A DNA stretch of 64,000 nucleotides from Planctomycetota bacterium (GCA_027623235.1 JAQBVJ010000007.1:1-64000); one strand, 5' to 3'; positions 1 through 64,000 are shown, numbered from the stretch's first letter. A program made the numbers and translations. Notes: generated by a model from the letters alone, not told the origin.

Positions 1-63
1 TCTCCTCCCACGCTACAACTACACCCTCTCACCACAGATACCGATTTAATTTCACCGCCGGTC

Positions 64-3000
64 CTAAGCGGTCTCTTCTGCCGTCTCGTTGTCAGGCCGA
101 TCCCATGCGCGGAAGCTGGTCCAGAATCGACGTGGCATCATGCCGATTCCGCAGACGACGAACTGGCTCAGCCAGAAACACCACAGCGTTGCCCAGACTC
201 CGGACGTGAATCCGTAGCTGTGCAGGCCGACTCCCAGTTCGTTGACGCCGAACCACGACCAGCTGGTGATGATGTTTCCGACCACGGCCAGCACTGCGAA
301 GCCTCGGTCTTTGACCATGCCGTCCCAGCGGGCATGAAGCAGCAGCACATTCCAGATGACGATCAGCAGAGCTCCGTTTTCTTTCGGATCCCAGCCCCAG
401 AAGCGGCCCCACGAATCGTCGGCCCAAAGTCCGCCCAGCACGGTGCCGACGAAGCTGAAGAAGATTCCGAAGCAGACCGTACCGTACATCATCCGGCTGA
501 GTTCCTTGCTCATCGTCGGCGTAATCCTGCGTGATGAGAATCCGCTCAGCACGTAATACTGGCCGAGAGTTCCTGCGATAAACGTCGTCGAATATCCCAG
601 CGTGATGCAGACAACGTGAGTTGCCAGCCAGAACTGCGTGTCGAGCACGGCCTGCAGCACCTTGAACGTGTCGCCGTCTCCGGACAACAGATAGGCAATC
701 CCCAGGGTGACCGAACCAAGCGCGCTGCCGATGACGTTCCCGATTCCGTTTTTGTAAAACGCCTCGAAGACGATCCCCAGCAGGACGCCTCCCCAGCCAA
801 TGAAGACGGCGGACGAGTAAAGATTCGTCACAGGCGGCCGACCAGAGATCTCCATGCGGGCCCACAGAGCAAACGTGTGCACGAGGAACGTCGCAATGAT
901 CGTCAGCAATGCCGCCCGATTAAACGTCTTCGACCAGCCAAGCAAAGCGACCGCGGAAAAGATAAACGCGAACAGATAGCTGAACGCCGAGTAGTAAGCC
1001 GGAGCAAACTCGTTGAAGTAGGTCTCGAAACCGGCCATGTCGAGATCCAGGTCCTCAGGCCCGTTGCGGTCGAGCCAGCGGCGGTACTCAGCCACTTTTT
1101 CGTTGAAATCGTCCGCACCGTCCTTGCCTTTGGAGTGCGCGACGAGGATTTCCGTAAAGAGCCTGACCGGCTCACTGGAATCCTGACCCTGGATGTTGAC
1201 CTGCAGATAGGAGTTGAACCATCCACGGGAAAACGTCTGCCACTGATCCGACGGAAGAACGGTTTCTTCGTCCGAAGCGTCGCCTACCAGCGGCGGCACG
1301 GCCAGCGGCGGCTGCCGCTCATCGAACCGGTCGAGACTCTGTTTCACTCGCTGTAGATCCATGAAGAACTGCTGGATGGCCATCGGATCCCGGTCCCGCG
1401 GCACTTCGGGTACGCTCGGCGGGCTGAACGAGTTCATCAGGATGTCGAGCACGCCCAGCTTGCGCTCCAGTTCGAGCAGCTTGCGTTCGTCGGCCGACCG
1501 CTTGCCGTCGTCTTTTTCATGAGCCACCCGGGCCTGCGCCGCCAGATTCGGAAGCTCTTTGTAGAACTCGCTGAGCGAATACATGAAGCCTTTACGTCGC
1601 TCAAGGCCCAGCGTTTTCTGGACTTGAGGATTCTCGATTCGAAAGACCTTGTGCCGGCCCGCGACTTCCGGATCGGACATCACATCCAGCAGCCAGAGAA
1701 TGGCGGGGCGTGTGACTTCCTCCATGACGGGTTCGCCGTCTTTGCCTTTCACAACGTTTCCGTTTTTGTCTTTGACTTCGACCTCGGACTTGAACGTAGT
1801 CCGATTGGAGAGAATCTGCAGACTGTTTCTGGCGAGCGTGTCGAACGGTTTTGTGCGACCTTCATAAACGAGCGGAAGTTCGCCGAACGCTTTGAGGTTC
1901 GCCTCACCTTCGGTAACGCTCTTCGGTGCTGCTTTGCCGAACAGCCAGCCGGCCACGCAGAGTGCCAGAATCAAAGAGACAGCTTTTGCCGTGCCTGATT
2001 CCGGTGGTGCTGCTTCTCGCGGAGCCGCAGCGGGTTTCGCCGGTTTGAATTTCGAAGCGAGGGGAGAGCCAGATTTCCTGTCGTCATCCTCAGTCGTTTC
2101 TTCCTCAGCCATCGAGGGAATGACGACCCAGCCGAACATCGCTCCGACCGAGGCGATGATTCCCATCTTGATTGTTCGACCTGAACCACGGCGGCTCAGA
2201 AATCGAATCAGCACGGTCCAGAAATGAGCCAGCAGTCCTGTGCCGACGATCATGCAGGACACGTAAGGGATCATCCAGCCGGTGTTGCGGACGACCTGCA
2301 GCGTCGTTTTTTCTCCGTCACCGGTTCGAGGGTTCGCCGGTGTGTAGTTGCTCTGGTAGAACGTCTCGCCGGCGTAGCGCAGCGGGTTGTTCATCCAGAT
2401 GTCGCGTTCGAATGTCGTTCCGTTTTCTTCGGTGATCGTCACGACCGAGCGGTAATCGCGCGGGGTGCTCGTTCCGATGTAGTCCTTCTTGCTGACGTCC
2501 GACAGGTACACCGAATACGGCTTGTAGTGACGTTCGAACCGCAGCGCGAGGTCCCATTTCTGGCCCTGGAATTCGACGACGTTGGGCTCCAGTCGCGTAT
2601 CGTTGATCAGCTGGAAATAGACACCCAGCAGAAAAGTTCCGATCTCCTTCTTCGACTCTCGATTGAGCAGCGTCACGTAGGCGGATGTCAGGTCGACGGC
2701 TCCGCCGCTGTCGGTGCCGACTCCGGCCCGAACGGGCGCGGCTTTCAGGTTGAGGCCCGCGCCAGCTGTCGCCAGGTTGTCCTCGCCAGACCTCAGATCA
2801 CGCGGATCCGAGTTCTGCATGAAGCGGTCGATCCGCAGGTCAAACGGCAGATTCTTGTCGCTGATAACAACACGCAGCGGGTTAACCAGCTTGCGAACGG
2901 CGGTTTCGGCAACGGTCAGATTCTTAGCGAGGTCCGGCAGCAGGGCGTGCATTTCCGCAGCCAGCTTGGCCGCTTGGTCAATTTCCGATTGGTGGTCCTT

Positions 3001-4392
3001 GCGGATCGCAGCCACCTTTTTGTCGCGACCTGCCTTGTCGAGCTCTTCGTCCGGAGTTGATTCCGCGGCCTCGATCAGAGCCGTCACTGCGGCGAGCAGA
3101 CCGGCTCGCCGGCCGGCAATTTTCTCGACGGCTTTCCGTTTCTCTGTGGCCGTTTCGAGAGTCTTGATCGCTTCCTGATGGGTCGCCTCGAATTCGTCGT
3201 CCACCGAAATGTCTTCCAGCGTGGCGAGGGCAGCAACCATTTCCGCGTGCGATCCCTGCGGGACGGTGCCGGTTTCGCGGTGCGAGTCACTCGAAAGGCT
3301 TTCCGCCTCCGTTGCCGACCGGGACAGTTCGTCCGCCAACTGAGCGACAAACGTGGCGTGAGTCGAATCGAACATCGCGCGAGGAACGAGGATTTCTTTG
3401 TTGTTGTTCGGGTCGGATGTCGTGTCGACGAGGGCCAGTTCGATCGAGCGTACATCCTCGGCAAAATTGACGGTCTCGCCCTCTTCGATGCTCATCTGAG
3501 TTTCAATGTGCTCGACATGGACGAGCACCTCGTTGAACATCATCAGCGCGATGCCAGCGTGGATCAGCACGACTCCGCCCCGTTTCTTGAACACCATGAT
3601 GAAGCCGGCCAGCAGGACCAGTGCCGGTGCCTCGCCCTTGATGAGCTGCCACAGAATCCGCATCGAGGAATCGTCGAATCGTTTTTCCAGCGTGAACAGC
3701 CAGTAGCCGGCGACCGTCAGGAGAACCGCGGAAACGGTGAGCGGAATCCACTCGGGCTGTTTCTTTTTCGCCGTGTCGTAGATTCCCCACACGTTGACCG
3801 CCAGCAGCGCGACGGTGAGAACCTGGAGGCATCCCCAGAGCGTGTCCCACTCGATGCCTGCTTCCTGAATTCCCGTCTGGCTGCCGCCACTGGCGACTGC
3901 AAGGCCGATTCCGAACAAGCCGATCAGCGACACCGCGGCCCCCGCGTAAAGCCGGTTGCCTTTCGCCTGAATGTGGAATTTCATGATGAACGCGGACACG
4001 AGGTTCACGGTCATGATCGCGCCGATGAGGAAGCCGCCGGGAAACCAGATGCCGACGGATGGGCTCAACCCGTGGAAGAAATCACGAAGCGGCTCGACCG
4101 ACTCCATGCGGGCAAACAGCGGGTGCAGAGTTCGCAGCGGAACCCAGGCGAACCAGCAGCGAAAGTACTGCGCGACGACGTCCCAGATGTCGGCATCGAC
4201 CTGAGCCAGCGTGCCGATCATCACCAGAAACAGCGAGCAGGCAAACATCGAAACCGCCAGCTTCAGCGAAGACAGCGGTCCGAGGACCGGCCGAAGCACC
4301 TCGATCAGCGAGGTGCTCGGAGGAGCTTCAAAACCAAACGTCTCGGGGCGGGTCGAATCCGCCGGAGCCGCGTTCGGGGTTTCTGATGACAT
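64..4392 (-). CDS. ccsBA: Fused ResB-CcsA cytochrome c maturation protein
   Basis: System II cytochrome c biogenesis: the ResB/Ccs1 half and the CcsA/CcsC half together export heme and attach it to apocytochrome c outside the membrane. The 1442-residue product has N-terminal membrane segments (about residues 39-60, 120-140 and 150-170) and a ResB-like extracellular part. A hydrophobic segment follows near residue 690 and another near 790, then a CcsA-like multi-span region from about 1100. The tryptophan-rich heme motif WGWDPKE is at about residue 1331, with the expected histidines nearby (LLLHARW, GLHSYGF). Between the first segments and the later ResB part, about residues 340-520, lies a long charged, Ala/Glu/Lys-rich stretch that looks coiled-coil and is not part of a minimal ResB. 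The start is a clear ATG. The lipoprotein gene lies upstream on the same strand with a gap of about 140 bases. The family call is firm; the role of the insert is unknown. Confidence 0.93.
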   Translation of the reverse strand: MSSETPNAAPADSTRPETFGFEAPPSTSLIEVLRPVLGPLSSLKLAVSMFACSLFLVMIGTLAQVDADIWDVVAQYFRCWFAWVPLRTLHPLFARMESVEPLRDFFHGLSPSVGIWFPGGFLIGAIMTVNLVSAFIMKFHIQAKGNRLYAGAAVSLIGLFGIGLAVASGGSQTGIQEAGIEWDTLWGCLQVLTVALLAVNVWGIYDTAKKKQPEWIPLTVSAVLLTVAGYWLFTLEKRFDDSSMRILWQLIKGEAPALVLLAGFIMVFKKRGGVVLIHAGIALMMFNEVLVHVEHIETQMSIEEGETVNFAEDVRSIELALVDTTSDPNNNKEILVPRAMFDSTHATFVAQLADELSRSATEAESLSSDSHRETGTVPQGSHAEMVAALATLEDISVDDEFEATHQEAIKTLETATEKRKAVEKIAGRRAGLLAAVTALIEAAESTPDEELDKAGRDKKVAAIRKDHQSEIDQAAKLAAEMHALLPDLAKNLTVAETAVRKLVNPLRVVISDKNLPFDLRIDRFMQNSDPRDLRSGEDNLATAGAGLNLKAAPVRAGVGTDSGGAVDLTSAYVTLLNRESKKEIGTFLLGVYFQLINDTRLEPNVVEFQGQKWDLALRFERHYKPYSVYLSDVSKKDYIGTSTPRDYRSVVTITEENGTTFERDIWMNNPLRYAGETFYQSNYTPANPRTGDGEKTTLQVVRNTGWMIPYVSCMIVGTGLLAHFWTVLIRFLSRRGSGRTIKMGIIASVGAMFGWVVIPSMAEEETTEDDDRKSGSPLASKFKPAKPAAAPREAAPPESGTAKAVSLILALCVAGWLFGKAAPKSVTEGEANLKAFGELPLVYEGRTKPFDTLARNSLQILSNRTTFKSEVEVKDKNGNVVKGKDGEPVMEEVTRPAILWLLDVMSDPEVAGRHKVFRIENPQVQKTLGLERRKGFMYSLSEFYKELPNLAAQARVAHEKDDGKRSADERKLLELERKLGVLDILMNSFSPPSVPEVPRDRDPMAIQQFFMDLQRVKQSLDRFDERQPPLAVPPLVGDASDEETVLPSDQWQTFSRGWFNSYLQVNIQGQDSSEPVRLFTEILVAHSKGKDGADDFNEKVAEYRRWLDRNGPEDLDLDMAGFETYFNEFAPAYYSAFSYLFAFIFSAVALLGWSKTFNRAALLTIIATFLVHTFALWARMEISGRPPVTNLYSSAVFIGWGGVLLGIVFEAFYKNGIGNVIGSALGSVTLGIAYLLSGDGDTFKVLQAVLDTQFWLATHVVCITLGYSTTFIAGTLGQYYVLSGFSSRRITPTMSKELSRMMYGTVCFGIFFSFVGTVLGGLWADDSWGRFWGWDPKENGALLIVIWNVLLLHARWDGMVKDRGFAVLAVVGNIITSWSWFGVNELGVGLHSYGFTSGVWATLWCFWLSQFVVCGIGMMPRRFWTSFRAWDRPDNETAEETA

Positions 4393-4536
4393 GGTCGCTT
4401 CTTTCGATTTTCAGGCTCTGATTGTCCTGCGTGTTTCGTCGGTTGACATCGCCTTCCAGGCCGGGACTCATTCAGAATTCCGCAACGGCTGGATGCTCAT
4501 GCCACTTTTGACTTCTGTTCGTGGTCGAGGATTCAG

Positions 4537-6207
4537 CTAATCAAACTGAACCGACTTCAACCAGGCGTCGAAGTTGGCTTTCTCTTCCTCGGCGAGGCCG
4601 GGGTCACCCTGCAGTTTGAAGAACCATCCGGCTCCATCCCGGATCACAATGGCTCCATAGATCGACTTCTTTGCACCGCGAAGCTCGATGGAGTGTCCTT
4701 TCGAACCGCCGACAGTGACCGGGTCGACTGTGTTCCGAACGTCGTCTCCGGAGAGCCGTTCGAGCCCGGCCTGGTCACGCCAGCGATTGACGTTGGCGAC
4801 CAGGTTCGAGCCGGGGGCGTCCAGCTTCGAAATGTAAACCTGCACTTCCTGCCCGTCCCGTTTGACGTCCCAGCCGACCAGAACCAGCGTCCTGGGAGCC
4901 GCGTCTTTCCAGCCGGATGGCACTTTGTATGTCAGGCCCAGGCCAGTCCCGGCGGGTGCCGGTCGCGAGCCGGCTCCGGGAGGACCGACCGGTCCGGGAC
5001 CGGGAGCGGCTTCCGACGGTCGAGCAGGGTTCGTCCCGTCCGAACCGCGACCAATGTTGACCCACGGAATTGTGAGGTCGCCGCCGGTTTTTACGATTTG
5101 AATCTCACCTGTGTCTGAAGTTCTCAGGTCGCTGATCAGCTCGTCTTCGGTGATCGGGCCGAGCCCGACCTGACCTCGCCAGCGGTTGATGTTGGAGAGC
5201 AGGTAATCGTTGGCCGTCGGGTCATCCGATGGCAGCGGAATGACTGAGCACTCAAGCTTCGAAGCGCCTTCGCCGATCTGAAACGTCGCCGCCCGCATCC
5301 CGGAGCCGGCCAGTTCGTGCCACGTCTTCGGAGTCTGCCAGGCCGGTTTGTCACCGTCGATCCGCAGCGAAGTCAGCAATGCGACGAAGTTCGATTTCTC
5401 AGCGGCGACCAGTTTGTCGTCTCCCTGAATCTTGAAGAACCAGCCCATTTTTCCGACCGGGGCAATCGCGGCGAGCATTCGACCCTTTCCGGTTGAGCCC
5501 ATCCCGTCGCCGCTCGCGAACGGAGCCGCACCTGGCGGAACTCCATGAGGTGCTCCGCCGGCGAACGGGGCATCGCCCATCGGCGGCTTCTGACCGGAGC
5601 CCTTACGGCCTTCGAAATTCACCCACGTCACATGGATGAGATTTTCCGCGACGGCCAGTGAGTGAATTTCGTCGTCGGCTTTGAGCTCCTTTTCCAGGTC
5701 GGCCTTCGACAGGCTGTCCCTGCCGAGCTGGCCTCGCCACCGGTTGACATTTGCCAGCAGGTAGTCCGTCGATCCGGGGTCGCCGTTCGGGTCGGGCAGG
5801 CTGATGACTGTGCATTCGAGCGTCGGACCCTCGCCCTTCACTTTGAAGGTGGCCTTCCGCATGCCCTCGCCAGGCTCCTCGGTCCAGCCCTCCGGCGTTT
5901 CCCAGACGGGCTCGCCGCGGTTGATTTTCAGCGACGTCAGCAGCTGGCGGAAATTCGATTCCTGAGCGGCAACCGCCTCGCTGTGACCACTCAATTTGAA
6001 GAACCAGCCGTTCTGACCGACAGGCACGATCGCCGCCAGCATGCGGTCTTTCGGCGGTTTCGGCACGGTCCGAGTTGTGATCTGCGGGTCCTCGGCACAC
6101 CCCGGAAGAAGCGTCGCGAGCAGACACGCGGCCAGCAGCAGCGGCCTCGCCGGGAACCTGACAGCGGACCGGAAGCGGCCACTCGAAGAAACGTTGAGCG
6201 TCTGCAT
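4537..6207 (-). CDS. Lipoprotein with internal repeats
   Basis: Predicted lipoprotein of 556 residues and unknown function. I start it at the ATG that gives a basic N-terminus, a hydrophobic stretch and a lipobox ending LLPGC with Cys37; the longer frame upstream adds 24 residues with no signal character. The mature part has recurring blocks. One block ends in GWFFK followed by a conserved NF..LL.SL helix. A second has PxW early and an invariant NRWR (VNRWRGQLG, INRWRGQVG, VNRWRDQAG). Pro/Gly/Ala-rich linkers separate the units. The order suggests two and a half units, the first being only the C-terminal half. It precedes ccsBA on the same strand and could share a transcript, but nothing in the sequence ties it to heme. 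I do not recognise a named family with certainty. Confidence 0.8.
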   Translation of the reverse strand: MQTLNVSSSGRFRSAVRFPARPLLLAACLLATLLPGCAEDPQITTRTVPKPPKDRMLAAIVPVGQNGWFFKLSGHSEAVAAQESNFRQLLTSLKINRGEPVWETPEGWTEEPGEGMRKATFKVKGEGPTLECTVISLPDPNGDPGSTDYLLANVNRWRGQLGRDSLSKADLEKELKADDEIHSLAVAENLIHVTWVNFEGRKGSGQKPPMGDAPFAGGAPHGVPPGAAPFASGDGMGSTGKGRMLAAIAPVGKMGWFFKIQGDDKLVAAEKSNFVALLTSLRIDGDKPAWQTPKTWHELAGSGMRAATFQIGEGASKLECSVIPLPSDDPTANDYLLSNINRWRGQVGLGPITEDELISDLRTSDTGEIQIVKTGGDLTIPWVNIGRGSDGTNPARPSEAAPGPGPVGPPGAGSRPAPAGTGLGLTYKVPSGWKDAAPRTLVLVGWDVKRDGQEVQVYISKLDAPGSNLVANVNRWRDQAGLERLSGDDVRNTVDPVTVGGSKGHSIELRGAKKSIYGAIVIRDGAGWFFKLQGDPGLAEEEKANFDAWLKSVQFD

Positions 6208-7078
6208 GGCGAAGGCAATCTGCAGGAGGCCGCGGAAATCGAGACGGCGAATTTCGCCCGGCGAATTTCCAGCCGGCAACGTGGAGGGAAGTCAGGAGGG
6301 AGCGCGTTCCATCGCGGATTATTCATGCTGCCAGTCAGGATTCTGCCGGTCAGGCGACCAAACCTGGCGATTTAACCCGTTTCCGAACGCAGGCGGGTCG
6401 ATCCAACATCCTGTGGCATCACAAGTTCCGCTCAGCAGAACCCAACAGCGAACGCCCGCCACTATATCTACTCAGGAAGAGGCGGAAAAGGACATTGAGA
6501 AACCGGCGGATTTCAAGTTTTCCTGGTTTCGGCCAGGTTGGAATGTCACCGCAGCATTCCAGCGTCTCAGACGCTCGGGGGAGCCGCCTGGTCGCACGAG
6601 CCTCAAATCGGTGAGAATGGGTTGTCGGCATCTCGTTCAGCCAGCTACGTGAGAACCCTCGACAGTCTCGCGCGACCGTCCGGAATTCTGTCAATCTCGC
6701 CAGCGGGATCGTGCTCCACGTGCTCCAATAAAGAACGGGAGATTGTTGAGATACGATTTCAAATCTTCATTATGGGTGTGAAAGGGTTTGCAGTGCGTCT
6801 TGACACCTTAAAAAAGCCGTTCTACGATCCCGCGCGACTTCGTTCAGCAAGGGAATGCGGTTCGCGGAACTGAGAAATCTGCGGGAAGTGTTCACTGACA
6901 GTCTCCTGGTTGCCGATATCGCCACTGGATGAAGCGTTTTCGACTTCACCTTTTGGGATCTGACCCCGACACAATCACCTGGAGCCGTTTCGACGGGACT
7001 ATTCCGGCCTGCCGAGCACCACCGAGTTTGATGTGAAATCAGGCCACGGGTGCAGGGCCAAACTGAAAAGGATTCACC
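6208..7078. other. Long non-coding stretch before fdxA
   Basis: About 870 bases lie between the start of the minus-strand lipoprotein gene and the plus-strand ferredoxin gene. The open frames here are short, lack ribosome-binding sites and have no recognisable protein features. Apart from the promoter-like pair at 6800-6828 I see no RNA gene, repeat or riboswitch. It may hold divergent promoters. Confidence 0.5.
6800..6828 (+). promoter_or_regulatory. Possible sigma70-type promoter
   Basis: TTGACA at 6800-6805 is a perfect -35 hexamer. It is followed after exactly 17 bases by TACGAT at 6823-6828, which keeps the TA...AT core of a -10 box. It faces fdxA, but transcription would start about 240 bases before the gene. 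One chance match in a long intergenic region is possible. Confidence 0.3.
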
Positions 7079-7357
7079 ATGACCCACGTCGTTGCCGAAC
7101 CGTGTTTTAACTGCAAGTACACTGACTGTGTTGTTGTCTGCCCCGTTGAATGTTTCTACGAGGGTGAGGCAATCCTCGTTATTCATCCAGACGAGTGCAT
7201 TGACTGCGAAGCGTGCGTCCCCGAGTGCCCGGTTGAGGCAATCTTCTCGGAAGACAATCTGCCAGAGGAATGGGTCGAATACACCCAGCTCAATGCCGAT
7301 ATGGCTCTGGAGTGGCCGGTGATCACCGAGAAAAAAACGCCGCTGGCCGAGGGTTAA
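7079..7357 (+). CDS. fdxA: 7Fe ferredoxin (FdxA type)
   Basis: Small electron carrier of 92 residues closely matching the Azotobacter ferredoxin I family. The cysteine pattern is that of 7Fe ferredoxins. Cys9, Cys17 and Cys50 are placed to bind a [3Fe-4S] cluster, and Cys21, Cys40, Cys43 and Cys46 a [4Fe-4S] cluster. The extra Cys12 and Cys25 are at the usual extra positions. The family signatures CFYEG and HPDECIDC are intact, and the length is slightly below the usual 105-110. An AAGGA ribosome-binding site precedes the ATG. It stands alone on the plus strand with its own terminator hairpin. Partner reductases are not in the window. Confidence 0.95.
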
Positions 7358-7395
7358 TCCCGGCGGTCTGTTGAACTCGGCGTTTTAAGTTCACG

Positions 7396-7426
7396 AAACG
7401 GTCGTCTGGTTTTCCGGCGACCGTTT
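7396..7426 (+). terminator. Hairpin terminator after fdxA
   Basis: The arms AAACGGTCG (7396-7404) and CGACCGTTT (7418-7426) form a perfect 9-bp stem. The downstream arm runs into TTTT. It lies about 40 bases after the fdxA stop codon, the expected place for an intrinsic terminator. Confidence 0.7.
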
Positions 7427-7573
7427 TCGCATGCGCTGTGAGGTTTCGGCAAGTCCTGTTTCGGTCCATCCAGCTCATGACGGGTTGCCGGTCGAATCAC
7501 CCGCCTGGCCGTGGTAGGATTCACGGTTGACGCAGAAAGCCATTCTCTCACCTGTCCCAGGCGAGGTTTCAGA

Positions 7574-8632
7574 ATGCCGACACAGAATTCAGCACTGCCT
7601 CGACGAGCGTTCCTCGCCGCCGTCGCCGCCGGCAGCCTTGGCCCGAAAGCGTTCGGCGATCCGCTGATTCCTCACACGGTTGAGACCAGCGGCGTCCGCA
7701 TGATGACCGCCGAGACTCAGCGGTGCATCGATCGGGGGCTGCGCTGGCTTTCCGCCCGGCAGAATTCAGACGGAGCATTCGGAGTCGGCCGCGGCTACGG
7801 CCGAAACGTGGGAGTGGTCGCCCTCGCAGGGATGGCGTTTCTTTCCTCGGGCAGTACGGCGGGGCGAGGACCGTTCGGCGTTGAGGTCACTCGGGCGACG
7901 GATTTCGTTCTCAAAGCATCCCTGCCCAGCGGGTTCATCAACAACACGGAAGGGCAGTCGCACGGCCCGATGTACGGACATGGATTCGCGACGTTGTTTC
8001 TGGCCGAGGTCTACGGAATGTCCCGCCGGCGCGACCTGCGCGAGAAGCTGGAGCGAGCCGTCCGGATGATCGTGGCCTGCCAGAATAACGAAGGCGGATG
8101 GCGATACGAAAACGTTCCGAAGGAAGCTGACATTTCGGTGACAGTCTGCCAGATCATGGCTCTGCGAGCGGCCCGGAACAGCGGCATCTTTGTCCCGAAG
8201 GACACGGTCGACCGCTGCATCGAATACGTCTGCGGCTGCCAGAACCGTGACGGCGGTTTTCGCTACCGGCTCAAGCCGAGAAGCAGCAGCCAGTTCGCCC
8301 GGTCGGCAGCGGGACTTGTCGCGCTCTACAGTGCGGGTGTGTATGACGACCCCGCGATCACAAAGGGGCTGCAGTATCTCAAGACGCGCGTGCCGCGCGG
8401 ATTTTTCGAGGCTCACTACTGGTACGGCCAGTATTACGCCGTCCAGGCGATGTATCAGGCCGGTGGCGATTTCTGGGAGTCGTGGTACCCGGCAATCCGC
8501 GATCAGCTCACGCGGGACCAGCTCCCGGACGGAAGCTGGACCGACATGACATTTTCCAGCGAGTACGCAACGGCGATGGCTCTGGTCATCCTTCAGCTGC
8601 CCAATAATCACCTGCCGATTCTGAAGCGATGA
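7574..8632 (+). CDS. Tat-exported squalene-cyclase-fold protein
   Basis: Secreted protein of 352 residues with prenyltransferase/squalene-oxidase-type alpha-alpha repeats. The ATG at 7574 gives a twin-arginine signal (LPRRAFLAAVAAG); the longer frame upstream adds unrelated residues. The mature part has repeats of the type (helix)-Q-N-x-D-G-x-F/W: ARQNSDGAFG, ACQNNEGGWRY, GCQNRDGGFRY and QLPDGSW. The DxDD motif of true class II terpene cyclases is absent. Such proteins are abundant in Planctomycetota and are usually annotated from the fold only; a binding role is as likely as catalysis. The stop codon overlaps the start of the next gene (ATGA), so the two are probably co-translated. A second protein of this fold is at 18424-20031. 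Confidence 0.85.
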   Translation: MPTQNSALPRRAFLAAVAAGSLGPKAFGDPLIPHTVETSGVRMMTAETQRCIDRGLRWLSARQNSDGAFGVGRGYGRNVGVVALAGMAFLSSGSTAGRGPFGVEVTRATDFVLKASLPSGFINNTEGQSHGPMYGHGFATLFLAEVYGMSRRRDLREKLERAVRMIVACQNNEGGWRYENVPKEADISVTVCQIMALRAARNSGIFVPKDTVDRCIEYVCGCQNRDGGFRYRLKPRSSSQFARSAAGLVALYSAGVYDDPAITKGLQYLKTRVPRGFFEAHYWYGQYYAVQAMYQAGGDFWESWYPAIRDQLTRDQLPDGSWTDMTFSSEYATAMALVILQLPNNHLPILKR

Positions 8633-9888
8633 TGCCTCGCCTGCTCACGTACCGCCGCTTCGTCCTTGCCGTGGCCTGTCTGATCTGGTCGACAGCGTTT
8701 GTGTCTCAGCCGGCGAATGCTCAGTTGACGTTCCGCGCCGAAATGGCGAACGGGGAATCGATGACGGGGCGAGTGGCTTCTCTAACAAACGACGAGGTCA
8801 CGCTCGAAAGTGAATCCGGAACGGCGCACCGCATCGCCCTGGAGAATCTGATTTCGCTGAGGCAGCCGGTTCGCGCGGGCTGGAAGATTCTTCCGGCTGC
8901 TGGTCAGTCGTGGGTTTTTCTGGCGACCGGCGACCGGCTGTGCGTTGAGCCAACCCGGATCGACGACACCGAGCTGACCGCACGGTGGAACCGGTTTGAG
9001 GCACTGCCACCGATCAAGATTCCGCTCGAGGCCTGCCGCGGCGTCGCGTTCACGCTGCCTTCCGATTCCGTCAAGCAGGGGCTGCTGCTCTCGTCGATTA
9101 CCGATCGCACCGAGACGTCGGATCTGATCGTGCTTCGAAACGGCGACCGGTTGCAGGGTGAACTGGTCGGCCTGCAGGACGAGGTGGTCACGATCGAAAC
9201 GTCGCTCGGCGAAATTCAGCCGAAGGCTCGTCTTGTTGAGCGGCTGGTCTTTAACCCGGAGCTCACTTTTGCAGAGAAGCCCGAGGGGCTTGTCCGGACG
9301 GTGCTTCTGTCTGACGGAACAATCTTGAAACTGCAGGAGGCGACGGCGAACAGTCTGACGTTGACGGGCACTCTGCTCGCGGGAACAAAAGTCACGCTGC
9401 CGCACGAAGAAATTCACGAGCTGACGATTTCCGGCGGCGATGCCGTGCCGCTTGCAGAAATCACGCCGGACCGGCAAACGATCACTTCGTTTCTCGATAC
9501 AAAGCGTCCACCGCGCTTCGGCCGAAACGTGCTCGGCGGGTTCCTCACGATGCGCGGCCGACCGAGTCTCACAGGGGTCGGCGTTGTCGGTGGCACAACG
9601 CTCGAATGGGACCTCGACGGTTCGTGGAAATCGTTCCAGACGTCGGTGGGAGTCGACGATGCCGCACGCGGTCGAGGCAGCGTGATCTTTGAAGTTCGAG
9701 TCGACGATCGCTCCGTCTGGCGCAGCGAGGGGTTGACGGGATCTGACGAGCCAGTCGCCGTGCCACGGGTTGATCTCGCCGGGGCGAAGAAGCTCACGCT
9801 GCACGTCGAGTTCGCTCAACAGGGCAACGTGCTCGACTACGCCAACTGGGCGGACGCAGTGCTGATTCGCGGGTCATCACGAAAGTAA
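8629..9888 (+). CDS. Secreted protein with NPCBM-like C-terminal domain
   Basis: A 419-residue protein with a Sec signal peptide (hydrophobic core around residues 13-26, cleavage near ANA-Q at 32). The middle consists of repeated short beta motifs about 'LRNGDRLQGELVGL..EVVTIET' and 'LSDGTILKLQEATANSLTL', suggesting several small SH3-like barrels. The last ~130 residues (GGFLTMRGRPSL, VVGGTTLEWDL, then VGVDDAARGRGSVIFEVRVD and LHVEF) resemble the NPCBM/NEW2 carbohydrate-binding module. ATGATG at the start offers two start codons three bases apart, and it overlaps the stop of the cyclase-fold gene. Probably exported and carbohydrate-binding, working with its neighbour; the exact role is unknown. 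Confidence 0.8.
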   Translation: MMPRLLTYRRFVLAVACLIWSTAFVSQPANAQLTFRAEMANGESMTGRVASLTNDEVTLESESGTAHRIALENLISLRQPVRAGWKILPAAGQSWVFLATGDRLCVEPTRIDDTELTARWNRFEALPPIKIPLEACRGVAFTLPSDSVKQGLLLSSITDRTETSDLIVLRNGDRLQGELVGLQDEVVTIETSLGEIQPKARLVERLVFNPELTFAEKPEGLVRTVLLSDGTILKLQEATANSLTLTGTLLAGTKVTLPHEEIHELTISGGDAVPLAEITPDRQTITSFLDTKRPPRFGRNVLGGFLTMRGRPSLTGVGVVGGTTLEWDLDGSWKSFQTSVGVDDAARGRGSVIFEVRVDDRSVWRSEGLTGSDEPVAVPRVDLAGAKKLTLHVEFAQQGNVLDYANWADAVLIRGSSRK

Positions 9889-9927
9889 CTCGAAGCGGGT
9901 TACCTGTGACGGGCGTGCATCGCTGAC

Positions 9928-11214
9928 CTACCAGCGCCACGTCACGTTGGCGACATGAGTCGGAACGTGGGCTTCGTAGAACGATTTGCGATAGACGATT
10001 TCGCACGTGTTGGCATAGATCCGAAGAATCAGCAGGCCGAGCCGGTAGATCGGCATCAGCGGAATGGCCAGGGCGAGGATGCCGTCTCGCTTCCGATTCG
10101 GCGAGTAGTACATCAGCGCGACCAGGGGCAGGATTTCGGCGGCGACGGTGGCCGCGTAGATGGTCAGCCAGGTGTAAGGCTCCATGCCGAGCCCGCTCGG
10201 CTGCATCACCATGTAGACCAGCCAGGCAACCATCCCGTAACCGCACAGCAGGTTGAACGTCACGTTGTCGAGGAACGTGAAGAAGTTGGTCAGCATGAAG
10301 TTTTTGTGCAGCGGATTCGCGATGTCGTTGTGTTTTCTCAGGATGTGCCGCACGGGTCCGTCACCTTCCCAGCGGCGTCTCTGTTTGAAGAGAGCCTTCC
10401 ATTTCGTCGGCACTTCCGTGTGGCAGATTGCGTACTGAGCGAAGGCGATGCGGTAACCCAGTTTTCGGATCCTGATGACCATGTCGAGGTCCTCGCCGGG
10501 CCCGACGTCCCAGCCGCGCAAACGCTCGGACAGCTCGCGCCGGTAAGCGGCGAAGGCTCCCGAGGCGATCGGCAGGACCTGAAGCATGGCCGCCGCTTTG
10601 CGGCCGATGAAGATTGACTGCAGATACTCGACGGCCTGGAACCAGGTGCAGAGATTCGTAAAGGCGTTCCGCACACAGACTGTCGCGGAAACGACGCCGA
10701 TTGTTTCATCTTTAAACGGCTGCACGATCTCCCACAGCGAATTCGGTTCCAGTTGCGAGTCCGCGTCGACGGCAACAAGGACCTCGGCCTTCGTGTGAGA
10801 CAGTGAGATGTTCAGCGCGGAAGATTTGCCGCCTCGCCAGGGCCTGGTGATGACTCTGACGATTTCTGGATGAGCGAGCATGTACGGTCGCGCGGCAGCG
10901 GACATGCCGTCCGTCGAGCCATCGTCGATGACGAGCACTTCGAGGCGCGGGTACGTGCCGACGACGGACTCGATCGTCGCGGCCACCACTTCGGACTCGT
11001 TGAGACCGGCGATGACGACGCAGACGCTCGGGCAGTGGTCGTACTCTTCCTGGCCGCGTTTCGGATTGAGCGTGTCGGCAACCCAGTCGTAAAGACACAT
11101 GCAGGTCGTCGCGAGGCAGTACCGCGGGCCGTCCAGAAGCATCAGGCCGACCAGCAGCAGCAGCACCTCATTCCACGATCGATAAGAGAGCCAGTGGATC
11201 AAGTCGCTGAGCAT
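9928..11214 (-). CDS. Processive family 2 glycosyltransferase (Alg8-like)
   Basis: Membrane polysaccharide synthase of 428 residues. The N-terminal hydrophobic helix (about 15-30) precedes a GT-A domain. That domain carries VIDDGSTDG near 95-103, the metal-binding DxD at D150/D152 (AVDADS), the acceptor-site GED at 240-242 and the processive-enzyme signature QRRRW at 278-282. Several membrane helices close the protein. This motif set is shared by cellulose, hyaluronan, PNAG and alginate (Alg8) synthases. I chose the ATG at 11214, which overlaps the upstream gene by 47 bases; an upstream in-frame start exists. The adjacent PilZ protein and HlyD-like adaptor suggest c-di-GMP-controlled synthesis and export of a polymer. 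The sugar cannot be told from the sequence. Confidence 0.88.
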   Translation of the reverse strand: MLSDLIHWLSYRSWNEVLLLLVGLMLLDGPRYCLATTCMCLYDWVADTLNPKRGQEEYDHCPSVCVVIAGLNESEVVAATIESVVGTYPRLEVLVIDDGSTDGMSAAARPYMLAHPEIVRVITRPWRGGKSSALNISLSHTKAEVLVAVDADSQLEPNSLWEIVQPFKDETIGVVSATVCVRNAFTNLCTWFQAVEYLQSIFIGRKAAAMLQVLPIASGAFAAYRRELSERLRGWDVGPGEDLDMVIRIRKLGYRIAFAQYAICHTEVPTKWKALFKQRRRWEGDGPVRHILRKHNDIANPLHKNFMLTNFFTFLDNVTFNLLCGYGMVAWLVYMVMQPSGLGMEPYTWLTIYAATVAAEILPLVALMYYSPNRKRDGILALAIPLMPIYRLGLLILRIYANTCEIVYRKSFYEAHVPTHVANVTWRW

Positions 11215-12028
11215 CGTAGCCAACCAGTTCTTCTTCGGCGGCCTGATGAGCCGCGAACCGCGTTTCACAATTCAGACAGTGTCCGGTCTGCTCCAGGTCC
11301 TGGTCCTTCCAGCCGCACCCACGGCAGGTGAACTCGCCCGGCATGAATTCAAAATCTGTTCCCGCAACGAGTTTCTTCGTGAGGCACTTCGGGCACACGA
11401 GATCCTCACCCCGCTCAAAGTCCGTCGACGGCGCGACGAAGGCACACGGAAAATGATGGATGAGCAGACTGTGATCGAGCCGCCCGGAACGGCAGTTGCG
11501 ACAGGCAAACCGAAACGTCGGTACCGACCGGCAGCGAGGGCAGAGCATGACCCGGTCGAGTACCGAACGTTTCAGAATGCCCGCTGCTTCCCACGACTCG
11601 TAAACGGTCGGGGGAAACGGCAGTCGATACTGAAAAAGCTTCTCATCGAGAAACGGCTTGCGGCAGCGTTCCTCTAAAACGGAATTGGCGATGCCGTCAA
11701 ACGCGGCGCCGAACCGCGTGCCGTTCGCGCATTCGCTGCGATGGCGAACGGAAATGCCGGCGTAGCGAGTCACGCTGTCCGGGCACTCGACGCCGATTAC
11801 AAACGTTGACTGCGCGATCGGTGACTCGCTGTGAAGTTCGAATTCGACTCCGTCCGCGCTGATGTCCTTGAGGAATCCGCCGTACGGTGCCGACTCGTCG
11901 AGCTGTCCGTCGGCGCGCACACTCCACGCGACGAGCGGCAGAACTCGCGTCAATCGACGTTCGGTTCTCTCGTTGTGTCGTGCAGCGTCAATAATCGGGC
12001 TGGCTGCCGCCTGATTCAAAGTTGTCAT
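11168..12028 (-). CDS. PilZ domain protein with zinc-ribbon (TackOD1-like) domain
   Basis: Probable c-di-GMP receptor of 286 residues. The N-terminal ~110 residues form a PilZ domain with both ligand motifs: RxxxR at R24-R28 and DxSxxG at D55-S57-G60. The C-terminal half has paired cysteines of zinc ribbons (CPRC, CRNC, CPKC, CRGC, CLNC) and an HH pair (LLIHHFPCAF). This arrangement resembles the TackOD1 output domain. No membrane span is visible. Its 3' end overlaps the glycosyltransferase gene, indicating translational coupling. Together with the neighbours it looks like the regulatory part of an Alg44-type system. The PilZ call is strong; the TackOD1 name is from memory of the family. Confidence 0.8.
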   Translation of the reverse strand: MTTLNQAAASPIIDAARHNERTERRLTRVLPLVAWSVRADGQLDESAPYGGFLKDISADGVEFELHSESPIAQSTFVIGVECPDSVTRYAGISVRHRSECANGTRFGAAFDGIANSVLEERCRKPFLDEKLFQYRLPFPPTVYESWEAAGILKRSVLDRVMLCPRCRSVPTFRFACRNCRSGRLDHSLLIHHFPCAFVAPSTDFERGEDLVCPKCLTKKLVAGTDFEFMPGEFTCRGCGWKDQDLEQTGHCLNCETRFAAHQAAEEELVGYDAQRLDPLALLSIVE

Positions 12029-12180
12029 CGTGTTCCCCTCAGTGATGTCGCGTCGCTGGTCTCAAAGTGGCATGGGCATCCTGCCCATGAGTGTTCCGAG
12101 CGAAACACGGCCTGGAAGGCCGTGCCACGGGGAGAGTCCAACTGGACTCCGATGGTGGGGCTCGCTTCGCTCGGCCCACC
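12029..12180. repeat. Composite palindromic repeats
   Basis: The short gap between the PilZ and HlyD genes is filled by several palindromes: GGCATGGGCATCCTGCCCAT near 12070, ACGGCCTGGAAGGCCGT near 12105, and a third (GGTGGGGCTCGC...GGCCCACC) near 12153-12181. The first resembles the ends of the larger elements at 48058 and 53116, and the second recurs at about 53390. They probably form hairpins in the transcript between the two genes. Confidence 0.65.
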
Positions 12181-13614
12181 CTACTGAATGCGTACATTCC
12201 GAATCTGATTGATGGCGGCTGTGCGGGACTCATCGACGATCTGTTTCAGATCGTTGATTTTCTCGCCGTGTTTAATGCTCAGGTGGTTGATCCAGGTCAG
12301 CCGCACAACGGCTCCGATTTGAATTCCGGAATTCGCCGGAGTCAGAGAGAGAGACTTCGGCCGTAGCCGGATCGGCATCAGCTGCTGATCGCTGAGGTAG
12401 TACCTTCGCACGGCGGCCGGAGCCGATTCGAATCGCTCGCGACTTCCGACGACCGTGTAAGTCTGACTGCGGTCGAGCGGTTCGATGCTGAGCGTGACTT
12501 CCGTGCCAGGCGGCAGTGTTCGGCTTTCGTCCTGCGGCATGTAGAGCGTCGCTTCGAGCGAATTCGTGTCGACCAGGTCGAGGATTGTTTCGAGGCTGGC
12601 GACGCGCTGGCCGTCCATGTGGTGCACTTTCGTGACGACTCCGGCGACGGGTGATCGCAGCGCGCCCTCGTGAAGCTGTTCTTCGAGTCGGAAAAGTTCG
12701 GCCTGGAGAGACTCGATCCGGGCGAGGACCGGCTGCAGTTGATCCCAGCCGGCTTCCGGTTCTTCATCGTGAGCGGGTTCCGCCCGCTGCCGTCGCTTTT
12801 CGACGGCCGCTTCGAGCTTGGTGACGAGTTCCCGCAGGCCGGACTCGGCAAACTCAAGCCGCTCGACTTCTTCCTTCGCAATGAACTCGCCGACGCCAAG
12901 AGCTCGCTTGTGTTCCCGCTCGAGTCGCAGCAGATCCTGGCGGTTTTTCTGAAGCGATCCCCACAGTTCAAAATACTCAGCGGCGTTCTCGTTCGAGTCC
13001 CAGCGGATGCGCGACGCTTCCGCTTCGAGCTTTGCCCGTTCGATTTTCAGCTCGTCTCTGGTGCGGTCAATCTGCCGCTGGACTTCCGGGCTGACGACGG
13101 TTGCCAGAAGCTGCCCGGCCTCAACCGACTGGCCCTCGGCCACGTGAATCTCTTTCAGTTGTCCGTCCCACGGCGCGGCGACTCGCAGAGTGTCGCCCGT
13201 CATGACGCCGTACGCGGCAACGCCGACGAAGGAATCCCAGATGGCCCAGCCGACAGACAGGCAAATGCCGAACAGCATCGCACCGATCAGGAAGCGGCCT
13301 TTAGGACGCTTCGGCATCGGCTTTGGCGATGAGAATCCCGGCGAGTCCGCATCGACGTCACGCGGCCATTGAGGCTGCGCGACGAACGACGATTGAAAAC
13401 CGCGTGGAGCCGGGAAGTCCGGCACGCTGGTCGGCTCAGATGCCAGCGGCTTGACAGGAGTGGCCACGGCAACGACGGAGGGGGATTCGGCACTCGCCGG
13501 ATCGGCTTCTTCGACGTGACCCGGGAACCCTGGCTCCGCGCGGCCGGACAAGGCGTCCGGTGCGCTGCGAAGGTCCTGCACAACCTGTTCGATTTCCGGC
13601 AGCTCGTGAGACAC
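12181..13614 (-). CDS. HlyD-like periplasmic adaptor protein
   Basis: Membrane fusion/adaptor protein of 477 residues. It has a proline-rich cytoplasmic N-terminus of about 105 residues and one membrane helix at about 107-125. A first lipoyl-like half (APWDGQLKEIHVAEGQSVEA) comes next, then a long alpha-helical hairpin (about 175-310). The second lipoyl half is LRSPVAGVVTKVHHMDGQRV, followed by a beta-barrel region. The start is GTG at 13614, supported by a strong AAGGAGG site just upstream. Adaptors of this type join inner-membrane machines to export channels. Here there is no ABC or RND pump beside it; instead a PilZ protein and a GT2 synthase follow, as with the periplasmic part of Alg44. 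Export of a polysaccharide is therefore more likely than drug efflux. Confidence 0.85.
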   Translation of the reverse strand: MSHELPEIEQVVQDLRSAPDALSGRAEPGFPGHVEEADPASAESPSVVAVATPVKPLASEPTSVPDFPAPRGFQSSFVAQPQWPRDVDADSPGFSSPKPMPKRPKGRFLIGAMLFGICLSVGWAIWDSFVGVAAYGVMTGDTLRVAAPWDGQLKEIHVAEGQSVEAGQLLATVVSPEVQRQIDRTRDELKIERAKLEAEASRIRWDSNENAAEYFELWGSLQKNRQDLLRLEREHKRALGVGEFIAKEEVERLEFAESGLRELVTKLEAAVEKRRQRAEPAHDEEPEAGWDQLQPVLARIESLQAELFRLEEQLHEGALRSPVAGVVTKVHHMDGQRVASLETILDLVDTNSLEATLYMPQDESRTLPPGTEVTLSIEPLDRSQTYTVVGSRERFESAPAAVRRYYLSDQQLMPIRLRPKSLSLTPANSGIQIGAVVRLTWINHLSIKHGEKINDLKQIVDESRTAAINQIRNVRIQ

Positions 13615-13804
13615 GCTGCCCCTCCTTAGCTCAAAAACGATTCCACAAAATGACGCGCCCGCACGAGGAGAACGTACGTTGCGACTGTGGAACGATGAGC
13701 CAGTTTGGGAGGGAGTTCACGCGAAAGACGTACCGCGCGTATCGAATGCGCAGGTCATCGGGAGGGGATCAACTGCAGCAGCGAGGCGACATCCGACATT
13801 CCAC

Positions 13805-14956
13805 TTACGGATCGATCCCACCCGGGAACTGCGGGGTGAGCCAGACATCGGCGGGATATGGCTCTGTGATTTCACCGAGTTTCTCGTGACGCCGCGGTGA
13901 GGTTTGATCGGCAACGGCCTCACAGAAAATGGCTCGCGGCGATTGCGTCTCAAGTTTCTCCTCGACTTCTTCGCTGATTCGATCGTACTCGTCGTTTTCA
14001 AATTCGATCTCTTCTGCGGTCGTGAGGTTTGCGTGGATGTACTGCTCAAGATGTTCGGCCAGGTCGTTGGCGGTCAGGCCGTCGTGAATAAAAATGACCC
14101 GGTCGCGAATCCGGTCCCATTCGAGTGCCGAAACGCCTGAGGACACGATCCAGGATTCCCGCAGTTGATTTTCCAGGAACTCGTTAATCTGCTCGCGCCA
14201 GATCGATCGAATCTGCTGGACCACTTCCAGGTTGTCTGCTGTCGACAAGGCCTGTGAAGTCTCCTCTTCGGAAGACGATTCTCTGCTGAGGCCGCTTTCG
14301 AAGGCCGTTTGAATTTCTTCCTCCGACGGACCGCCACGTTCGATTCGCCAGTCCATGTCGCGCGCCCAGGCGTCCTCGAATCGCGAAGGGAATGACTCGG
14401 CGCTCGTCGCCACGGTTGGCTTGTCGGGACGGTCGGCGATCACCGCGTCGATCAGTTCGGCCGTCGGAATTCCCGTTCGAAACTCGAACGTCGTCCACGG
14501 CGGGTTTCCCATGTGATGATTCGGCCCAGTGCTATAGGCGAAGAGCGTGCCGTCCTCAAACTCGCAGCCGGCTTCGAACCACAGACCGGCGACGGGGTGT
14601 TCGTAGATCACGACGAAGAGGTTCTGGTCGGCAAGGTGCCAGGCTTCCAGCAGCACGGTGGGAGGCGACGTTGCGAAGCGACCGATCCGGACTCCGCCGC
14701 GTGAATCGAGATCTTCGCAAATCGCGTCGAAGGCACTGGTGTCGATCCACTCACGATGGTTGGCCGGTTCGAGCTTGATGCGAAATGGCGGGACGGTTTC
14801 CGACATCGCCTCCGCTGCGTCCATCAGTCCGCTGTACGGGCTGCCGAGCTTCCCCATTTTTCGACGCAGAAAAAAGTACCCGATCACGATGAGCAGTCCG
14901 AAGAGGACAACCGCCCCGACGACGACCGCACCGACAATTTTGAAAAACGTTTCCAT
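13805..14956 (-). CDS. Membrane-anchored protein of unknown function
   Basis: A 383-residue protein with a single N-terminal membrane helix (about residues 7-29, very Val/Gly/Leu-rich) and a large hydrophilic part. The C-terminal third is highly acidic (SEEE, SSEEETS, TTAEEIEFENDEYD) and probably helical. I see no catalytic motif. It follows no obvious partner and is separated from the HlyD gene by 190 bases in which I see nothing. The ATG start is clear. Reading-frame length and codon use support a real gene. Confidence 0.7.
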   Translation of the reverse strand: METFFKIVGAVVVGAVVLFGLLIVIGYFFLRRKMGKLGSPYSGLMDAAEAMSETVPPFRIKLEPANHREWIDTSAFDAICEDLDSRGGVRIGRFATSPPTVLLEAWHLADQNLFVVIYEHPVAGLWFEAGCEFEDGTLFAYSTGPNHHMGNPPWTTFEFRTGIPTAELIDAVIADRPDKPTVATSAESFPSRFEDAWARDMDWRIERGGPSEEEIQTAFESGLSRESSSEEETSQALSTADNLEVVQQIRSIWREQINEFLENQLRESWIVSSGVSALEWDRIRDRVIFIHDGLTANDLAEHLEQYIHANLTTAEEIEFENDEYDRISEEVEEKLETQSPRAIFCEAVADQTSPRRHEKLGEITEPYPADVWLTPQFPGGIDP

Positions 14957-15108
14957 CAGAGCTCATCTTTAAAAAACGGAGAGCGAATCAGCGACGGGAA
15001 CCCGGAGAGGTCCGCATCTTTACGTGTGGCACGTGGCTCCGTCGCGTATTGTGCAGTCCTCGTCACGGAGTGGCGAGGCAGACTTTCGCGAGTGTAGCTC
15101 ATCGGTTT

Positions 15109-16251
15109 TCAAGCCGCGCGGCGGGCCGACGTCCGGGTTTCGTGCAGCTCTTCGTAAAGCCGCACGGTCTGATCGAGCATGTCGGAAAGCTGAAACTGAG
15201 TGACCGGTGCGACCGGCTGCGCGTCCGACGACAGAAGCACTTGAGCCTGCTGCAGAAGCTCTGTTTGATTTTTCGGCGCGACAAGCCCCGATGGAAAGAC
15301 CTCGGTGAGAATCTCTTCGACGCCTCCGTGAGCGTACCCGGCCACACGCGTGCCCAGGCTGAGCGCTTCGAGGACCGTTCGCCCGAACGACTCCGGTTTG
15401 GACGAGAGCGACAGGACGAGATCCGAAACCGAGTAGAGCTCCTTCATGTCTGTACGATGTCCGGTGAAAGTGATGTGTTCTTCGAGTTTCATCGCGCGGA
15501 CCAGTTGGCGAAGTTCCTCGCCGAATCGTTGTTTGCGTGGGTGTTCGCCGCCAACGATCAGGCCGTGAACCGGCAGACCACTGTCAACCAGTCTGCGAAT
15601 CAACCGAGCGAAGTCGTCGTGCCCCTTCAGTCGCGTGATCCGGCCGGGAAGCGTCACCAGTTGCCGACCGTACGCTCGTGGAAAGTCCCAGTAGAACCGA
15701 TCGATCCACTCGGCCGACGGTTGGAATGCGCGAGGAAACTCGGCGGGATCAACTCCTCGATAGATGACGCGAATTCGTTCTTCGGGCGTCGAGTAGTTTT
15801 TGAGGATGTACTCGCGAATCGTTTTTGAAACGGCGATGACGATCTCGCCACTGGTCATGACCTCGCTGAACCGGCTGACGGAGTGCAGTCCGTGCAGCGA
15901 CGTGATCAGGCGAGGGCGATTGCCGGCCGGCAGTTTTCGCCAGGCGAGCTGAGTGATCCACGCGGGAATTCGAGATGCCGTGTGGACGATGTCAATGTCG
16001 CCGCGCGAGAGCAGATCGCGGACGAAGCCGACGTGCCGTAATGTCAGGAGCGACTTCGCTCCGACGTTCCGGGTGATGTGCGTGCTGCCCTCCCGCTCAA
16101 GCTGCTCGACCATGCGCCCGCCGGCGGAGAGGACGATCGACCGGTGCCCGCGCCGCGCGAGCTCGGCAGCGACCTCGACAGTCCCGCGCTCGACACCACC
16201 CGCGTGAAGCGCGGGGACAACCTGTAACACGGTGAGCGGTCGAGCGGGCAT
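15109..16251 (-). CDS. GT4-family glycosyltransferase
   Basis: Glycosyltransferase of the GT-B fold, GT4 family, 380 residues. The N-terminal domain opens with VLQVVPALHAGGVERG, the typical GT4 glycine loop. The C-terminal domain has VTLPGRITRLKGHDD and the EX7E signature region SSKPESFGRTVLEALSLG with HGGVEEIL. I start at ATG 16251; the preceding codons lie in repeat-like DNA (GGGCATCCTGCC...), and the outermost start is a TTG. It probably transfers a sugar from a nucleotide donor to a surface glycan or lipid; the sugar is not predictable. It stands apart from the larger polysaccharide locus at 36-46 kb. Confidence 0.88.
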   Translation of the reverse strand: MPARPLTVLQVVPALHAGGVERGTVEVAAELARRGHRSIVLSAGGRMVEQLEREGSTHITRNVGAKSLLTLRHVGFVRDLLSRGDIDIVHTASRIPAWITQLAWRKLPAGNRPRLITSLHGLHSVSRFSEVMTSGEIVIAVSKTIREYILKNYSTPEERIRVIYRGVDPAEFPRAFQPSAEWIDRFYWDFPRAYGRQLVTLPGRITRLKGHDDFARLIRRLVDSGLPVHGLIVGGEHPRKQRFGEELRQLVRAMKLEEHITFTGHRTDMKELYSVSDLVLSLSSKPESFGRTVLEALSLGTRVAGYAHGGVEEILTEVFPSGLVAPKNQTELLQQAQVLLSSDAQPVAPVTQFQLSDMLDQTVRLYEELHETRTSARRAA

Positions 16252-16353
16252 CCTGCCGTCCTCAATGAGTGTTGGCCGCGAGTCCATCCGCGACAATTTC
16301 GTCGGGACGGTATACGAGGGGGCGAAAACCGGTCAATGGGGATGAATCGCGTG

Positions 16354-16937
16354 TTAATTGGGAGCTATTCCAGACGACTCGTTGACGGAAGACAGAAGGC
16401 GAATCGTGTCGTATCTGGCAAAGGTAACGCTCGTCTTCTTGATTAAATCTTCGGTCGCAAAGCCGCAGGTGGGCAACACGTCAACGACAACTCCTTTCCG
16501 CAACATGATGATTTCGCCCATGCCAGAAAGTTCGATCTGCGCAAGTTGCGATTCACGTGAGAGCCATTGCGTCAGGTAATTCGGCAGCTCTTTCGTTTCT
16601 GACAAATCAAGCGTGTAGAACGAAACTCCAGCTGGGTGCTTTCGGCTCCGCCAGTGCTCTTGAAGTTCGTGAATTCGGTCGCGTGCCAGTTGCGGGTAGA
16701 TTGACCAATCAACGTCAACAAAGATGACCCAGTATTCATCGCTGAGCGCACAATCCAATTCTGCCTCCGAGCGAATGAATTCAATGTGTGCGTATTCTGC
16801 GTCGGATGCTCGATCTGGTTTCCAGGGTTGCCAGATCACAATCGGCAGCATCCCCAGACTCATGAGCACGATCAGAATGCCAGAATGCGAAACTTCAAGT
16901 GGGTCGGCATTGGCCGCTTCGCTCTGACAGTTTCCAT
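16354..16937 (-). pseudogene. Thioredoxin-like membrane protein with 8-bp frameshift
   Basis: The coding frame for about 170 residues encodes a membrane helix (ILIVLMSLGMLPIVIWQPW) and a domain with VIFVDVDWSIYPQLARDRI. This resembles a thioredoxin fold in which the CxxC position reads WSIY, so it would not be a redox enzyme. The best start, ATG 16937 behind AGGGGAAAGC, is in another frame and runs into a stop. An exact tandem duplication of 8 bases (cagaatgc twice, 16873-16888) sits between. Removing one copy joins METVRAKRPMP to the membrane helix without a break. An in-frame GTG further upstream (16965) lies inside a repeat and could rescue expression. Either a recent inactivating slippage or a contingency switch is possible. 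Confidence 0.65.
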
Positions 16938-16943
16938 GCTTTC

Positions 16944-16996
16944 CCCTCACCCGTCCTTCGGGCACCCTCTCCCCTCAGGGGGAGAGGGGACAGGAT
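16944..16996. repeat. CTCTCCCC/GGGGAGAG palindromic repeat
   Basis: A palindromic repeat of the type ccctcacccg-ccttcgggcac-cctctcccc-loop-ggggagaggg. Further copies or parts are at 21198-21335, 37379-37432, 39616-39650 and 44728-44786. Here it lies between the frameshifted membrane protein gene and the FAH-family gene. Confidence 0.8.
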
Positions 16997-17008
16997 CTCC
17001 CCGCTCGT

Positions 17009-17947
17009 TTACGGACCCACGACCGGGTTGGTCAGCACGCCGATTCCTTCGATCGAGGCCTCGACGTGATCGCCGTTTTTCAGGAACTTGCCTTTGGCCG
17101 AGCCGACTCCGGCTGTCGTTCCGGTCGAGATGACGTCGCCGGGTTCGAGTGTCACGTAGCTGGAGATGAACTCGACGATCGCGGCGCACGGGAAGACCAT
17201 TTCCGAAGTCGAGCCGTCCTGTTCGACCTCGCCGTTGACCTTCAGTGTCAGGTGCAGAGCCTGCGGGTCGGGGCACTCGTCGGCCGGCAGAATGCACGGG
17301 CCCATCGGGCAGAACGTGTCGTGCCACTTGCCGTGCAGCCAGTCGAAGAAGCCGTCTTTCTCGCGGCTCTCGCGGCCGGGGTTCGGTTTGAATTTGCGAT
17401 CGGAAATGTCGTTGACGACGGTGAAACCGGCGACATAGTCGAGAGCGTCGGATTCGGAAACGCCTTTGCAGCGTTTGCCGATGACGATGCCGAGTTCCAG
17501 TTCCCAGTCGATATGGTCGGGCGAGACTGCCGGGATCTGAATCGGGTCGCCCGGATGAGTCAGCGTCGTCAGCGGCGGCTTCATGAAGACGTAAGGGAAC
17601 GTGCGAGCCCGCTCGGACGCCCGTCCGCCGCCTTCTTCAATGTGCTTCGCGTAGTTCCCCGCCAGCAGCAGCAGCTTCGACGGATTCGGATTCGGAACGA
17701 GCAGTTTGACTTTGCTCACGTCGAGCTTCAGCGCCGCCAACTCGTCGTCGGAGTGTTTGGCGAGGGCATTTTGAATCGCGACGACGGCCTCGCGATCCGC
17801 TCCACCCGGCAGCTTCGAGATGAGGCAGCAGCCTTCCGGAGCCGCATTGCCAGTGAGCTCGGCCGCAGCCGAAAGCGGGATCACCTCGTCGTCAAGGTAG
17901 AAGCCGGCCTGGGTCGTTCCGTCGTGTTCAAATCGGCAAAGTCGCAT
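17009..17947 (-). CDS. Fumarylacetoacetate hydrolase family protein
   Basis: Enzyme of the FAH superfamily, 312 residues; members cleave or hydrate beta-diketo acids or act as oxaloacetate tautomerases/decarboxylases, using a divalent metal. The metal-binding segment DWELELGIVIGKR is present with its paired glutamates, as are the family regions KLLLLAGNYAKHIEEGG, GFTVVNDISDR and PGDVISTGTTAGVG. The ATG at 17947 is preceded by GGAGAC; longer in-frame starts overlap the next gene and look wrong. It follows the DUF2200 gene by about 50 bases on the same strand. The substrate cannot be assigned; such proteins are often annotated 2-hydroxyhepta-2,4-diene-1,7-dioate isomerase without proof. Confidence 0.9.
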   Translation of the reverse strand: MRLCRFEHDGTTQAGFYLDDEVIPLSAAAELTGNAAPEGCCLISKLPGGADREAVVAIQNALAKHSDDELAALKLDVSKVKLLVPNPNPSKLLLLAGNYAKHIEEGGGRASERARTFPYVFMKPPLTTLTHPGDPIQIPAVSPDHIDWELELGIVIGKRCKGVSESDALDYVAGFTVVNDISDRKFKPNPGRESREKDGFFDWLHGKWHDTFCPMGPCILPADECPDPQALHLTLKVNGEVEQDGSTSEMVFPCAAIVEFISSYVTLEPGDVISTGTTAGVGSAKGKFLKNGDHVEASIEGIGVLTNPVVGP

Positions 17948-17997
17948 GATGAGGTCTCCGTGAATCGTGATGTTGACTGTCCGTATCGCGAAACAAG

Positions 17998-18348
17998 TCA
18001 TTGCCGCAGAATCTTCTCCATCGATTTTCCTTTTGCCAGCTCATCAATCAGCTTGTCCAGGTAGCGGATTTTCTGCATCAATGGATCTTCGACTTCTTCA
18101 ACACGTATTCCGCACACAACGCCCTTGATCAGCGTGCTGTTCGGATGAAATTCCGGCGCTTGAGCAAAAAAGGTTTTGAAATCGTTTTCCTGTTCGATCT
18201 GCTGCTCCAATCCCGCCTGATCAAAGCCCGTCAGCCAGCAAATGATTTGATCCACTTCTTTTTGAGTGCGGTTCTTGCGTTCCGCTTTCTGAACATACAG
18301 TGGATAAACCTTTGCAAATTTCATCGCGAAAACGCGATCGTTTGACAT
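17998..18348 (-). CDS. DUF2200 family protein
   Basis: Small cytoplasmic protein of 116 residues matching the DUF2200 family along its length: [19 protein letters not shown] near the start, [11 protein letters not shown] in the middle, and [20 protein letters not shown] with [20 protein letters not shown] at the end. Function of the family is unknown. Two ATG codons two residues apart are possible; the inner one has the better spacing from GGAAAG. It precedes the FAH-family gene on the same strand and may be cotranscribed. Confidence 0.9.
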
Positions 18349-18423
18349 CGTCATTCTTTCCGCAGGATCGAGTTCAATGCAGGTGTCGTCTTCGGCTTGC
18401 TGTCGCAGGCTCGCCGAGAGGAG

Positions 18424-20031
18424 CTACTCCGCGTCGTAAATCGGGTAGTGCCGGTACGGCGTTTCCAGGATCAGCAGGGACAGCGCGGTCAGGTATAACC
18501 GGCCAGCTTCGCGTGAGTATTCCGCGTTGGCTCCGTACGGCGAAACGGGATCCCAGCTGCCTTGAACATCGTCGGGGGCTTTGCGGCTGCCTCGCCGTTT
18601 CTGAGCCTCGACGATCTGCGTCTGCAGGCCGCTGTACCAGGTCTTCCACTCAGCACCGCCAATGTTGTGCAGGACCTGCGCCGAGTAGTACCACTCGTAA
18701 ACGTTTCGTTTTCCCGGCGCCCATTCCGGTTTGTTTTTCTCGTCCAGCAGGTACTTCACACCCTGCTTCATGGCGATGTCATCTTTCTGCCAGCCCAGCC
18801 ACTGCCGACCGAGCAGGCCGACCGCGGTTAATGCCGGCGTGAATTTTGTTTCGTGGTCCGAGGGCTGGTAGCGGTAGTGAGCTCCCGATGAGTCGGCGAC
18901 CTGGTCCATGAAAAACGAAGCCCGCGAGAACGCTTCGTCCGGAACGTCGACGCCGGCCATCCGGGCGGTGTGAAGTGCCATCAGGCACCAGCCGGTCACG
19001 GAGAGGTCGCCCATCGAGTCCTCGTCCTGCGGCATGTACTTCCAGCCGCCCTGCGTCGGGTGCTGCGAGTCGAGCAGGTACTGCACGCCGGCCTCGGCAC
19101 ACTCGCGAAACGTCTCGTCGCCGGAAAGTGTGATCACTTCGCAGATCGCGATGACTGCCTGGGAGTGCGCGTAGAACGAGCTTTGACGCCCCATCTCGGT
19201 GTGATCGTGAAAATCCCCGTCGACTTTCTGAGCACTCCGCAGCCAGCGCAGACCCTTCGCGACTTGCTCCTGGTATTTGCCGGTGCGATGCGTGTGCCCG
19301 TCGCCGAGCAGCGCGAGCAGTGCCAGCGCGGTCGCTCCGGTGTCGGTGCGGAAAGTCCGGCTTCCCGGATCGGGATACTGCCCTTCCGAGTGGAGCTGCC
19401 AGTTTCCGCCCGCCCGCTGCTGCCGCACGACCCAGGCGATCCCGGAATCCACCGCCCGCTTGATCGCATCTTTGCTGCCGACGGAATCGAGAGCTCCCGC
19501 CTTCGCACGCTCGGTTCGTCCGGCCAGCGATTTCTCAACAGGCACGGGCTGGATCGGGCGGACGACCTTCTCGCCTTCACTGACTTTCGGCGTCGTTTTG
19601 ACTTCCGTCTTCGGCGTGACCTTCGGCATCGACAGAACTTTGACGGGCTTGCGAATTTCCTTCGGCAGTTCCTTCTCAGAAGTCTTCGTGTCGACGAGCC
19701 AGGTCCCGAGCAGCGGGGCTTCCGAATCCAACTGCGACACGACGGCAAACAGCGTCAGAATAAACAGGATGACCGCGTGCAGCAGAAAACTCACAGCGAT
19801 GCCTGGCACGCTGGTTTTGACTTCCAGGACGTCGATCAGAGACTTGCTGGCTTCTTCACTGACCTGAACGAGCGGCGGCGGAACTGCGGCGACATTCTTC
19901 GAAGCACGCCGCATCGCCGCTTCTTCGCGGCTGATCTTCCGTTTTCGCCCTGCCGGCACTTTCTGTGCGGACGGGCGAGCCGGGCTCGTGCGACGCGCGG
20001 GCGTCCGTCTTTCTTCAGGAGAATCAGCCAT
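18424..20031 (-). CDS. Membrane-anchored squalene-cyclase-fold protein
   Basis: A 535-residue protein. The first 60 residues are very basic and Ser/Thr/Pro-rich, followed by one membrane helix (about residues 75-97, ISFLLHAVILFILTLFAVVS). A linker with PVKVLSMPKVTPKTEVKTTP follows, then the alpha-alpha barrel repeats seen in squalene/prenyl cyclases: GIAWVVRQQRAGGNW, GLRWLRSAQKVDGDF and GVQYLLDSQHPTQGGWKYMP. As with the protein at 7574-8632 there is no DxDD catalytic motif. The topology (basic cytoplasmic tail, single span, large outer domain) differs from the Tat-exported relative. ATG start clear. The gene is divergent from the TGS GTPase gene, with about 180 bases between them. Confidence 0.85.
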   Translation of the reverse strand: MADSPEERRTPARRTSPARPSAQKVPAGRKRKISREEAAMRRASKNVAAVPPPLVQVSEEASKSLIDVLEVKTSVPGIAVSFLLHAVILFILTLFAVVSQLDSEAPLLGTWLVDTKTSEKELPKEIRKPVKVLSMPKVTPKTEVKTTPKVSEGEKVVRPIQPVPVEKSLAGRTERAKAGALDSVGSKDAIKRAVDSGIAWVVRQQRAGGNWQLHSEGQYPDPGSRTFRTDTGATALALLALLGDGHTHRTGKYQEQVAKGLRWLRSAQKVDGDFHDHTEMGRQSSFYAHSQAVIAICEVITLSGDETFRECAEAGVQYLLDSQHPTQGGWKYMPQDEDSMGDLSVTGWCLMALHTARMAGVDVPDEAFSRASFFMDQVADSSGAHYRYQPSDHETKFTPALTAVGLLGRQWLGWQKDDIAMKQGVKYLLDEKNKPEWAPGKRNVYEWYYSAQVLHNIGGAEWKTWYSGLQTQIVEAQKRRGSRKAPDDVQGSWDPVSPYGANAEYSREAGRLYLTALSLLILETPYRHYPIYDAE

Positions 20032-20106
20032 CGAACTTCCGCAATGTGGGATGCAGCCTGTCTTCAGCAGCGAACCAGTCTATCGCCAGGAAAGCGGTGA
20101 TTCCAC

Positions 20107-20130
20107 GCGTAGGTCAGGCTCCCGCTGACG
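20107..20130. repeat. Single arm of CGTAGGTCAG...CTGACG repeat
   Basis: A 24-base stretch beginning gcgtaggtcaggct and ending gctgacg lies in the divergent intergenic region. It closely matches the arms of the palindrome at 40717-40817 and continues with the same GAAGTC, so it is another copy of that repeat family. Confidence 0.6.
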
Positions 20131-20208
20131 AAGTCCGACCACCGAGTTCACACGGTGAGTCCGATTCGATATTGCTCAACCTGAACCGCTCAAACTTCAG
20201 GAATGGCG

Positions 20209-21198
20209 ATGCCTGCGAATCTGACTCACGTTTACCGAAAGGCCGAAGAGGAGTACCGCCACGCGCAGACTCCGGCCGAGCAGGTCGCCTGCCTGGAAAA
20301 CATGCTCGCCGTCATTCCCAAACACAAAGGCACAGAGCATCTGCAGGCCGACCTGAGGACGCGGCTGAAGGAAGCTCGCGCGGAAGTTCAATCGGAAAAG
20401 ACGTCGGCAGCGAAGGGACGCAGCTTTCGGATTCCCAGGCAGGGAGCCGGCACGGTCGTGCTGATCGGAGCTCCGAATTCCGGACGAAGCCGCATCGTGG
20501 CCGAGCTCACCAACGCCGAGCCGGAAGTCGCCGTTTACCCGTTTACAACCCGGGAGCCGTTCCCGGCGATGATGCCGTGCGACGGAGCTCTCGTGCAGCT
20601 CATCGATACGCCGCCCGTCGCCGACGGGCACGTCGAGCCGTACCTGGTCAACTATGTCCGCTCGGCCGATCTCGTGCTGCTCTGCGTCGACGGATCGTCA
20701 GACGACGCGCCGGATGAGACGCTCGCCGTGCTGCGTCAGTTTGAAATGCGCAAGACGCTCCTGTCCGACTCGACCGGGTTCGACGAAAACGATTTCTCGA
20801 CGCTGCACGTTCGCACGCTGCTCGTCATGACGCGCGGCGAGGATCCCGACCTGGCGGCGCGGATCGAACTGCTGTGCGAGTCTCTGCCGCGCGACGTGCC
20901 GCTGCTGCCTGTGGAGCTGACCGAAGCGGCTTCGTGCGAGACCCTGCGACAACGTATTTTTGCCGAGCTGGGAGTGATCCGTGTTTACACAAAGGCTCCC
21001 GGAAAGCCGGCCGTGTACGAAGAGCCGTTTACGGTCCCGCGCGGCGGCACGGTCGAGGACCTCGCGCTGTGCGTTCATCGTGAGCTCGCCGAGAAGCTCA
21101 AATTCGCGCGCGTCTGGGGCGAGGGAGTTCACGACGGACAGTCGGTCGGCCGCGATCACCTGCTCACGGAAGGAGACATGGTCGAGCTGCACACGTAG
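20209..21198 (+). CDS. DRG-like GTPase with TGS domain and degenerate GTP motifs
   Basis: A 329-residue member of the Obg/DRG-type TGS GTPases. The N-terminal helical part is typical of the group (KAEEEYRHAQTP..., IPKHKGTEHLQADLR). The G domain has the family strings EVAVYPFTTREPFPAMM and QLIDTPP. However, the P-loop reads GAPNSGRS, with Arg93 in place of the almost invariant Lys, and the G4 motif expected as NKxD reads TRGED (208-212). The C-terminal ~75 residues are a TGS domain (YEEPFTVPRGGTVEDLA). I chose ATG 20209 because AGGA stands six bases before it; the ATG at 20203 touches the AGGA. Probably a ribosome-associated factor by family, but GTP binding may be weak or lost. Confidence 0.82.
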   Translation: MPANLTHVYRKAEEEYRHAQTPAEQVACLENMLAVIPKHKGTEHLQADLRTRLKEARAEVQSEKTSAAKGRSFRIPRQGAGTVVLIGAPNSGRSRIVAELTNAEPEVAVYPFTTREPFPAMMPCDGALVQLIDTPPVADGHVEPYLVNYVRSADLVLLCVDGSSDDAPDETLAVLRQFEMRKTLLSDSTGFDENDFSTLHVRTLLVMTRGEDPDLAARIELLCESLPRDVPLLPVELTEAASCETLRQRIFAELGVIRVYTKAPGKPAVYEEPFTVPRGGTVEDLALCVHRELAEKLKFARVWGEGVHDGQSVGRDHLLTEGDMVELHT

Positions 21199-21335
21199 GG
21201 GGAGAGGGCCGGGGTGAGGGGGCTTTCACAGGACGTCCGATTCCCCCTCACCCCAACCCTCTCCCCCACGAATGCAGAGCGCGTCGGATCTGCGTGAGAA
21301 GGCTGGTTCTGCCGCATTCGCGGGGGAGAGGGGGC
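21198..21335. repeat. CTCTCCCC palindrome with 25-base arms
   Basis: The arms at 21198-21222 and 21243-21267 are near-perfect inverted repeats rich in GGGGAGAGGG and CCCTCACCCC. A further GGGGGAGAGGG is at about 21324-21335. The element starts at the stop codon of the TGS GTPase gene and may act as its transcript-end hairpin. Same family as at 16944, 37379, 39616 and 44728. Confidence 0.75.
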
Positions 21336-21507
21336 GGAAATTCTGCAACGTCAAATGGCGGACGCCAGGCAGGCCCGATCGCGATCGCTCCAGCATCAAG
21401 TCAGGAATGTCCGATGTCTGGCCATCGTCCATCGAACTGAAATCCGCCGGGCAGTTCAGTAGCATCCGCGCAGTTTCGAAATTGCCTCACAACGGGAATC
21501 GTGTCCG

Positions 21508-23271
21508 ATGAAACTCGTCAACTGTCGACTTTTGTTTGCCTTCGTTGTGCTTGCCGTCTCGACTGCCGCTTTCGCAGCGAAGCCCAACGTCATCGTCATT
21601 TTGTCCGATGATCAAGGCTGGGGCGATTTGAGCCTCAACGGAAACTCGAATCTCAGTACGCCGAACATCGATTCCCTGGCGAAGGATGGAGCTCAGTTCG
21701 AGCGGTTTTACGTGTGCCCGGTCTGCTCGCCAACGCGCGCGGAGTTTCTCACCGGCCGCTATCACCCGCGCGGCGGCGTGTACTCAACGTCGGCTGGTGG
21801 CGAGCGGCTGGACCTGGACGAAAAGACCATCGCCGACACTTTCCGCGCGGGCGGCTACCGAACGGCCGCGTTCGGAAAATGGCACAACGGAATGCAGTAT
21901 CCGTACCACCCGAACGGGCGAGGCTTTGATGAGTTTTACGGGTTCTGCTCGGGACACTGGGGCAACTACTTCGACCCGATGCTGGAGCGAAACGGGCAGA
22001 TCGTGCAGGGCAAAGGCTTCTGCATCGACGACTTCACAACGCGCGCCCTGGACTTCATCGAGGACAGTGGCGAGAAGCCGTTCTTCGTTTACCTGCCGTA
22101 CAACGCGCCGCACTCGCCGATGCAGGTTCCCGACCGGTGGTGGGATAAATTCAAAGATTTTGAGCTGAGGCGACATAACCGCGACCCGAAGAAGGAAGAC
22201 ATCGGCCACATTCGTGCCGCACTTGCCATGTGCGAAAACATCGACTGGAACGTCGGACGGATTCTCGCAAAGCTCGATGAACTGAAAATCGCTGATAACA
22301 CCATCGTCGTTTATTTCTGCGACAACGGACCGAACGGAACTCGCTGGAACGGCGACATGAAAGGCCGCAAAGGCTCGACCGATGAGGGAGGTGTGCGATC
22401 ACCGCTGCTCGTTCGCTGGCCGGGAAAAATTCGACCAGACAAAAGAGTGTCGACGAACGGCGCAGCGATCGATCTGCTTCCGACACTCGCCGACCTGGCG
22501 GGAATTCAGGTGGCGAGCACGAAGCCGCTCGACGGAGTCAGCCTGAAACCGTGGCTGTTGAGCGACCCGGACATCCTGTGGCCGAAACGGAAGATCTTCT
22601 CTCACTGGCGAGGCAAGGTGGCCGTGCGGACTGAGGAATTCCTGCTCGATGACCAGGGAAAGCTCTTCACCGTGCGAGTCGACCAGGGACAGCGGAACGA
22701 CATCTCGCGCGAACATCCGAGCGAAGCGAACGAACTTCGTGCCGCCGTCGCTGACTGGAAAGCCAGACTGCTGCCCGGTCTCGAAGACGACAAGCGACCC
22801 TTCGTGATCGGTCATCCCGATTCCCGTTTCACGCAGATTCCCGCTCGGGACGGAACGGCTCATGGTGGAATCAAGCGATCCAACAAGTTTCCCAACTGCT
22901 CGTACTTCACGAACTGGAAACAACTCGACGACAAGATCACGTGGGCGGCCGAAGTGGGAGCGACAGGGGAGTACGAAGTCGAGATGTACTACACGTGCTC
23001 GAAAGCGGATGTCGGATCCGAAATCGAACTGAGCTTCAACGACAGCCACATCCGCGGTCGAATCACGGAGCCTCACGACCCGCCCGTCCAGGGAGCGGAA
23101 CACGACCGCGTCCCGCGCACCGAGTCTTACGTCAAGGACTTCCGCCCGCTCAAGATGGGGACGGTTCACCTGGAGAAAGGGACGGGCGAACTGACATTGC
23201 GAGCCCTCTCGATGCCCGGTTCTCAAGTGATGGATTTCCGGCTGATCATGCTCACCAGGGTCACGAAGTGA
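21508..23271 (+). CDS. Secreted sulfatase with C-terminal beta domain
   Basis: Sulfatase of the alkaline-phosphatase fold, 587 residues, exported by a Sec signal (residues 1-23). The formylglycine motif is CSPTR at Cys73-Arg77 in [14 protein letters not shown], so Cys73 would be oxidised by a maturating enzyme that is not in this window. The metal ligands D34-D35 (SDDQGWGD) and the later FGKWHNG, NAPHSP and DNGPNG motifs are present. After the catalytic core, from about residue 440, an extra ~130-residue beta-rich part ([20 protein letters not shown]) looks like a carbohydrate-binding module. Likely removes sulfate from marine-type polysaccharides in the periplasm or outside. It begins a plus-strand group with the next three genes. 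Confidence 0.93.
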
Positions 23272-23301
23272 TTTTGTTTCGGCTTCCGACCCGTTTTCTG
23301 G

Positions 23302-24867
23302 ATGCTCGCCATGACCTCAAGATTCGCGTTGCCTGCCCTCACTGTTTCACTTCTGGCATCCGTGGCCCTCGGGGCGGAGCCAGTGAAGATTTCCGTGACC
23401 ATCGACCGTGGTCAGGATCTCGGGCAGTGTTTCGGGTCGCTGTTTGAGGCGACGAGCCAGGATGGCTCGCTCGTAGTCGGAGCCGGATTTCAGAACGGCT
23501 ACAACACGCGATACCGGGCGGATCGGCATGACGTCCAGTTTTTCATTCGACCCTCAGACGGAGTCCGCGAAGTTTCGGTTGAGGAACTTCCGCGGCCCTC
23601 GAAAACGCTGACCGGTTCTTACCTCTTCAGCCGCGATGGCGTCGTTTATTCGACTTACGGAGGGCTGAAGACCTGGGATCCGAAGTCGAAATCCTGGTCG
23701 GAATCGAAAGACGTCGGCGGGACTCACGAAACGATGCGATTGGGTTCCGGGCAGCTCGAATTTGGCAACAGCACCGTCGCCTTTAACGGACGTTCGATTC
23801 TGGATGCCCCGGAAAAAGGCAGCTACCAGCTTTTCTTCTACGCCAACGGACACCTCTGCTTTTATCACGTAGACCGGAACGACAAGCCGTACCACTTTTT
23901 CGAAAACGAGGAAGACGGTTTCAGCCGGCTTTACGCGTGCCCGTGGACACCGACGCAGCCGCGAGTTGATCTTTCCAGGGCGGTCACTCTCAGACTTCCG
24001 GTGGTTGGCGAAACGACTTTTGCCTGGGGACAGCTCGGAAGGCAGATCGTCACCGGGTCGAACATCGGCGGCTTTTACGTCTTTGAAAACGGCGAGTGGC
24101 GAATGCTCCTCGAACCGAATCTCGGCAGAAGCTACCAGCTCTATTCGACGCTCGCGTTTCACGATCGACTATTGATGGGCCAGTACCCGACCGGGCGAGT
24201 GTTCGAATTCGACGGCCGCACAATCAGCGACCAGCCAGGCTGGCCACCGGTTCCGGCCGGCGTGTCGGGCAGTGCGAGGGAAGCTCAAACGACGTTGATT
24301 TACGGCGGCGATCTGATGGTGGGAGTCTGGCCCTGGGGGGAACTGTGGCGGCACAGCGTGAACACTCGCAAATGGCAGCTCACGCGTCGGATGTTTGATC
24401 ATCCGGAACTCTCGGACGAGATCACTCACCCGTACGATGTCGAAAATCGCGGCAACCCCGTCGGGAATCTGTGGGGGCAACGGGTCACGAGTCTCGTCGC
24501 AAGTGGCCCGGACCTGTTTGTTTCAACGTCCGCCAAATCTCCCTTCGAATGGGACCCTCAGTCGTTTCCGTTTCTGGCTCCAGACAAATGGAAGTCGTAC
24601 GGAAAAGTCTATCGGCTGACGATTCCCGGCCATCTCGCCGCGCCGACAAAATGGACCGATGAAAAAACGACGTTGCAGTTCACGATTCAGGGCAGTCAGA
24701 TCGCGATCCACCAGGACGGTCGGCAAATCGCAGAAACGACGGTCACTGGTTCACTCGGTGAGCAGCTTCGCAAACTCGAAAGGCTGAAGAACCTCACGGC
24801 TGGCAGTGGCATTTACGGGAGTTTTGGTGGAGTCTCGATCGAGGTATTGAGCAATCGGCAGGACTGA
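23302..24867 (+). CDS. Secreted protein of unknown function, probable beta-propeller
   Basis: A 521-residue protein with a Sec signal peptide (about residues 4-25, ending VALGA-EP). The mature part has repeated strand-turn units with aromatic residues (GVVYSTYGGLKTWDPKSKSW, NGHLCFYHVDRNDKPYHF, GRVFEFDGRTISDQPGWPP), which suggests a propeller of the Kelch/sialidase-like sort. I do not recognise a catalytic motif. A second ATG three codons in is an equally possible start. It sits 30 bases after the sulfatase gene and probably shares its transcript, so a role in handling sulfated glycans is a fair guess by context only. Confidence 0.75.
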   Translation: MLAMTSRFALPALTVSLLASVALGAEPVKISVTIDRGQDLGQCFGSLFEATSQDGSLVVGAGFQNGYNTRYRADRHDVQFFIRPSDGVREVSVEELPRPSKTLTGSYLFSRDGVVYSTYGGLKTWDPKSKSWSESKDVGGTHETMRLGSGQLEFGNSTVAFNGRSILDAPEKGSYQLFFYANGHLCFYHVDRNDKPYHFFENEEDGFSRLYACPWTPTQPRVDLSRAVTLRLPVVGETTFAWGQLGRQIVTGSNIGGFYVFENGEWRMLLEPNLGRSYQLYSTLAFHDRLLMGQYPTGRVFEFDGRTISDQPGWPPVPAGVSGSAREAQTTLIYGGDLMVGVWPWGELWRHSVNTRKWQLTRRMFDHPELSDEITHPYDVENRGNPVGNLWGQRVTSLVASGPDLFVSTSAKSPFEWDPQSFPFLAPDKWKSYGKVYRLTIPGHLAAPTKWTDEKTTLQFTIQGSQIAIHQDGRQIAETTVTGSLGEQLRKLERLKNLTAGSGIYGSFGGVSIEVLSNRQD

Positions 24868-25067
24868 GACGGCTGATCGGTGTGGTTGAATCCAGCCGCC
24901 TGGCTCAGGAACGCGTCCGAAATAACTTCGCGAAAGTGGCAGGGCGGTGCCACTGGCCGTTTTCAACAGACCGTCAACCATCGAGACGCTACGATCGGCG
25001 AGATTGACACCATCTGCCGTGCAGCGGCGCGAGTTGCCCGTCGCGGTTTTTTCAGAACGGCCTGCCG

Positions 25068-26468
25068 ATGAAACTTCCGAATCCGCTCGCATCCCGGTGG
25101 GGCCGACTGATCGCGTTCTTCTTTCTCTACGTCACCGAGGGGATTCCCTACGGCTTTGCCACAACCGCGATCGTCAGCCATCTTCGAGACCAGGGGCATT
25201 CGGAGAAGGAACTCGGCTATTTCTCCGGCATCATTCTTTTGCCGTGGGCATTCAAATGGGCCGTTGGGCCGTTTGTTGATCTCATTTTTTCGGATCGCCT
25301 CGGGCGTCGCCGCGGATGGATTGTCGGCTGCCAGGTTCTCATGGCCGTCTCTCTGCTGGCGTGCATTCCCATAGACACTTCCGGCGGGCTTTATGCGCTG
25401 ACAATTGCTCTGACGATTCACAACTGTTTTTCGGCCACGCAGGACGTCGCGATCGACGCGCTGGCGTGTGGCACGCTGAAGTCGGATGAACGCGGGCTGG
25501 CCAACGGACTGATGTTTGCCGGAGCCTATGCCGGGCAGATGGTGGGAGCCTCGGTCGTGCTGCACCTGATGGGGGGAGTCCCGTGGCTGCCCGGTCTCGA
25601 GGAAGGGATTCCGTTTGAGTCGACCTTCTGGGTTGTGTCTGCCTCGATCCTGACGGTGACCATCACCGTGTCGCTTTCTCTTCGTGAACAGCCCACCGAA
25701 TCGGCGGGAGTGGTCGGGGCTTCCTTCGGCCAGGCGGGGGCGGAAGTGAAGCATTATCTCGCCGAGGCATTTCGATCGGTCTTTGCAAATCGCACGTCGA
25801 TCCTGGCATTGATCATCTGCCTGCTGCCCGCCGGGGCATTGTTTCTGGGAATGCAGCTACACACGGCTCTGGCGAAACGGCTGGCGTACACGAATACGGA
25901 GCTCGCGAATCTGGCGTTCTTCTCAACGGTCATTCCGTGCATTTGCTGCGTGATCGGCGGTTACCTTTCTGACAAGATCGGCCGCCGCCTCTCGCTTGGC
26001 GTATACATTCTGCTGACGATTGTTCCAACGCTCTGGATGGCCAGCACGCTTTACTTCGAACTGGGCTGGGAGGACTTTGGCAGCCGGACTGCAACCTCGC
26101 CGACGACGATTCCGGATTCCGTGAAGTCGACTTTCTGGAACATGGTGCTGCTTCACTCGGCCATCCAGGGGCTGATTTATGGAACGCGAATCGCCATGTT
26201 CATGGACATTGCCAACCCGGAAGTCGCTGGGACTCAGTTCACAGCCTACATGGCCATGCAGAATATCGTGCTTTCCTACACGGCCATGTGGCAGGGCGAG
26301 GCGATTACTCGATACGGATATCCGATGACTCTGCTGATCGATTGTGGAATCGGCATCGTGGCGATTCTACTACTGCCATTCCTCGATCTCAGCGGAGCTC
26401 GAAAGTCGAATTTGACGTCTCCCACTTCTCACATGAACCAGACAGACACCCAGGAAACAAAAATATGA
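25068..26468 (+). CDS. AmpG-like major facilitator transporter
   Basis: Inner-membrane transporter of 466 residues with about 12 helices, related to the AmpG/PAT branch of the major facilitator superfamily. Family features are [30 protein letters not shown] at the N-terminus, [24 protein letters not shown] (the loop 2-3 motif) and [21 protein letters not shown]. AmpG imports muropeptides; relatives import other solutes. The gene overlaps the following sulfatase by ATGA (26465-26468), a strong sign of co-translation. Import of a product made by the neighbouring sulfatases is a reasonable inference. The substrate is unknown. Confidence 0.85.
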
Positions 26469-27859
26469 GACACCTTACAAGCCTCTTGATTCTGGCCGCT
26501 GTCGCCACAACGAGTCTCGCCGCCGACAAGCCGAACATCATTCTGTGCATGGCCGATGACCAGGGCTATGGCGACGTCGGCTACTACGGAGCCTCGCCGG
26601 TCAAGACGCCGGTGCTCGATGAAATGGCCAGGACGGCTCTGCGGTTCGATCGGTTTTACGCGGCGGCTCCGGTTTGCTCGCCGACTCGCGCGAGCGTGCT
26701 GACCGGGCGACATCCGAATCGCCTGGCGTGTTTCTCGTGGGGGCATTCGCTGCGGCCGCAGGAGACGACGATTGCCGAGGCGCTTCACAACGCTGGTTAC
26801 CTCTGCGGGCATTTCGGCAAGTGGCATCTCGGTTCGACGCGAGCGGACTCGCCGGTCTGCCCCGGCAACAGCGGGTTCGACGAGTGGCTGTCCGCCCCCA
26901 ACTTCTATGAGAACGACTCGCTGATGAGTCACAACGGAAAAGTGATTCAGACAAAAGGCGAGAGCTCACAGCTCGCCGTCGACTTCGCTCTGAACTTCAT
27001 GCGGGAAGCGAAGCGGCAGGACAAGCCGTTCCTGGCGGTCGTGTGGTTCGGCTCGCCGCACAGCCCGCACATCGCCGGCAAGGGATTCGGTGAGCTGTAT
27101 GCCGACCAGCCAAAAGCGAAGCGCGAGTTCCTCGGTGAGCTGTCCGGCATCGACGCGGCCGTCGGCAACCTTCGCAAAGAGATTCGCGAAATGGGCATCG
27201 TCGACAACACCGTGCTGTGGTACACGAGTGACAACGGAGCCCTCGGCGTGGGCTCAACCGCAGGATTGTCGGGACTCAAAGGAAGTCTCCTTGAGGGAGG
27301 CCTTCGCGTTCCGACGATCATCGAATGGCCGTCGGTCATCACGAAACCGCGAATCACAAATCGTGTCTCCGGCACCGTCGACATCTACCCGACGGTGCTC
27401 GAACTGGCCGGTGTGACAATGGAAAAACAGCCGGTCCTCGACGGGCAAAGTCTGCTGCCGCTGATCCGTGGCGGCGGCGACGAGCCTCGCAGGAAGCCGC
27501 TTGGCTTCTGGGTCTACCCGGCGAAAGGTCGAAGCATGCAGGCCGGCAGGATGCTCGCCGAGCAACGCGACAATCCGAAACCGTGGCACGAAGTCGAACC
27601 CGATCCGAGCCAGACCGGCGGCTACTCGACAGAGAATCTCCCCGGCCCCTCCGCGTGGCTCGACGGCGATTTCAAACTGCACCGCATCCCGGCAACGAAC
27701 GGCGAAGCGAAATTCACGCTCTTCAACCTGAAGTCCGACCCGGCCGAGAAGAAAGACCTCGCCAGCGACCACCCGGACCGGGTTGCGAAGATGTCAGCCG
27801 ACCTGGCCACATGGCGAAAGTCGGTTGTGAGCAGCCTCAACGGCGAAGACTACCGCTGA
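26465..27859 (+). CDS. Secreted sulfatase, coupled to transporter gene
   Basis: A 464-residue sulfatase with a short Sec signal (residues 1-20, [20 protein letters not shown]). The formylglycine motif is CSPTR with Cys71 in [14 protein letters not shown]; metal ligands D31-D32 (ADDQGYGD) and [13 protein letters not shown] and SDNGALG follow. It is shorter than the first sulfatase and has no C-terminal add-on domain. The longer upstream frame lies inside the transporter gene; the ATG at 26465 overlaps that gene's stop and gives a proper signal peptide. Its specificity probably differs from the first sulfatase, the two acting in sequence on one glycan. It converges with the NhaD gene. Confidence 0.93.
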
Positions 27860-27917
27860 GCGCTGCGGGTCTCGTTCCGACTCCGCGTTACGTTAAACGA
27901 ACTCACCTGAAGACGCT

Positions 27918-29363
27918 TCAGTCGGTGATCATCGACACCACCAGGACGTAAATCACGGCGAGGACAATCTGCATTGCTGCGAATGGAACGGCCAGCTTCA
28001 CGAAATCCATGAAGCCCATTTTGATCTGCTGGCGGGCAATGATCGTCGCCGCGACGACAGTCGACGCCGAGCCGATCGGGGTGATGTTTCCGCCGAGGTT
28101 GGCTCCCAGGATCACGCACCACCAGAACGGTGATTCAGGATCTGTTTTCAAATTGTCGAGAATCTGAGCCAGCATCGCGGCCAGCGGAATGTTGTCCGTC
28201 ACGGAACTGGCCACGGCCGAGCTGATCAGCAGCACGCTTGAGTTCACGTGCTTCGGTAATGCCAGCAGTTTCGCGATGCCGTCGCCAAGAGCGTCCAGCA
28301 CCATCGCGTGCTCCATCACGTTGATCACGACGAAGAGAGCCGCAAAAAACGCCAGCAGATCCCAGTCGACCGTCGAATAAAACTTGTCGACCTCGTGCTT
28401 GTACGCGAGCAGAGCCAGGCCTGCGAAGAACAGGGCGATAAAGCCCATTTCCAGTTTGTCCAGGTCCCACGGCAACTGCGACTGCCCCGCCAGCGTCGCG
28501 ATGAACATCAGAAGAATACCGATGGACGCCCAGAAGAATCGCTTGCTCGGAACGCTTTCCGTTTCGTCAAAGCCGGCGACCATCCGCGCGGCTTCGTCTT
28601 TCTCTTCCTGGGTTTTCAGCCCTTTAATTCCGAAACGAACTCGCGCCATGGCCAGTGTCGCGACGGTCGAAATGAGCACGTACGGAGCCGCGTATTTGAA
28701 GAACGCGACAAAGCTGATTCCGGCCGTTTTGCCGACGATGATGTTCGGCACGCTGCTGATCAGAGTCAGCATGCCGCCCACGTTGGTCAGCAGTCCCTCA
28801 ACCAGCAGGAAGCCGAGCAGCAGTTCTGTCTTGTGCAGCTTCTTGAGCGAGACCGTCGTCAGGCTGCCAACGATGATCATCGCCGTGACATTGTTGAGCA
28901 CGGCCGAGAAGAGCACCGTCAGGCCGCCGTACGCGACGAGCAGTTTGAACGGGTCACCGCCGGATTTCTTCGTCAGCTTGATCGCCATCCAGGTGAAGAC
29001 ACCTGACCGGCTGGTGACCTCCACAAAGAGACTCGCCCCGAGGATTATCGTAATGACGCCCCAATCGATCGCCGGAATGTAAACCGGGATTCCCAGGTGA
29101 TGCCCGTTGGGGAGCGTGATTTCTCCGAACGGAATCAGAGCGTGCCTTGCGTCGCCTTCTCCGACGTGGATCAGCGTGCCGAGGATCAGGCACAGCCCGG
29201 CAAAGGCACCGACGATGATCGACTTCTTCGCGTGGATCTTTTCTTCCAGAGCCAGCGCGGCAATCATCGACGCAAGGATGATCGCGAACAGGACAGTGAC
29301 TCCTGTGGGCACCTCGGCATGTGCTTCCGTCGTTTCAAAGGCCAGCAGCAGAAGTCCGCTCAT
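27918..29363 (-). CDS. nhaD: NhaD-type Na+/H+ antiporter
   Basis: Sodium/proton antiporter of the NhaD family (ion transporter superfamily, with ArsB and DASS proteins), 481 residues and about 12-13 helices. The sequence follows family members well: IDWGVITIILGASLFVEVTSRSG, SAVLNNVTAMIIVGSL, SSAVASSVTDNIPLAAML and WWCVILGANLGGNITPIGSAST. The two last regions carry the conserved Asn/Thr/Asp residues of the re-entrant hairpins. Clear ATG. The upstream gene on the same strand encodes a universal-stress-like protein with 150 bases between. It fits a marine or salty habitat. Confidence 0.92.
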   Translation of the reverse strand: MSGLLLLAFETTEAHAEVPTGVTVLFAIILASMIAALALEEKIHAKKSIIVGAFAGLCLILGTLIHVGEGDARHALIPFGEITLPNGHHLGIPVYIPAIDWGVITIILGASLFVEVTSRSGVFTWMAIKLTKKSGGDPFKLLVAYGGLTVLFSAVLNNVTAMIIVGSLTTVSLKKLHKTELLLGFLLVEGLLTNVGGMLTLISSVPNIIVGKTAGISFVAFFKYAAPYVLISTVATLAMARVRFGIKGLKTQEEKDEAARMVAGFDETESVPSKRFFWASIGILLMFIATLAGQSQLPWDLDKLEMGFIALFFAGLALLAYKHEVDKFYSTVDWDLLAFFAALFVVINVMEHAMVLDALGDGIAKLLALPKHVNSSVLLISSAVASSVTDNIPLAAMLAQILDNLKTDPESPFWWCVILGANLGGNITPIGSASTVVAATIIARQQIKMGFMDFVKLAVPFAAMQIVLAVIYVLVVSMITD

Positions 29364-29512
29364 CGCAAATCCCTCTTTGAGTTTCGAACTCGCCGTGAAT
29401 CAAGTAACCCGACGCGTGAGCGAGGGGGTATGCCGAATAGCAACCTTAACGGAATGACGTTCGCCCTCACTTACGCTTCGGTTTATTGGTCGTCGACGTT
29501 TCAGGCACGTTC

Positions 29513-30364
29513 CTACAGAAGCAGCATCGCCGTGTCGATCAGCTCAACGCTCAGCGAATAGGCCATGCCGTGCATCGCCATCTGGTCTTCGTCTTTCGTG
29601 TTGGCAACCAGCAGGTCGATTCCCGCCTCGTCGATCAGCCTGGAGTACTGTTTGAGAAAGTGCCCGGTCACGACTCGCGATTCGCACGCGATGCGCGGGC
29701 GGTCTTTCTTAAGCTCCTCGACGCACGTCTGAATGTAGTCGGAGGCCTCTTTGAGAAGCTGCGTCTCAAGCAGTCTGCGGCCGGTTTCGGAATCGATTTC
29801 CGGAATCTTTTCGATGGCGTCGGCGATTCGGGCGAGGACCGCATCGTCCTCGACATGACACAGCCACAGCGTCCCGCCATTCGGGCAGAAGCGGGCTCCG
29901 TAATTGATCAGTCGGCTGTCGCCCGAAATGTGGTCGGCAACCACCATCGTTTTCTGAACGACCTTTCCCGAGATATCGGTCGGATGAGCGGCCGTGCCGG
30001 GCAGCACAAGAACCGGGATCGACGTCACCTGAGTCAGCACGTCCAGGTACACGCCCAGGCTGTGCTGCGGGACCAGCGAGTTTTCCTGGAGATGACGCTG
30101 TGTGATGACGAGGTCCGTCTGCTCGGACTCCAGCTTCTGCTGCAGTTGCGAGACGTTCGAATAATCGTCGCCCGTGATCAGACGCCAGTTGTCGGCGTCG
30201 GCCAGCATCGGCAGAAACTTTTTGAGCGAGCCTCGCAGTTTTTCTGCCGCCTCGACGTCGCCGTCCGTGACGAGGGCGACTGATTCGATCGGCATCTCAA
30301 CATGCGCGAACGACTCCCGCTCCGCCTTGCGGAACATGGATTCAAATTCGTCGATATGGTCCAT
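29513..30364 (-). CDS. Universal-stress-protein-like protein
   Basis: Cytoplasmic protein of 283 residues. Both halves resemble universal stress protein (HUP) domains: IESVALVTDGDVEAAEKLRG begins like a USP strand, and TDLVITQRHLQENS with VTSIPVLVLPG ends like one. In the second half IDLLVANTKDEDQMAMHG stands where a GX2GX9G nucleotide motif might be, but that motif is not intact. I start at ATG 30364; the longer frame adds 28 residues of repeat-like sequence. It lies upstream of nhaD on the same strand; USP and cation transporter genes are often paired. Function beyond that is not visible. Confidence 0.72.
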   Translation of the reverse strand: MDHIDEFESMFRKAERESFAHVEMPIESVALVTDGDVEAAEKLRGSLKKFLPMLADADNWRLITGDDYSNVSQLQQKLESEQTDLVITQRHLQENSLVPQHSLGVYLDVLTQVTSIPVLVLPGTAAHPTDISGKVVQKTMVVADHISGDSRLINYGARFCPNGGTLWLCHVEDDAVLARIADAIEKIPEIDSETGRRLLETQLLKEASDYIQTCVEELKKDRPRIACESRVVTGHFLKQYSRLIDEAGIDLLVANTKDEDQMAMHGMAYSLSVELIDTAMLLL

Positions 30365-30482
30365 CGCGTCGCCTCGCTGGGTGGCAGTTCCTGGGTGAGG
30401 GTTGAGAGTGGCTCGGCACTCCGTGCCGTGACTTCGCATCCACGGCAAGGAGCGTCGCGCACACTCAATGCCGCGTCCTCAC

Positions 30483-31469
30483 TCAGCCGAGTTCGTAGAA
30501 CTTCACGGCGTTGTCATGGAAAAGTTTTTTCTGAAACTCAGGCGACCGTTTTTTGACGACCTCTTTCAGTGCGTTCAGCCAGCCGCCGAACGGAGCGGTC
30601 AGCGTGCAGACCGGCCAGTCTCCGGCGAAGATGACTCGATCCTCGCCAAACGTGTCCATGCAGAAATTCGTGTTCGGGGCCAGGTCGTCGGCACTCCAGT
30701 TGTCTTTGTCGGCACTGGCGATGATGCCTGAGATTTTGCAGATCACGTTGGGTCGCTCGGCGAGGGCTTTGACGCCTTTCTCCCACTGCTTCCGCAATTT
30801 CTTGTCTGTGTTCTGAACGCTGAGGTTGCCGCAATGGTCGAGGACAATTTTCGTGTCCGGACACTTGTCGGCCAGCTTCGCTCCGTCCATCAGCTCGTCA
30901 GGCCGCATGCACAGGTCCCAGCGTTTGCCGAGTTTTCCAAGCAGCTGAATGTTCTTGACGAAGCCGGGTTTCAGGCACAGGCCTTTCTCGCGGTCGTCGT
31001 CGTGCAGAACGGTGCGAACTCCCTTGACGAATTTCTCCGCTGCGAACTTTTCGATGTAAGCCTGAAAGCCTTCACTCTGCGGCGAGCCACCAATCGTCGC
31101 CCCGATCGTCGGGTTGTCGTCGCGTTTGCAGAGGTCGATGACGTACTCCGCTTCGGCCACCTGATGTTCCGGCGCCACGTTGACCTCCATATAGACGGCC
31201 TTCGTCACGTTCAGGCCCTTCGTCGTTTCCAGGTAGTCCTTCATCACGAAACTGCGGGCGAGTGTCTTCGGTGCTCCGCCGAGCCACGGCAGCTTGAATT
31301 TGTCGAGGTCCCACAGGTGCTGGTGCGTGTCGCAGACCTGAAGCGTTGACTGGTCGAACTCGGCACCGAGTGCGGCGAGCGGATTCGAAACAACGGAAGT
31401 GGCCATGGCGGCTCCGGCAATGGTTGCGGACTGAGACAGAAATTCGCGACGTGTGATGGACAGATTCAT
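30483..31469 (-). CDS. Tat-exported amidohydrolase (amidohydrolase_2 family)
   Basis: TIM-barrel metal hydrolase of 328 residues. The N-terminus is a twin-arginine signal (SITRREFLSQSATIAGAAMA). The mature enzyme starts with VCDTHQHLWD, the HxH-type motif of the family, with later FVKGVRTVLHDDD, VLDHCGNLS and RVIFAGDWPVCTL supplying the usual His and Asp residues. It is related to L-fuconolactone and 4-sulfomuconolactone hydrolases. A lactone or sugar-acid substrate would suit the polysaccharide-degrading setting but is inference. Clear ATG; flanking gaps hold repeats. Confidence 0.88.
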   Translation of the reverse strand: MNLSITRREFLSQSATIAGAAMATSVVSNPLAALGAEFDQSTLQVCDTHQHLWDLDKFKLPWLGGAPKTLARSFVMKDYLETTKGLNVTKAVYMEVNVAPEHQVAEAEYVIDLCKRDDNPTIGATIGGSPQSEGFQAYIEKFAAEKFVKGVRTVLHDDDREKGLCLKPGFVKNIQLLGKLGKRWDLCMRPDELMDGAKLADKCPDTKIVLDHCGNLSVQNTDKKLRKQWEKGVKALAERPNVICKISGIIASADKDNWSADDLAPNTNFCMDTFGEDRVIFAGDWPVCTLTAPFGGWLNALKEVVKKRSPEFQKKLFHDNAVKFYELG

Positions 31470-31569
31470 GTTGAGTCTCCGAAGGAATCAGTTGAGCGGA
31501 ATTCAAGAGGCGTCGTCTTACGATCCCGAGTCGTTCGTAACCCGAAGAGGTTGTGAGTGTTTCATCCGA

Positions 31570-31617
31570 GCAAGGCTGCCGGAGCGGCGCTGCGCTTGAT
31601 CCGGCCTACTGAGAAAC
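31570..31617. repeat. TGCCGGAGCGGCGCTNCGCTTGAT repeat
   Basis: The string tgccggagcggcgct followed by gcgcttgatccggcctac recurs at 50376-50407 with few changes. It lies in the gap after the start of the amidohydrolase gene; the second copy lies after nadE. A short dispersed repeat, function unknown. Confidence 0.6.
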
Positions 31618-31690
31618 TCACAGCCTCTTCAGGTGACTTTTGCGGCGAGTCTTCGCGAAAAGATGACGGCACGCTCGGACATTCGCCACG

Positions 31691-32023
31691 TTACTCGAAG
31701 GTCTTTTCGTCCAGCGGCACGATTTTGAATTCGCCGGCGCGAAAGAAAATCTCCAGCTTCAGCAGACTGTCGAGTAAGTGTTTCAGGAAATCATCCGGCA
31801 CTTCGTACTCGTGCAGGACGATGTCACCGGCGATGAATTCCAGTGAGTCTGCGAGGTTCAATGAGTCGGATTCTGTGACTTCAAATTCGAACTCGCCGCG
31901 GTAGCACAGTTTTTCGTGCTCGGGCTCCCAGCCATTTTCGAGAGCCCAGCCCAGGACCTCGGCCCAGAATTCCACGGCGATGACGTACGAATCGTCTTTG
32001 CTGCAGAGTCGCACGTTGGCCAC
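31691..32023 (-). CDS. Small acidic protein, function unknown
   Basis: A 110-residue protein, very acidic, without signal or membrane segments. It has CYRGEFEFEVTESDSLNLADSL and a Leu/Phe-rich C-terminal helix (LKHLLDSLLKLEIFF). The start is GTG at 32023, with GAGGAG about eight bases upstream. I do not recognise a family. No close neighbours on the strand. Confidence 0.6.
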   Translation of the reverse strand: MANVRLCSKDDSYVIAVEFWAEVLGWALENGWEPEHEKLCYRGEFEFEVTESDSLNLADSLEFIAGDIVLHEYEVPDDFLKHLLDSLLKLEIFFRAGEFKIVPLDEKTFE

Positions 32024-32444
32024 AGTGACTGCTCCTCAAAACGCGACGCACCGGCGAGTCCGTTCACCGGATTTGATTCGATTCTCCAGACCGGAGTCGA
32101 TGAAAGATCTGAGCGGGAACTGTTACAGATCAGAACCGACGACGCCAGGCAACGGGCGGGAGCAGATTTCTGAATCACATTTCCGCGGCACCGTTTAGAC
32201 CGCTTTGACCGCGGCAGGAGCCCGTCAGAAAGTGGCGTACCAATTTGAGGGAGCGGTGCGGCGCAAGCCCGATGTCCGCAAGACGCCCGGTGAGATGCTG
32301 GTGGTTTTCCATTCGGCCGGAGGGCTTACGCTGTCGCGACCTGATCCCACAGAAAAAGCCCCGATGAGGCCGAGTCGACGATGTCGACTCGGCCTGTCGG
32401 GGCTGACGTTTTTAGATTGACAGTTCTCAATTCCGCTCAGCCGA
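32024..32444. other. Non-coding stretch with terminator
   Basis: About 420 bases with no convincing gene; the short open frames lack start signals. It contains the strong hairpin at 32357-32404, which serves the secreted-protein gene to the right. The rest shows nothing I can name. Confidence 0.5.
32357..32404 (-). terminator. Strong hairpin terminator
   Basis: Nested perfect arms: AGCCCCGA with TCGGGGCT outside and AGGCCGAGTCGAC with GTCGACTCGGCCT inside, around a 3-base loop. T-runs follow on both strands (GCTTTTTCTG on minus, GTTTTTA on plus), so it can work in both directions. It lies about 40 bases after the stop of the minus-strand gene at 32445. Confidence 0.85.
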
Positions 32445-33332
32445 TCACGGCAGAGCGAAGACCGCTCCCGTCACAACTGCGGCCTGAGTGATCGCGGCCT
32501 GAGTGTTCCACGGAATCTGGGGAACCTGCTTCGGAGCACACTCGCCCGGTCGATACCAGCCCAGCGAGTAACGCTTCCTGCAGATCGGATCGATTGCCAT
32601 CTGGTAAGGCAGTCCGACCAGCTGGGTTCCGAATCGGCCCACGGAGGCGAACGGCTGCAGCCAGGGTTCGAACGTGTGACCGCTGCGTTCCAGACCGGGG
32701 TCTTCGAAGTACAGCGGATGGTGCCACAGGTTGGAGGGCTGCCACTGGAAGACCGTCGCTTCCATCGTGCGAACCCGCGCGGCTTCGTCGCTGAGGTTGA
32801 TCTCTTCCGGCTCACGCAGGTTCTCGGAAATCACTTGCTCCGGTGCGTCGAGCGGCTGGTAGTCGGCGAACGGAAGGATCGATGTGACCTTCTTCAATTT
32901 GTTCGGGTCACTCGTCGTGTTCTGGTAGCCGGCATCGATGAAGTTCTGGCCGGCGGCTGGTCGGATCGAAGGATCGTTGAGCGGCATGGGGCTCGGCAGC
33001 GGAATCGTATGCACGTGCTGTGAAGCCGGTCGCTGATTCTGCTCGACAAATTGCGGGCCGGGTTCGACAGGAGCCGGGCTTGCGCGGAAATGTTCCGCTC
33101 GCCCCTCGTCATGCTCTTTGCTGAACAGGTTGAAGCGGCTTTCGACCGATCGCTCCTGCAGCCATTTCAAAGGCGACTTCGACCGCGGCTTGTCCGCGGC
33201 GGAAATGGTGGATGCACTCATCGCTCCGGCCATAACCGTCAGCCCGACCGCACCAAGGAGGCTCTTACGAAGCCTCTCCCGGGCCGTGCTGAGTCGTGTA
33301 GTTCGGAGCTTCCTGCGTAATCGAAATATCAT
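32445..33332 (-). CDS. Secreted protein of unknown function (planctomycete type)
   Basis: A 295-residue protein from ATG 33332 with a basic n-region and a hydrophobic signal ([19 protein letters not shown]), probably cleaved near ISA-AD. The mature part is Pro/Gln-rich, then has a conserved-looking segment [25 protein letters not shown] and a C-terminal hydrophobic [18 protein letters not shown] recall similar 'PLYFED..LER' proteins only in Planctomycetota, with unknown role. Its 5' end overlaps the 3' end of guaB by 67 bases. A later start would avoid the overlap but lose the n-region. Confidence 0.7.
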
Positions 33333-34755
33333 GAGGATGGTTCTCCCGTACCGATGCTGCGGAGACCTGTATGAAGCGTGCCTGCCGCAGCTCTGGAATC
33401 GTCCTTGCTCCCAGGTAACCCATTCCCGCACGCAGCCCACCGATGAGCTGGTACAGGAATCCACTTAGCGGCCCCTTGTAAGGGACACGCCCCTCGACCC
33501 CTTCCGGGACGAGCTTCTTCGCTTGATCTTTATCGTCTTTCACATTGCCCTGGCGGTACCGGTCGGCACTGCCTTTCACCATTGCTCCCAGCGAACCCAT
33601 TCCGCGATACCGTTTGAAGGTTCGCCCCTGGAACAGGATTAGCTCGCCGGGACTTTCGTCGAGGCCCGCCAGCAGTCCGCCGAGCATGACGACGTCCGCA
33701 CCGGCGGCCAGAGCTTTTGTGATGTCTCCGCTGTATCGAATTCCGCCGTCGGCGATGACCGTGACGCTGGTCCCGGCGACTCCCCGAACGGCATTGGCGA
33801 TTGCTGTCAGTTGAGGGACTCCCACCCCCGAGATAATCCGAGTCGTGCAGATCGAGCCTGGGCCGATGCCCACCTTGACGGCGTTCACCCCGGCCTTGAC
33901 CAGATCGCGAGCTCCCTCTTCCGTCGCCACGTTACCGGCGATGATGTCGAGAGACTCCCACTGCTTCCGCAGCTCACGAACCGTGTCGATGACATTCTTC
34001 GAATGCCCGTGAGCCGAATCGACGGTCAGAACGTCCACACCCGCGTTCAACAGGCTTTCCGCACGTTCAAAATCGCCAACTCCGATCGCAGCACCGGCCC
34101 GCAGCCGACCTCGAGCGTCCTTGGACGCGAAGGGAAACTGCAGGTTCTTATCGATGTCCTTGATCGTGATTAATCCCTGTAACCGGTATAGATCGTCAAT
34201 CAGTAATAGTTTCTCCACTTTATTCTCGAGGAGGATTTTCTGAGCGGAGACGAGGTCGGTGTCCGGCGGAGCGGTGACCAGGCGGCCTTTCGTCATCACC
34301 TCCTCAATCCGGGTGTCTTCGCCCTCCAGAAACCGCAGATCGCGGCTGGTGAGGATGCCTCGCAGAGTCCCGTCTTCCTCGGTGATCGGCACGCCGCCGA
34401 TGTTGCGCTCCTTCATGATCCGCCGGGCCTCGCCGACGGTCGCACCCGGCCGCAGCGTGAGCGGATCGGCGATGACCCCGTTTTCGCTCCGCTTGACCCG
34501 GTCGACTTCGAGCGTCTGCTGCTCGATGGTCATGTTCTTATGGATGATCCCGATGCCGCCTTCCTGGGCGAGGGCAATGGCCATGTCGCTCTGCGTGACG
34601 GTGTCCATCGGACTGCTGAGCACCGGTACGCCAAGACCAATTCGCTCGGTCAGCCGCGAACTGACATCGCATTCGGACGGCAGCACGTCGCTGAACGCTG
34701 GCTCGAGCAGGACATCATCAAACGTTAAGCCACGGGCAATAATTCGATCTTCCAT
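33265..34755 (-). CDS. guaB: Inosine-5'-monophosphate dehydrogenase
   Basis: IMP to XMP oxidation with NAD, the first committed step of GMP synthesis. The 496-residue protein is full length. The barrel starts with [20 protein letters not shown]; two CBS domains are inserted at about 95-205 ([21 protein letters not shown]). The catalytic loop is GPGSICTTR with Cys303. The flap and C-terminal glycine motifs [12 protein letters not shown] and [11 protein letters not shown] are present. ATG start is clear. Its 3' end overlaps the next minus-strand gene, and rsmA lies upstream beyond a terminator, so it has its own promoter. Confidence 0.97.
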
Positions 34756-34794
34756 CGGTCATCCTGTTGAGTCTGATTCCGCATCACTGGCCCC

Positions 34795-34865
34795 GGTAGG
34801 ACGGACGCCCACGTCCGTCCGGGCCAGTGCCATCGAAGCCTGACGGACGAAGGCGTCCGTCCCAC
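34795..34865. repeat. Twin ACGGACG palindromes upstream of guaB
   Basis: Two related short palindromes: GGACGGACGcccaCGTCCGTCC (about 34799-34820) and GACGGACGaaggCGTCCGTC (about 34842-34861). Each can form a tight hairpin. They lie between the guaB start and the rsmA terminator. Looks like a dispersed repeat rather than a specific operator. Confidence 0.6.
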
Positions 34866-34887
34866 GCGCCTCGGTCAACGATAAAAA

Positions 34888-34969
34888 GAAACCGGACGGC
34901 TGGGCCCGAGCGCGAGCAGCCACCTGCGAAACTGGGGCTTGCTTCGATCGACCCCAGCCATCCGGTTTC
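34888..34969 (-). terminator. Long hairpin terminator after rsmA
   Basis: Seventeen-base arms at 34888-34904 (GAAACCGGACGGCTGGG) and 34953-34969, with one mismatch. On the minus strand the last arm runs into CTTTTTAT. It lies about 30 bases after the rsmA stop codon. The loop of about 48 bases is long for a terminator and could itself fold. Confidence 0.7.
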
Positions 34970-34999
34970 AGGACTGGGTTTAAATTGTGGTGAGGACCG

Positions 35000-35920
35000 T
35001 TATCTGCCCTCGGCACGAACAATAGCGTTTTTCAGCCGATTCGACAGCGCAACGAGGCGGGGAACTTCCAGCTCTTCCGCTCTCGCACCTTCACCAAGAC
35101 CCTCTTCGGCGAGCACTTCATCGACTTCCGCCTTGGATAACTGTTTTCGAAACATCCCGCAGAGCACGCCGCGAGCGTGTTTTCGCCGATGCTGGAACAG
35201 ACGCCGGATGGTGTCGTGAAAAAACTCCCGGTCGATGATGTGAGACCGTTTGTCCGGAGACGGGCTCAGTTTGACGACGGCCGAATCCACCTGAGGTCGC
35301 GGCCAGAAAACGCTGGGCGGCATTCTCTTAATCAGTTTCACCCGGCACTGAGACTGCAGCCAGACGGAAAGAGCTCCGTACTTCGACTGCCCAGGCTTCG
35401 CGATCATCCGCTCGGCCAGCTCGAGCTGAATCGTGGCGACGATCTTCGTCCATGGCAGGTCCGTCGCGACGAGATTCGAAATAATCGGCGTGGCAATGTT
35501 GTACGGCAGATTCGCGACGAGCTTGAGGCTTCGCCGCTCGGGATCCTCGGCGATTTTCCTCATTACCTCATCGATCACTTCCGGAGCGATCAGGTTTTTG
35601 TTCTTCAGCGCGTCCCGGTGCAGCAGCGTGACGTTGTCGAGGTACTCTGTCTGCTGTCTGGCGAGCATGTACATCTTGTTGTCGTATTCGACCGAAACGA
35701 CTTCGCCCGCGACGATCGCCATAAACGTCGTCATGCCGCCGGTGCCGGATCCCACTTCCAGAACGACGTCGTCTTTTGTCAGCTCGGCCTCATTGACGAT
35801 GAACTCGATGATGTTCAGGTCGATCAGAAAGTTCTGGCCGAGACTTCCGCTCGGATTAAACCCGTGCTTCTTGAACAGACTCATCAGATGAGTCCGCGTC
35901 TGGCGAACAGCTTCGTGCAT
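35000..35920 (-). CDS. rsmA: 16S rRNA dimethyladenosine transferase
   Basis: Dimethylates two adjacent adenines near the 3' end of 16S rRNA. The 306-residue protein has the family motifs SLGQNFLID, VLEVGSGTGGMT (SAM-binding motif I) and the catalytic NLPY in KLVANLPYNIATPI. The C-terminal RNA-binding part has LFQHRRKHARGVL. I start it at ATG 35920; the longer frame upstream encodes unrelated sequence that is antisense to the DUF3052 remnant. It is followed by a hairpin terminator, so it appears to be a single-gene unit. Confidence 0.95.
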   Translation of the reverse strand: MHEAVRQTRTHLMSLFKKHGFNPSGSLGQNFLIDLNIIEFIVNEAELTKDDVVLEVGSGTGGMTTFMAIVAGEVVSVEYDNKMYMLARQQTEYLDNVTLLHRDALKNKNLIAPEVIDEVMRKIAEDPERRSLKLVANLPYNIATPIISNLVATDLPWTKIVATIQLELAERMIAKPGQSKYGALSVWLQSQCRVKLIKRMPPSVFWPRPQVDSAVVKLSPSPDKRSHIIDREFFHDTIRRLFQHRRKHARGVLCGMFRKQLSKAEVDEVLAEEGLGEGARAEELEVPRLVALSNRLKNAIVRAEGR

Positions 35921-36058
35921 AGGGGATCTTTCTGACTCAATGGGCGAGTGGTTTGTGCTTTTACCGGCTGACGGTAATTTCGCAACTCTGGTCTCGCCCG
36001 GTGAGGCTCTTCCGAAGAAATACGCCGGCCCCGATCCCGAAATTCTCCCGGAACCGCC

Positions 36059-36322
36059 ATGAGCCCATCCGCCCTCGCAAAGAAAATGCACCTGAAGCCC
36101 GGCCACCGCGTGCTGGTGAAAAGTGCTCCGGACGGCTTCATCGAGAACCACCTCTCCCCGTTGCCCGACGGAGCGGAGATCTCGACGACGGCTCGCGGTC
36201 AGTTCGACGCGGCTCAGTTCTTCGTGAAGGGGCATCGCCGCAACCGACCGAAGAACTCACACAAAGGCACGAAGACACAAAGGTTTCCATTCCGTTCTTT
36301 GTGCCTTCGTTCCTTTGTGTGA
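36059..36322 (+). pseudogene. Truncated DUF3052-like gene
   Basis: The first ~57 residues (MSPSALAKKMHLKPGHRVLV, then KSAPDGF and PLPDGAEISTTARGQFDAAQFFVK) look like the N-terminal half of the DUF3052 family, which normally runs to about 135-150 residues. After FFVKG the frame enters a palindromic repeat (36262-36322) and ends; the rest of the family sequence is not found downstream, where the sulfotransferase gene ends at 36347. GGA about 8 bases before the ATG could serve translation. Probably a remnant left when the 3' half was replaced by the repeat; a short functional product cannot be excluded. Confidence 0.65.
36262..36322. repeat. CACAAAGGCACGAAG inverted repeat
   Basis: Inverted arms: ctcacacaaaggcacgaag with a following gacacaaagg, and ctttgtgccttcg with ttcctttgtgtgag. 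It covers the 3' end of the truncated DUF3052-like gene and lies next to the sulfotransferase stop codon. Confidence 0.8.
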
Positions 36323-36346
36323 GACTTGACCTGACGTCTGAAGAAT

Positions 36347-37306
36347 CTACGTCGCTGGTTTCAGCTCGGTATGAGCCCGTCCCGATGCCTGAATCTGTCC
36401 GCGAGCGATTTGAGCCACCTGACTCACGCGGTGCCGCAGCTTCCAGGCTTTCCTCACGAGCCGCGAGACGGACGGAGCGGCCGTGGCCAGCTCGTACCCG
36501 ACCGCGGTCATCTGCTCCGCCGCGCATCCCTCGATCCGTTCGAGGTCGCGTTTCGAAAACGCAGTCGCCCATTTTCGCGAGTTGTTTCGTCGAGGATTGG
36601 TTTCCGTCTCCGCGACGTACTGGTCAAGCCGTTCCGCATCGATCTTCCCCGTGGCAAACGTCATGAGGCAGCCCATCGTCCGACGCGGCTCAGCCAGCAG
36701 TTGCTCGTAGGTGAGCTCAAAATACCGCTTCGCGCCGAGCTGGCTGCCGAGTCGCCGGAGCTCGCCGACGCGCCGGCCCCAGTGGTCGGCGGCGACGGTG
36801 ACATTGTTTGCTCCCCACGGAAACTTCAGGATCGACAGTGCCACGTCGCGCGGGTCGCGGATGATGTGCACGATGCGGCAGTCAGGAAAAACTCGCAGCA
36901 GCGACGGCAGATGGTCGATCAACTGCGGGTCCTCGTGCCCGAGCCGCGGCAGGTTCATGTGCTCGGCCGTCATCTTCAGCACGGCGAGGCCGAGTCCGTT
37001 GACCGTCCGCGTTTCGATTTGTTTCTCGATGCGGCTTCGCAGTTCGGCCTTCGGCACTCGGTTGAGGAAGACAAGCGAAAAGTACTCGTCCTCAACAAGC
37101 TCATTGAGAATCCGATCAAAGAACGCGTCGTCCTGGAGCTGCGCGTCATTCGCGATCGCGCGGTCGAGGAAGATCTCAAACTGTCCTTCATTCGCGGCCC
37201 CGATATCGAGGTACAGGTTGGCGAGTCTGCCCAGCATCGTCGTGCCGGAACGTGGAATACCGAGGAAGATGACCGGAGCGTCAGACTTGGTTCGAGCGTC
37301 AGACAT
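36347..37306 (-). CDS. Sulfotransferase family protein
   Basis: PAPS-dependent sulfotransferase of about 319 residues. The 5'-phosphosulfate loop VIFLGIPRSGTTMLGRL is at the N-terminus, and the 3'-phosphate region VHIIRDPRDVALSIL is typical of the superfamily. ATG 37306 is chosen; an upstream in-frame TTG adds six residues. It is the last gene of the minus-strand polysaccharide locus (36.3-45.9 kb), so it may add sulfate to the polymer or its lipid carrier. The acceptor cannot be told from sequence. Confidence 0.9.
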   Translation of the reverse strand: MSDARTKSDAPVIFLGIPRSGTTMLGRLANLYLDIGAANEGQFEIFLDRAIANDAQLQDDAFFDRILNELVEDEYFSLVFLNRVPKAELRSRIEKQIETRTVNGLGLAVLKMTAEHMNLPRLGHEDPQLIDHLPSLLRVFPDCRIVHIIRDPRDVALSILKFPWGANNVTVAADHWGRRVGELRRLGSQLGAKRYFELTYEQLLAEPRRTMGCLMTFATGKIDAERLDQYVAETETNPRRNNSRKWATAFSKRDLERIEGCAAEQMTAVGYELATAAPSVSRLVRKAWKLRHRVSQVAQIARGQIQASGRAHTELKPAT

Positions 37307-37361
37307 GGTTCGTTCTTTCGTCAAATGGAAGCGTGGTTGTCGTCACTGAAAGCCGCGCGAC

Positions 37362-38030
37362 TCACCGGCAATGATTCCGTCCCCTCTCCCCCGGGGGAGA
37401 GGGTGCCCGAAGGGCGGGTGAGGGGGAGCGGCAAACGTCCCGTTGATCGTCAGTACGAAACCGCACTACTTTCGCGGGCACTCCAACGGCAATCGCGTAA
37501 TCCGGAATCGGCCTGGTCACGACCGAGCCCGCTCCGATGACGCACCCTTTTCCAATGTTGGCCGAAATCACGGACCGCTCGCCGATCCACGATCCCGCGC
37601 CGATCGTCACATCGCGAAACACGCCCGGCTGATCGCGAATGGGAATGTCGAGCCGCTCGATTCCGTGCTGCTCCGAACCGTTCATGATCGAGACGTTGGA
37701 CGCGATCAGAACGTCGTCCTCGATCGTGACTCCGCCCAGAGAACAATTCGCTCCGACATAAACATTGCGGCCAACACTCGCCGTTGAGTGAGAAAAGATC
37801 GTCCCGAACGTGAGGCACGCGCCGTCGCCGCAGTGAGCCAGCGTGAGCCGATAAAACGCGCGACGCAGATACTCGCCAGTGAGGCCGGGGATCAGGCTGA
37901 AGGCCTGCGACCAGCCGGGGAACGCTCGGTCCGCGCCGACGAAGAGTGCCCCGAACCGGTAACCCAGCACCGCCGGCAGCACGAATGCCGTCGCAAGACC
38001 AAAGGCGAGTTGTTTGAGGAGAGTTTTCAT
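37362..38030 (-). CDS. Hexapeptide-repeat acyltransferase
   Basis: Left-handed beta-helix acyltransferase of 222 residues. It has a hydrophobic N-terminal segment (about 8-22) and then isoleucine-patch repeats: VGRNVYVGANCSLGGVTIED, VLIASNVSIMNGSEQHG, VTIGAGSWIGERSVISANIG and CVIGAGSVVTRPIPDYAIAVGVPAKVV. This resembles serine/colanic-acid O-acetyltransferases such as WcaF. The last ~20 residues (RSPSPALRAPSPPGERG) are encoded by a CTCTCCCC-type repeat and are not family sequence. Probably O-acetylates the polysaccharide. ATG 38030 is chosen; the upstream part of the frame has no acyltransferase sequence. Confidence 0.88.
   Translation of the reverse strand: MKTLLKQLAFGLATAFVLPAVLGYRFGALFVGADRAFPGWSQAFSLIPGLTGEYLRRAFYRLTLAHCGDGACLTFGTIFSHSTASVGRNVYVGANCSLGGVTIEDDVLIASNVSIMNGSEQHGIERLDIPIRDQPGVFRDVTIGAGSWIGERSVISANIGKGCVIGAGSVVTRPIPDYAIAVGVPAKVVRFRTDDQRDVCRSPSPALRAPSPPGERGRNHCR
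37379..37432. repeat. CTCTCCCC palindrome inside gene end
   Basis: CCCCTCTCCCCCGGGGGAGA is followed by GGGTGCCCGAAGGGCGGGTG and AGGGG: the same palindromic family as at 16944. It lies inside the 3' end of the acyltransferase gene and supplies its last codons. Confidence 0.85.
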
Positions 38031-38151
38031 AGTTTTGTTTTCGCAACGTGTCGCAGGAGTTGTTTTGCCAGCGAATCGGACTAATGTCACGAATGGAAAT
38101 TGTCATTCGTCCAATTTGTGAAATTCGTTGGCAGCCCTTTCCCGGCGTCCG

Positions 38152-40824
38152 TCAAAGATGCCTCATTAAATTCCGAATGAAACCAGGCCACCGCCAGGGG
38201 GACGCCGCTTTGACCAGGGCTCGAGCGAGGCCCGCCGGTGATTTCAGTTGAGCCCGCACGCGGTCCTTCTGTGGGACGAATTCGGTCGGCGTGCCGAATT
38301 CAAACTTCCCCTGACCTGGCCGTTTCGCCGCGAGTTCGGTTTCGTCGCGAGTTCGCAGCCAGCAGTCGCGAGCTCCCTCGGTCAGACTCAGGACGAGCGA
38401 CCGTGCGACGTGTTTTGTCTCGAAGCCAGCCAGGTCGCGCCACGCTCGATCAGCAAGCTCTTCGCCAAAGGCAAGCATGCGGGTTCGCTCGGGCTCGTCA
38501 CAGAACTTCGCCGCCAGTCGCAGCACGTTGGCTTTGCGAAGCTCCTGCGCTGCCCATGTTTCGGTGGGAAACTCCAGCTTGTCAGGTGTGTCGAAAAACG
38601 GCCGCTCGTTGGTGAGCATCCATTTCCCAAAGTGAGCCAGGCTGGCCGCGGCGTATTCGTACTCGGCGTCGAACTCGCCAGCCTCGGACTTCACGTCGAG
38701 GTACTTTGCGAGCGACGAAAGAAAAACGGTGTACGACCACCGCGCTTCGACGTTGCCCAGGTCGAGCGACTCGATGTTCGTTTCCGGATGGATGACCCGA
38801 CGGATGAGCGACTCGGCAAATTCGAGAAACCGTCGCTCGCCACTGATCAGCCAGCCATCGAGCAGCGCGTTGAGCGAATTGCCCGCGCCTCGCCCCGGCC
38901 CGTGGAAGTCGGCAGACGCCGTGGCCGAAGCGGCACCGGTCGGTCCGTCATCGATCAATCCAAAAATCGTCTGCGATCCTTCGTCCGCATTGATGACCCA
39001 TTCGGCCAGCGACAGCACCGCGTCCCGCGCGTCGCGGTTCCCGGTCTGCCAGTAGTAAAACAGCAGGCCGGTTGTGTAGTTGTGCTCGTCGCTGGGGCCG
39101 CCGCCGTACGGCCGGCCGGGCTTCGCATTCGCCGCCGAGTACGTTCGGTGCGAGCACGTTCCCGCGTCGGTGTAGTGATCGGTGTGCCAGAACAGGCCGC
39201 CGTTGTAGCAGCCTCGATCCTGCTTGGTGTGGTAAATGTCGATGTCGATCACGTGGCGGGCGAGCGGGTCAAACAGGTCGACCCACCGCGTGTCTCCAGT
39301 CCGGGCAAACTGCAGCAGCCCGGCGTAGACCATGTCAAACTGGTTGTTGTAGTGGGAGATGATCGGCGTCTCGGCCGGGAAATACTGCTGCTCATGATCG
39401 GCCCAGACCTCGCCGAAATTCCGCCAGCCGAATTCGTCGATGACATCCCGCCGCGCGAGCAGCGAGTTTTCGCCAGCGATCGCAGCGTCACCAAGCGATC
39501 GGACCTCGCCATGAGGATCGACCGAAGCCGGACAGAAATACGGAAGTGCTTTTGTCTGCTCGTGCCAGTCCGGAGGCACGCTGACTCGCACGTCCGAAGG
39601 CGGCAAGTTCGTATCCTCCCCCTTCCGGGGAGAAGGGACGTTGCCAAGCCACAAGGAGATTGCGTGCGTTTTCTGTTCGCCGCCCTGGAGCTCGAAGAGG
39701 TCGTCCCAGTCCGCTGGGAACAGGCCGAGTCGGATTGAAGTGGAGTCCGCCTCGATCGACTTCGGAAACTGCTGCCAGAACTCCGGCAAAGCAACTGTCA
39801 GCGACGAGGTTTCTTTGATCAGCCGGACGGTTGGATTCGCGTGGTCGCCGCGCGACGACCCACCGGCCCACTCGGCCTGGTAACCTCGAAAACGGCACGG
39901 CACCCGGCCTTCCGCGTTGACGTGGGTTCGGCTCTGCCAGTTTTCGCGACCGCTGGAATCCTGGTAAATCTTCACCGAGTCAGCCGTCGTCCATTCGGAA
40001 TCGGCTTCAATCTGGAAGGCGAGCGACGAGTCCGTGTTGTCGCCGCCGGAGTCGACGATCGCCTCGAACGATTGAAATGAGAACGAGCCGGCGTCGCCCA
40101 GGTCCCAGAGTCCGCCGCTATGTCGGGCTCGGTTTGAGTTGCGAAGTCTCACGTCGAGTTTGACTCGCCCCGTCCCGCGGAAGGTGCTGATTCGGGCGAG
40201 AAACCGGATCCCGGAGCAGCCGGGAAACGTGCCCTCAATAGTCCGCGTCCAGCGAACCGGGCCTTCCGTTTCGGAGATCGATCGGCCGAGTTTCGCAGTG
40301 ACAAGTCTTCCGTCTTTTGTCGTCAGTACAAATCGAATGGCCGCCGCCGCGTCGCCGCGTCTGAATGTCAGGCGGCCATTTTCCAATGACAGCGACAGGT
40401 CTTCGCCTGAGAACTCCAGGCCAGGTGGCGAGGGCGAAGTGGCTTCGTCGAGCAGCAGGACGGGCCACTGCGTTCTGCCGACTTCGGCTTCCGGTGCGAC
40501 AAAGTCCAGCAGGCCCCAGCGAAGGCTGGTGTCGGACCAGCGAGACAGCGGTGTGACCTGAAGCGGCACCGACTGGCCGGACGGATCGACGAGACAGAAC
40601 CGGGCCGCGTCTTTGACCAGGCCGCGCGGAAAGTCCAGGCCGAATGTCACAGCGACACGCTGTTGTGTGTCTTCGCTCGACAGAGTGAGCGACGTCAGCA
40701 CCCGACCTTCCGGGGTCCGTAGGTCCGGCTCTGCCTGACGGCGTAAGGCTTCTGCGCGAAGGATCGATTTGGCGTCGCGATCCGGTTTGACTTCGTCAGG
40801 CACAGGCTGACCTACGGTATTCAT
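38152..40824 (-). CDS. RIFT-barrel (YetA/PcRGLX-like) protein in polysaccharide locus
   Basis: Large protein of 890 residues without signal peptide. Residues ~50-140 (VAVTFGLDFPRGLVKDAARF, LSRWSDTSLRWGLLDFV) match the N-terminal RIFT-barrel of exo-rhamnogalacturonan-lyase-like/YetA proteins. A long middle beta-region follows. From about 480 there is an alpha-barrel part (YNGGLFWHTDHYTDAGTCSHR, GGGPSDEHNYTTGLLFYYWQ, FHGPGRGAGNSLNALLDGWL) with many acidic and aromatic residues, as in glycan lyases and hydrolases. The first ~35 codons come from a palindromic repeat, and SPRKGEDTN near residue 395 comes from another. The ATG overlaps the stop of the upstream glycosyltransferase (ATGA). Perhaps it trims or edits the polymer; activity unproven. 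Confidence 0.75.
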   Translation of the reverse strand: MNTVGQPVPDEVKPDRDAKSILRAEALRRQAEPDLRTPEGRVLTSLTLSSEDTQQRVAVTFGLDFPRGLVKDAARFCLVDPSGQSVPLQVTPLSRWSDTSLRWGLLDFVAPEAEVGRTQWPVLLLDEATSPSPPGLEFSGEDLSLSLENGRLTFRRGDAAAAIRFVLTTKDGRLVTAKLGRSISETEGPVRWTRTIEGTFPGCSGIRFLARISTFRGTGRVKLDVRLRNSNRARHSGGLWDLGDAGSFSFQSFEAIVDSGGDNTDSSLAFQIEADSEWTTADSVKIYQDSSGRENWQSRTHVNAEGRVPCRFRGYQAEWAGGSSRGDHANPTVRLIKETSSLTVALPEFWQQFPKSIEADSTSIRLGLFPADWDDLFELQGGEQKTHAISLWLGNVPSPRKGEDTNLPPSDVRVSVPPDWHEQTKALPYFCPASVDPHGEVRSLGDAAIAGENSLLARRDVIDEFGWRNFGEVWADHEQQYFPAETPIISHYNNQFDMVYAGLLQFARTGDTRWVDLFDPLARHVIDIDIYHTKQDRGCYNGGLFWHTDHYTDAGTCSHRTYSAANAKPGRPYGGGPSDEHNYTTGLLFYYWQTGNRDARDAVLSLAEWVINADEGSQTIFGLIDDGPTGAASATASADFHGPGRGAGNSLNALLDGWLISGERRFLEFAESLIRRVIHPETNIESLDLGNVEARWSYTVFLSSLAKYLDVKSEAGEFDAEYEYAAASLAHFGKWMLTNERPFFDTPDKLEFPTETWAAQELRKANVLRLAAKFCDEPERTRMLAFGEELADRAWRDLAGFETKHVARSLVLSLTEGARDCWLRTRDETELAAKRPGQGKFEFGTPTEFVPQKDRVRAQLKSPAGLARALVKAASPWRWPGFIRNLMRHL
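39616..39650. repeat. CTTCTCCCC-type repeat inside a coding region
   Basis: TCCTCCCCCTTCCGGGGAGA then AGGGACG: an imperfect palindrome sharing GGGGAGAAGGGACG with the copy at 44740-44786. It stays in frame within the RIFT-barrel protein gene and encodes a short charged loop (SPRKGED). Confidence 0.65.
40717..40817. repeat. Palindrome forming a gene's 5' end
   Basis: Two 24-base inverted arms (40717-40740 and 40794-40817), each beginning CCGTAGGTC and ending CTGACG on one strand, enclose about 53 bases. The element covers nearly all of the first 36 codons of the RIFT-barrel gene. A lone arm of the same family is at 20107. Confidence 0.75.
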
Positions 40825-42011
40825 GCCAGGACTCCTTGCTTTTCTGGGGTGAGCTCTGGCACGTCAATGTCGAACAGGCGGGCGGCCTGCCTGGTCAGCG
40901 CGGTCCAGTCGAAATTGTTGACGGCCCATGGTCGGGCGGCCTGTCCCATTTTCTGCAACTCGTCCGGGGCGAGCAGCAGTCGCGTGACCGCTTCGGCTAC
41001 CTGTTCGGGGGTGTCGCACGGCGTGACGATGCCGGTTTCGCCGGGGATCATTGTTTCCCGCGTGCCTCCTGACGCACCGGCAAGGACCGGTCGGCCGCAG
41101 GCCTGCGCTTCGAGCAGCACCATTCCGAAACCTTCGATGTCCTCTCCGACCTGGCGGTTCGGCAGAGCGAACAGGTCGCACTGCTGGTAGCAGCGGATCA
41201 TGTCGTCGTCCGAGACCTCACCCAGAAACTGCACGTGACCCTCAACGTGATTCTCCCGGGCGAGCTGTTCGAGCGACTTCCGCTCGGCACCGTCACCGAT
41301 AATCGCGAACAGTACGTCCGGCAGGGCCTCGACGATTTCGGGGAGAGCACGAATCATCATGTCGTGCCCTTTACGTTTCTGCAGACGGCCCACGGTGAGC
41401 ACGACTGTGCGGTTGCTCCAGCCGATCTGCCTGCGTGCCGCCTCGTCGCGAGCCGCCGGCGCGAATCGCGATGTGTCGACGCCCGGATGCAGAACCTGCA
41501 CCTGGCTTGCCGGCACCCGCCAGTTTTCGGTGAGTATTCGAGCTGTGTTTTCGCTGTTGGCGATGAGGGTTTCCGATTGTGCGAGAATTCGACGGACCAT
41601 CCAGGACAGCTCGCGACTGGTGGCGGCCGACGTGACATCCTCGCCGTGGATGTAGCAGACGTAAGGGATTTTCATGAGCCTCTTCATGAGGTACGCCAGC
41701 CAGCCTTCGGGGAGGCAGCGACCGCAGTGGATCGCCGTGACGTTTTCCTGCCGGACAATCCGGCGCAGCTGTTGGAACAGTCCCCAGCACGACCGCAGCG
41801 CATGCCAGCTGCGAATGCCCCAGGTGTCCATCGCCAGCGGGAGGCGTCGCACATCCAGATTGTGAGTCGCGTCGAACTCGGCCGCCGCCGCGTGCTGGCC
41901 AGCCGCGATCACAAAACGATCGGCTGGCAGACGGCTGTAGACCTCCCACAGCCAGCGGCCACTGCCACCATTTTCCGGCGGAAAGATTTCACTCAGCAGA
42001 AGCGTTTTCAT
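40821..42011 (-). CDS. GT4-family glycosyltransferase
   Basis: A 396-residue GT-B enzyme. The N-terminus MKTLLLSEIFPPENGGSGRW is a classic GT4 start with the donor-loop glycines. The C-terminal domain has VVLTVGRLQKRKGHDMMIRA and the EX7E region DIEGFGMVLLEAQACGRPVL with SGGTRETM. I start it at ATG 42011; the longer frame reads back through the upstream flippase gene. Its stop overlaps the start of the RIFT-barrel gene. Transfers one sugar of the repeat unit of the surface polysaccharide; donor unknown. Confidence 0.92.
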   Translation of the reverse strand: MKTLLLSEIFPPENGGSGRWLWEVYSRLPADRFVIAAGQHAAAAEFDATHNLDVRRLPLAMDTWGIRSWHALRSCWGLFQQLRRIVRQENVTAIHCGRCLPEGWLAYLMKRLMKIPYVCYIHGEDVTSAATSRELSWMVRRILAQSETLIANSENTARILTENWRVPASQVQVLHPGVDTSRFAPAARDEAARRQIGWSNRTVVLTVGRLQKRKGHDMMIRALPEIVEALPDVLFAIIGDGAERKSLEQLARENHVEGHVQFLGEVSDDDMIRCYQQCDLFALPNRQVGEDIEGFGMVLLEAQACGRPVLAGASGGTRETMIPGETGIVTPCDTPEQVAEAVTRLLLAPDELQKMGQAARPWAVNNFDWTALTRQAARLFDIDVPELTPEKQGVLA

Positions 42012-42100
42012 TGTTGAATGTCGTTTGAGTTGTTGCTGGAAGAGTTTTCTCGAGTTGCTCGCGATTCGGGTGACTCTTGCGAATTTGCTTCGGACCTTTC

Positions 42101-43615
42101 CTATGTTGCCGCCGCGGGCTCCGTTTTTGTGCGTCGGATCCGTCGACGTATCCGCTCGCCAAGCTGACCTCCGAGTTTGTCCGCGACGATTTCCAGAATG
42201 GGATTCATGACCGGTTTCAACAGAATTCCGCACCACGCGGTTGTTGCCAGCCCGGCAACAAGAAGCTGCGTCGGCAGCGACAGACCAGGCAGAACCAGGA
42301 ATCTCACCACGAGATAAGTCATCGCGACGCCGATGCTGACTCCCAGCAGACGGGCGAACGGATAGGGGTAGCGATCGAATGAGCGGTAGCGGTACAGACC
42401 AACGAATGAGAAGGTGCCGTACGTGGCGACGCTCGACCAGGCGGCTCCGGCGGCACCGAATCGCGGTACAAGGAGCAGGTTGAGCACCACGTTCACGACG
42501 ACGCCGGCGATCGACACCGGAATCAAAGCGGCCGTCCGCTTCGCCAGCAGTGCCGGCACGCTGAACTGCTGGTGCATGGCGTACAGCATGTAGGCCAGCA
42601 GGATGATCGGAATCAGGTCAACGGCCTGGCTGTACTCGCCGGGAGTCAGCAGCGGCAGCAGCGGGTACGCGAACAACGATGCGGCCAGCGTCAAAATCAA
42701 CAGGGCATAGGTGAAGTACTCGTAAACACGCGCGTAGTTTTTCTGCGGCTCGGGCTCATCCGCCATCTCATACATCACGACATTCCAGATCGCCGAAAAC
42801 GGAATGAGGAACAGCATGTTGACGGCCTGGCCGATCTTATAGGCCAGCGAATAAACACCGACCTCAGACAGTCCGGCATAGTGCTTCAGGAAGTACCGAT
42901 CGGCCTCGTGCATCAGTAGAGACAGCAGCGCGGTGACGATCAGTGGCGAGCCGAATCCCAGCTGCCGCCGCAGCAGTGCCGAGTCAAACAGGAACCCGCG
43001 AAGCGTCTTCGCAAAAATGCTCACCAGAACGAGCATATTCAAAGCGGCCGCGATCAGATTGCCGATCAGCAACCCCTCGACCCCCATGTCCAGCCCGACC
43101 AGGAACCACACGTTGAGGCCGATGTTCAGCAGTAATCGTCCGAACGAGACCACGACAAAAACGCCGGACCACTTTCGAACTCGCAGCCAGGTTTCGACCA
43201 GCGAGGCGATCGTGTTGCACCACAACGTCGAGACGGCGAGCAGGTAGAAAAACGCTCCGTCCCCGACACTCGGGTCGAGCGTCAGCTCGGCGAGCAGACC
43301 GCGGCACAGGATCATCGGCGTGACAATCAGCGATGCGCACACGACGACCCACGAGAACCCGGTCCACCAGGCACGTCGCTCGGCGTTTTCGGTTTGATCC
43401 TCGAAGTGAAAACGCACGACCGCCTGAGCGACGCCGCCGCCGATCAGGATCGCCAGGATGCCCGCCGTCAGATCGAGAATCGCGACGCAGCCGTAATCGC
43501 TGGTACTCAGGCACCGCGTGTAAAGCGGCAGCAGAAGCACGGATGCGAACCGGCTGACGATCTGGCCGATGCCGTAAATCGACGAATGTTTGACGAGGTC
43601 TTTGACGGACTTCAT
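42101..43615 (-). CDS. Wzx-type polysaccharide flippase
   Basis: Membrane protein of 504 residues with about 12-14 helices, of the MOP/polysaccharide-export superfamily. Family regions are VKHSSIYGIGQIVSRFASVL at the N-terminus, LDLTAGILAILIGGGVAQAV and LGFGSPLIVTALLSLLMHEA in the middle. It should flip lipid-linked oligosaccharide units across the inner membrane. ATG 43615 overlaps the stop of the FemAB-like gene (ATGA). It is followed by the GT4 gene with about 90 bases between. No Wzy polymerase is evident in the window. Confidence 0.92.
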   Translation of the reverse strand: MKSVKDLVKHSSIYGIGQIVSRFASVLLLPLYTRCLSTSDYGCVAILDLTAGILAILIGGGVAQAVVRFHFEDQTENAERRAWWTGFSWVVVCASLIVTPMILCRGLLAELTLDPSVGDGAFFYLLAVSTLWCNTIASLVETWLRVRKWSGVFVVVSFGRLLLNIGLNVWFLVGLDMGVEGLLIGNLIAAALNMLVLVSIFAKTLRGFLFDSALLRRQLGFGSPLIVTALLSLLMHEADRYFLKHYAGLSEVGVYSLAYKIGQAVNMLFLIPFSAIWNVVMYEMADEPEPQKNYARVYEYFTYALLILTLAASLFAYPLLPLLTPGEYSQAVDLIPIILLAYMLYAMHQQFSVPALLAKRTAALIPVSIAGVVVNVVLNLLLVPRFGAAGAAWSSVATYGTFSFVGLYRYRSFDRYPYPFARLLGVSIGVAMTYLVVRFLVLPGLSLPTQLLVAGLATTAWCGILLKPVMNPILEIVADKLGGQLGERIRRRIRRTKTEPAAAT

Positions 43616-44667
43616 GGAATCCCCCGCACGATCGAGGGACCAATCACCTGCGTCAGCCACACCGGCAGCTTTTGCCAACTGCGGATCATCAGATCAAACT
43701 TGCCCGAATTCGGCCGCATGTCGGTCGCCGATCCTTCGCGGACGTAGTGCTGCCAGACGGCCGGCGACTCCTTCGCACCCCACTGAGCCTTGAACCGGTA
43801 CGTGCCGCCGCCTTTCGAGCTGCGTCCGAAATCGAAAACGCTCTGGCCTCGCTCGATCGCGCGGCTGAGCAGGGTCCAGTAGAGAAGCATGTTCGCGCTG
43901 GTCGAGTTGAACTCGCGAAGAGAACTCGCGCTGGGCACCTCGGTCACACCGGGTCCGTGAACGAGCAGTCCGGATGCGATTGCCTTTCCGTCGAGCCGCA
44001 CACAGCACAGCTCGGCATCGTGCGGGAACTCGTCGAGAATTGACGCGAACAGTTTTCGCGAAAACGGCGGCGTGCCCAGGTCGCGCATGTTCCGGCAGAA
44101 GATCGAATAGAACTCGCCAAGCAGTTCGTGTCTGCCCCAGTGAACGGTCAGCGACTCATCGTTGAGCGGCTTCCGAACTTGGCTGCGGAGTTTGGATTTG
44201 AGGCCGTCCCACAACTCATCGGCCGTGCCGGGCAACTCAAGCCGCATGTGAACTTTGTCGGTGACGGCAAGTTCCAGCTTGTCGTGCTCAACCGGTTTTT
44301 CGTGCCGCAATTCGAGGTACCGCACGTCGAGCTCGTCCGCAAACTCGACCGCGCGATCGACGAGTGCCCGCTCGACTTCCGGAGAATCGGCAACGATGCC
44401 GGACGAATTGAGGTAGGGCAGGCTGACCAGAAACTTCCCGAAGAGCTTTGACTTCACGAACGCAAGCGGCAGCACGCCCGTCAAGTCGCTTCCCTGTCGA
44501 GCCTGAAGGCAAACCGTTTCGTGCTGCAGCCCGGTCTGAAGAACACGCAGCCACTCGGCCCGCTGATAAAAACCGGGGTGGCCTTTTGCTTCGAGGTATG
44601 GCGTCCAGGCGGAAGGAGCGGCAGTGAGCTCGACCTGAACTGTGGTCGTGGTTTTGGTTTCGCGCAC
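43612..44667 (-). CDS. FemAB-like acyltransferase, XrtA/PEP-CTERM-associated type
   Basis: A 351-residue protein of the FemAB/GNAT fold. It follows the pattern of the exopolysaccharide-associated FemAB-like family: FYQRAEWLRVL, LPLAFVKSKLFGKFLVSLPY, NSSGIVADSPEVERALVDRA, ELRHEKP, SASSLREFNSTSANMLLYW and FDFGRSSKGGGTYRFKAQWG. The start is GTG at 44667 with no clear ribosome-binding site, so it is uncertain. Coupled to the flippase gene by ATGA. Family members are found in exopolysaccharide loci, often with exosortase; no exosortase or PEP-CTERM protein is seen here. It may add an amino acid or acyl group to the glycan. Confidence 0.88.
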   Translation of the reverse strand: MRETKTTTTVQVELTAAPSAWTPYLEAKGHPGFYQRAEWLRVLQTGLQHETVCLQARQGSDLTGVLPLAFVKSKLFGKFLVSLPYLNSSGIVADSPEVERALVDRAVEFADELDVRYLELRHEKPVEHDKLELAVTDKVHMRLELPGTADELWDGLKSKLRSQVRKPLNDESLTVHWGRHELLGEFYSIFCRNMRDLGTPPFSRKLFASILDEFPHDAELCCVRLDGKAIASGLLVHGPGVTEVPSASSLREFNSTSANMLLYWTLLSRAIERGQSVFDFGRSSKGGGTYRFKAQWGAKESPAVWQHYVREGSATDMRPNSGKFDLMIRSWQKLPVWLTQVIGPSIVRGIP

Positions 44668-44727
44668 TGTAGCTCGAAGCGCGAGCGAGAGGGCCGAGCC
44701 TGTGCCACCCTTCGCAGGTGCAGTCTC

Positions 44728-44786
44728 CCCCTCATCCGGCCTTCGGCCACCTTCTCCCCCCCCAAAGGGGAGAAGGGACGGGATTC
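44728..44786. repeat. CTTCTCCCC palindrome at gene end
   Basis: CCGGCCTTCGGCCACCTTCT, then CCCCCCCCAAAGGGGAGAAG and GGACGGG: an inverted repeat of the CTCTCCCC family. It forms the last codons of the neighbouring GT4 gene. Confidence 0.8.
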
Positions 44787-45928
44787 CGGTTTAGGATGTC
44801 GTCGTAGACGGCGACCATTTTCTGCATTCGCGTTTCGAAGCTGTACCGCGCCTCGACTGTGGCGAGGCCGTTGGTTGAAAGCTGCTCGGCCAGCGCTGCG
44901 TTGTTGAGGATTCGCGTGAAGGCCAGCGTCAGACCGTCAGCGTCGTCCGGTGAGACCAGCAGCGCATCGTGCTCGTCCGAGACGACGCGCGGGATGCCTC
45001 CGACCATGGTCGCTACGACGGGGACTCGGCACGCCAGCGCCTCCAGCAGGACATTCGGAAGTCCCTCGGATCGGCTGCTGATCGCGAAAACGTCGAGGGC
45101 CGCGAAGACGACTCGCGGATCGGCAACGTGGCCGAGCAGCCGAATGCGGTCCGGCTTTTCGGTTGCTTCGATGAGCGATTCCAGGCGGGCTCGTTTGGGG
45201 CCGTCTCCGGCGATGATCAAAGTCGCGTCGGAACCGGACTCGATGAGTTGGTCCACCGACCGGATCAGAACGTCGAAGGCTTTTTCATTGGAGAGCCGGC
45301 CGACACTGCCGATGACCGGCCGGTCGTGCGGGATGCCAAGTTGAGCACACGCTTCCTCACGCGACGGCAGGTTGCGGTACGCGGCGAGGTCGATCGCGTT
45401 TTCGATTTCGCAAAGGCGGCTCAGCGGAACGCCCGCGGTCTGACATTCTCGACGAAGCTGCTCGGAGACGCAGACGACCCGGTCGTGACGACGCAACGCG
45501 GCCCGGTCGATCGCGTGATAAAATGGTGTCCTGCGCGAACGGACTCCCCAGCCGTGTACGGTCGAGACGAGTTTCATGTCGTGTCGCTGCCGCAGCAGCA
45601 GGCCGAGGGCGTCGGTCTTGTAGTCGTGCCCGTGCCAGATCGTCACGTTGCGATCGCGGCACAGCTTGAGCAGCTTTGGCATGATGGACAGGTCCGTCAG
45701 GCCACCGTCCGGAATGCCGATCAGTTCGGCGTTGAGCGAAGCCGCGCGGGCTCGAAGTTCCTCGAATCCCGGATCGTCCTGCGGATAGAGGTACACGCAA
45801 ACCGCGTCGTACCCGAGCGGCTCAAGAAACCGGGGCGAATTGAGGATCGTTTTGTCGGGGCCACCACCGGTCCCCGTCACAACTCGAGCGTGAAGGACCG
45901 CTGGCCGCTGCGATTGAGAGTCTGTCAC
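44732..45928 (-). CDS. GT4-family glycosyltransferase
   Basis: A 398-residue GT-B enzyme and the first gene of the minus-strand polysaccharide locus. VLHARVVTGTGGGPDKTILN carries the glycine-rich donor loop. VIGSVGRLSNEKAFDVLIRS and the EX7E region SSRSEGLPNVLLEALACRVP with VGGIPRVV are intact. The last ~12 residues (PSPLWGGRRWPKAG) are encoded by a palindromic repeat. The start is GTG 45928 with GGGAAG at a good distance. It probably transfers a sugar to the lipid-linked unit. Confidence 0.92.
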   Translation of the reverse strand: MTDSQSQRPAVLHARVVTGTGGGPDKTILNSPRFLEPLGYDAVCVYLYPQDDPGFEELRARAASLNAELIGIPDGGLTDLSIMPKLLKLCRDRNVTIWHGHDYKTDALGLLLRQRHDMKLVSTVHGWGVRSRRTPFYHAIDRAALRRHDRVVCVSEQLRRECQTAGVPLSRLCEIENAIDLAAYRNLPSREEACAQLGIPHDRPVIGSVGRLSNEKAFDVLIRSVDQLIESGSDATLIIAGDGPKRARLESLIEATEKPDRIRLLGHVADPRVVFAALDVFAISSRSEGLPNVLLEALACRVPVVATMVGGIPRVVSDEHDALLVSPDDADGLTLAFTRILNNAALAEQLSTNGLATVEARYSFETRMQKMVAVYDDILNRNPVPSPLWGGRRWPKAG

Positions 45929-46216
45929 TCGACACTTCCCAGAAACACTGGACGAATTCGGGACTCAATGCGCAGACTTGGCGCAAAGTCCTCAACGGGA
46001 TTTACCCCACGGAATGGAGGGGGCAAGCAGGTTTCCCGAAGCCGAGTGAACTTGTGACAGCTAAACGTCACGCGACGGGGATCGTCACTGTGGGAGAGGC
46101 CTTCGGAGATGCCAGCAGTGACAGGCGGGACGAGTGATGCTGGTTTTTCCGCGTGAATCGGATTGACACATTCGCGTTGCCGGCCGGCTCGTTGGCCGAA
46201 TTAGCAGGAGTAGACG

Positions 46217-46764
46217 ATGAGCGGCACTCAGAAAGGCACTCGCATCCGGTCCAGAATCGTGATTGCCGGATGGCCTCTGTTCCACGTTGCCACGGGACCT
46301 GATTTGAGCTCAGGAGAGATTCGCGGTCACGCTCGGGGAATCTTTGCTGTGGGGACATCGCGACGGGAGTTGTCGCGATCGGCGGAATTGCTCGGGGAAT
46401 CGTCGCAGTCGGGGGAATTGCCCTGGGCCTGTTCAGCCTGGGTGGTTGCTCGTTCGGTCTCGCCCTGGCCTTTGGTGGCGTGGCCTGCGGGGTGATCGCG
46501 TACGGTGGAGTGGCCATCGGAATTGTCGCGGTGGGCGGTGTTGCCGTGGGAATCGTTGCCCTGGGCGGCACCGCCATTGGTCGTTACGCGTTGGGAGACG
46601 TGGCTCTGGGAACTCGCATGGTGAGCGCTGCCAGCCAGGATCCCGTTGCCGTGGCGTTCTTTCAGAAGTGGCAGCCGTACCTGAAATGGGTGTTTCCTCA
46701 GCTCGCGGCCGTTTTGGCAAAGTTTGGTGGAGCAGCTGGTGGCGGACTCCCCGGCGCGAACTGA
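46217..46764 (+). pseudogene. GGxA-repeat membrane protein with a one-base frameshift
   Basis: The gene starts at ATG 46217 behind AGGAG. Its first ~45 residues (WPLFHVATGPDLSSGEIRGH, ARGIFAVG) are typical for glycine-rich 'GxxAIGGxAxG' proteins of Planctomycetota. At the GGGG run 46351-46354 the frame is lost. With one more G it would read on as GDIATGVVAIGGIARGIVAV and then ACGVIAYGGVAIGIVAVGGV to the stop at 46764, ending DPVAVAFFQKWQPYLKW. The intact product would be about 180 residues, hydrophobic and repetitive. A sequencing error in the G-run, a recent mutation or a slippage switch are all possible. Confidence 0.7.
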
Positions 46765-47180
46765 AAGCCGGCAGATCTGCCCTGAGTCCTGCCTGCAGAA
46801 CGGGCCAATCGTGATTTGCGTTTTCTGAAAAACGTGTCGATTCCCGACGAACAGGTTGTGGCCTCGCCGAGTAACCAATTGACAAGCAGGTGCCTCGGCG
46901 TAAAATGCCTGCTTCCGCTCAGCCCTCCTGCTTTCCGCGGGCGAACAGAGTGGACATCCCAAGTCAGCCTCATCAGCGACTCGCTTTTCCGCGGATGTCC
47001 CAGAAGCCAGCTTCGCCTGAGCTTCCGCTTACTTCATCCTTTCGGGATGCTCCCGTTGAGTGGCTTTCAGTCGTGGTCTTATCGTCCGTCGTTTTATCGT
47101 CCCCACACCGCACGGGTGTCTTGTCCCGCGTGTTCCCGTTTAGAATTGCTGCCGATTCAGCAGATTAAAAGGAGTTCAAT
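46765..47180. other. Non-coding stretch before the tat genes
   Basis: About 416 bases without a convincing gene. AAAAGGAG stands just before the first tatA start. I see no clear -10/-35 pair, RNA or long repeat. Confidence 0.45.
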
Positions 47181-47354
47181 ATGCCTGGTGTTCCTGGGCC
47201 GGTTCAGATCATCATTTTCCTGGTGATTATCCTTCTGTTGTTCGGCAAACGGCTTCCCGGAGCCATGCGGTCGCTCGGGTCGAGCGTAACCGAGTTCAAA
47301 AAAGGAACCCGCGAGGCGGAAGAAGACGATTCAGACGACCGCGACAAACAGTGA
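47181..47354 (+). CDS. tatA: TatA-type translocase protein (57 residues)
   Basis: Short twin-arginine translocase subunit. One membrane helix (QIIIFLVIILLLFGKRLP) is followed by the amphipathic helix MRSLGSSVTEFKKGTRE and an acidic tail. The FGKRLP hinge and FKK are family hallmarks. The polar residue at the start of the helix is Gln9, as in TatA. A very good AAAAGGAG site precedes the ATG at 47181. It forms a pair with the gene 90 bases downstream; TatC is not in the window. Two Tat-signal proteins elsewhere in the window could be clients. Confidence 0.88.
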   Translation: MPGVPGPVQIIIFLVIILLLFGKRLPGAMRSLGSSVTEFKKGTREAEEDDSDDRDKQ

Positions 47355-47444
47355 CAAAATAGCCCGTTGATGAATTGGCCGTTGAGCCAGCTCAACGATT
47401 TCCAATCGACCATTCAGGAATCAGTTCAGTCTGAGAGGTGATCC

Positions 47445-47750
47445 GTGACAACATCTATTCTCGCATTTGGTTTTTCTCCGGGCCTTCCCGAGCTTGTGAT
47501 CTTCGGCACGATTGCTCTGCTGCTGTTCGGCAAGCGATTGCCGGAAGTCGCGCGCAGCCTTGGCAAAGGCATCGTCGAGTTCAAGAAGGGTGTTCGTGGA
47601 ATCGAGGACGAAGTCTCAACGTCGACCTACTCGAACCCGACACCATCCGCCCCGCGGCCGACCGCTTCGGAGGAGCCGGACACTTCGGAAGTCACCGCTC
47701 CAAAATTCGAACCGCCGAAGTTTGATCCCGACGAAGAAGATGTGACGTAA
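47445..47750 (+). CDS. TatA/B-type translocase protein (101 residues)
   Basis: Second Tat subunit gene. The helix ELVIFGTIALLLFGKRLP has Glu16 at the position where TatB has a glutamate. The amphipathic helix VARSLGKGIVEFKKGVRGIE follows, then a Pro/Glu-rich tail. The start is GTG 47445 behind AGAGGTGAT, an almost ideal ribosome-binding site. Sequence outside the polar residue is as TatA-like as TatB-like, so I leave the symbol open. Confidence 0.88.
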   Translation: MTTSILAFGFSPGLPELVIFGTIALLLFGKRLPEVARSLGKGIVEFKKGVRGIEDEVSTSTYSNPTPSAPRPTASEEPDTSEVTAPKFEPPKFDPDEEDVT

Positions 47751-47794
47751 CGATGCATTGATCAGCCGGCTTTCCTTTCTCTGGAGGACGAAGT

Positions 47795-48040
47795 ATGAGC
47801 GTCAGCATTCAGGAAATCGGAATTGTTTTGTTTGCGTGTGCTCTGGTGACCATGTTCGCCGGACGCCGAGTCTGGCTATGGGGCATCCCGGCACAACTCG
47901 CCATCATCGCGAGTTTCACTCCTGCTGACCCCGTCTCGACACTGGCGATCGGCGTCCCGTGTTCGGCCATCTACGCGTTCGCTCTGCTTAAGACAGAACG
48001 GAAGACGGCGGCGCCAGTGGCGGTCACGACGAAGGAGTAG
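47795..48040 (+). CDS. Small membrane protein, function unknown
   Basis: An 81-residue protein with two or three hydrophobic segments (IGIVLFACALVTMFAG, PAQLAIIASF, LAIGVPCSAIYAFALL) and a basic C-terminal tail. CTGGAGGAC stands before the ATG. It follows the two Tat subunit genes by 44 bases and is probably in the same operon. I do not recognise the family. Confidence 0.7.
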   Translation: MSVSIQEIGIVLFACALVTMFAGRRVWLWGIPAQLAIIASFTPADPVSTLAIGVPCSAIYAFALLKTERKTAAPVAVTTKE

Positions 48041-48640
48041 CGGCCTGTTGAAAAAATGGCACGGGCATTTTGCCAATACTGTTCGGCACGGCCTCTGCGT
48101 CGGTCGTTTAACGTTGAGCCGCAGGCGAGAACTTCGGTGGCGGAGCTCGCGATTAACCGCCGCGACGACCCAATTTTCGCCGGCGGCTCAACGTTAAACG
48201 ACTCAGTGTCATAAAAACTCAGTGTCATAAAAACTGCGTATCGCATTGTCAGGCAGGAGCATTGTCAGGCAGGAACATTGTCAGGCAGGAGCCTTGCCGA
48301 ACACGATTGGCATCCTGCCAATGGTGTTCGGCACCGGAATTTGACCAGCCCCGAAAGGGGCACCACAAGCCAGCCTGGCGCGGCGTGCAGCGGAGCCCCA
48401 GGGAAAGTGTGGCGACAGCTCCAGCCCTGAAAGGGGTTCCACAAGACGATCGCCGGTTTGTGCAATCCCTTCGGGGTCGTTGTTGTCCCGCATTCCAACC
48501 TGGCGTGGCGCGGCTGACTCCAGGCTGTTGGTTGCAACGCCTTCGGCGTAAAAAACGCAACTTCAAAACTCGCGCTTCGGGTGACCCTGGAAGTTCGTTG
48601 CCGGCCGCAATCCATCCGGGTGGCCCTGGAGAATCTCACG
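48041..48640. other. Repeat-filled intergenic region before nadE
   Basis: About 600 bases made of repeats. The MITE-like element is at 48058-48336. After it comes a mosaic of short GC-rich palindromes (CCCCGAAAGGGGCACCACAA, CCCTGAAAGGGGTTCCACAA, CCCTTCGGGG, GCCTTCGGCG) that extends to about 48550. I see no gene here, although frames are open by chance. Confidence 0.65.
48058..48336. mobile_element. MITE-like nested palindromic element, copy A
   Basis: The left end GGCACGGGCATTTTGCCAAT, continuing ACTGTTCGGCACGG, is nearly the same as one end of the copy at 53116-53373. Inside are long inverted repeats beginning GTCGTTTAACGTTGAGCCGC and GGCTCAACGTTAAACGAC. The right side has two 16-base tandem expansions: actcagtgtcataaaa twice (48201-48232) and cattgtcaggcaggag three times (48244-48291, middle copy with one change). 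No coding capacity. If mobile, it needs a transposase from elsewhere. Confidence 0.7.
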
Positions 48641-50299
48641 TTGAAGCTCGCTCTCGCTCAGCTGAATCCGACGATTGGCGATCTCGCTGGCAACGCGAGG
48701 CTCGTGGCCGATGCGGCGCGCGACGCGAAAACACAGTCGGCCGATCTGCTGGTCGCTTCAGAGCTCATCATCAGTGGTTACCCGCCGAAGGATCTTCTGC
48801 TTCGAGAGGGTTTCGCCCGAGCGTGTGACCGGACGGTGCGTGAACTGGCGGCCGAGTTGAAAGACGGCCCCGCGGTCCTCATCGGTCACCCGACGGCCGA
48901 AGGATTGCCGGCCGGTCGCGTGGCCAATGCGGCGAGCCTGCTTGTCGGCGGACAAGTCGCGGCGACGATCCACAAGACGCTGCTGCCGAACTACGACGTC
49001 TTCGACGAGCGACGGTATTTCCGGCCGGCTGCATCGGTCGCGCCGATCGAGTTTCGAGGCACGCAACTCGGCGTTCACATCTGCGAGGATGCCTGGTGGG
49101 GCGAGCCGGCGACACCTCATCACAGCGAGCCGTCCGGCCTGGCCGATCCGGTCGCGAGGCTTGTCGACGCGGGAGCCGACATTCTGATCAACCTCTCGGC
49201 AAGTCCGTTCGAGCGGCACAAACACGGGCGACGGCAGGGCATCATCCGTCGCCATTCACAGCGGTTCGAGATGCCGTTTGTGTTCGTCAATCAGGTCGGC
49301 GGGAATGACGACCTCGTGTTTGACGGTAGCAGCTTTGTTCTCGACGCGCGAGGCAGGCTGGCGGCCCGGTTGCCGGCTTTCGAATCGAGCCTCGGGTTTC
49401 TCGATCTGGCCGCGCTGCCGGTGCTCGATGAGTTGCCCGCGACGAATGCTCACGGCGAAATGCTCGACGCACTGATCCTCGGGCTGCGCGACTACGTGTG
49501 GAAATGCGGCTTCACCGACTGCGTGCTCGGCCTGTCCGGCGGCATCGACAGCACGCTGGCCTGCTACATCGCGGCGAAGGCGGTCGGTCCGGACCACGTT
49601 CACGGGATCGCCATGCCCAGCCGGCACAGCAGTCAACACAGCGTCGACGATGCGCGGGCTCTCGCCGAGAATCTCGGCGTCCACTTCGACGTCATCCCGA
49701 TCGACGAAGTGCACCGCTCGTTCGAGGCCACAACGGTCGTGGGCGAGGACCTCACCAGTCAGCCAGGCGGACTGGCTGACCAGAATCTGCAGGCCAGAAT
49801 TCGCGGCAACATCGTCATGACGCGGAGCAATCGTCGCGGCTGGATGGCTCTCGCGACGGGCAACAAAAGCGAGCTCGCTGTCGGCTACTGCACTCTTTAC
49901 GGAGACATGTGCGGCGGCTTTGCGGTCCTGGCGGACATCTTCAAACGGGACGTCTACGGCATCTCACGCTACATCAACGAGGTCCGCGAGCAGCGCGAAG
50001 TCCTGCCGGCCGGAACGATCACAAAGCCACCCAGCGCGGAACTCGCGCCGGATCAGCTCGATCAGGACACACTGCCGGAGTACCCCGTGCTGGACGGAAT
50101 TCTGGAGGGGCTGATCGAGCGCGATGAGTCGGTCGCGACCGTCGCGCAGAAGTTCCCGCGTGAGACCGTCGAGTGGGTCGCGACGCGGCTGAACCGGAAC
50201 GAATTCAAACGACGTCAGATGCCGCCGGGAATCAAGCTCTCCGCACGAGCCTTCGGAAGCGGACGCCGCATGCCGATGGCCGCGCGGTTTGACCAGTGA
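48641..50299 (+). CDS. nadE: Glutamine-dependent NAD+ synthase
   Basis: Converts nicotinic acid adenine dinucleotide to NAD with ATP and glutamine. The 552-residue protein has an N-terminal nitrilase-type glutaminase domain: Glu41 in [13 protein letters not shown], Lys in [16 protein letters not shown], Cys in [13 protein letters not shown]-terminal synthetase domain has the P-loop [20 protein letters not shown] and [11 protein letters not shown] start it at TTG 48641 ([14 protein letters not shown]). This is the usual family N-terminus and has GGAG nine bases upstream. It lies just downstream of a block of repeats. Confidence 0.96.
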
Positions 50300-50375
50300 C
50301 CGGACCACGCAGGCCGGACCGAGGAGCGATGCGACGACGTTGCGACACTGGATGCTACCAGTGGGTTTCGCTGAT

Positions 50376-50407
50376 GCCGGAGCGGCGCTCCGCTTGATTC
50401 GGCCTAC
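50376..50407. repeat. TGCCGGAGCGGCGCTNCGCTTGAT repeat, second copy
   Basis: tgccggagcggcgct followed by ccgcttgattcggcctac, matching the repeat at 31570. It lies between the convergent nadE gene and the small gene at 50404. Confidence 0.6.
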
Positions 50408-50778
50408 TTTGTGAGATCCGTGCCTTCGGCAAGAAGCACTTCCAGATCTCTCACGCAGAGGTTCAGCGATCGCGCGGCCATCACCCAGTTGGTGTGAATT
50501 GAGACCTGCGCGGCGTCCCGCTCGAATTCCTCGGCGGCCTTTTTCAGCTTGCCGATTTTTTTGCGGAGCATGTGCAGATACGCGGATGGATCGTCGACCC
50601 GCGTTTCCAGAGCTCGTGTCGTGTCGAAGACGCCTCGCACACAGCCCATCAGGCCAAGCAGTTCCGGGTAGTCTTCGGTTTCCTCGCTGTGCTTGACGAA
50701 AGTCCGGACCATCCAGGCGTGAGTCATCACTTCGTCGCACCGGTTGACAATGTCCTGCAGAGTTCGCATTTCGGTCAT
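50404..50778 (-). CDS. Small helical protein, function unknown
   Basis: A 124-residue, apparently all-helical cytoplasmic protein (TLQDIVNRCDEVMTHAWMVR, YLHMLRKKIGKLKKAAEEFE, WVMAARSLNLCVRDLEVLL). No known motif. It follows apt on the same strand with 15 bases between, so the two genes are probably cotranscribed. A link to purine salvage is not shown by the sequence. Confidence 0.7.
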   Translation of the reverse strand: MTEMRTLQDIVNRCDEVMTHAWMVRTFVKHSEETEDYPELLGLMGCVRGVFDTTRALETRVDDPSAYLHMLRKKIGKLKKAAEEFERDAAQVSIHTNWVMAARSLNLCVRDLEVLLAEGTDLTK

Positions 50779-50793
50779 GTCGAGGTCCTCGGA

Positions 50794-51315
50794 CTATTCG
50801 CCGTCGTACTGGATGAGGCTGAAGCTGTCCGCGTTGAGCCGATCGCGACCGTTGAGAAACGTCAGCTCGATGACGAACGCACAGCCGACAACATCAGCTC
50901 CGCCTTTCCGGGCGAGCTTGACGCAGGCGTCCATGGTGCCGCCGGTCGCCAGGAGGTCGTCGACGAGGAGAACCCGGTCGCCTTCTTTGACCGCGTCGGT
51001 GTGGATCTCGAGCGTGTCGGTTCCGTATTCCAGGTCGTACTCAAGAGCCTGTGTCTGAAACGGCAGCTTGCCGGGTTTGCGGACGGGAACGAACGCAGCT
51101 CCCAGTTCCAGGGCGAGCGGTGCGGCAAAGATGAAGCCGCGTGCCTCGGCGGCCAGAATCGACGTGATGCCCGCGTCGCGGTACTTCTCAGCGAACCGGC
51201 GAATGACTTCGCCAAACACTTTCGGGTTGGACAGCATGGGCGTGATATCGCGAAACATGATGCCCGGTTTCGGGAAGTCAGGAATGTCGCGGATGAATTC
51301 TCTCAGGTCGATCAT
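50794..51315 (-). CDS. apt: Adenine phosphoribosyltransferase
   Basis: Salvages adenine with PRPP to AMP. The 173-residue protein is full length. It starts [20 protein letters not shown] and has the conserved FRDITPML, the purine loop and the PRPP motif [16 protein letters not shown] 51315 is chosen because it gives the standard family N-terminus; the longer frame upstream adds about 67 residues of unrelated sequence. It is the first gene of a two-gene minus-strand unit. Confidence 0.96.
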
Positions 51316-51540
51316 GAGGTCTGACTGTCGGTGAGCGGGAGGGATGCCGGGTCGTGTTTCGTCAGTCGATGCCGAAGAGAGGCTCAACACGGACGGGCTG
51401 ACCTGCATTATCCTGGCAACCGCCGACGCTGAACTCAAACTGGCGGCACGGTCGCGGCTGGCGACGGGCGGTGTCACAATGGCTGAAGAAATGGACGTTT
51501 TGAGGCGAAACGGCAACGGAACTTTTTCGGAGTGTTCTTA

Positions 51541-52233
51541 ATGAATGTCAGATTGCTCGCCGCGTTGCTGACGATTCTTGCTGCGTCCTCGTGCTTCGCC
51601 GCGGACGAGCCGGTTCCGGAACGACCTCTGCAGGTCGGCGTGCTTTTGTTTGAGGGCGTCGAGCTGCTCGACTTCGCCGGGCCGGCCGAGGTCTTCATCG
51701 TCGCCGGGCATGGCGACTGGTTCGAGGTTCACACAATCGCCGCGTCGAAGAAACCACTGAAGACAATGGGCGGCATTACGGTCACGCCGTCCCACTCGTA
51801 CGAGGATGCGCCGAAGATTGACATTGTCGTGATTCCCGGCGGCGCAATGAGCAACGTTGGCCGAGACGGCGTCGACTGGATTCGTCGATCGGCAACGGAC
51901 GCGAAGATCACCATGTCGGTCTGCATGGGAGCTTTTCTTCTTGCCCAGGCGGGTCTGCTGGACGGCATTGAGGCGACGACTCATCACTGGGGAATCAGCT
52001 CACTGCGCCGCCAGACGCCGAAGTGCAAAGTCGTCGAAGGAAAACGGTTCGTCGATTCGGGAAAGATCATCACGACGGCCGGCGTGACCGCGGGAATCGA
52101 CGGAGCTCTGCACGTCGTGAAGCGGTTGCGTGGTGAAGAGGGAGCAAAGTGGACGGCCGAAGAATGGATGGAGTACCGCGTTTCGAAGTCGGTTGGCAAG
52201 GGCGAGGCTGCGACGACGGAGGAGGCGAAGTAG
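51541..52233 (+). CDS. Secreted DJ-1/PfpI-family protein
   Basis: A 230-residue protein of the DJ-1/ThiJ/PfpI superfamily with a signal peptide (residues 1-20, LLAALLTILAASSCFA), which is unusual for this family. The nucleophile elbow is SVCMGAFLLAQAGLLDG with Cys128, as in the isonitrile-hydratase/AraC-N-terminal branch. The acidic partner is Glu41 in VLLFEGVELLDFAGPAEVF, and THHWG follows. ATG 51541 is chosen; an in-frame GTG is nine bases upstream. Could hydrate a nitrile or isonitrile or act as a glyoxalase; unproven. Confidence 0.85.
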   Translation: MNVRLLAALLTILAASSCFAADEPVPERPLQVGVLLFEGVELLDFAGPAEVFIVAGHGDWFEVHTIAASKKPLKTMGGITVTPSHSYEDAPKIDIVVIPGGAMSNVGRDGVDWIRRSATDAKITMSVCMGAFLLAQAGLLDGIEATTHHWGISSLRRQTPKCKVVEGKRFVDSGKIITTAGVTAGIDGALHVVKRLRGEEGAKWTAEEWMEYRVSKSVGKGEAATTEEAK

Positions 52234-52428
52234 CTTCGGGAGGGCGTTGGCAACTCGCTCACCGGATGATTTGTCAGTAGTTATTTTTCAATAGTCATTT
52301 GTAATTGTTATGCCGGCAGGGCTCGAAGAAGTACTTCGAGAGTCACACCAGATCAAAAAATGACTAATGACAATTCCGACTCAAGAAATGACAACGTGAA
52401 AGTGAACTTACCAACCAGGAGAAGCATC

Positions 52429-52986
52429 ATGGTGGAACTCGTTGATCTCTGGCTGCCGATTCTTCTTTCGTCGGTCGCAATCTTTATCGTCAGCTCAATG
52501 TGCTGGACGATGCTGCCTCATCACCGGCCGGACCTTCAGAAGCTCGACAAAGAAGATGAGGTCATCGAATTTGTCAGAGGACTCGGCGTCGCGGACGGCA
52601 ACTACACGTTTCCGTACTGTGGCAACCCCGAGGACTTTAAGAACAGTGACCTCAAGAAGAAGTGGGAAGATGGGCCGCGCGGTTTGCTTTGTACTTTTCC
52701 GCTCGCCAGCATGGGCGGCAACATGGCGAAGACGTTTGTCGTGTGGCTGCTGAGCGTTTTCAGCATTGCTTACCTGGCGACGATGGGGATCACCGATCAG
52801 GCGGCCCCGCTGCTCGTCTTTCGATTTTTCGCGACAGCTTCTCTGCTGACGTATTTCGTCGCGGTCGTTCCCGGTTCGATCTGGTATCACAGCCGGATCA
52901 AAGGGCACCTCATCGATGCGATCGCCTATGCTCTGATTGTGGGAGCGATCTTCGCCTGGCGATGGCCCTACGCGGAAGCGGTCTGA
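52429..52986 (+). CDS. Membrane protein of unknown function
   Basis: A 185-residue protein with four or five membrane helices: one at the N-terminus (LWLPILLSSVAIFIVSSM), a hydrophilic middle containing LDKEDEVIEFVRGLGVADG, and three in the C-terminal half (FVVWLLSVFSIAYLATMG, LLVFRFFATASLLTYFVAVV, DAIAYALIVGAIFAW). ATG 52429 has AGGAGA before it; a longer frame upstream adds 23 charged residues. I recall similar hypothetical proteins in many soil and marine bacteria but no function. Confidence 0.75.
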   Translation: MVELVDLWLPILLSSVAIFIVSSMCWTMLPHHRPDLQKLDKEDEVIEFVRGLGVADGNYTFPYCGNPEDFKNSDLKKKWEDGPRGLLCTFPLASMGGNMAKTFVVWLLSVFSIAYLATMGITDQAAPLLVFRFFATASLLTYFVAVVPGSIWYHSRIKGHLIDAIAYALIVGAIFAWRWPYAEAV

Positions 52987-53472
52987 TTGCGGGACGAGTG
53001 GCATTTCGGTCTACGGCGGAAAGCGGTTGAACGTAACGCCGATGCGTTCTCGACTGGAGGTTGCATTGGCGTCGCCAAGCCGCGATTTTCCCCGCTGGCA
53101 GCCTGTTGAAAAAGCGGCATGGGCATCCTGCCAATCGTGTTGGGCACGGTTCCTGCCTGACGATGCGATACGCCGTTTTTATGACACAGAGTCGTTTAAC
53201 GTTGAGCCGCAGGCGAGAATTGGAGCATCGCGGCGCTGTGGAAACAAATCCGAGGGTGCGGCGAAGTCGCGGTGGTTCATCGCGAGCTCCGCCACCGAAG
53301 TTCTCGCCTGCGGCTCAACGTTAAACGACCGACGCAGAGGCCGTGCCGAACAGTATTGGCAAAATGCCCATGCGAAATTCTGAATGAAGCACGGCCTGGA
53401 AGGTTGTGCCACTTCCGTTTTTCAACGGACAGCTAACCCCGAATATCGAAAAGTCAACCTCAGGAGACGCTC
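52987..53472. other. Repeat-bearing gap before the PQQ-propeller gene
   Basis: About 485 bases without a gene. Most is the inverted-copy element at 53116-53373. After it comes a short repeat (GCACGGCCTGGAAGG near 53390) shared with 12105. CAGGAG precedes the next gene at 53473. Confidence 0.6.
53116..53373. mobile_element. MITE-like nested palindromic element, copy B (inverted)
   Basis: The 258-base element has near-perfect terminal inverted repeats of about 33 bases (GGCATGGGCATCCTGCCAAT... and the reverse of GGGCATTTTGCCAATACTG). Inside is a second inverted repeat (CGTTTAACGTTGAGCCGCAG and its complement) around a ~100-base centre. It is an inverted relative of copy A, with some 45 extra bases in the centre and without A's tandem expansions. 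No open frame with coding character. Structure fits a non-autonomous, transposon-like element. Confidence 0.72.
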
Positions 53473-54966
53473 ATGCGGCCTGCCATTTTTGTTGCGATCG
53501 CTGTTGGACTTTCGAGTTCGTTTGTCTTCGGGCAGGCAGCGAAGGATCCAGCTCCGCCGAAGGTCAACACACTGGCTGAGATGGCGGCGCCGGACGCGAA
53601 GGAGCATCCTCAGGTCACCTTCTTTGCCGCGCCGAAACCACTGCCGAAAGGGGCCGTCACTCACGAGTGGACGTGGTTCATGGGACCGACTCACGACAGC
53701 CACTCGACCGAAACGAAGCTGCTGAAGAAATTTCCGAAAGGCGGTCCGAAGAAGGTCTGGGAACTGAGCCGCGGCAACGGTTACTCATCGCCGTCGATTC
53801 GGGGCGAGTACCTCGTTTACCCGCACCGGCTTCGCAACGAGGTCGTGATTGAGTGCCTCCATCCGCAGACCGGCAAGCTGTACTGGCAGTTCAAATACTC
53901 GACGGACTATTCGGACCGGCTGGGTTACAGCAACGGCCCGCGGGCCAGCCCGGTCATCGATGGCGACCGGGTTTACACGCTGGGCGCGAAGGGCGAACTA
54001 CACTGCCTGGAACTGACCACCGGCCGCGTCATCTGGGAGCGGAACGTCAACAAAGAATTCGGCGTGAGGCAGGACTTCTTCGGGACGGTCGCCTCGCCGC
54101 TGCTTCACGGACAGAACCTGATCATCAACCTCGGTGCGGTCGGCGGACCGAACGTCATCGCAATTAACAAGATCGATGGGAAGCTCGTGTGGGCATCTGG
54201 TAAACGCTGGGGGCCGAGCTACGCCTCGCCAGTGCCGGCTGTCGTACACGGCAAAGAACGAGTCTTCATCTTCGCCGGTGGGGAGAGCGATCCGCCGACC
54301 GGCGGGCTGATCAGCCTCGACCCGAAAAACGGGAAGATCGATTTCGAGTTTCCCTGGCGAAGTAAGAAGTACGAATCCGTTAATGCGTCCTGCCCGACGG
54401 TCATCGGGAACAGTGTTTTCATTTCGGCGACGTACAAGACGGGCAGCGCTCTGCTGAATCTCAAGCCGGACTTCACGTTCGAGACCGCCTGGACGATGGT
54501 CGACCGCGAGCACAACACGGACGAAGATCAGCTCGGCCTTCACTGGAACACGCCGATTTACAAAGACGGATACCTCTACGCGTTCGACGGGCGAAATGAG
54601 CCGGACGCGTCGATTGTCTGCGTCGATGCGAAGGCCGGTAAGGTTGTCTGGCGGGAGACTCCCGAATGGGAAGAGGAGATCGCCTTCAACGGGGAGACGC
54701 AGAAGATCACAGTCAGCACGCTGAGAGGCAGTCTGCTCGCCGTCGACGGGAATTACCTGGCGATCTGCGAGCTCGGGCATCTGTTATGGCTCGACCTGAC
54801 TCCGAAGGGCTACAAAGAAATTGATCGAACCTGGCTGTTCGGCTCGCGGGAAACGTGGGCTCCGCCGGTCCTCAGCCAGGGTCTCCTTTATGTCACACAG
54901 AACACGCGGGACATCCTGACGGGCGCCGGCCCGCGCCTGATCTGCTACGACCTGCGGGGCGAGTAA
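53473..54966 (+). CDS. Secreted PQQ-type beta-propeller protein
   Basis: A 497-residue protein with a Sec signal (residues 1-20, IFVAIAVGLSSSFVFGQA). The mature part is an 8-bladed propeller of the PQQ-enzyme/BamB type with the usual blade strings: VIDGDRVYTLGAKGELHCLE with LTTGRVIWERNV, VIAINKIDGKLVWASG and IVCVDAKAGKVVWRETP. I see none of the specific Ca/PQQ ligands of alcohol dehydrogenases, so an enzyme role is doubtful. Planctomycetota have many such proteins. AGGAG before ATG. The next gene starts 21 bases after the stop, so an operon of three genes is likely. Confidence 0.87.
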   Translation: MRPAIFVAIAVGLSSSFVFGQAAKDPAPPKVNTLAEMAAPDAKEHPQVTFFAAPKPLPKGAVTHEWTWFMGPTHDSHSTETKLLKKFPKGGPKKVWELSRGNGYSSPSIRGEYLVYPHRLRNEVVIECLHPQTGKLYWQFKYSTDYSDRLGYSNGPRASPVIDGDRVYTLGAKGELHCLELTTGRVIWERNVNKEFGVRQDFFGTVASPLLHGQNLIINLGAVGGPNVIAINKIDGKLVWASGKRWGPSYASPVPAVVHGKERVFIFAGGESDPPTGGLISLDPKNGKIDFEFPWRSKKYESVNASCPTVIGNSVFISATYKTGSALLNLKPDFTFETAWTMVDREHNTDEDQLGLHWNTPIYKDGYLYAFDGRNEPDASIVCVDAKAGKVVWRETPEWEEEIAFNGETQKITVSTLRGSLLAVDGNYLAICELGHLLWLDLTPKGYKEIDRTWLFGSRETWAPPVLSQGLLYVTQNTRDILTGAGPRLICYDLRGE

Positions 54967-54987
54967 CCGCATCGCTGGAGAATCAAG

Positions 54988-55578
54988 ATGCAAAAGCGAA
55001 TCGCACTTGCTGTGGCAACGCTGGTTCTGGCTGTCGGCCAGGCCGGGTTCGCCGCCGACAAATTCGCAACCGACAAATTCCCCGCCGAGCTGCCTCCGAC
55101 GGTCGGGCTTGCCACATTCGAAGACGGGACGCTGATCCTGGTGGAACGGCAGCGACGCTATGTCGAGGAAGAATACACGGCGAAAATTCCGATCATTCAG
55201 ATCGTCGACGGGTGGGCGGTCACGACGTTTCGCTCAGAAACGCGGACACGACGGCTCCCCGTCAACGAGATGTTCTGCAGGAAGCTGAAGCCGGAGTCAT
55301 TTTTTCTGTTCGATCTTGCCGGGCAGAAAATTTCCGAGTCAGACTTTGGCGTTCTTCTGAAAACAGCGCGAACCGTTCTGGTCTCGGCGGACGGCTTGCC
55401 CGTCGCGCCGTTCTACCGTTCGATTTACAAGTCGGATGTCCTGGTCGTCATCACGAAGCGGTTGAGGCCAGACCGGGCATCGGAGCCCGGCGAGATTTAC
55501 CCTGCACCAAGTCCGTTTCGAGTTCCGGTCAGGCCGGCAGAATTCAAAGCCGCTCCACCACTTCCCGAGAGCCGATGA
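54988..55578 (+). CDS. Secreted protein of unknown function
   Basis: A 196-residue protein with a Sec signal (residues 1-22, ending GFA-AD) and a short doubled KFATDKF. The core is beta-rich (TFEDGTLILVERQRRYVEEE, IIQIVDGWAVTTFRSETRTR) and ends in a Pro-rich tail. I do not recognise it. Its last codons overlap the start of the next gene (ATGA at 55575-55578), so the two proteins are probably made together. Confidence 0.72.
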   Translation: MQKRIALAVATLVLAVGQAGFAADKFATDKFPAELPPTVGLATFEDGTLILVERQRRYVEEEYTAKIPIIQIVDGWAVTTFRSETRTRRLPVNEMFCRKLKPESFFLFDLAGQKISESDFGVLLKTARTVLVSADGLPVAPFYRSIYKSDVLVVITKRLRPDRASEPGEIYPAPSPFRVPVRPAEFKAAPPLPESR

Positions 55579-57323
55579 GCACGTTGCCAGACAAGCTGAC
55601 TTGCGGGAACGGGCACACGTTCTCTCTGCCCGACGAGGCGGGATCCGACGAAGAGATTCCGTGCCCGGAATGCGGAGAATCCGTGCCGCGAGCTGCGAAA
55701 CGGGAGTCACGCACGGGAGGCAAAGGCCGCAGTCTGTGGGCCGTCATGCAAAGTGGTGGTGAGCCAGCGGACACGGTCGAATCGAAAAACGAAACCCCCT
55801 CAGTGAAGACGGCAACTCCTGCGGCAAAGTCGAAATGGAATGTTGTCGAGCCTGCAAGCGATGTTTCAACGGAAGGCGATTCCGATGCCGACGCGTCGGA
55901 ACAAGTCGACATTGAATTCCGTGAAACCGAGTCCTCGCCGGAGAACTCTCAGGAAGAACGTCCACGCGGTTTGTGGGCGATGATGGGACAGGGGCCGCAG
56001 ACAATATCGCCGGTCGAATCATCCCCGAACAACGCGGATGAGGTCCGCGAAACGGCGGACGATGAAGGAGCGAGTCTCGAAGAACTGCTGGACGGCGATG
56101 GCGATTTCGAAGTGCGCCGCGGATCCGATGGAGAAGTCCCGACTTCGGCGGGCGAATCTCGACCGCCGAGAGACACACGCTCGAGTTCCGAACCGAATGG
56201 ACTCAACACGAGTCGGGATGATTCCGAAGACGACCTTCTCAGTGACGACCTTCTCAGTGACGACCAGGAAGAAGAAGACGGCTGGGAAGTCGATGAGTAC
56301 GACGAAGACGACGCCGAGTCGGTCGCGGCCACATCTCTCGCTGGATCAGCCATCGAGGTTCCATTGCCGGACGGGCCCGTCGTCATTCCGGGAGCCCAAA
56401 CGGCCGTGCTGGCTCTTGGCTTCGGCGTGGCTGCGTTTGTGTTTGCCGGCCTCAATCTGCTGCCGGAATTCTGGGCGAAGATTCCCTCGTCCGTCGCCGG
56501 GCTCGCGGCACTCGTTTGGGGTTACCAGTCGCTCAACGAAAGCCGCCGGTCTGTGGATCGAGCCAGGCTGCAATTGATGGCGGGTGCCGGACTGGCGTGC
56601 GGCCTGATCGGCATGTTCGCCGGACCGCTGGCACTGAACGCGGTTGGCGATGGCTGGCGCGAGGAACAACTGCGCGGTGCGATCACAAAAAACCTGAAGG
56701 CGATTGGTGAGGGTGTCGAGGTTTTCTACGAGCAACACGGAGCGTTTCCGAGGGCGACGTACGTTGTCGACGGAAACGTTGACGTGCCAATGCACAGCTG
56801 GATGTCGGCTCTGCTGCCACACATGGGCTACAACGAGCTCGCGCTGGGCATTGATCGGAAAAAGCCCTACGACGATCCCGCAAACTTCAACGCGATGAGC
56901 ACGATCGTGCCGACGTTTCTCGTTCCCAACGTCGACCATCAGCCGACACTGCGAGGGCTCGCCACAGCTCACTTTGCCGGTGTCGGCGGCGAGACGCTGA
57001 CCGATGCCGGTCAGGTGGACGTCGGTGTTTTTTCCCGCGGAATGACCATCACGCGGGACATGCTCACCGACGGAGCCTCGCAGACCATGCTGGCGGGCGA
57101 GATCACTCGGGCACTGCCGGCCTGGGGCGAACCGGGCAACTGGCGAACGATCGGCCGCGGTCTCAACCGGCAGGTTTCGGGCTTCGGCAACTCGGCCGGT
57201 ACGGGAGCTCATTTTCTGATGGCCGACGGCAGCGTGAAGTTCTTTCCCAACTCTACGTCGCGGGATGTTCTGGTCCGGCTGAGCACTCGGAACGGCGGCG
57301 ATCCGGTTGCCGTTCCGGAATAG
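55575..57323 (+). CDS. Zinc-ribbon, acidic-linker protein with DUF1559-like domain
   Basis: A 582-residue protein of three parts. Residues ~8-36 form a zinc ribbon of the C-GNGH...CPEC type. Residues ~60-260 are a long acidic, low-complexity linker with a 15-base tandem duplication encoding DLLSD twice. Membrane helices follow (AVLALGFGVAAFVFAGLNLL and two more), then from about 365 an exported DUF1559-like region: ITKNLKAIGEGVEVFYEQHG, TDGASQTMLAGEIT, and GTGAHFLMADGSVKFF near the end. ATG 55575 overlaps the previous gene; a much longer frame upstream has no support. DUF1559 proteins usually have an N-terminal pilin-like helix, so this arrangement is unusual. Confidence 0.85.
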   Translation: MSTLPDKLTCGNGHTFSLPDEAGSDEEIPCPECGESVPRAAKRESRTGGKGRSLWAVMQSGGEPADTVESKNETPSVKTATPAAKSKWNVVEPASDVSTEGDSDADASEQVDIEFRETESSPENSQEERPRGLWAMMGQGPQTISPVESSPNNADEVRETADDEGASLEELLDGDGDFEVRRGSDGEVPTSAGESRPPRDTRSSSEPNGLNTSRDDSEDDLLSDDLLSDDQEEEDGWEVDEYDEDDAESVAATSLAGSAIEVPLPDGPVVIPGAQTAVLALGFGVAAFVFAGLNLLPEFWAKIPSSVAGLAALVWGYQSLNESRRSVDRARLQLMAGAGLACGLIGMFAGPLALNAVGDGWREEQLRGAITKNLKAIGEGVEVFYEQHGAFPRATYVVDGNVDVPMHSWMSALLPHMGYNELALGIDRKKPYDDPANFNAMSTIVPTFLVPNVDHQPTLRGLATAHFAGVGGETLTDAGQVDVGVFSRGMTITRDMLTDGASQTMLAGEITRALPAWGEPGNWRTIGRGLNRQVSGFGNSAGTGAHFLMADGSVKFFPNSTSRDVLVRLSTRNGGDPVAVPE

Positions 57324-57534
57324 GCACTGGCTCAACACTCCAAACTGGCCGAGGGACCCTGTTCCGGCGGGACGGTATCCAATCCAGTTTGTTTTCGGAA
57401 ATGAGGATTCGGAACCCGCCGCTTCACTTGTGGCAGCGTCAATCGGAACCTCACGCCGGATTCGTAGCCCAGCGAAAAATAAGACACCTTGGAAACGGTG
57501 GTCTTGGAAATCTCGTTTTTCCTCCGGAATCTTC

Positions 57535-58674
57535 CTATTCCGAGTCCGGACGCGGGATCAGGTCCATCGTGATTGTTTTCTTCGCACCCTCGCGCCAGAC
57601 CACCAGGCTGACCGTTTTCCCCACTGGAGAAAGACTGACCAGATTGATCAGGTGGCTTTCGTCGCGCACTTCCCGGCCGTCGAACTGCAGCACGACGTCG
57701 TTGTACATGAGCTGAGCCCTGGCAGCGGGAGTATTCGGGTAGACCTCAAGAACTCGGGCGCCGGAGACGCGGAACAGGTCGAGTGCTCTGGCGGTTTCGA
57801 AGTCGAATTCCGAATCGAGTTTGACTCCAAGGTAGGCGCGTTTGACCTCACCGTATTCAAGCAGGTGGTCCGCGACGTGGTGGACGAGGTTGCTGGGGAT
57901 GCTGAATCCGATTCCCTCGTTGCCGCCATGAGTCGACGCGATGGCCGTGTTGATCCCGATGAGCTGGCCTTTGAGATTGATGAGCGGTCCGCCGCTGTTG
58001 CCCGGGTTGATCGCCGCGTCGGTCTGCAGGAAGTCCTGATTGATGACGCTGGTTTTCGCACCGATGCCGAGCGAGCTGCGGCCGCGGGCACTGATGATGC
58101 CCATCGTGACGGACTGGCTCAGCCCGAACGGACTTCCGCAGGCCAGCACGATGTTGCCGATTTCAATCTGGTCCGAGTCGCCCCAGCGGACGGAATTTAC
58201 GTTCGTTGAGTCAATTTCCATCACCGCGACATCGCTGTAAGGATCTTCCCAGACACGCGTCGGGTTGATGACTCGCCCATCGTGAATATGAATCGCGATC
58301 TGATCGAGCTTCGGCAGCGCGTCGTGAATGACGTGGCGGTTTGTGACGACGTAGTTTCCGCTTCGCTTCGGGCTGGTGATGATGACACCGGACCCGGTTT
58401 CCTCAACACGGCCTCGCGAGGCAACTCGGCGAATGCTCTGAATGTGGACGACGCAGGGCATCACCACTTTCGAGATCTTCGCGAGGAATTCGCTGGTCTC
58501 GGCGAGCGACGAGGTTTCGGCATCGAGCTCGCGGTAGATCGCGTCCACTTCGGTTTTCGAAATGGAGTCTGCCTGGGCAGCACCCGAAGTGCCGAGTGAT
58601 GCGATGCCGGCACCAAAGCCGATGCCGGCTCCCAGTACAGCGGCGATTGTCAGGGTCGAACGAAGCGTACTCAT
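57535..58674 (-). CDS. HtrA/DegP-family serine protease with one PDZ domain
   Basis: Periplasmic trypsin-like protease of 379 residues with an N-terminal hydrophobic signal or anchor (about 8-28). The catalytic triad is clear: His114 in VVTNRHVIHD, Asp148 in YSDVAVMEID and Ser227 in AINPGNSGGPL. One PDZ domain follows (about 275-365, with VLEVYPNTPAARAQLMYNDV). Family members degrade or refold damaged envelope proteins. It converges with the DUF1559-like gene across about 210 bases in which I see nothing. Start ATG clear. Confidence 0.93.
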   Translation of the reverse strand: MSTLRSTLTIAAVLGAGIGFGAGIASLGTSGAAQADSISKTEVDAIYRELDAETSSLAETSEFLAKISKVVMPCVVHIQSIRRVASRGRVEETGSGVIITSPKRSGNYVVTNRHVIHDALPKLDQIAIHIHDGRVINPTRVWEDPYSDVAVMEIDSTNVNSVRWGDSDQIEIGNIVLACGSPFGLSQSVTMGIISARGRSSLGIGAKTSVINQDFLQTDAAINPGNSGGPLINLKGQLIGINTAIASTHGGNEGIGFSIPSNLVHHVADHLLEYGEVKRAYLGVKLDSEFDFETARALDLFRVSGARVLEVYPNTPAARAQLMYNDVVLQFDGREVRDESHLINLVSLSPVGKTVSLVVWREGAKKTITMDLIPRPDSE

Positions 58675-58726
58675 GACTGATCCCTCCCGGAGCAGTTGTC
58701 TGCCGCGGTCAACAGTTGATTCACGT

Positions 58727-59170
58727 TCAACGATCGATGTTTAAATCGTCGATGGTCAGTTCCCGGTCGCTTTCAAAACGGCCTTCGTATTCGCAGGCGC
58801 CGCTCCAGTCGACTTCACCGCCGCCGGAACGGCCGATTTCTTCGTCATCCCGCTGACAGGTCACACAAAGAACGCTGAAGGGCAACGCCTGGAGCCGGGC
58901 AATCGGAATATTCGTGTCGCAACGCTCGCAGACTCCGTACCGTCCCTCACGAATCATGAGGATTGCCCGCTCGCAGAATCGCAGTTCGCGGGTTTCCAGC
59001 GACGCCAGTTGCGAGTTCAGTTCGCTCGCTGCACCGTCGCTTGCCGCATCACACAGATCGCCGACGTCGGTCGGAGCCGGTTTCTTGTCGCCGTTGAGCT
59101 TGTCCCGCAAAGTCTCTCGCCGCGAGGTCAACCGCTGGTGAAGCCGAAGCAGTGCGTCTTTTCTGGACAT
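58727..59170 (-). CDS. DksA/TraR-type C4 zinc-finger protein
   Basis: A 147-residue cytoplasmic protein. After a coiled-coil-like N-terminus (RKDALLRLHQRLTSRRETLR) it has the DksA/TraR zinc finger CERC-x17-CVTC (GRYGVCERCDTNIPIARLQA). Family members bind the RNA polymerase secondary channel and modulate transcription, sometimes with ppGpp. The acidic tip DxxDxA of classical DksA is replaced by DLCDAASDGA, still acidic, so activity is plausible. The C-terminal tail is acidic and unusual. It precedes the HtrA gene on the same strand, 52 bases apart. Confidence 0.88.
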   Translation of the reverse strand: MSRKDALLRLHQRLTSRRETLRDKLNGDKKPAPTDVGDLCDAASDGAASELNSQLASLETRELRFCERAILMIREGRYGVCERCDTNIPIARLQALPFSVLCVTCQRDDEEIGRSGGGEVDWSGACEYEGRFESDRELTIDDLNIDR

Positions 59171-59500
59171 GGCGTTTTCCTGAGGGTGCCTTCTGCTCGC
59201 CCGTCCCGCACAAGTGATACAACCGTCTGTTTCTGGCGGGAGGAGCCATCGAACTATACGTCCGGTTTTCCGGGCGCCTGCTGCCGTGTCGGACTTTCCG
59301 GAGAGTTCACCTCACAGCCGCCGCCCGATTCGGCAGGCGCCGCAGAACCGTTTTGACTGGTGGAGAGGCCGAGGCTCAGTTCTTTCTGCAGCGAACGGCC
59401 AGAGAAGGTGACCTTCGGCCTGGTTTGTGTATAAACCGTGCTGTCTGGTGATTTTCAGATTCTGCAATTCGAAACTGGCCACCTGCCAGCGGAGCGCCGC

Positions 59501-60004
59501 GTGAGCGACCTCAGTCAACTTTCCCACGATCCCGATTTCTCGCCGGTCGAGAAGTTTCGAGAATTTCTGCTGACGAAGAATCTGCGGACGACTCGTGAGC
59601 GGGAGATCATCGTCGACGAAGTGTTCTCCGATCACGAGCACTTTGATACGGACGAAATCGTCGCCCGGCTTGGAAATCGCACGGACAGCAAGCGAGTCAG
59701 CCGGTCGTCCGTTTACCGCACGCTCGATCTGATGGAGCAGGCCGGGCTGCTCCGTAAAGTCGCTCGCCCCAACGGCCGCGAAGTTTACGAGCACGATTAC
59801 GGGTACCCTCAGCACGACCACATGATTTGCGCCAAGTGCGGCGAGCTGATCGAGTTTCACAACGACGAGATCTCGGAGCTCATCGAAAAGATCGCTTCGG
59901 CCGAGGGATTCTTGAGAACCGGCCACCGCCTGGAAGTTTACGGCACGTGTGAATCCTGCCGCCGCGGCCCGCGCCGCAAAATCAGCAAACTGGATTTGAT
60001 CTGA
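59501..60004 (+). CDS. Fur-family transcriptional regulator
   Basis: Metal-sensing repressor of 167 residues. The N-terminal winged helix has the family pattern LRTTREREIIVDEVFSDHEH and SRSSVYRTLDLMEQAGLL. The dimer domain has HDHMICAKCGELIEFHNDEI and CESCRRG, giving the two CxxC pairs of a structural zinc site. I start it at GTG 59501, with GGAG six bases upstream; the longer frame reads 21 further residues of no family character. Fur, Zur or PerR cannot be told apart from these residues. No Fur-box palindrome is obvious in the window. Confidence 0.94.
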   Translation: MSDLSQLSHDPDFSPVEKFREFLLTKNLRTTREREIIVDEVFSDHEHFDTDEIVARLGNRTDSKRVSRSSVYRTLDLMEQAGLLRKVARPNGREVYEHDYGYPQHDHMICAKCGELIEFHNDEISELIEKIASAEGFLRTGHRLEVYGTCESCRRGPRRKISKLDLI

Positions 60005-60058
60005 GTCGTCGCCGTTTTACCCGTCGCCACAGGCGAGGTTTGCTCCGCGACCTTGCTG

Positions 60059-61045
60059 TCACCCCAGCAGTTCCTGAATCTCTTCCGGAGTGAACGGCTT
60101 TGCGAGCCGAGCGCCGACCTGGCTCACGACTCGCGCGGCGGCGTGCGAGGCGAGGTGGCCGGCCTGCTTCCAGGTCAAGCCATTGGTGATGCCGTACAGA
60201 AGCCCGGCCGCGTACATGTCTCCCGCTCCGGTTGTGTCGACCGCCTCGACCGAAACGCCTTCGATCGGGATCAGCCGATTTCCTTCCATCAGGATCGACC
60301 CGTCCGGGCCGAGAGTCAGCGCGACGGCCGCGGCGCGATCGTGAATAAACTTCGCACAGTCCGCCGGATCGTGAAGCTGCGTTAAGGCTCGCGCTTCTTC
60401 GAGGTTGCAGAACAGCAGGTCGACTGGCCCGTCGATCAGTTCAAGAATCTCGTCGCGACACATGTTGACCACGAAGGGGTCTGACACTGTCAGCGCGACT
60501 TTGACTCCGTGCCGCACGGCGTACTCAATCGACTTGAGGGCTGCCGCTTTGGTGGACTCACCGGCGAAGAGGTAGCCCTCGATGTAGATGTACTCGGCCT
60601 TGCGGATTTCTTCCTCGTCAATGTCGTCCGGCGAAAGCGTTCCGGACACTGCCACGGTCGTCAGCATCGTTCGCTGCGCGTCGTCGGTGATCAGGACGAC
60701 GCAGGTTCCTGACTGACCTTCGCTGGCCGGCGGCACCTCGATCGCCACGCCGAGATCCCGCATGTCCTGCAGGAAGAAGTTGCCCACCTCATCGTCTGCG
60801 ACCTTGCCGGCGAACGCGCCTGTGCCGCCAAACTGAGCGACGCCGATCACCGTATTTGCGGCCGAGCCGCCGGCACCCCGGCTCAGCGGAATCCCATCCA
60901 GCGCCGCGAGGACACGCTGCTGAGTCGCCTCATCGATCAGCGTCATGAAGCCTTTTGAAAAATCCAGTTTCTCAAGAATCTCGTCGCTGACCTGCGCCTG
61001 AATATCGACGAGGGCGTTTCCAATTCCGTAAACGTTGCAGGTCAT
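60059..61045 (-). CDS. PfkB-family sugar or adenosine kinase
   Basis: A 328-residue kinase of the PfkB/ribokinase family. The first signature region [20 protein letters not shown] and the second [16 protein letters not shown] with the catalytic Asp are intact. The N-terminus [10 protein letters not shown] and [10 protein letters not shown] are typical of the adenosine-kinase-like group common in bacteria. Substrate could be adenosine, inosine-guanosine or a sugar. Start ATG clear; its upstream gap holds an inverted repeat. Confidence 0.92.
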
Positions 61046-61077
61046 GAGGGGCTTTCATTCTGAGTGTTCTTGCCTGG

Positions 61078-61193
61078 CAGACTCTGACGCAAAAGTCGCT
61101 CAGACGCAGAGGATGCGCAAGAACGAACGACCGAATCTTTGCGCGTCCTCTGCGACTTCGTGCTTCTGCGACTTCGCGCCTCTGCGTCAAGAT
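61078..61193. repeat. GACGCAGAGG-type inverted repeat
   Basis: Arms such as gcagactctgacgcaaaag, cagacgcagaggatgcgcaa and the opposite ctttgcgcgtcctctgcg, with more at cgcgcctctgcgtcaa. The inner part ctctgcgacttcgtgcttctgcgacttcgcgcctctgcg is also partly tandem. It fills the gap between the isochorismatase-family gene and the PfkB gene. Confidence 0.7.
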
Positions 61194-61203
61194 GAGCACA
61201 AGC

Positions 61204-61770
61204 CTATTTAACGAGCCGGCTGATTTCTTTGAACTCTGGCGCGGCGGCGGTCTGGCAAAGCTCGAAAAGAATCGACTCAGTCGTCGTGATGACGGCTCCG
61301 GATTCGGCCATGCGCTGCAGCGCGACTTCGTAATCGAACGATCGGCGGCTGCTCACGGCGTCGGCCGGGATGTAAACGCGAAAGCCGTAGGCCAGCAGGT
61401 CGAGGGCCGTCTGCAGGATGCAGACGTGAGTCTCGATGCCGGCCACGATGACTCGCGAGCGACCGTCGGGTTCGTGACCGGACTCAGCCCAGTCGAGCGC
61501 GTTGAGGCAGCTGAAGTCGAGCTTCTCTGGAATTTTGCCTTCGAGATGCGCAGCGATTGCAGGGATCGTGGAGCCGAGCCCTTTCGGGTATTGCTCGGTG
61601 GCAGAGATCGGGATGCCAAGAATCTTTGCGCCGCTCATCAGCTTGACGCAGTTCTCGATGACGTCCTCGATTTCGTCGATCACCGGGACGAATTTCTCCT
61701 GCATATCGACGATCAGGAGTCGCGTGTCTTCCCGGGAAGCGAGTTCGAGGCTGCGGGGGAGGTTTGGCAT
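61204..61770 (-). CDS. Isochorismatase-family hydrolase
   Basis: A 188-residue cysteine hydrolase of the isochorismatase superfamily. The triad can be placed at Asp22 in LLIVDMQEKFV, the Lys in IPEKLDFSCLNA and the Cys in VAGIETHVCILQTALDLL. The cis-peptide/active-site loop VAGIETHVC is well conserved. Substrates in the family include isochorismate, nicotinamide and N-carbamoyl compounds; this compact form is often called a 'cysteine hydrolase' with no known substrate. It follows the vsr gene on the same strand, 12 bases apart, so they may be cotranscribed. Confidence 0.9.
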   Translation of the reverse strand: MPNLPRSLELASREDTRLLIVDMQEKFVPVIDEIEDVIENCVKLMSGAKILGIPISATEQYPKGLGSTIPAIAAHLEGKIPEKLDFSCLNALDWAESGHEPDGRSRVIVAGIETHVCILQTALDLLAYGFRVYIPADAVSSRRSFDYEVALQRMAESGAVITTTESILFELCQTAAAPEFKEISRLVK

Positions 61771-61782
61771 GAAGGGATCATC

Positions 61783-62184
61783 CTAAAGAACGTTTTCCAG
61801 CAACTCCCGGAGTTTGTCTTCGTCTTTCGTTTCACATTCCCAGACGACGAGGACTCGCCACCCGAGTGCCGTGAGCTGCTGTTCGACTTCCGCGTGTCGC
61901 TCGACGTTGCGCTGGAATTTGTTCTTCCAGAACGCGACGCGGGATTTCGGAGTGTACGCAAACTGGCACTCGGGATGCCGGTGCCAGAAACAGCCATGCA
62001 CGAAAACGACCGTTTCGTACCTGGGCAGCACGATGTCCGGTTTGCCGGGCAAGTCTTTGCGGTGCAGCCGGAAGCGGTAGCCCATGCGGTGCAGAACGGA
62101 CCGCACACGAACCTCGGGCTTCGTGTTTGCCCCGCGGATCCGTGACATGTTCCAGCTGCGGTGCTCTTTGGTGAGGCTGTCCAT
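61783..62184 (-). CDS. vsr: Very short patch repair endonuclease
   Basis: A 133-residue Vsr nuclease, which nicks DNA next to T:G mismatches made by deamination of 5-methylcytosine. Family features: NMSRIRGANTKPEVRVRSVL, the catalytic Asp50 in KPDIVLPRYETVVFVHGC, and zinc ligands in HGCFWHRHPECQ with Cys in VVWECET. Length is like E. coli Vsr. No cytosine methyltransferase (Dcm-like) is in the window, although Vsr genes normally sit beside one. It lies 12 bases after the hisC stop on the same strand and probably shares its transcript. Confidence 0.93.
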   Translation of the reverse strand: MDSLTKEHRSWNMSRIRGANTKPEVRVRSVLHRMGYRFRLHRKDLPGKPDIVLPRYETVVFVHGCFWHRHPECQFAYTPKSRVAFWKNKFQRNVERHAEVEQQLTALGWRVLVVWECETKDEDKLRELLENVL

Positions 62185-62196
62185 TCGCAGCTCCGG

Positions 62197-63270
62197 CTAT
62201 TTGACGATGCTTGTCAGTTCGGCAAGAAACCGGTTGGTTTCCTCGTCCGTGCCGACCGTGATTCGCAACCCGGTGATCTCTTCCCCGTCGAGTGCATCCG
62301 GGAACTTCATGAACCGGACAAGAATCTTTCGCGACTTCAGTGTCTGGTAAATCTCCTGATGAGATCGTTCCGGGTGAGTCGACCAGACGAAGTTGGCCTG
62401 GCTCTCGACCGCTTCGAACCCGAGTGACCGCAGTTCGGCCGTCAGCCTCGCGCGAGTCGCCCGGATTTTTCGAGTGTTCTTCCGCATCCAGTCCTGGTCC
62501 TGAATCGCCGCGGTGGCAGCGGCAATGGACAGCGTGTTGCAGTTGTAGCTGTCTTTGACTTTCCTCATGCCACTGATGAGGTCCGGGTGAGCCACCGCAA
62601 AACCGAAACGGATGCCGGCCAGGCTGTACGACTTGCTCAGCGTCCGCGTGATGACAATCTGCCGGCCGAGGTCGGACTGCAGGATCTGCCCTCGGTGCGG
62701 CTCGTCGGCAAAATCGCCGTACGCTTCATCGAGGACCAGGACTCCGTTCGGTGAGACGAGGTTGAGGATCTCGTCGCGCGACCACTCGTTGCCCGACGGA
62801 GAATTCGGATTCGGGACCAGGACCAGGCGGCTCTCATTGATGATCGGTCGGACTCGGTCGAAGTCCCACGACCAGTCCTTGTTGAGCTGCAGTCGTTGAT
62901 GCCGCGCTCCCTGAATGTCGGCCAGCGTTTCGTACAGGATGTAGCTCGGGTAGGGGAACGAGACGAGGTCGCCGCCGTCCGCGAAGGACCGCATCAGAAT
63001 CGTCAGGTTCTCGTCGCTGCCGTTCGCGGGCAGGATCCAATCGGCATCGACGTTGAAAAGGGCTCCCGCCGTCTCTCGAAATCTCGTGACCAGCGGATCG
63101 GGATAGATGTTGAGCTTCCCGGCGGCAGCGGCCGCAATGGCCTCGGCGACTCGTGGCGAGGGGGGATACGGATTCTCGTTCGTGTTGAGCTTGATCCAGC
63201 CGGTTTCCTGCGGCTGCTCGCCCGGCAGGTAGCCCTCGATTCGGTCAATTGCAGGACGAAACAGGCTCAT
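62197..63270 (-). CDS. hisC: Histidinol-phosphate aminotransferase
   Basis: PLP enzyme of the histidine pathway (imidazole acetol phosphate to histidinol phosphate), 357 residues. Family features are IKLNTNENPYPPSPRV at the N-terminus, PANGSDENLTILMRSF, the PLP-binding DEAYGDF (Asp181) and the Schiff-base Lys213 in TLSKSYSLAGIRFGFA. The C-terminal SHQEIYQTLKSRKILVRFM fits. No other his genes are near. It is the first gene of a minus-strand group with vsr and the isochorismatase-family gene. A related aromatic-type aminotransferase cannot be fully excluded. Confidence 0.94.
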   Translation of the reverse strand: MSLFRPAIDRIEGYLPGEQPQETGWIKLNTNENPYPPSPRVAEAIAAAAAGKLNIYPDPLVTRFRETAGALFNVDADWILPANGSDENLTILMRSFADGGDLVSFPYPSYILYETLADIQGARHQRLQLNKDWSWDFDRVRPIINESRLVLVPNPNSPSGNEWSRDEILNLVSPNGVLVLDEAYGDFADEPHRGQILQSDLGRQIVITRTLSKSYSLAGIRFGFAVAHPDLISGMRKVKDSYNCNTLSIAAATAAIQDQDWMRKNTRKIRATRARLTAELRSLGFEAVESQANFVWSTHPERSHQEIYQTLKSRKILVRFMKFPDALDGEEITGLRITVGTDEETNRFLAELTSIVK

Positions 63271-63345
63271 CGTGGTGCCTTGCGGGGTCGTTTGAGGTAG
63301 AAGTCGGAGAGCTTAATCGCGACACCAAATCTGAGGAACTGACTG

Positions 63346-63825
63346 ATGCCCGAACCCGAGATGACTCGCACTGAAGAGATTCCGACCGATGCCGAGCGAG
63401 CCTCGCCGTTTCTGGCTCAGCTGGGGGTCTCGCTGGCCGAGCGGAGTGAGGGGCACGCGGTCCTCGAACTGACGGTCGCGGAATCTCATCTGAGGACACG
63501 CGGGATCGCTCATGGCGGAGTCATCGCGTCTCTACTCGACACGGCCATGGGCGTGGCGGTTTCCACGAAAGTTCCCAAAGGCTGCTTTCCCGTGACGGCT
63601 CAGCTGAACGTCAACTTCATTCGACCTGCGTGGAACGGGGAGAAACTGCGAATTCTGGGTAACGTACGGCACTCAGGAAGGACGACTGCGGTCGCAGTGG
63701 GAGAAATTCGGACAAATGCTGACGTCCTTGTCGCGACCTCATCAGGCACGTTTTCTTTCGTCAACGATCCCGATCCTGCGTCGGAACTGCTGGTCCGGAA
63801 ACGGGATACGCCGAGTCAAACTTGA
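63346..63825 (+). CDS. PaaI-family hotdog thioesterase
   Basis: A 159-residue acyl-CoA thioesterase of the hotdog fold. The motif HGGVIASLLDTAMGVAVST, with the HGG turn and the catalytic Asp, and VTAQLNVNFIRPAWNGEKL are hallmarks of the PaaI/YdiI branch. GAGGAA stands eight bases before the ATG; another ATG five codons in is possible. It starts 75 bases from the divergent hisC gene. The last ~175 bases of the window after it show no gene; a GGCCCT/AGGGCC hairpin near 63939-63956 may end the transcript. Confidence 0.9.
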   Translation: MPEPEMTRTEEIPTDAERASPFLAQLGVSLAERSEGHAVLELTVAESHLRTRGIAHGGVIASLLDTAMGVAVSTKVPKGCFPVTAQLNVNFIRPAWNGEKLRILGNVRHSGRTTAVAVGEIRTNADVLVATSSGTFSFVNDPDPASELLVRKRDTPSQT

Positions 63826-64000
63826 AGAGCGAAAGCAGTACGGTCGTCGACACGTCGCTTTCCAGAGAATTCCGTTCGATTGCGGGAATAATAAGGCTGG
63901 AAGCGGTACCTTGCTCCCACTTGACGCGTGAACGCTGAGGCCCTGCTGAAAGGGCCCCTCGCACAAGGTTTTACAATTTTACAATTATTGGATTGAGGTT

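Follow-up and report, generated by a model that had tools for sequence, protein, structure and literature searches.

In the alginate system of Pseudomonas, the GT2 synthase Alg8 is activated via the PilZ receptor of Alg44, a protein that also has an HlyD-like periplasmic part (PMC8461298). The c-di-GMP receptors of the Pel system (PelD) and of cellulose synthesis (BcsE) are of a different type: catalytically dead GGDEF domains bearing the RxxD motif of the inhibitory site (I-site). How the receptor activates the GT2 is still called open for Alg44 and PelD (PMC8461298). In cyanobacteria, a membrane GT2 under PilZ control, an HlyD-like adaptor and a TolC-like channel were proposed to form a tripartite exporter, XcsAB-TolC (PMC12430437). 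The TackOD1 domain (PF18551), which is recognized by a pattern of five CxxC and one HxxC motifs, has been described from archaea, and its function was called obscure (PMC5847659).

In this work, a three-gene locus was analyzed in a stretch of 64,000 nucleotides from a Planctomycetota bacterium (GCA_027623235.1, JAQBVJ010000007.1:1-64000; hereafter, the window). A previous sequence-only reading of the window had described the locus as a split Alg8/Alg44-like, c-di-GMP-controlled polysaccharide synthase. We report here that the defining constant partner of the GT2 and HlyD proteins is TackOD1 rather than PilZ, and that different signalling domains have been exchanged on this core during evolution. 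The triad probably makes up an exopolysaccharide module of the synthase-dependent type under c-di-GMP control, in which TackOD1 would couple an exchangeable receptor to the GT2 and export would be guided by the HlyD-type adaptor.

Table 1. Features of the three-gene locus in the window
Feature	Position	Strand	Remarks
HlyD/EmrA-type periplasmic adaptor	12181..13614	-	477 aa; ORF, Pfam, model
PilZ-TackOD1 protein	11168..12028	-	286 aa, no membrane helix; ORF, Pfam, AlphaFold
PilZ domain	11639..11983	-	aa 16-130; RxxxR (R21/R25), DISADG (55-60)
TackOD1 zinc-binding domain (predicted)	11210..11608	-	aa 141-273; five CxxC and one HxxC
GT2 processive glycan synthase	9928..11214	-	428 aa from the conserved ATG
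GT2 gene as listed	9928..11268	-	446 aa; start at the upstream GTG (11268)
PilZ-TackOD1/GT2 gene overlap	11168..11214	-	47 nt

The three genes are adjacent and are transcribed in the order HlyD adaptor, PilZ-TackOD1 protein, GT2, with all three open reading frames located where they had been placed before (Table 1). The overlap of the last two genes, also noticed earlier, is real. It grows to 101 nt if the GT2 is read from the listed GTG; counted from the conserved ATG, it recurs in the PilZ-containing clade, where the GT2 gene and the gene before it share 44-47 nt in most members and 56-83 nt in two. This conserved arrangement suggests translational coupling of the two genes. Other genes near the triad, for a 383-aa protein (13805-14956) and a GT4 (15109-16296), are not common to the relatives' loci and were set aside. 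A gene for an outer-membrane channel was sought near the triad and none was found there.

The GT2 protein matches the Pfam families PF13641 (E 3e-32) and PF00535 (E 1e-28) and possesses membrane helices near its N-terminus and in its C-terminal third. The window protein carries DxD, GED and QRRRW, and 23 relatives show no change in DxD (D168/D170), in QRxRW or in the D of GED, the E of GED being the exception; the processive GT2 recognized by the sequence-only reading is thus confirmed, with DxD, (G/T)ED, QxxRW and C-terminal membrane helices all present. Conservation in Planctomycetota is also strong in the C-terminal tail, which has the consensus FVPxHVRxxTWxW and reads HVPTHVANVTWRW in the window. 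The best NCBIfam match is PgaC/IcaA, with 122 bits against an equivalog cut-off of 422, which does not qualify the protein as a PNAG synthase; further matches, to HpnI, HpnB and MftF, are weak, and no alginate polymerase model is among the matches listed. The weak kinship with PgaC and the GH18-like partners of some relatives (see below) hint at an amino-sugar polymer, which is offered as a guess only.

The first gene encodes an adaptor with Pfam matches to HlyD_3 (E 5e-17) and lipoyl domains. A disordered N-terminal part of about 100 aa is followed by a single membrane helix (aa 107-130), directly before which lies a conserved KRPKGR-like motif; the modelled structure, with lipoyl/barrel domains and a long alpha-hairpin, resembles EmrA and MacA. 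Classical adaptors dock to TolC by the tip motif RxxxLxxxxxxS. TolC docking is not claimed for the window adaptor, because this motif is not clearly kept in it. The window genome encodes many TolC-like proteins, and in some relatives a TolC-like protein (OEP) fused to a GH18-like domain is found within the cluster. Elsewhere in the window genome there is an orphan GH18-like/CBM-like protein (G000:C245), for which a relation to the triad is a candidate only.

HlyD proteins usually serve pumps, and the likeness of the adaptor model to EmrA and MacA, like the weak HpnI, HpnB and MftF matches of the GT2, would also fit an HpnI- or HpnB-like lipid or protein glycosyltransferase merely adjacent to an HlyD protein with a separate efflux function. 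However, an invariant QxxRW in combination with membrane helices at the C-terminus is the mark of processive synthases, and the HlyD gene stays with the TackOD1-GT2 pair across phyla without a transporter gene. HlyD relatives at E<1e-50 are limited, in 40 related genomes, to the second copy in the window's own genome and that of one more HlyD-TackOD1-GT2 locus, all others having E-values above 1e-9; TackOD1 and GT2 genes adjoin in all of these close relatives, and no pump gene lies beside HlyD. The proviso of the sequence-only reading, that close HlyD kin residing with ABC or RND pumps would speak against it, therefore does not apply, and we regard a lipid or protein glycosyltransferase with an unrelated efflux adaptor as most improbable.

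The product of the middle gene is predicted to be a cytoplasmic c-di-GMP receptor/co-polymerase subunit. Its TackOD1 half matches PF18551 far above the cut-off (E 1.6e-25, 90.2 bits versus 32), so the earlier label of a TackOD1-like zinc ribbon was right; the five CxxC and one HxxC motifs, invariant or nearly so in the relatives, predict metal binding. The PilZ half is sub-threshold in Pfam (PF07238, E 0.063, 14.0 bits versus a gathering cut-off of 22.5), and for this reason a PilZ profile search of the window's own genome missed it. This doubt about its identity was settled by the predicted fold: the AlphaFold model (mean pLDDT 91, built from 26 relatives) has a PilZ beta-barrel, and among PDB structures it fits best to PilZ domains from the cellulose synthase BcsA (4hg6, 4i86), followed by VCA0042, MapZ, YcgR and, lower down, Alg44 (4rt0). 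The TackOD1 half of the model had no outstanding match in the PDB structure comparison, and a PDB sequence search with the whole protein gave only chance matches to viral glycoproteins. Both PilZ motifs noted previously, RxxxR and DxSxxG (here DISADG), are present in the window protein; the first aligns to the relatives as R21-xxx-R25, and R24-xxx-R28 fits too. Both are intact in 10 of the 14 rows of the PilZ set, three members of the clade (L056, L061 and L070) having lost both and one (L065) having lost one.

Of 392 planctomycete genomes drawn, 21 contain a relative of the middle protein, in most cases one that matches it in the TackOD1 half alone, and a scan of approximately 85,000 species genomes yielded 31 loci. 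A second full copy of the triad is present in the window's own genome (L028 8882-12655). The order HlyD, TackOD1 protein, GT2 is shared by this copy, by G185, and by loci of Pirellulales, Gemmatales, Phycisphaerae and Planctomycetaceae, in some cases with a cyclase gene in between, and of Bacteroidota MAGs, and the trio also occurs together in the complete genome K23_9. The conservation in other Planctomycetota, for which the sequence-only reading had proposed a search, is therefore observed in several groups, but the module is not confined to planctomycetes: besides Bacteroidota, it was found in two Pseudomonadota MAGs (one Gammaproteobacteria, one Alphaproteobacteria), in the order TackOD1, GT2, HlyD. 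In the phylum-wide draw, a related GT2 lies near TackOD1 in at least 14 of the 20 loci examined, and an HlyD gene adjoins in two more; the TackOD1 loci L042 and L044 are without a nearby GT2, and no TackOD1-GT2 fusion was seen. The constant part of the module is TackOD1, GT2 and HlyD, while the signalling domain varies, and TackOD1, previously regarded as an added domain, is instead the core of the middle protein. It is not exclusive to synthases, because TackOD1 genes are also carried by thaumarchaeal type IV pilus loci (PMC5847659).

An N-terminal PilZ domain is found in the window protein, its paralogue in the same genome, and the Pirellulales, Gemmatales and Phycisphaerae loci; most relatives have a degenerate GGDEF or a receiver (REC) domain in its place. 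Planctomycetaceae-type loci have a receiver domain instead and, in most cases, an intact diguanylate cyclase as a separate protein; in four REC-TackOD1 loci the neighbouring gene encodes a complete GGDEF protein. The other Planctomycetota mostly carry a GGDEF-like domain after TackOD1, and this dead GGDEF is the most widespread form among the relatives. The dead GGDEFs were aligned to the intact cyclases of four loci (L030, L059, L062 and L063). The active site is kept in none of the 16 Planctomycetota sequences, but both residues of the I-site RxxD are kept in 15 (R in 15, D in all 16), and no other column of the GGDEF stretch is as well conserved as these two. Counting 22 positions on from the start of the active site, where PleD has its third inhibitory-site residue, an arginine is retained in 13 of the 16. 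In Bacteroidota and Pseudomonadota, RxxD is present in just four of ten dead GGDEFs. The window genome encodes six GGDEF proteins.

The history of this exchange was read from a GT2 tree of 37 rows with a midpoint root, in which the motif-poor members L056, L061 and L070 were scored as PilZ. The dead-GGDEF rows and the REC rows each make up one side of a branch, and the three receptor labels require two changes, compared with 15.5 in shuffles. PilZ and REC rows form a clade with full support, REC being nested in PilZ. The receptor was thus swapped on a fixed TackOD1 core while the synthase stayed; a midpoint root gives this swap no direction.

These data bear on a reading that accepts the synthase and the adaptor and regards the middle protein as a scaffold or a metal/phosphorelay sensor, with PilZ and GGDEF remnants that have lost the ability to bind c-di-GMP. 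Such a role would agree with the metal binding predicted from the cysteine motifs, with receiver domains being common N-terminal to TackOD1, and with the loss of motifs in some PilZ copies. It would not explain why the dead GGDEFs of Planctomycetota have selectively kept just the R and D of the I-site, why most of the clade, the window included, keeps both PilZ motifs, or why intact cyclases accompany the REC variant, and we consider it unlikely.

In the preferred model of a c-di-GMP-gated synthase, c-di-GMP binding, the contact between TackOD1 and the GT2, the polymer and the export route are what we infer. At the inner membrane, the GT2 would build a polymer from an activated sugar and extrude the chain, with the soluble PilZ-TackOD1 protein sitting on its cytoplasmic face. 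Upon filling of the PilZ pocket by c-di-GMP, zinc-bound TackOD1 may relay the change and the synthase may open. Carried by the HlyD-type adaptor, which would be anchored beside the GT2, the chain would then cross the periplasm and reach a TolC-like channel whose gene would lie elsewhere in the genome. Relatives with a dead GGDEF could receive the signal at its intact inhibitory site and pass it on to the GT2 via TackOD1. More broadly, we lean slightly towards the view that TackOD1 acts as the coupling module in c-di-GMP-gated polysaccharide synthases of an undescribed class, widespread in Planctomycetota, Bacteroidota and Pseudomonadota, whose receptor was exchanged in evolution between a dead GGDEF with an I-site, a PilZ domain, or a REC domain with a dedicated cyclase.

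The analysis thus supports the c-di-GMP-linked polysaccharide synthesis-export module of the sequence-only reading, which could not name a described system. No description of this architecture was found in the literature searched, which largely excluded subscription papers, and the system appears to be undescribed. TackOD1 would thereby gain a definite function that can be tested. Little is known of matrix polysaccharides in Planctomycetota and Bacteroidota, and the synthase class may be one source of them. A natural experiment would also be at hand: with two unrelated domains for c-di-GMP reception swapped on the same synthase partner, one can ask what a receptor needs in order to switch on a GT2.

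Comparison with the described systems delimits the module further. With Alg8/Alg44 it shares the three functions, namely PilZ, HlyD-like and GT2, and Alg44, whose PilZ domain is among the fold matches, is in contact with Alg8 and has a single helix joining PilZ to the membrane-fusion domain (PMC8461298); the locus could accordingly be a diverged alginate-type system, with Alg44 split into PilZ and HlyD genes and an alginate-like uronic polymer as the product. However, the constant partner TackOD1 is absent from Alg44, PilZ is replaceable among the relatives, the adaptor resembles EmrA/MacA, and the NCBIfam matches of the GT2 point, far below cut-off, to PgaC/IcaA and include no alginate polymerase among those listed. 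In addition, no algG/K/X/E-like gene was detected by domain among the neighbours scanned in the window and in the relatives' loci. Alg44 unites PilZ and HlyD-like parts in one protein; these are separate open reading frames in the window and in all relatives read, and the gene order, HlyD before receptor before GT2, is a further difference. Descent from an alginate system is thus very unlikely, and of the proposed split Alg8/Alg44 the functional analogy stands.

The Pel and BcsE systems resemble the relatives with a dead GGDEF and an intact I-site, but Pel employs a soluble GT4, PelF, with PelD/E/G and without TackOD1, whereas the RxxD receptor of the relatives goes with a GT2 and the window has PilZ, not GGDEF. 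BgsA, the mixed-linkage beta-glucan synthase of Sinorhizobium, is likewise a c-di-GMP-activated GT2, and its operon also holds an HlyD-like protein. Unlike the window synthase with its PilZ partner, BgsA is devoid of PilZ and binds c-di-GMP by its own C-terminal tail (PMC5567048). XcsAB-TolC contains its PilZ domain inside the synthase, has no TackOD1 and produces cellulose. The archaeal TackOD1 proteins show the same five CxxC and one HxxC, also after receiver domains, but belong to the pilus loci and not to synthase operons (PMC5847659). The best reading is that the module works like Alg8/Alg44, BcsA or Pel, yet is a member of none of them.

In the Planctomycetaceae form of the module, in which a receiver domain (REC) precedes the zinc-binding TackOD1 domain, the REC-TackOD1 gene has, at four loci, a complete diguanylate cyclase of its own after it (CBS-GGDEF at L030), which suggests that c-di-GMP is supplied locally to the synthase.

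TackOD1-GT2 clusters of Planctomycetota and Bacteroidota include a gene for a TolC-like/GH18-like fusion, whose GH18-like domain carries an HLDVEPH motif (L033, L034, L066, L068); the fusion is possibly a channel with its own glycan hydrolase. The layout of an orphan protein with such a domain in the window's own genome (L101) resembles that of a gene in the complete genome K23_9 (L061).

Beside the window triad, the NPCBM gene has no counterpart at the relatives' loci, and the gene for the 383-aa protein, which belongs to no Pfam family and has what looks like a single membrane segment at its N-terminus, is not kept next to other triads. Alpha-toroid repeat proteins flank the window cluster, one on each side.

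Features of the module and its surroundings (coordinates within the named locus or the window)
Feature	Location	Strand	Remarks
REC-TackOD1 gene, then complete diguanylate cyclase	L030 9519-11562		also L059, L062, L063
Two divergent genes, conserved, family unknown	L059 3529-5883		upstream of Planctomycetaceae form; also L060, L062, L063, L064
TolC-like + GH18-like fusion	L033 8287-10398; L034 11294-13405; L066 4295-6394; L068 4315-6408		
Orphan, GH18-like domain as in fusions	G000 contig C245, L101 8791-11079	+	
Gene convergent with K23_9 triad	L061 9767-11962		weak CBM30 match
NPCBM carbohydrate-binding protein	window 8629-9888	+	convergent with GT2 gene
383-aa protein	window 13805-14956	-	immediately upstream of HlyD gene
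Prenyltransferase/squalene-hopene-cyclase-like alpha-toroid repeat protein	window 7511-8632	+	
Same type	window 18424-20031	-	
Second HlyD > PilZ-TackOD1 > GT2 set	G000 contig C25, L028 8882-12655	+	

The GT2 of the second triad in this genome (L028) is 49% identical to that of the window. In its PilZ protein the second motif reads EISLAG, with E replacing D, and this residue is reminiscent of E44 of Alg44, which is required there (PMC8461298).
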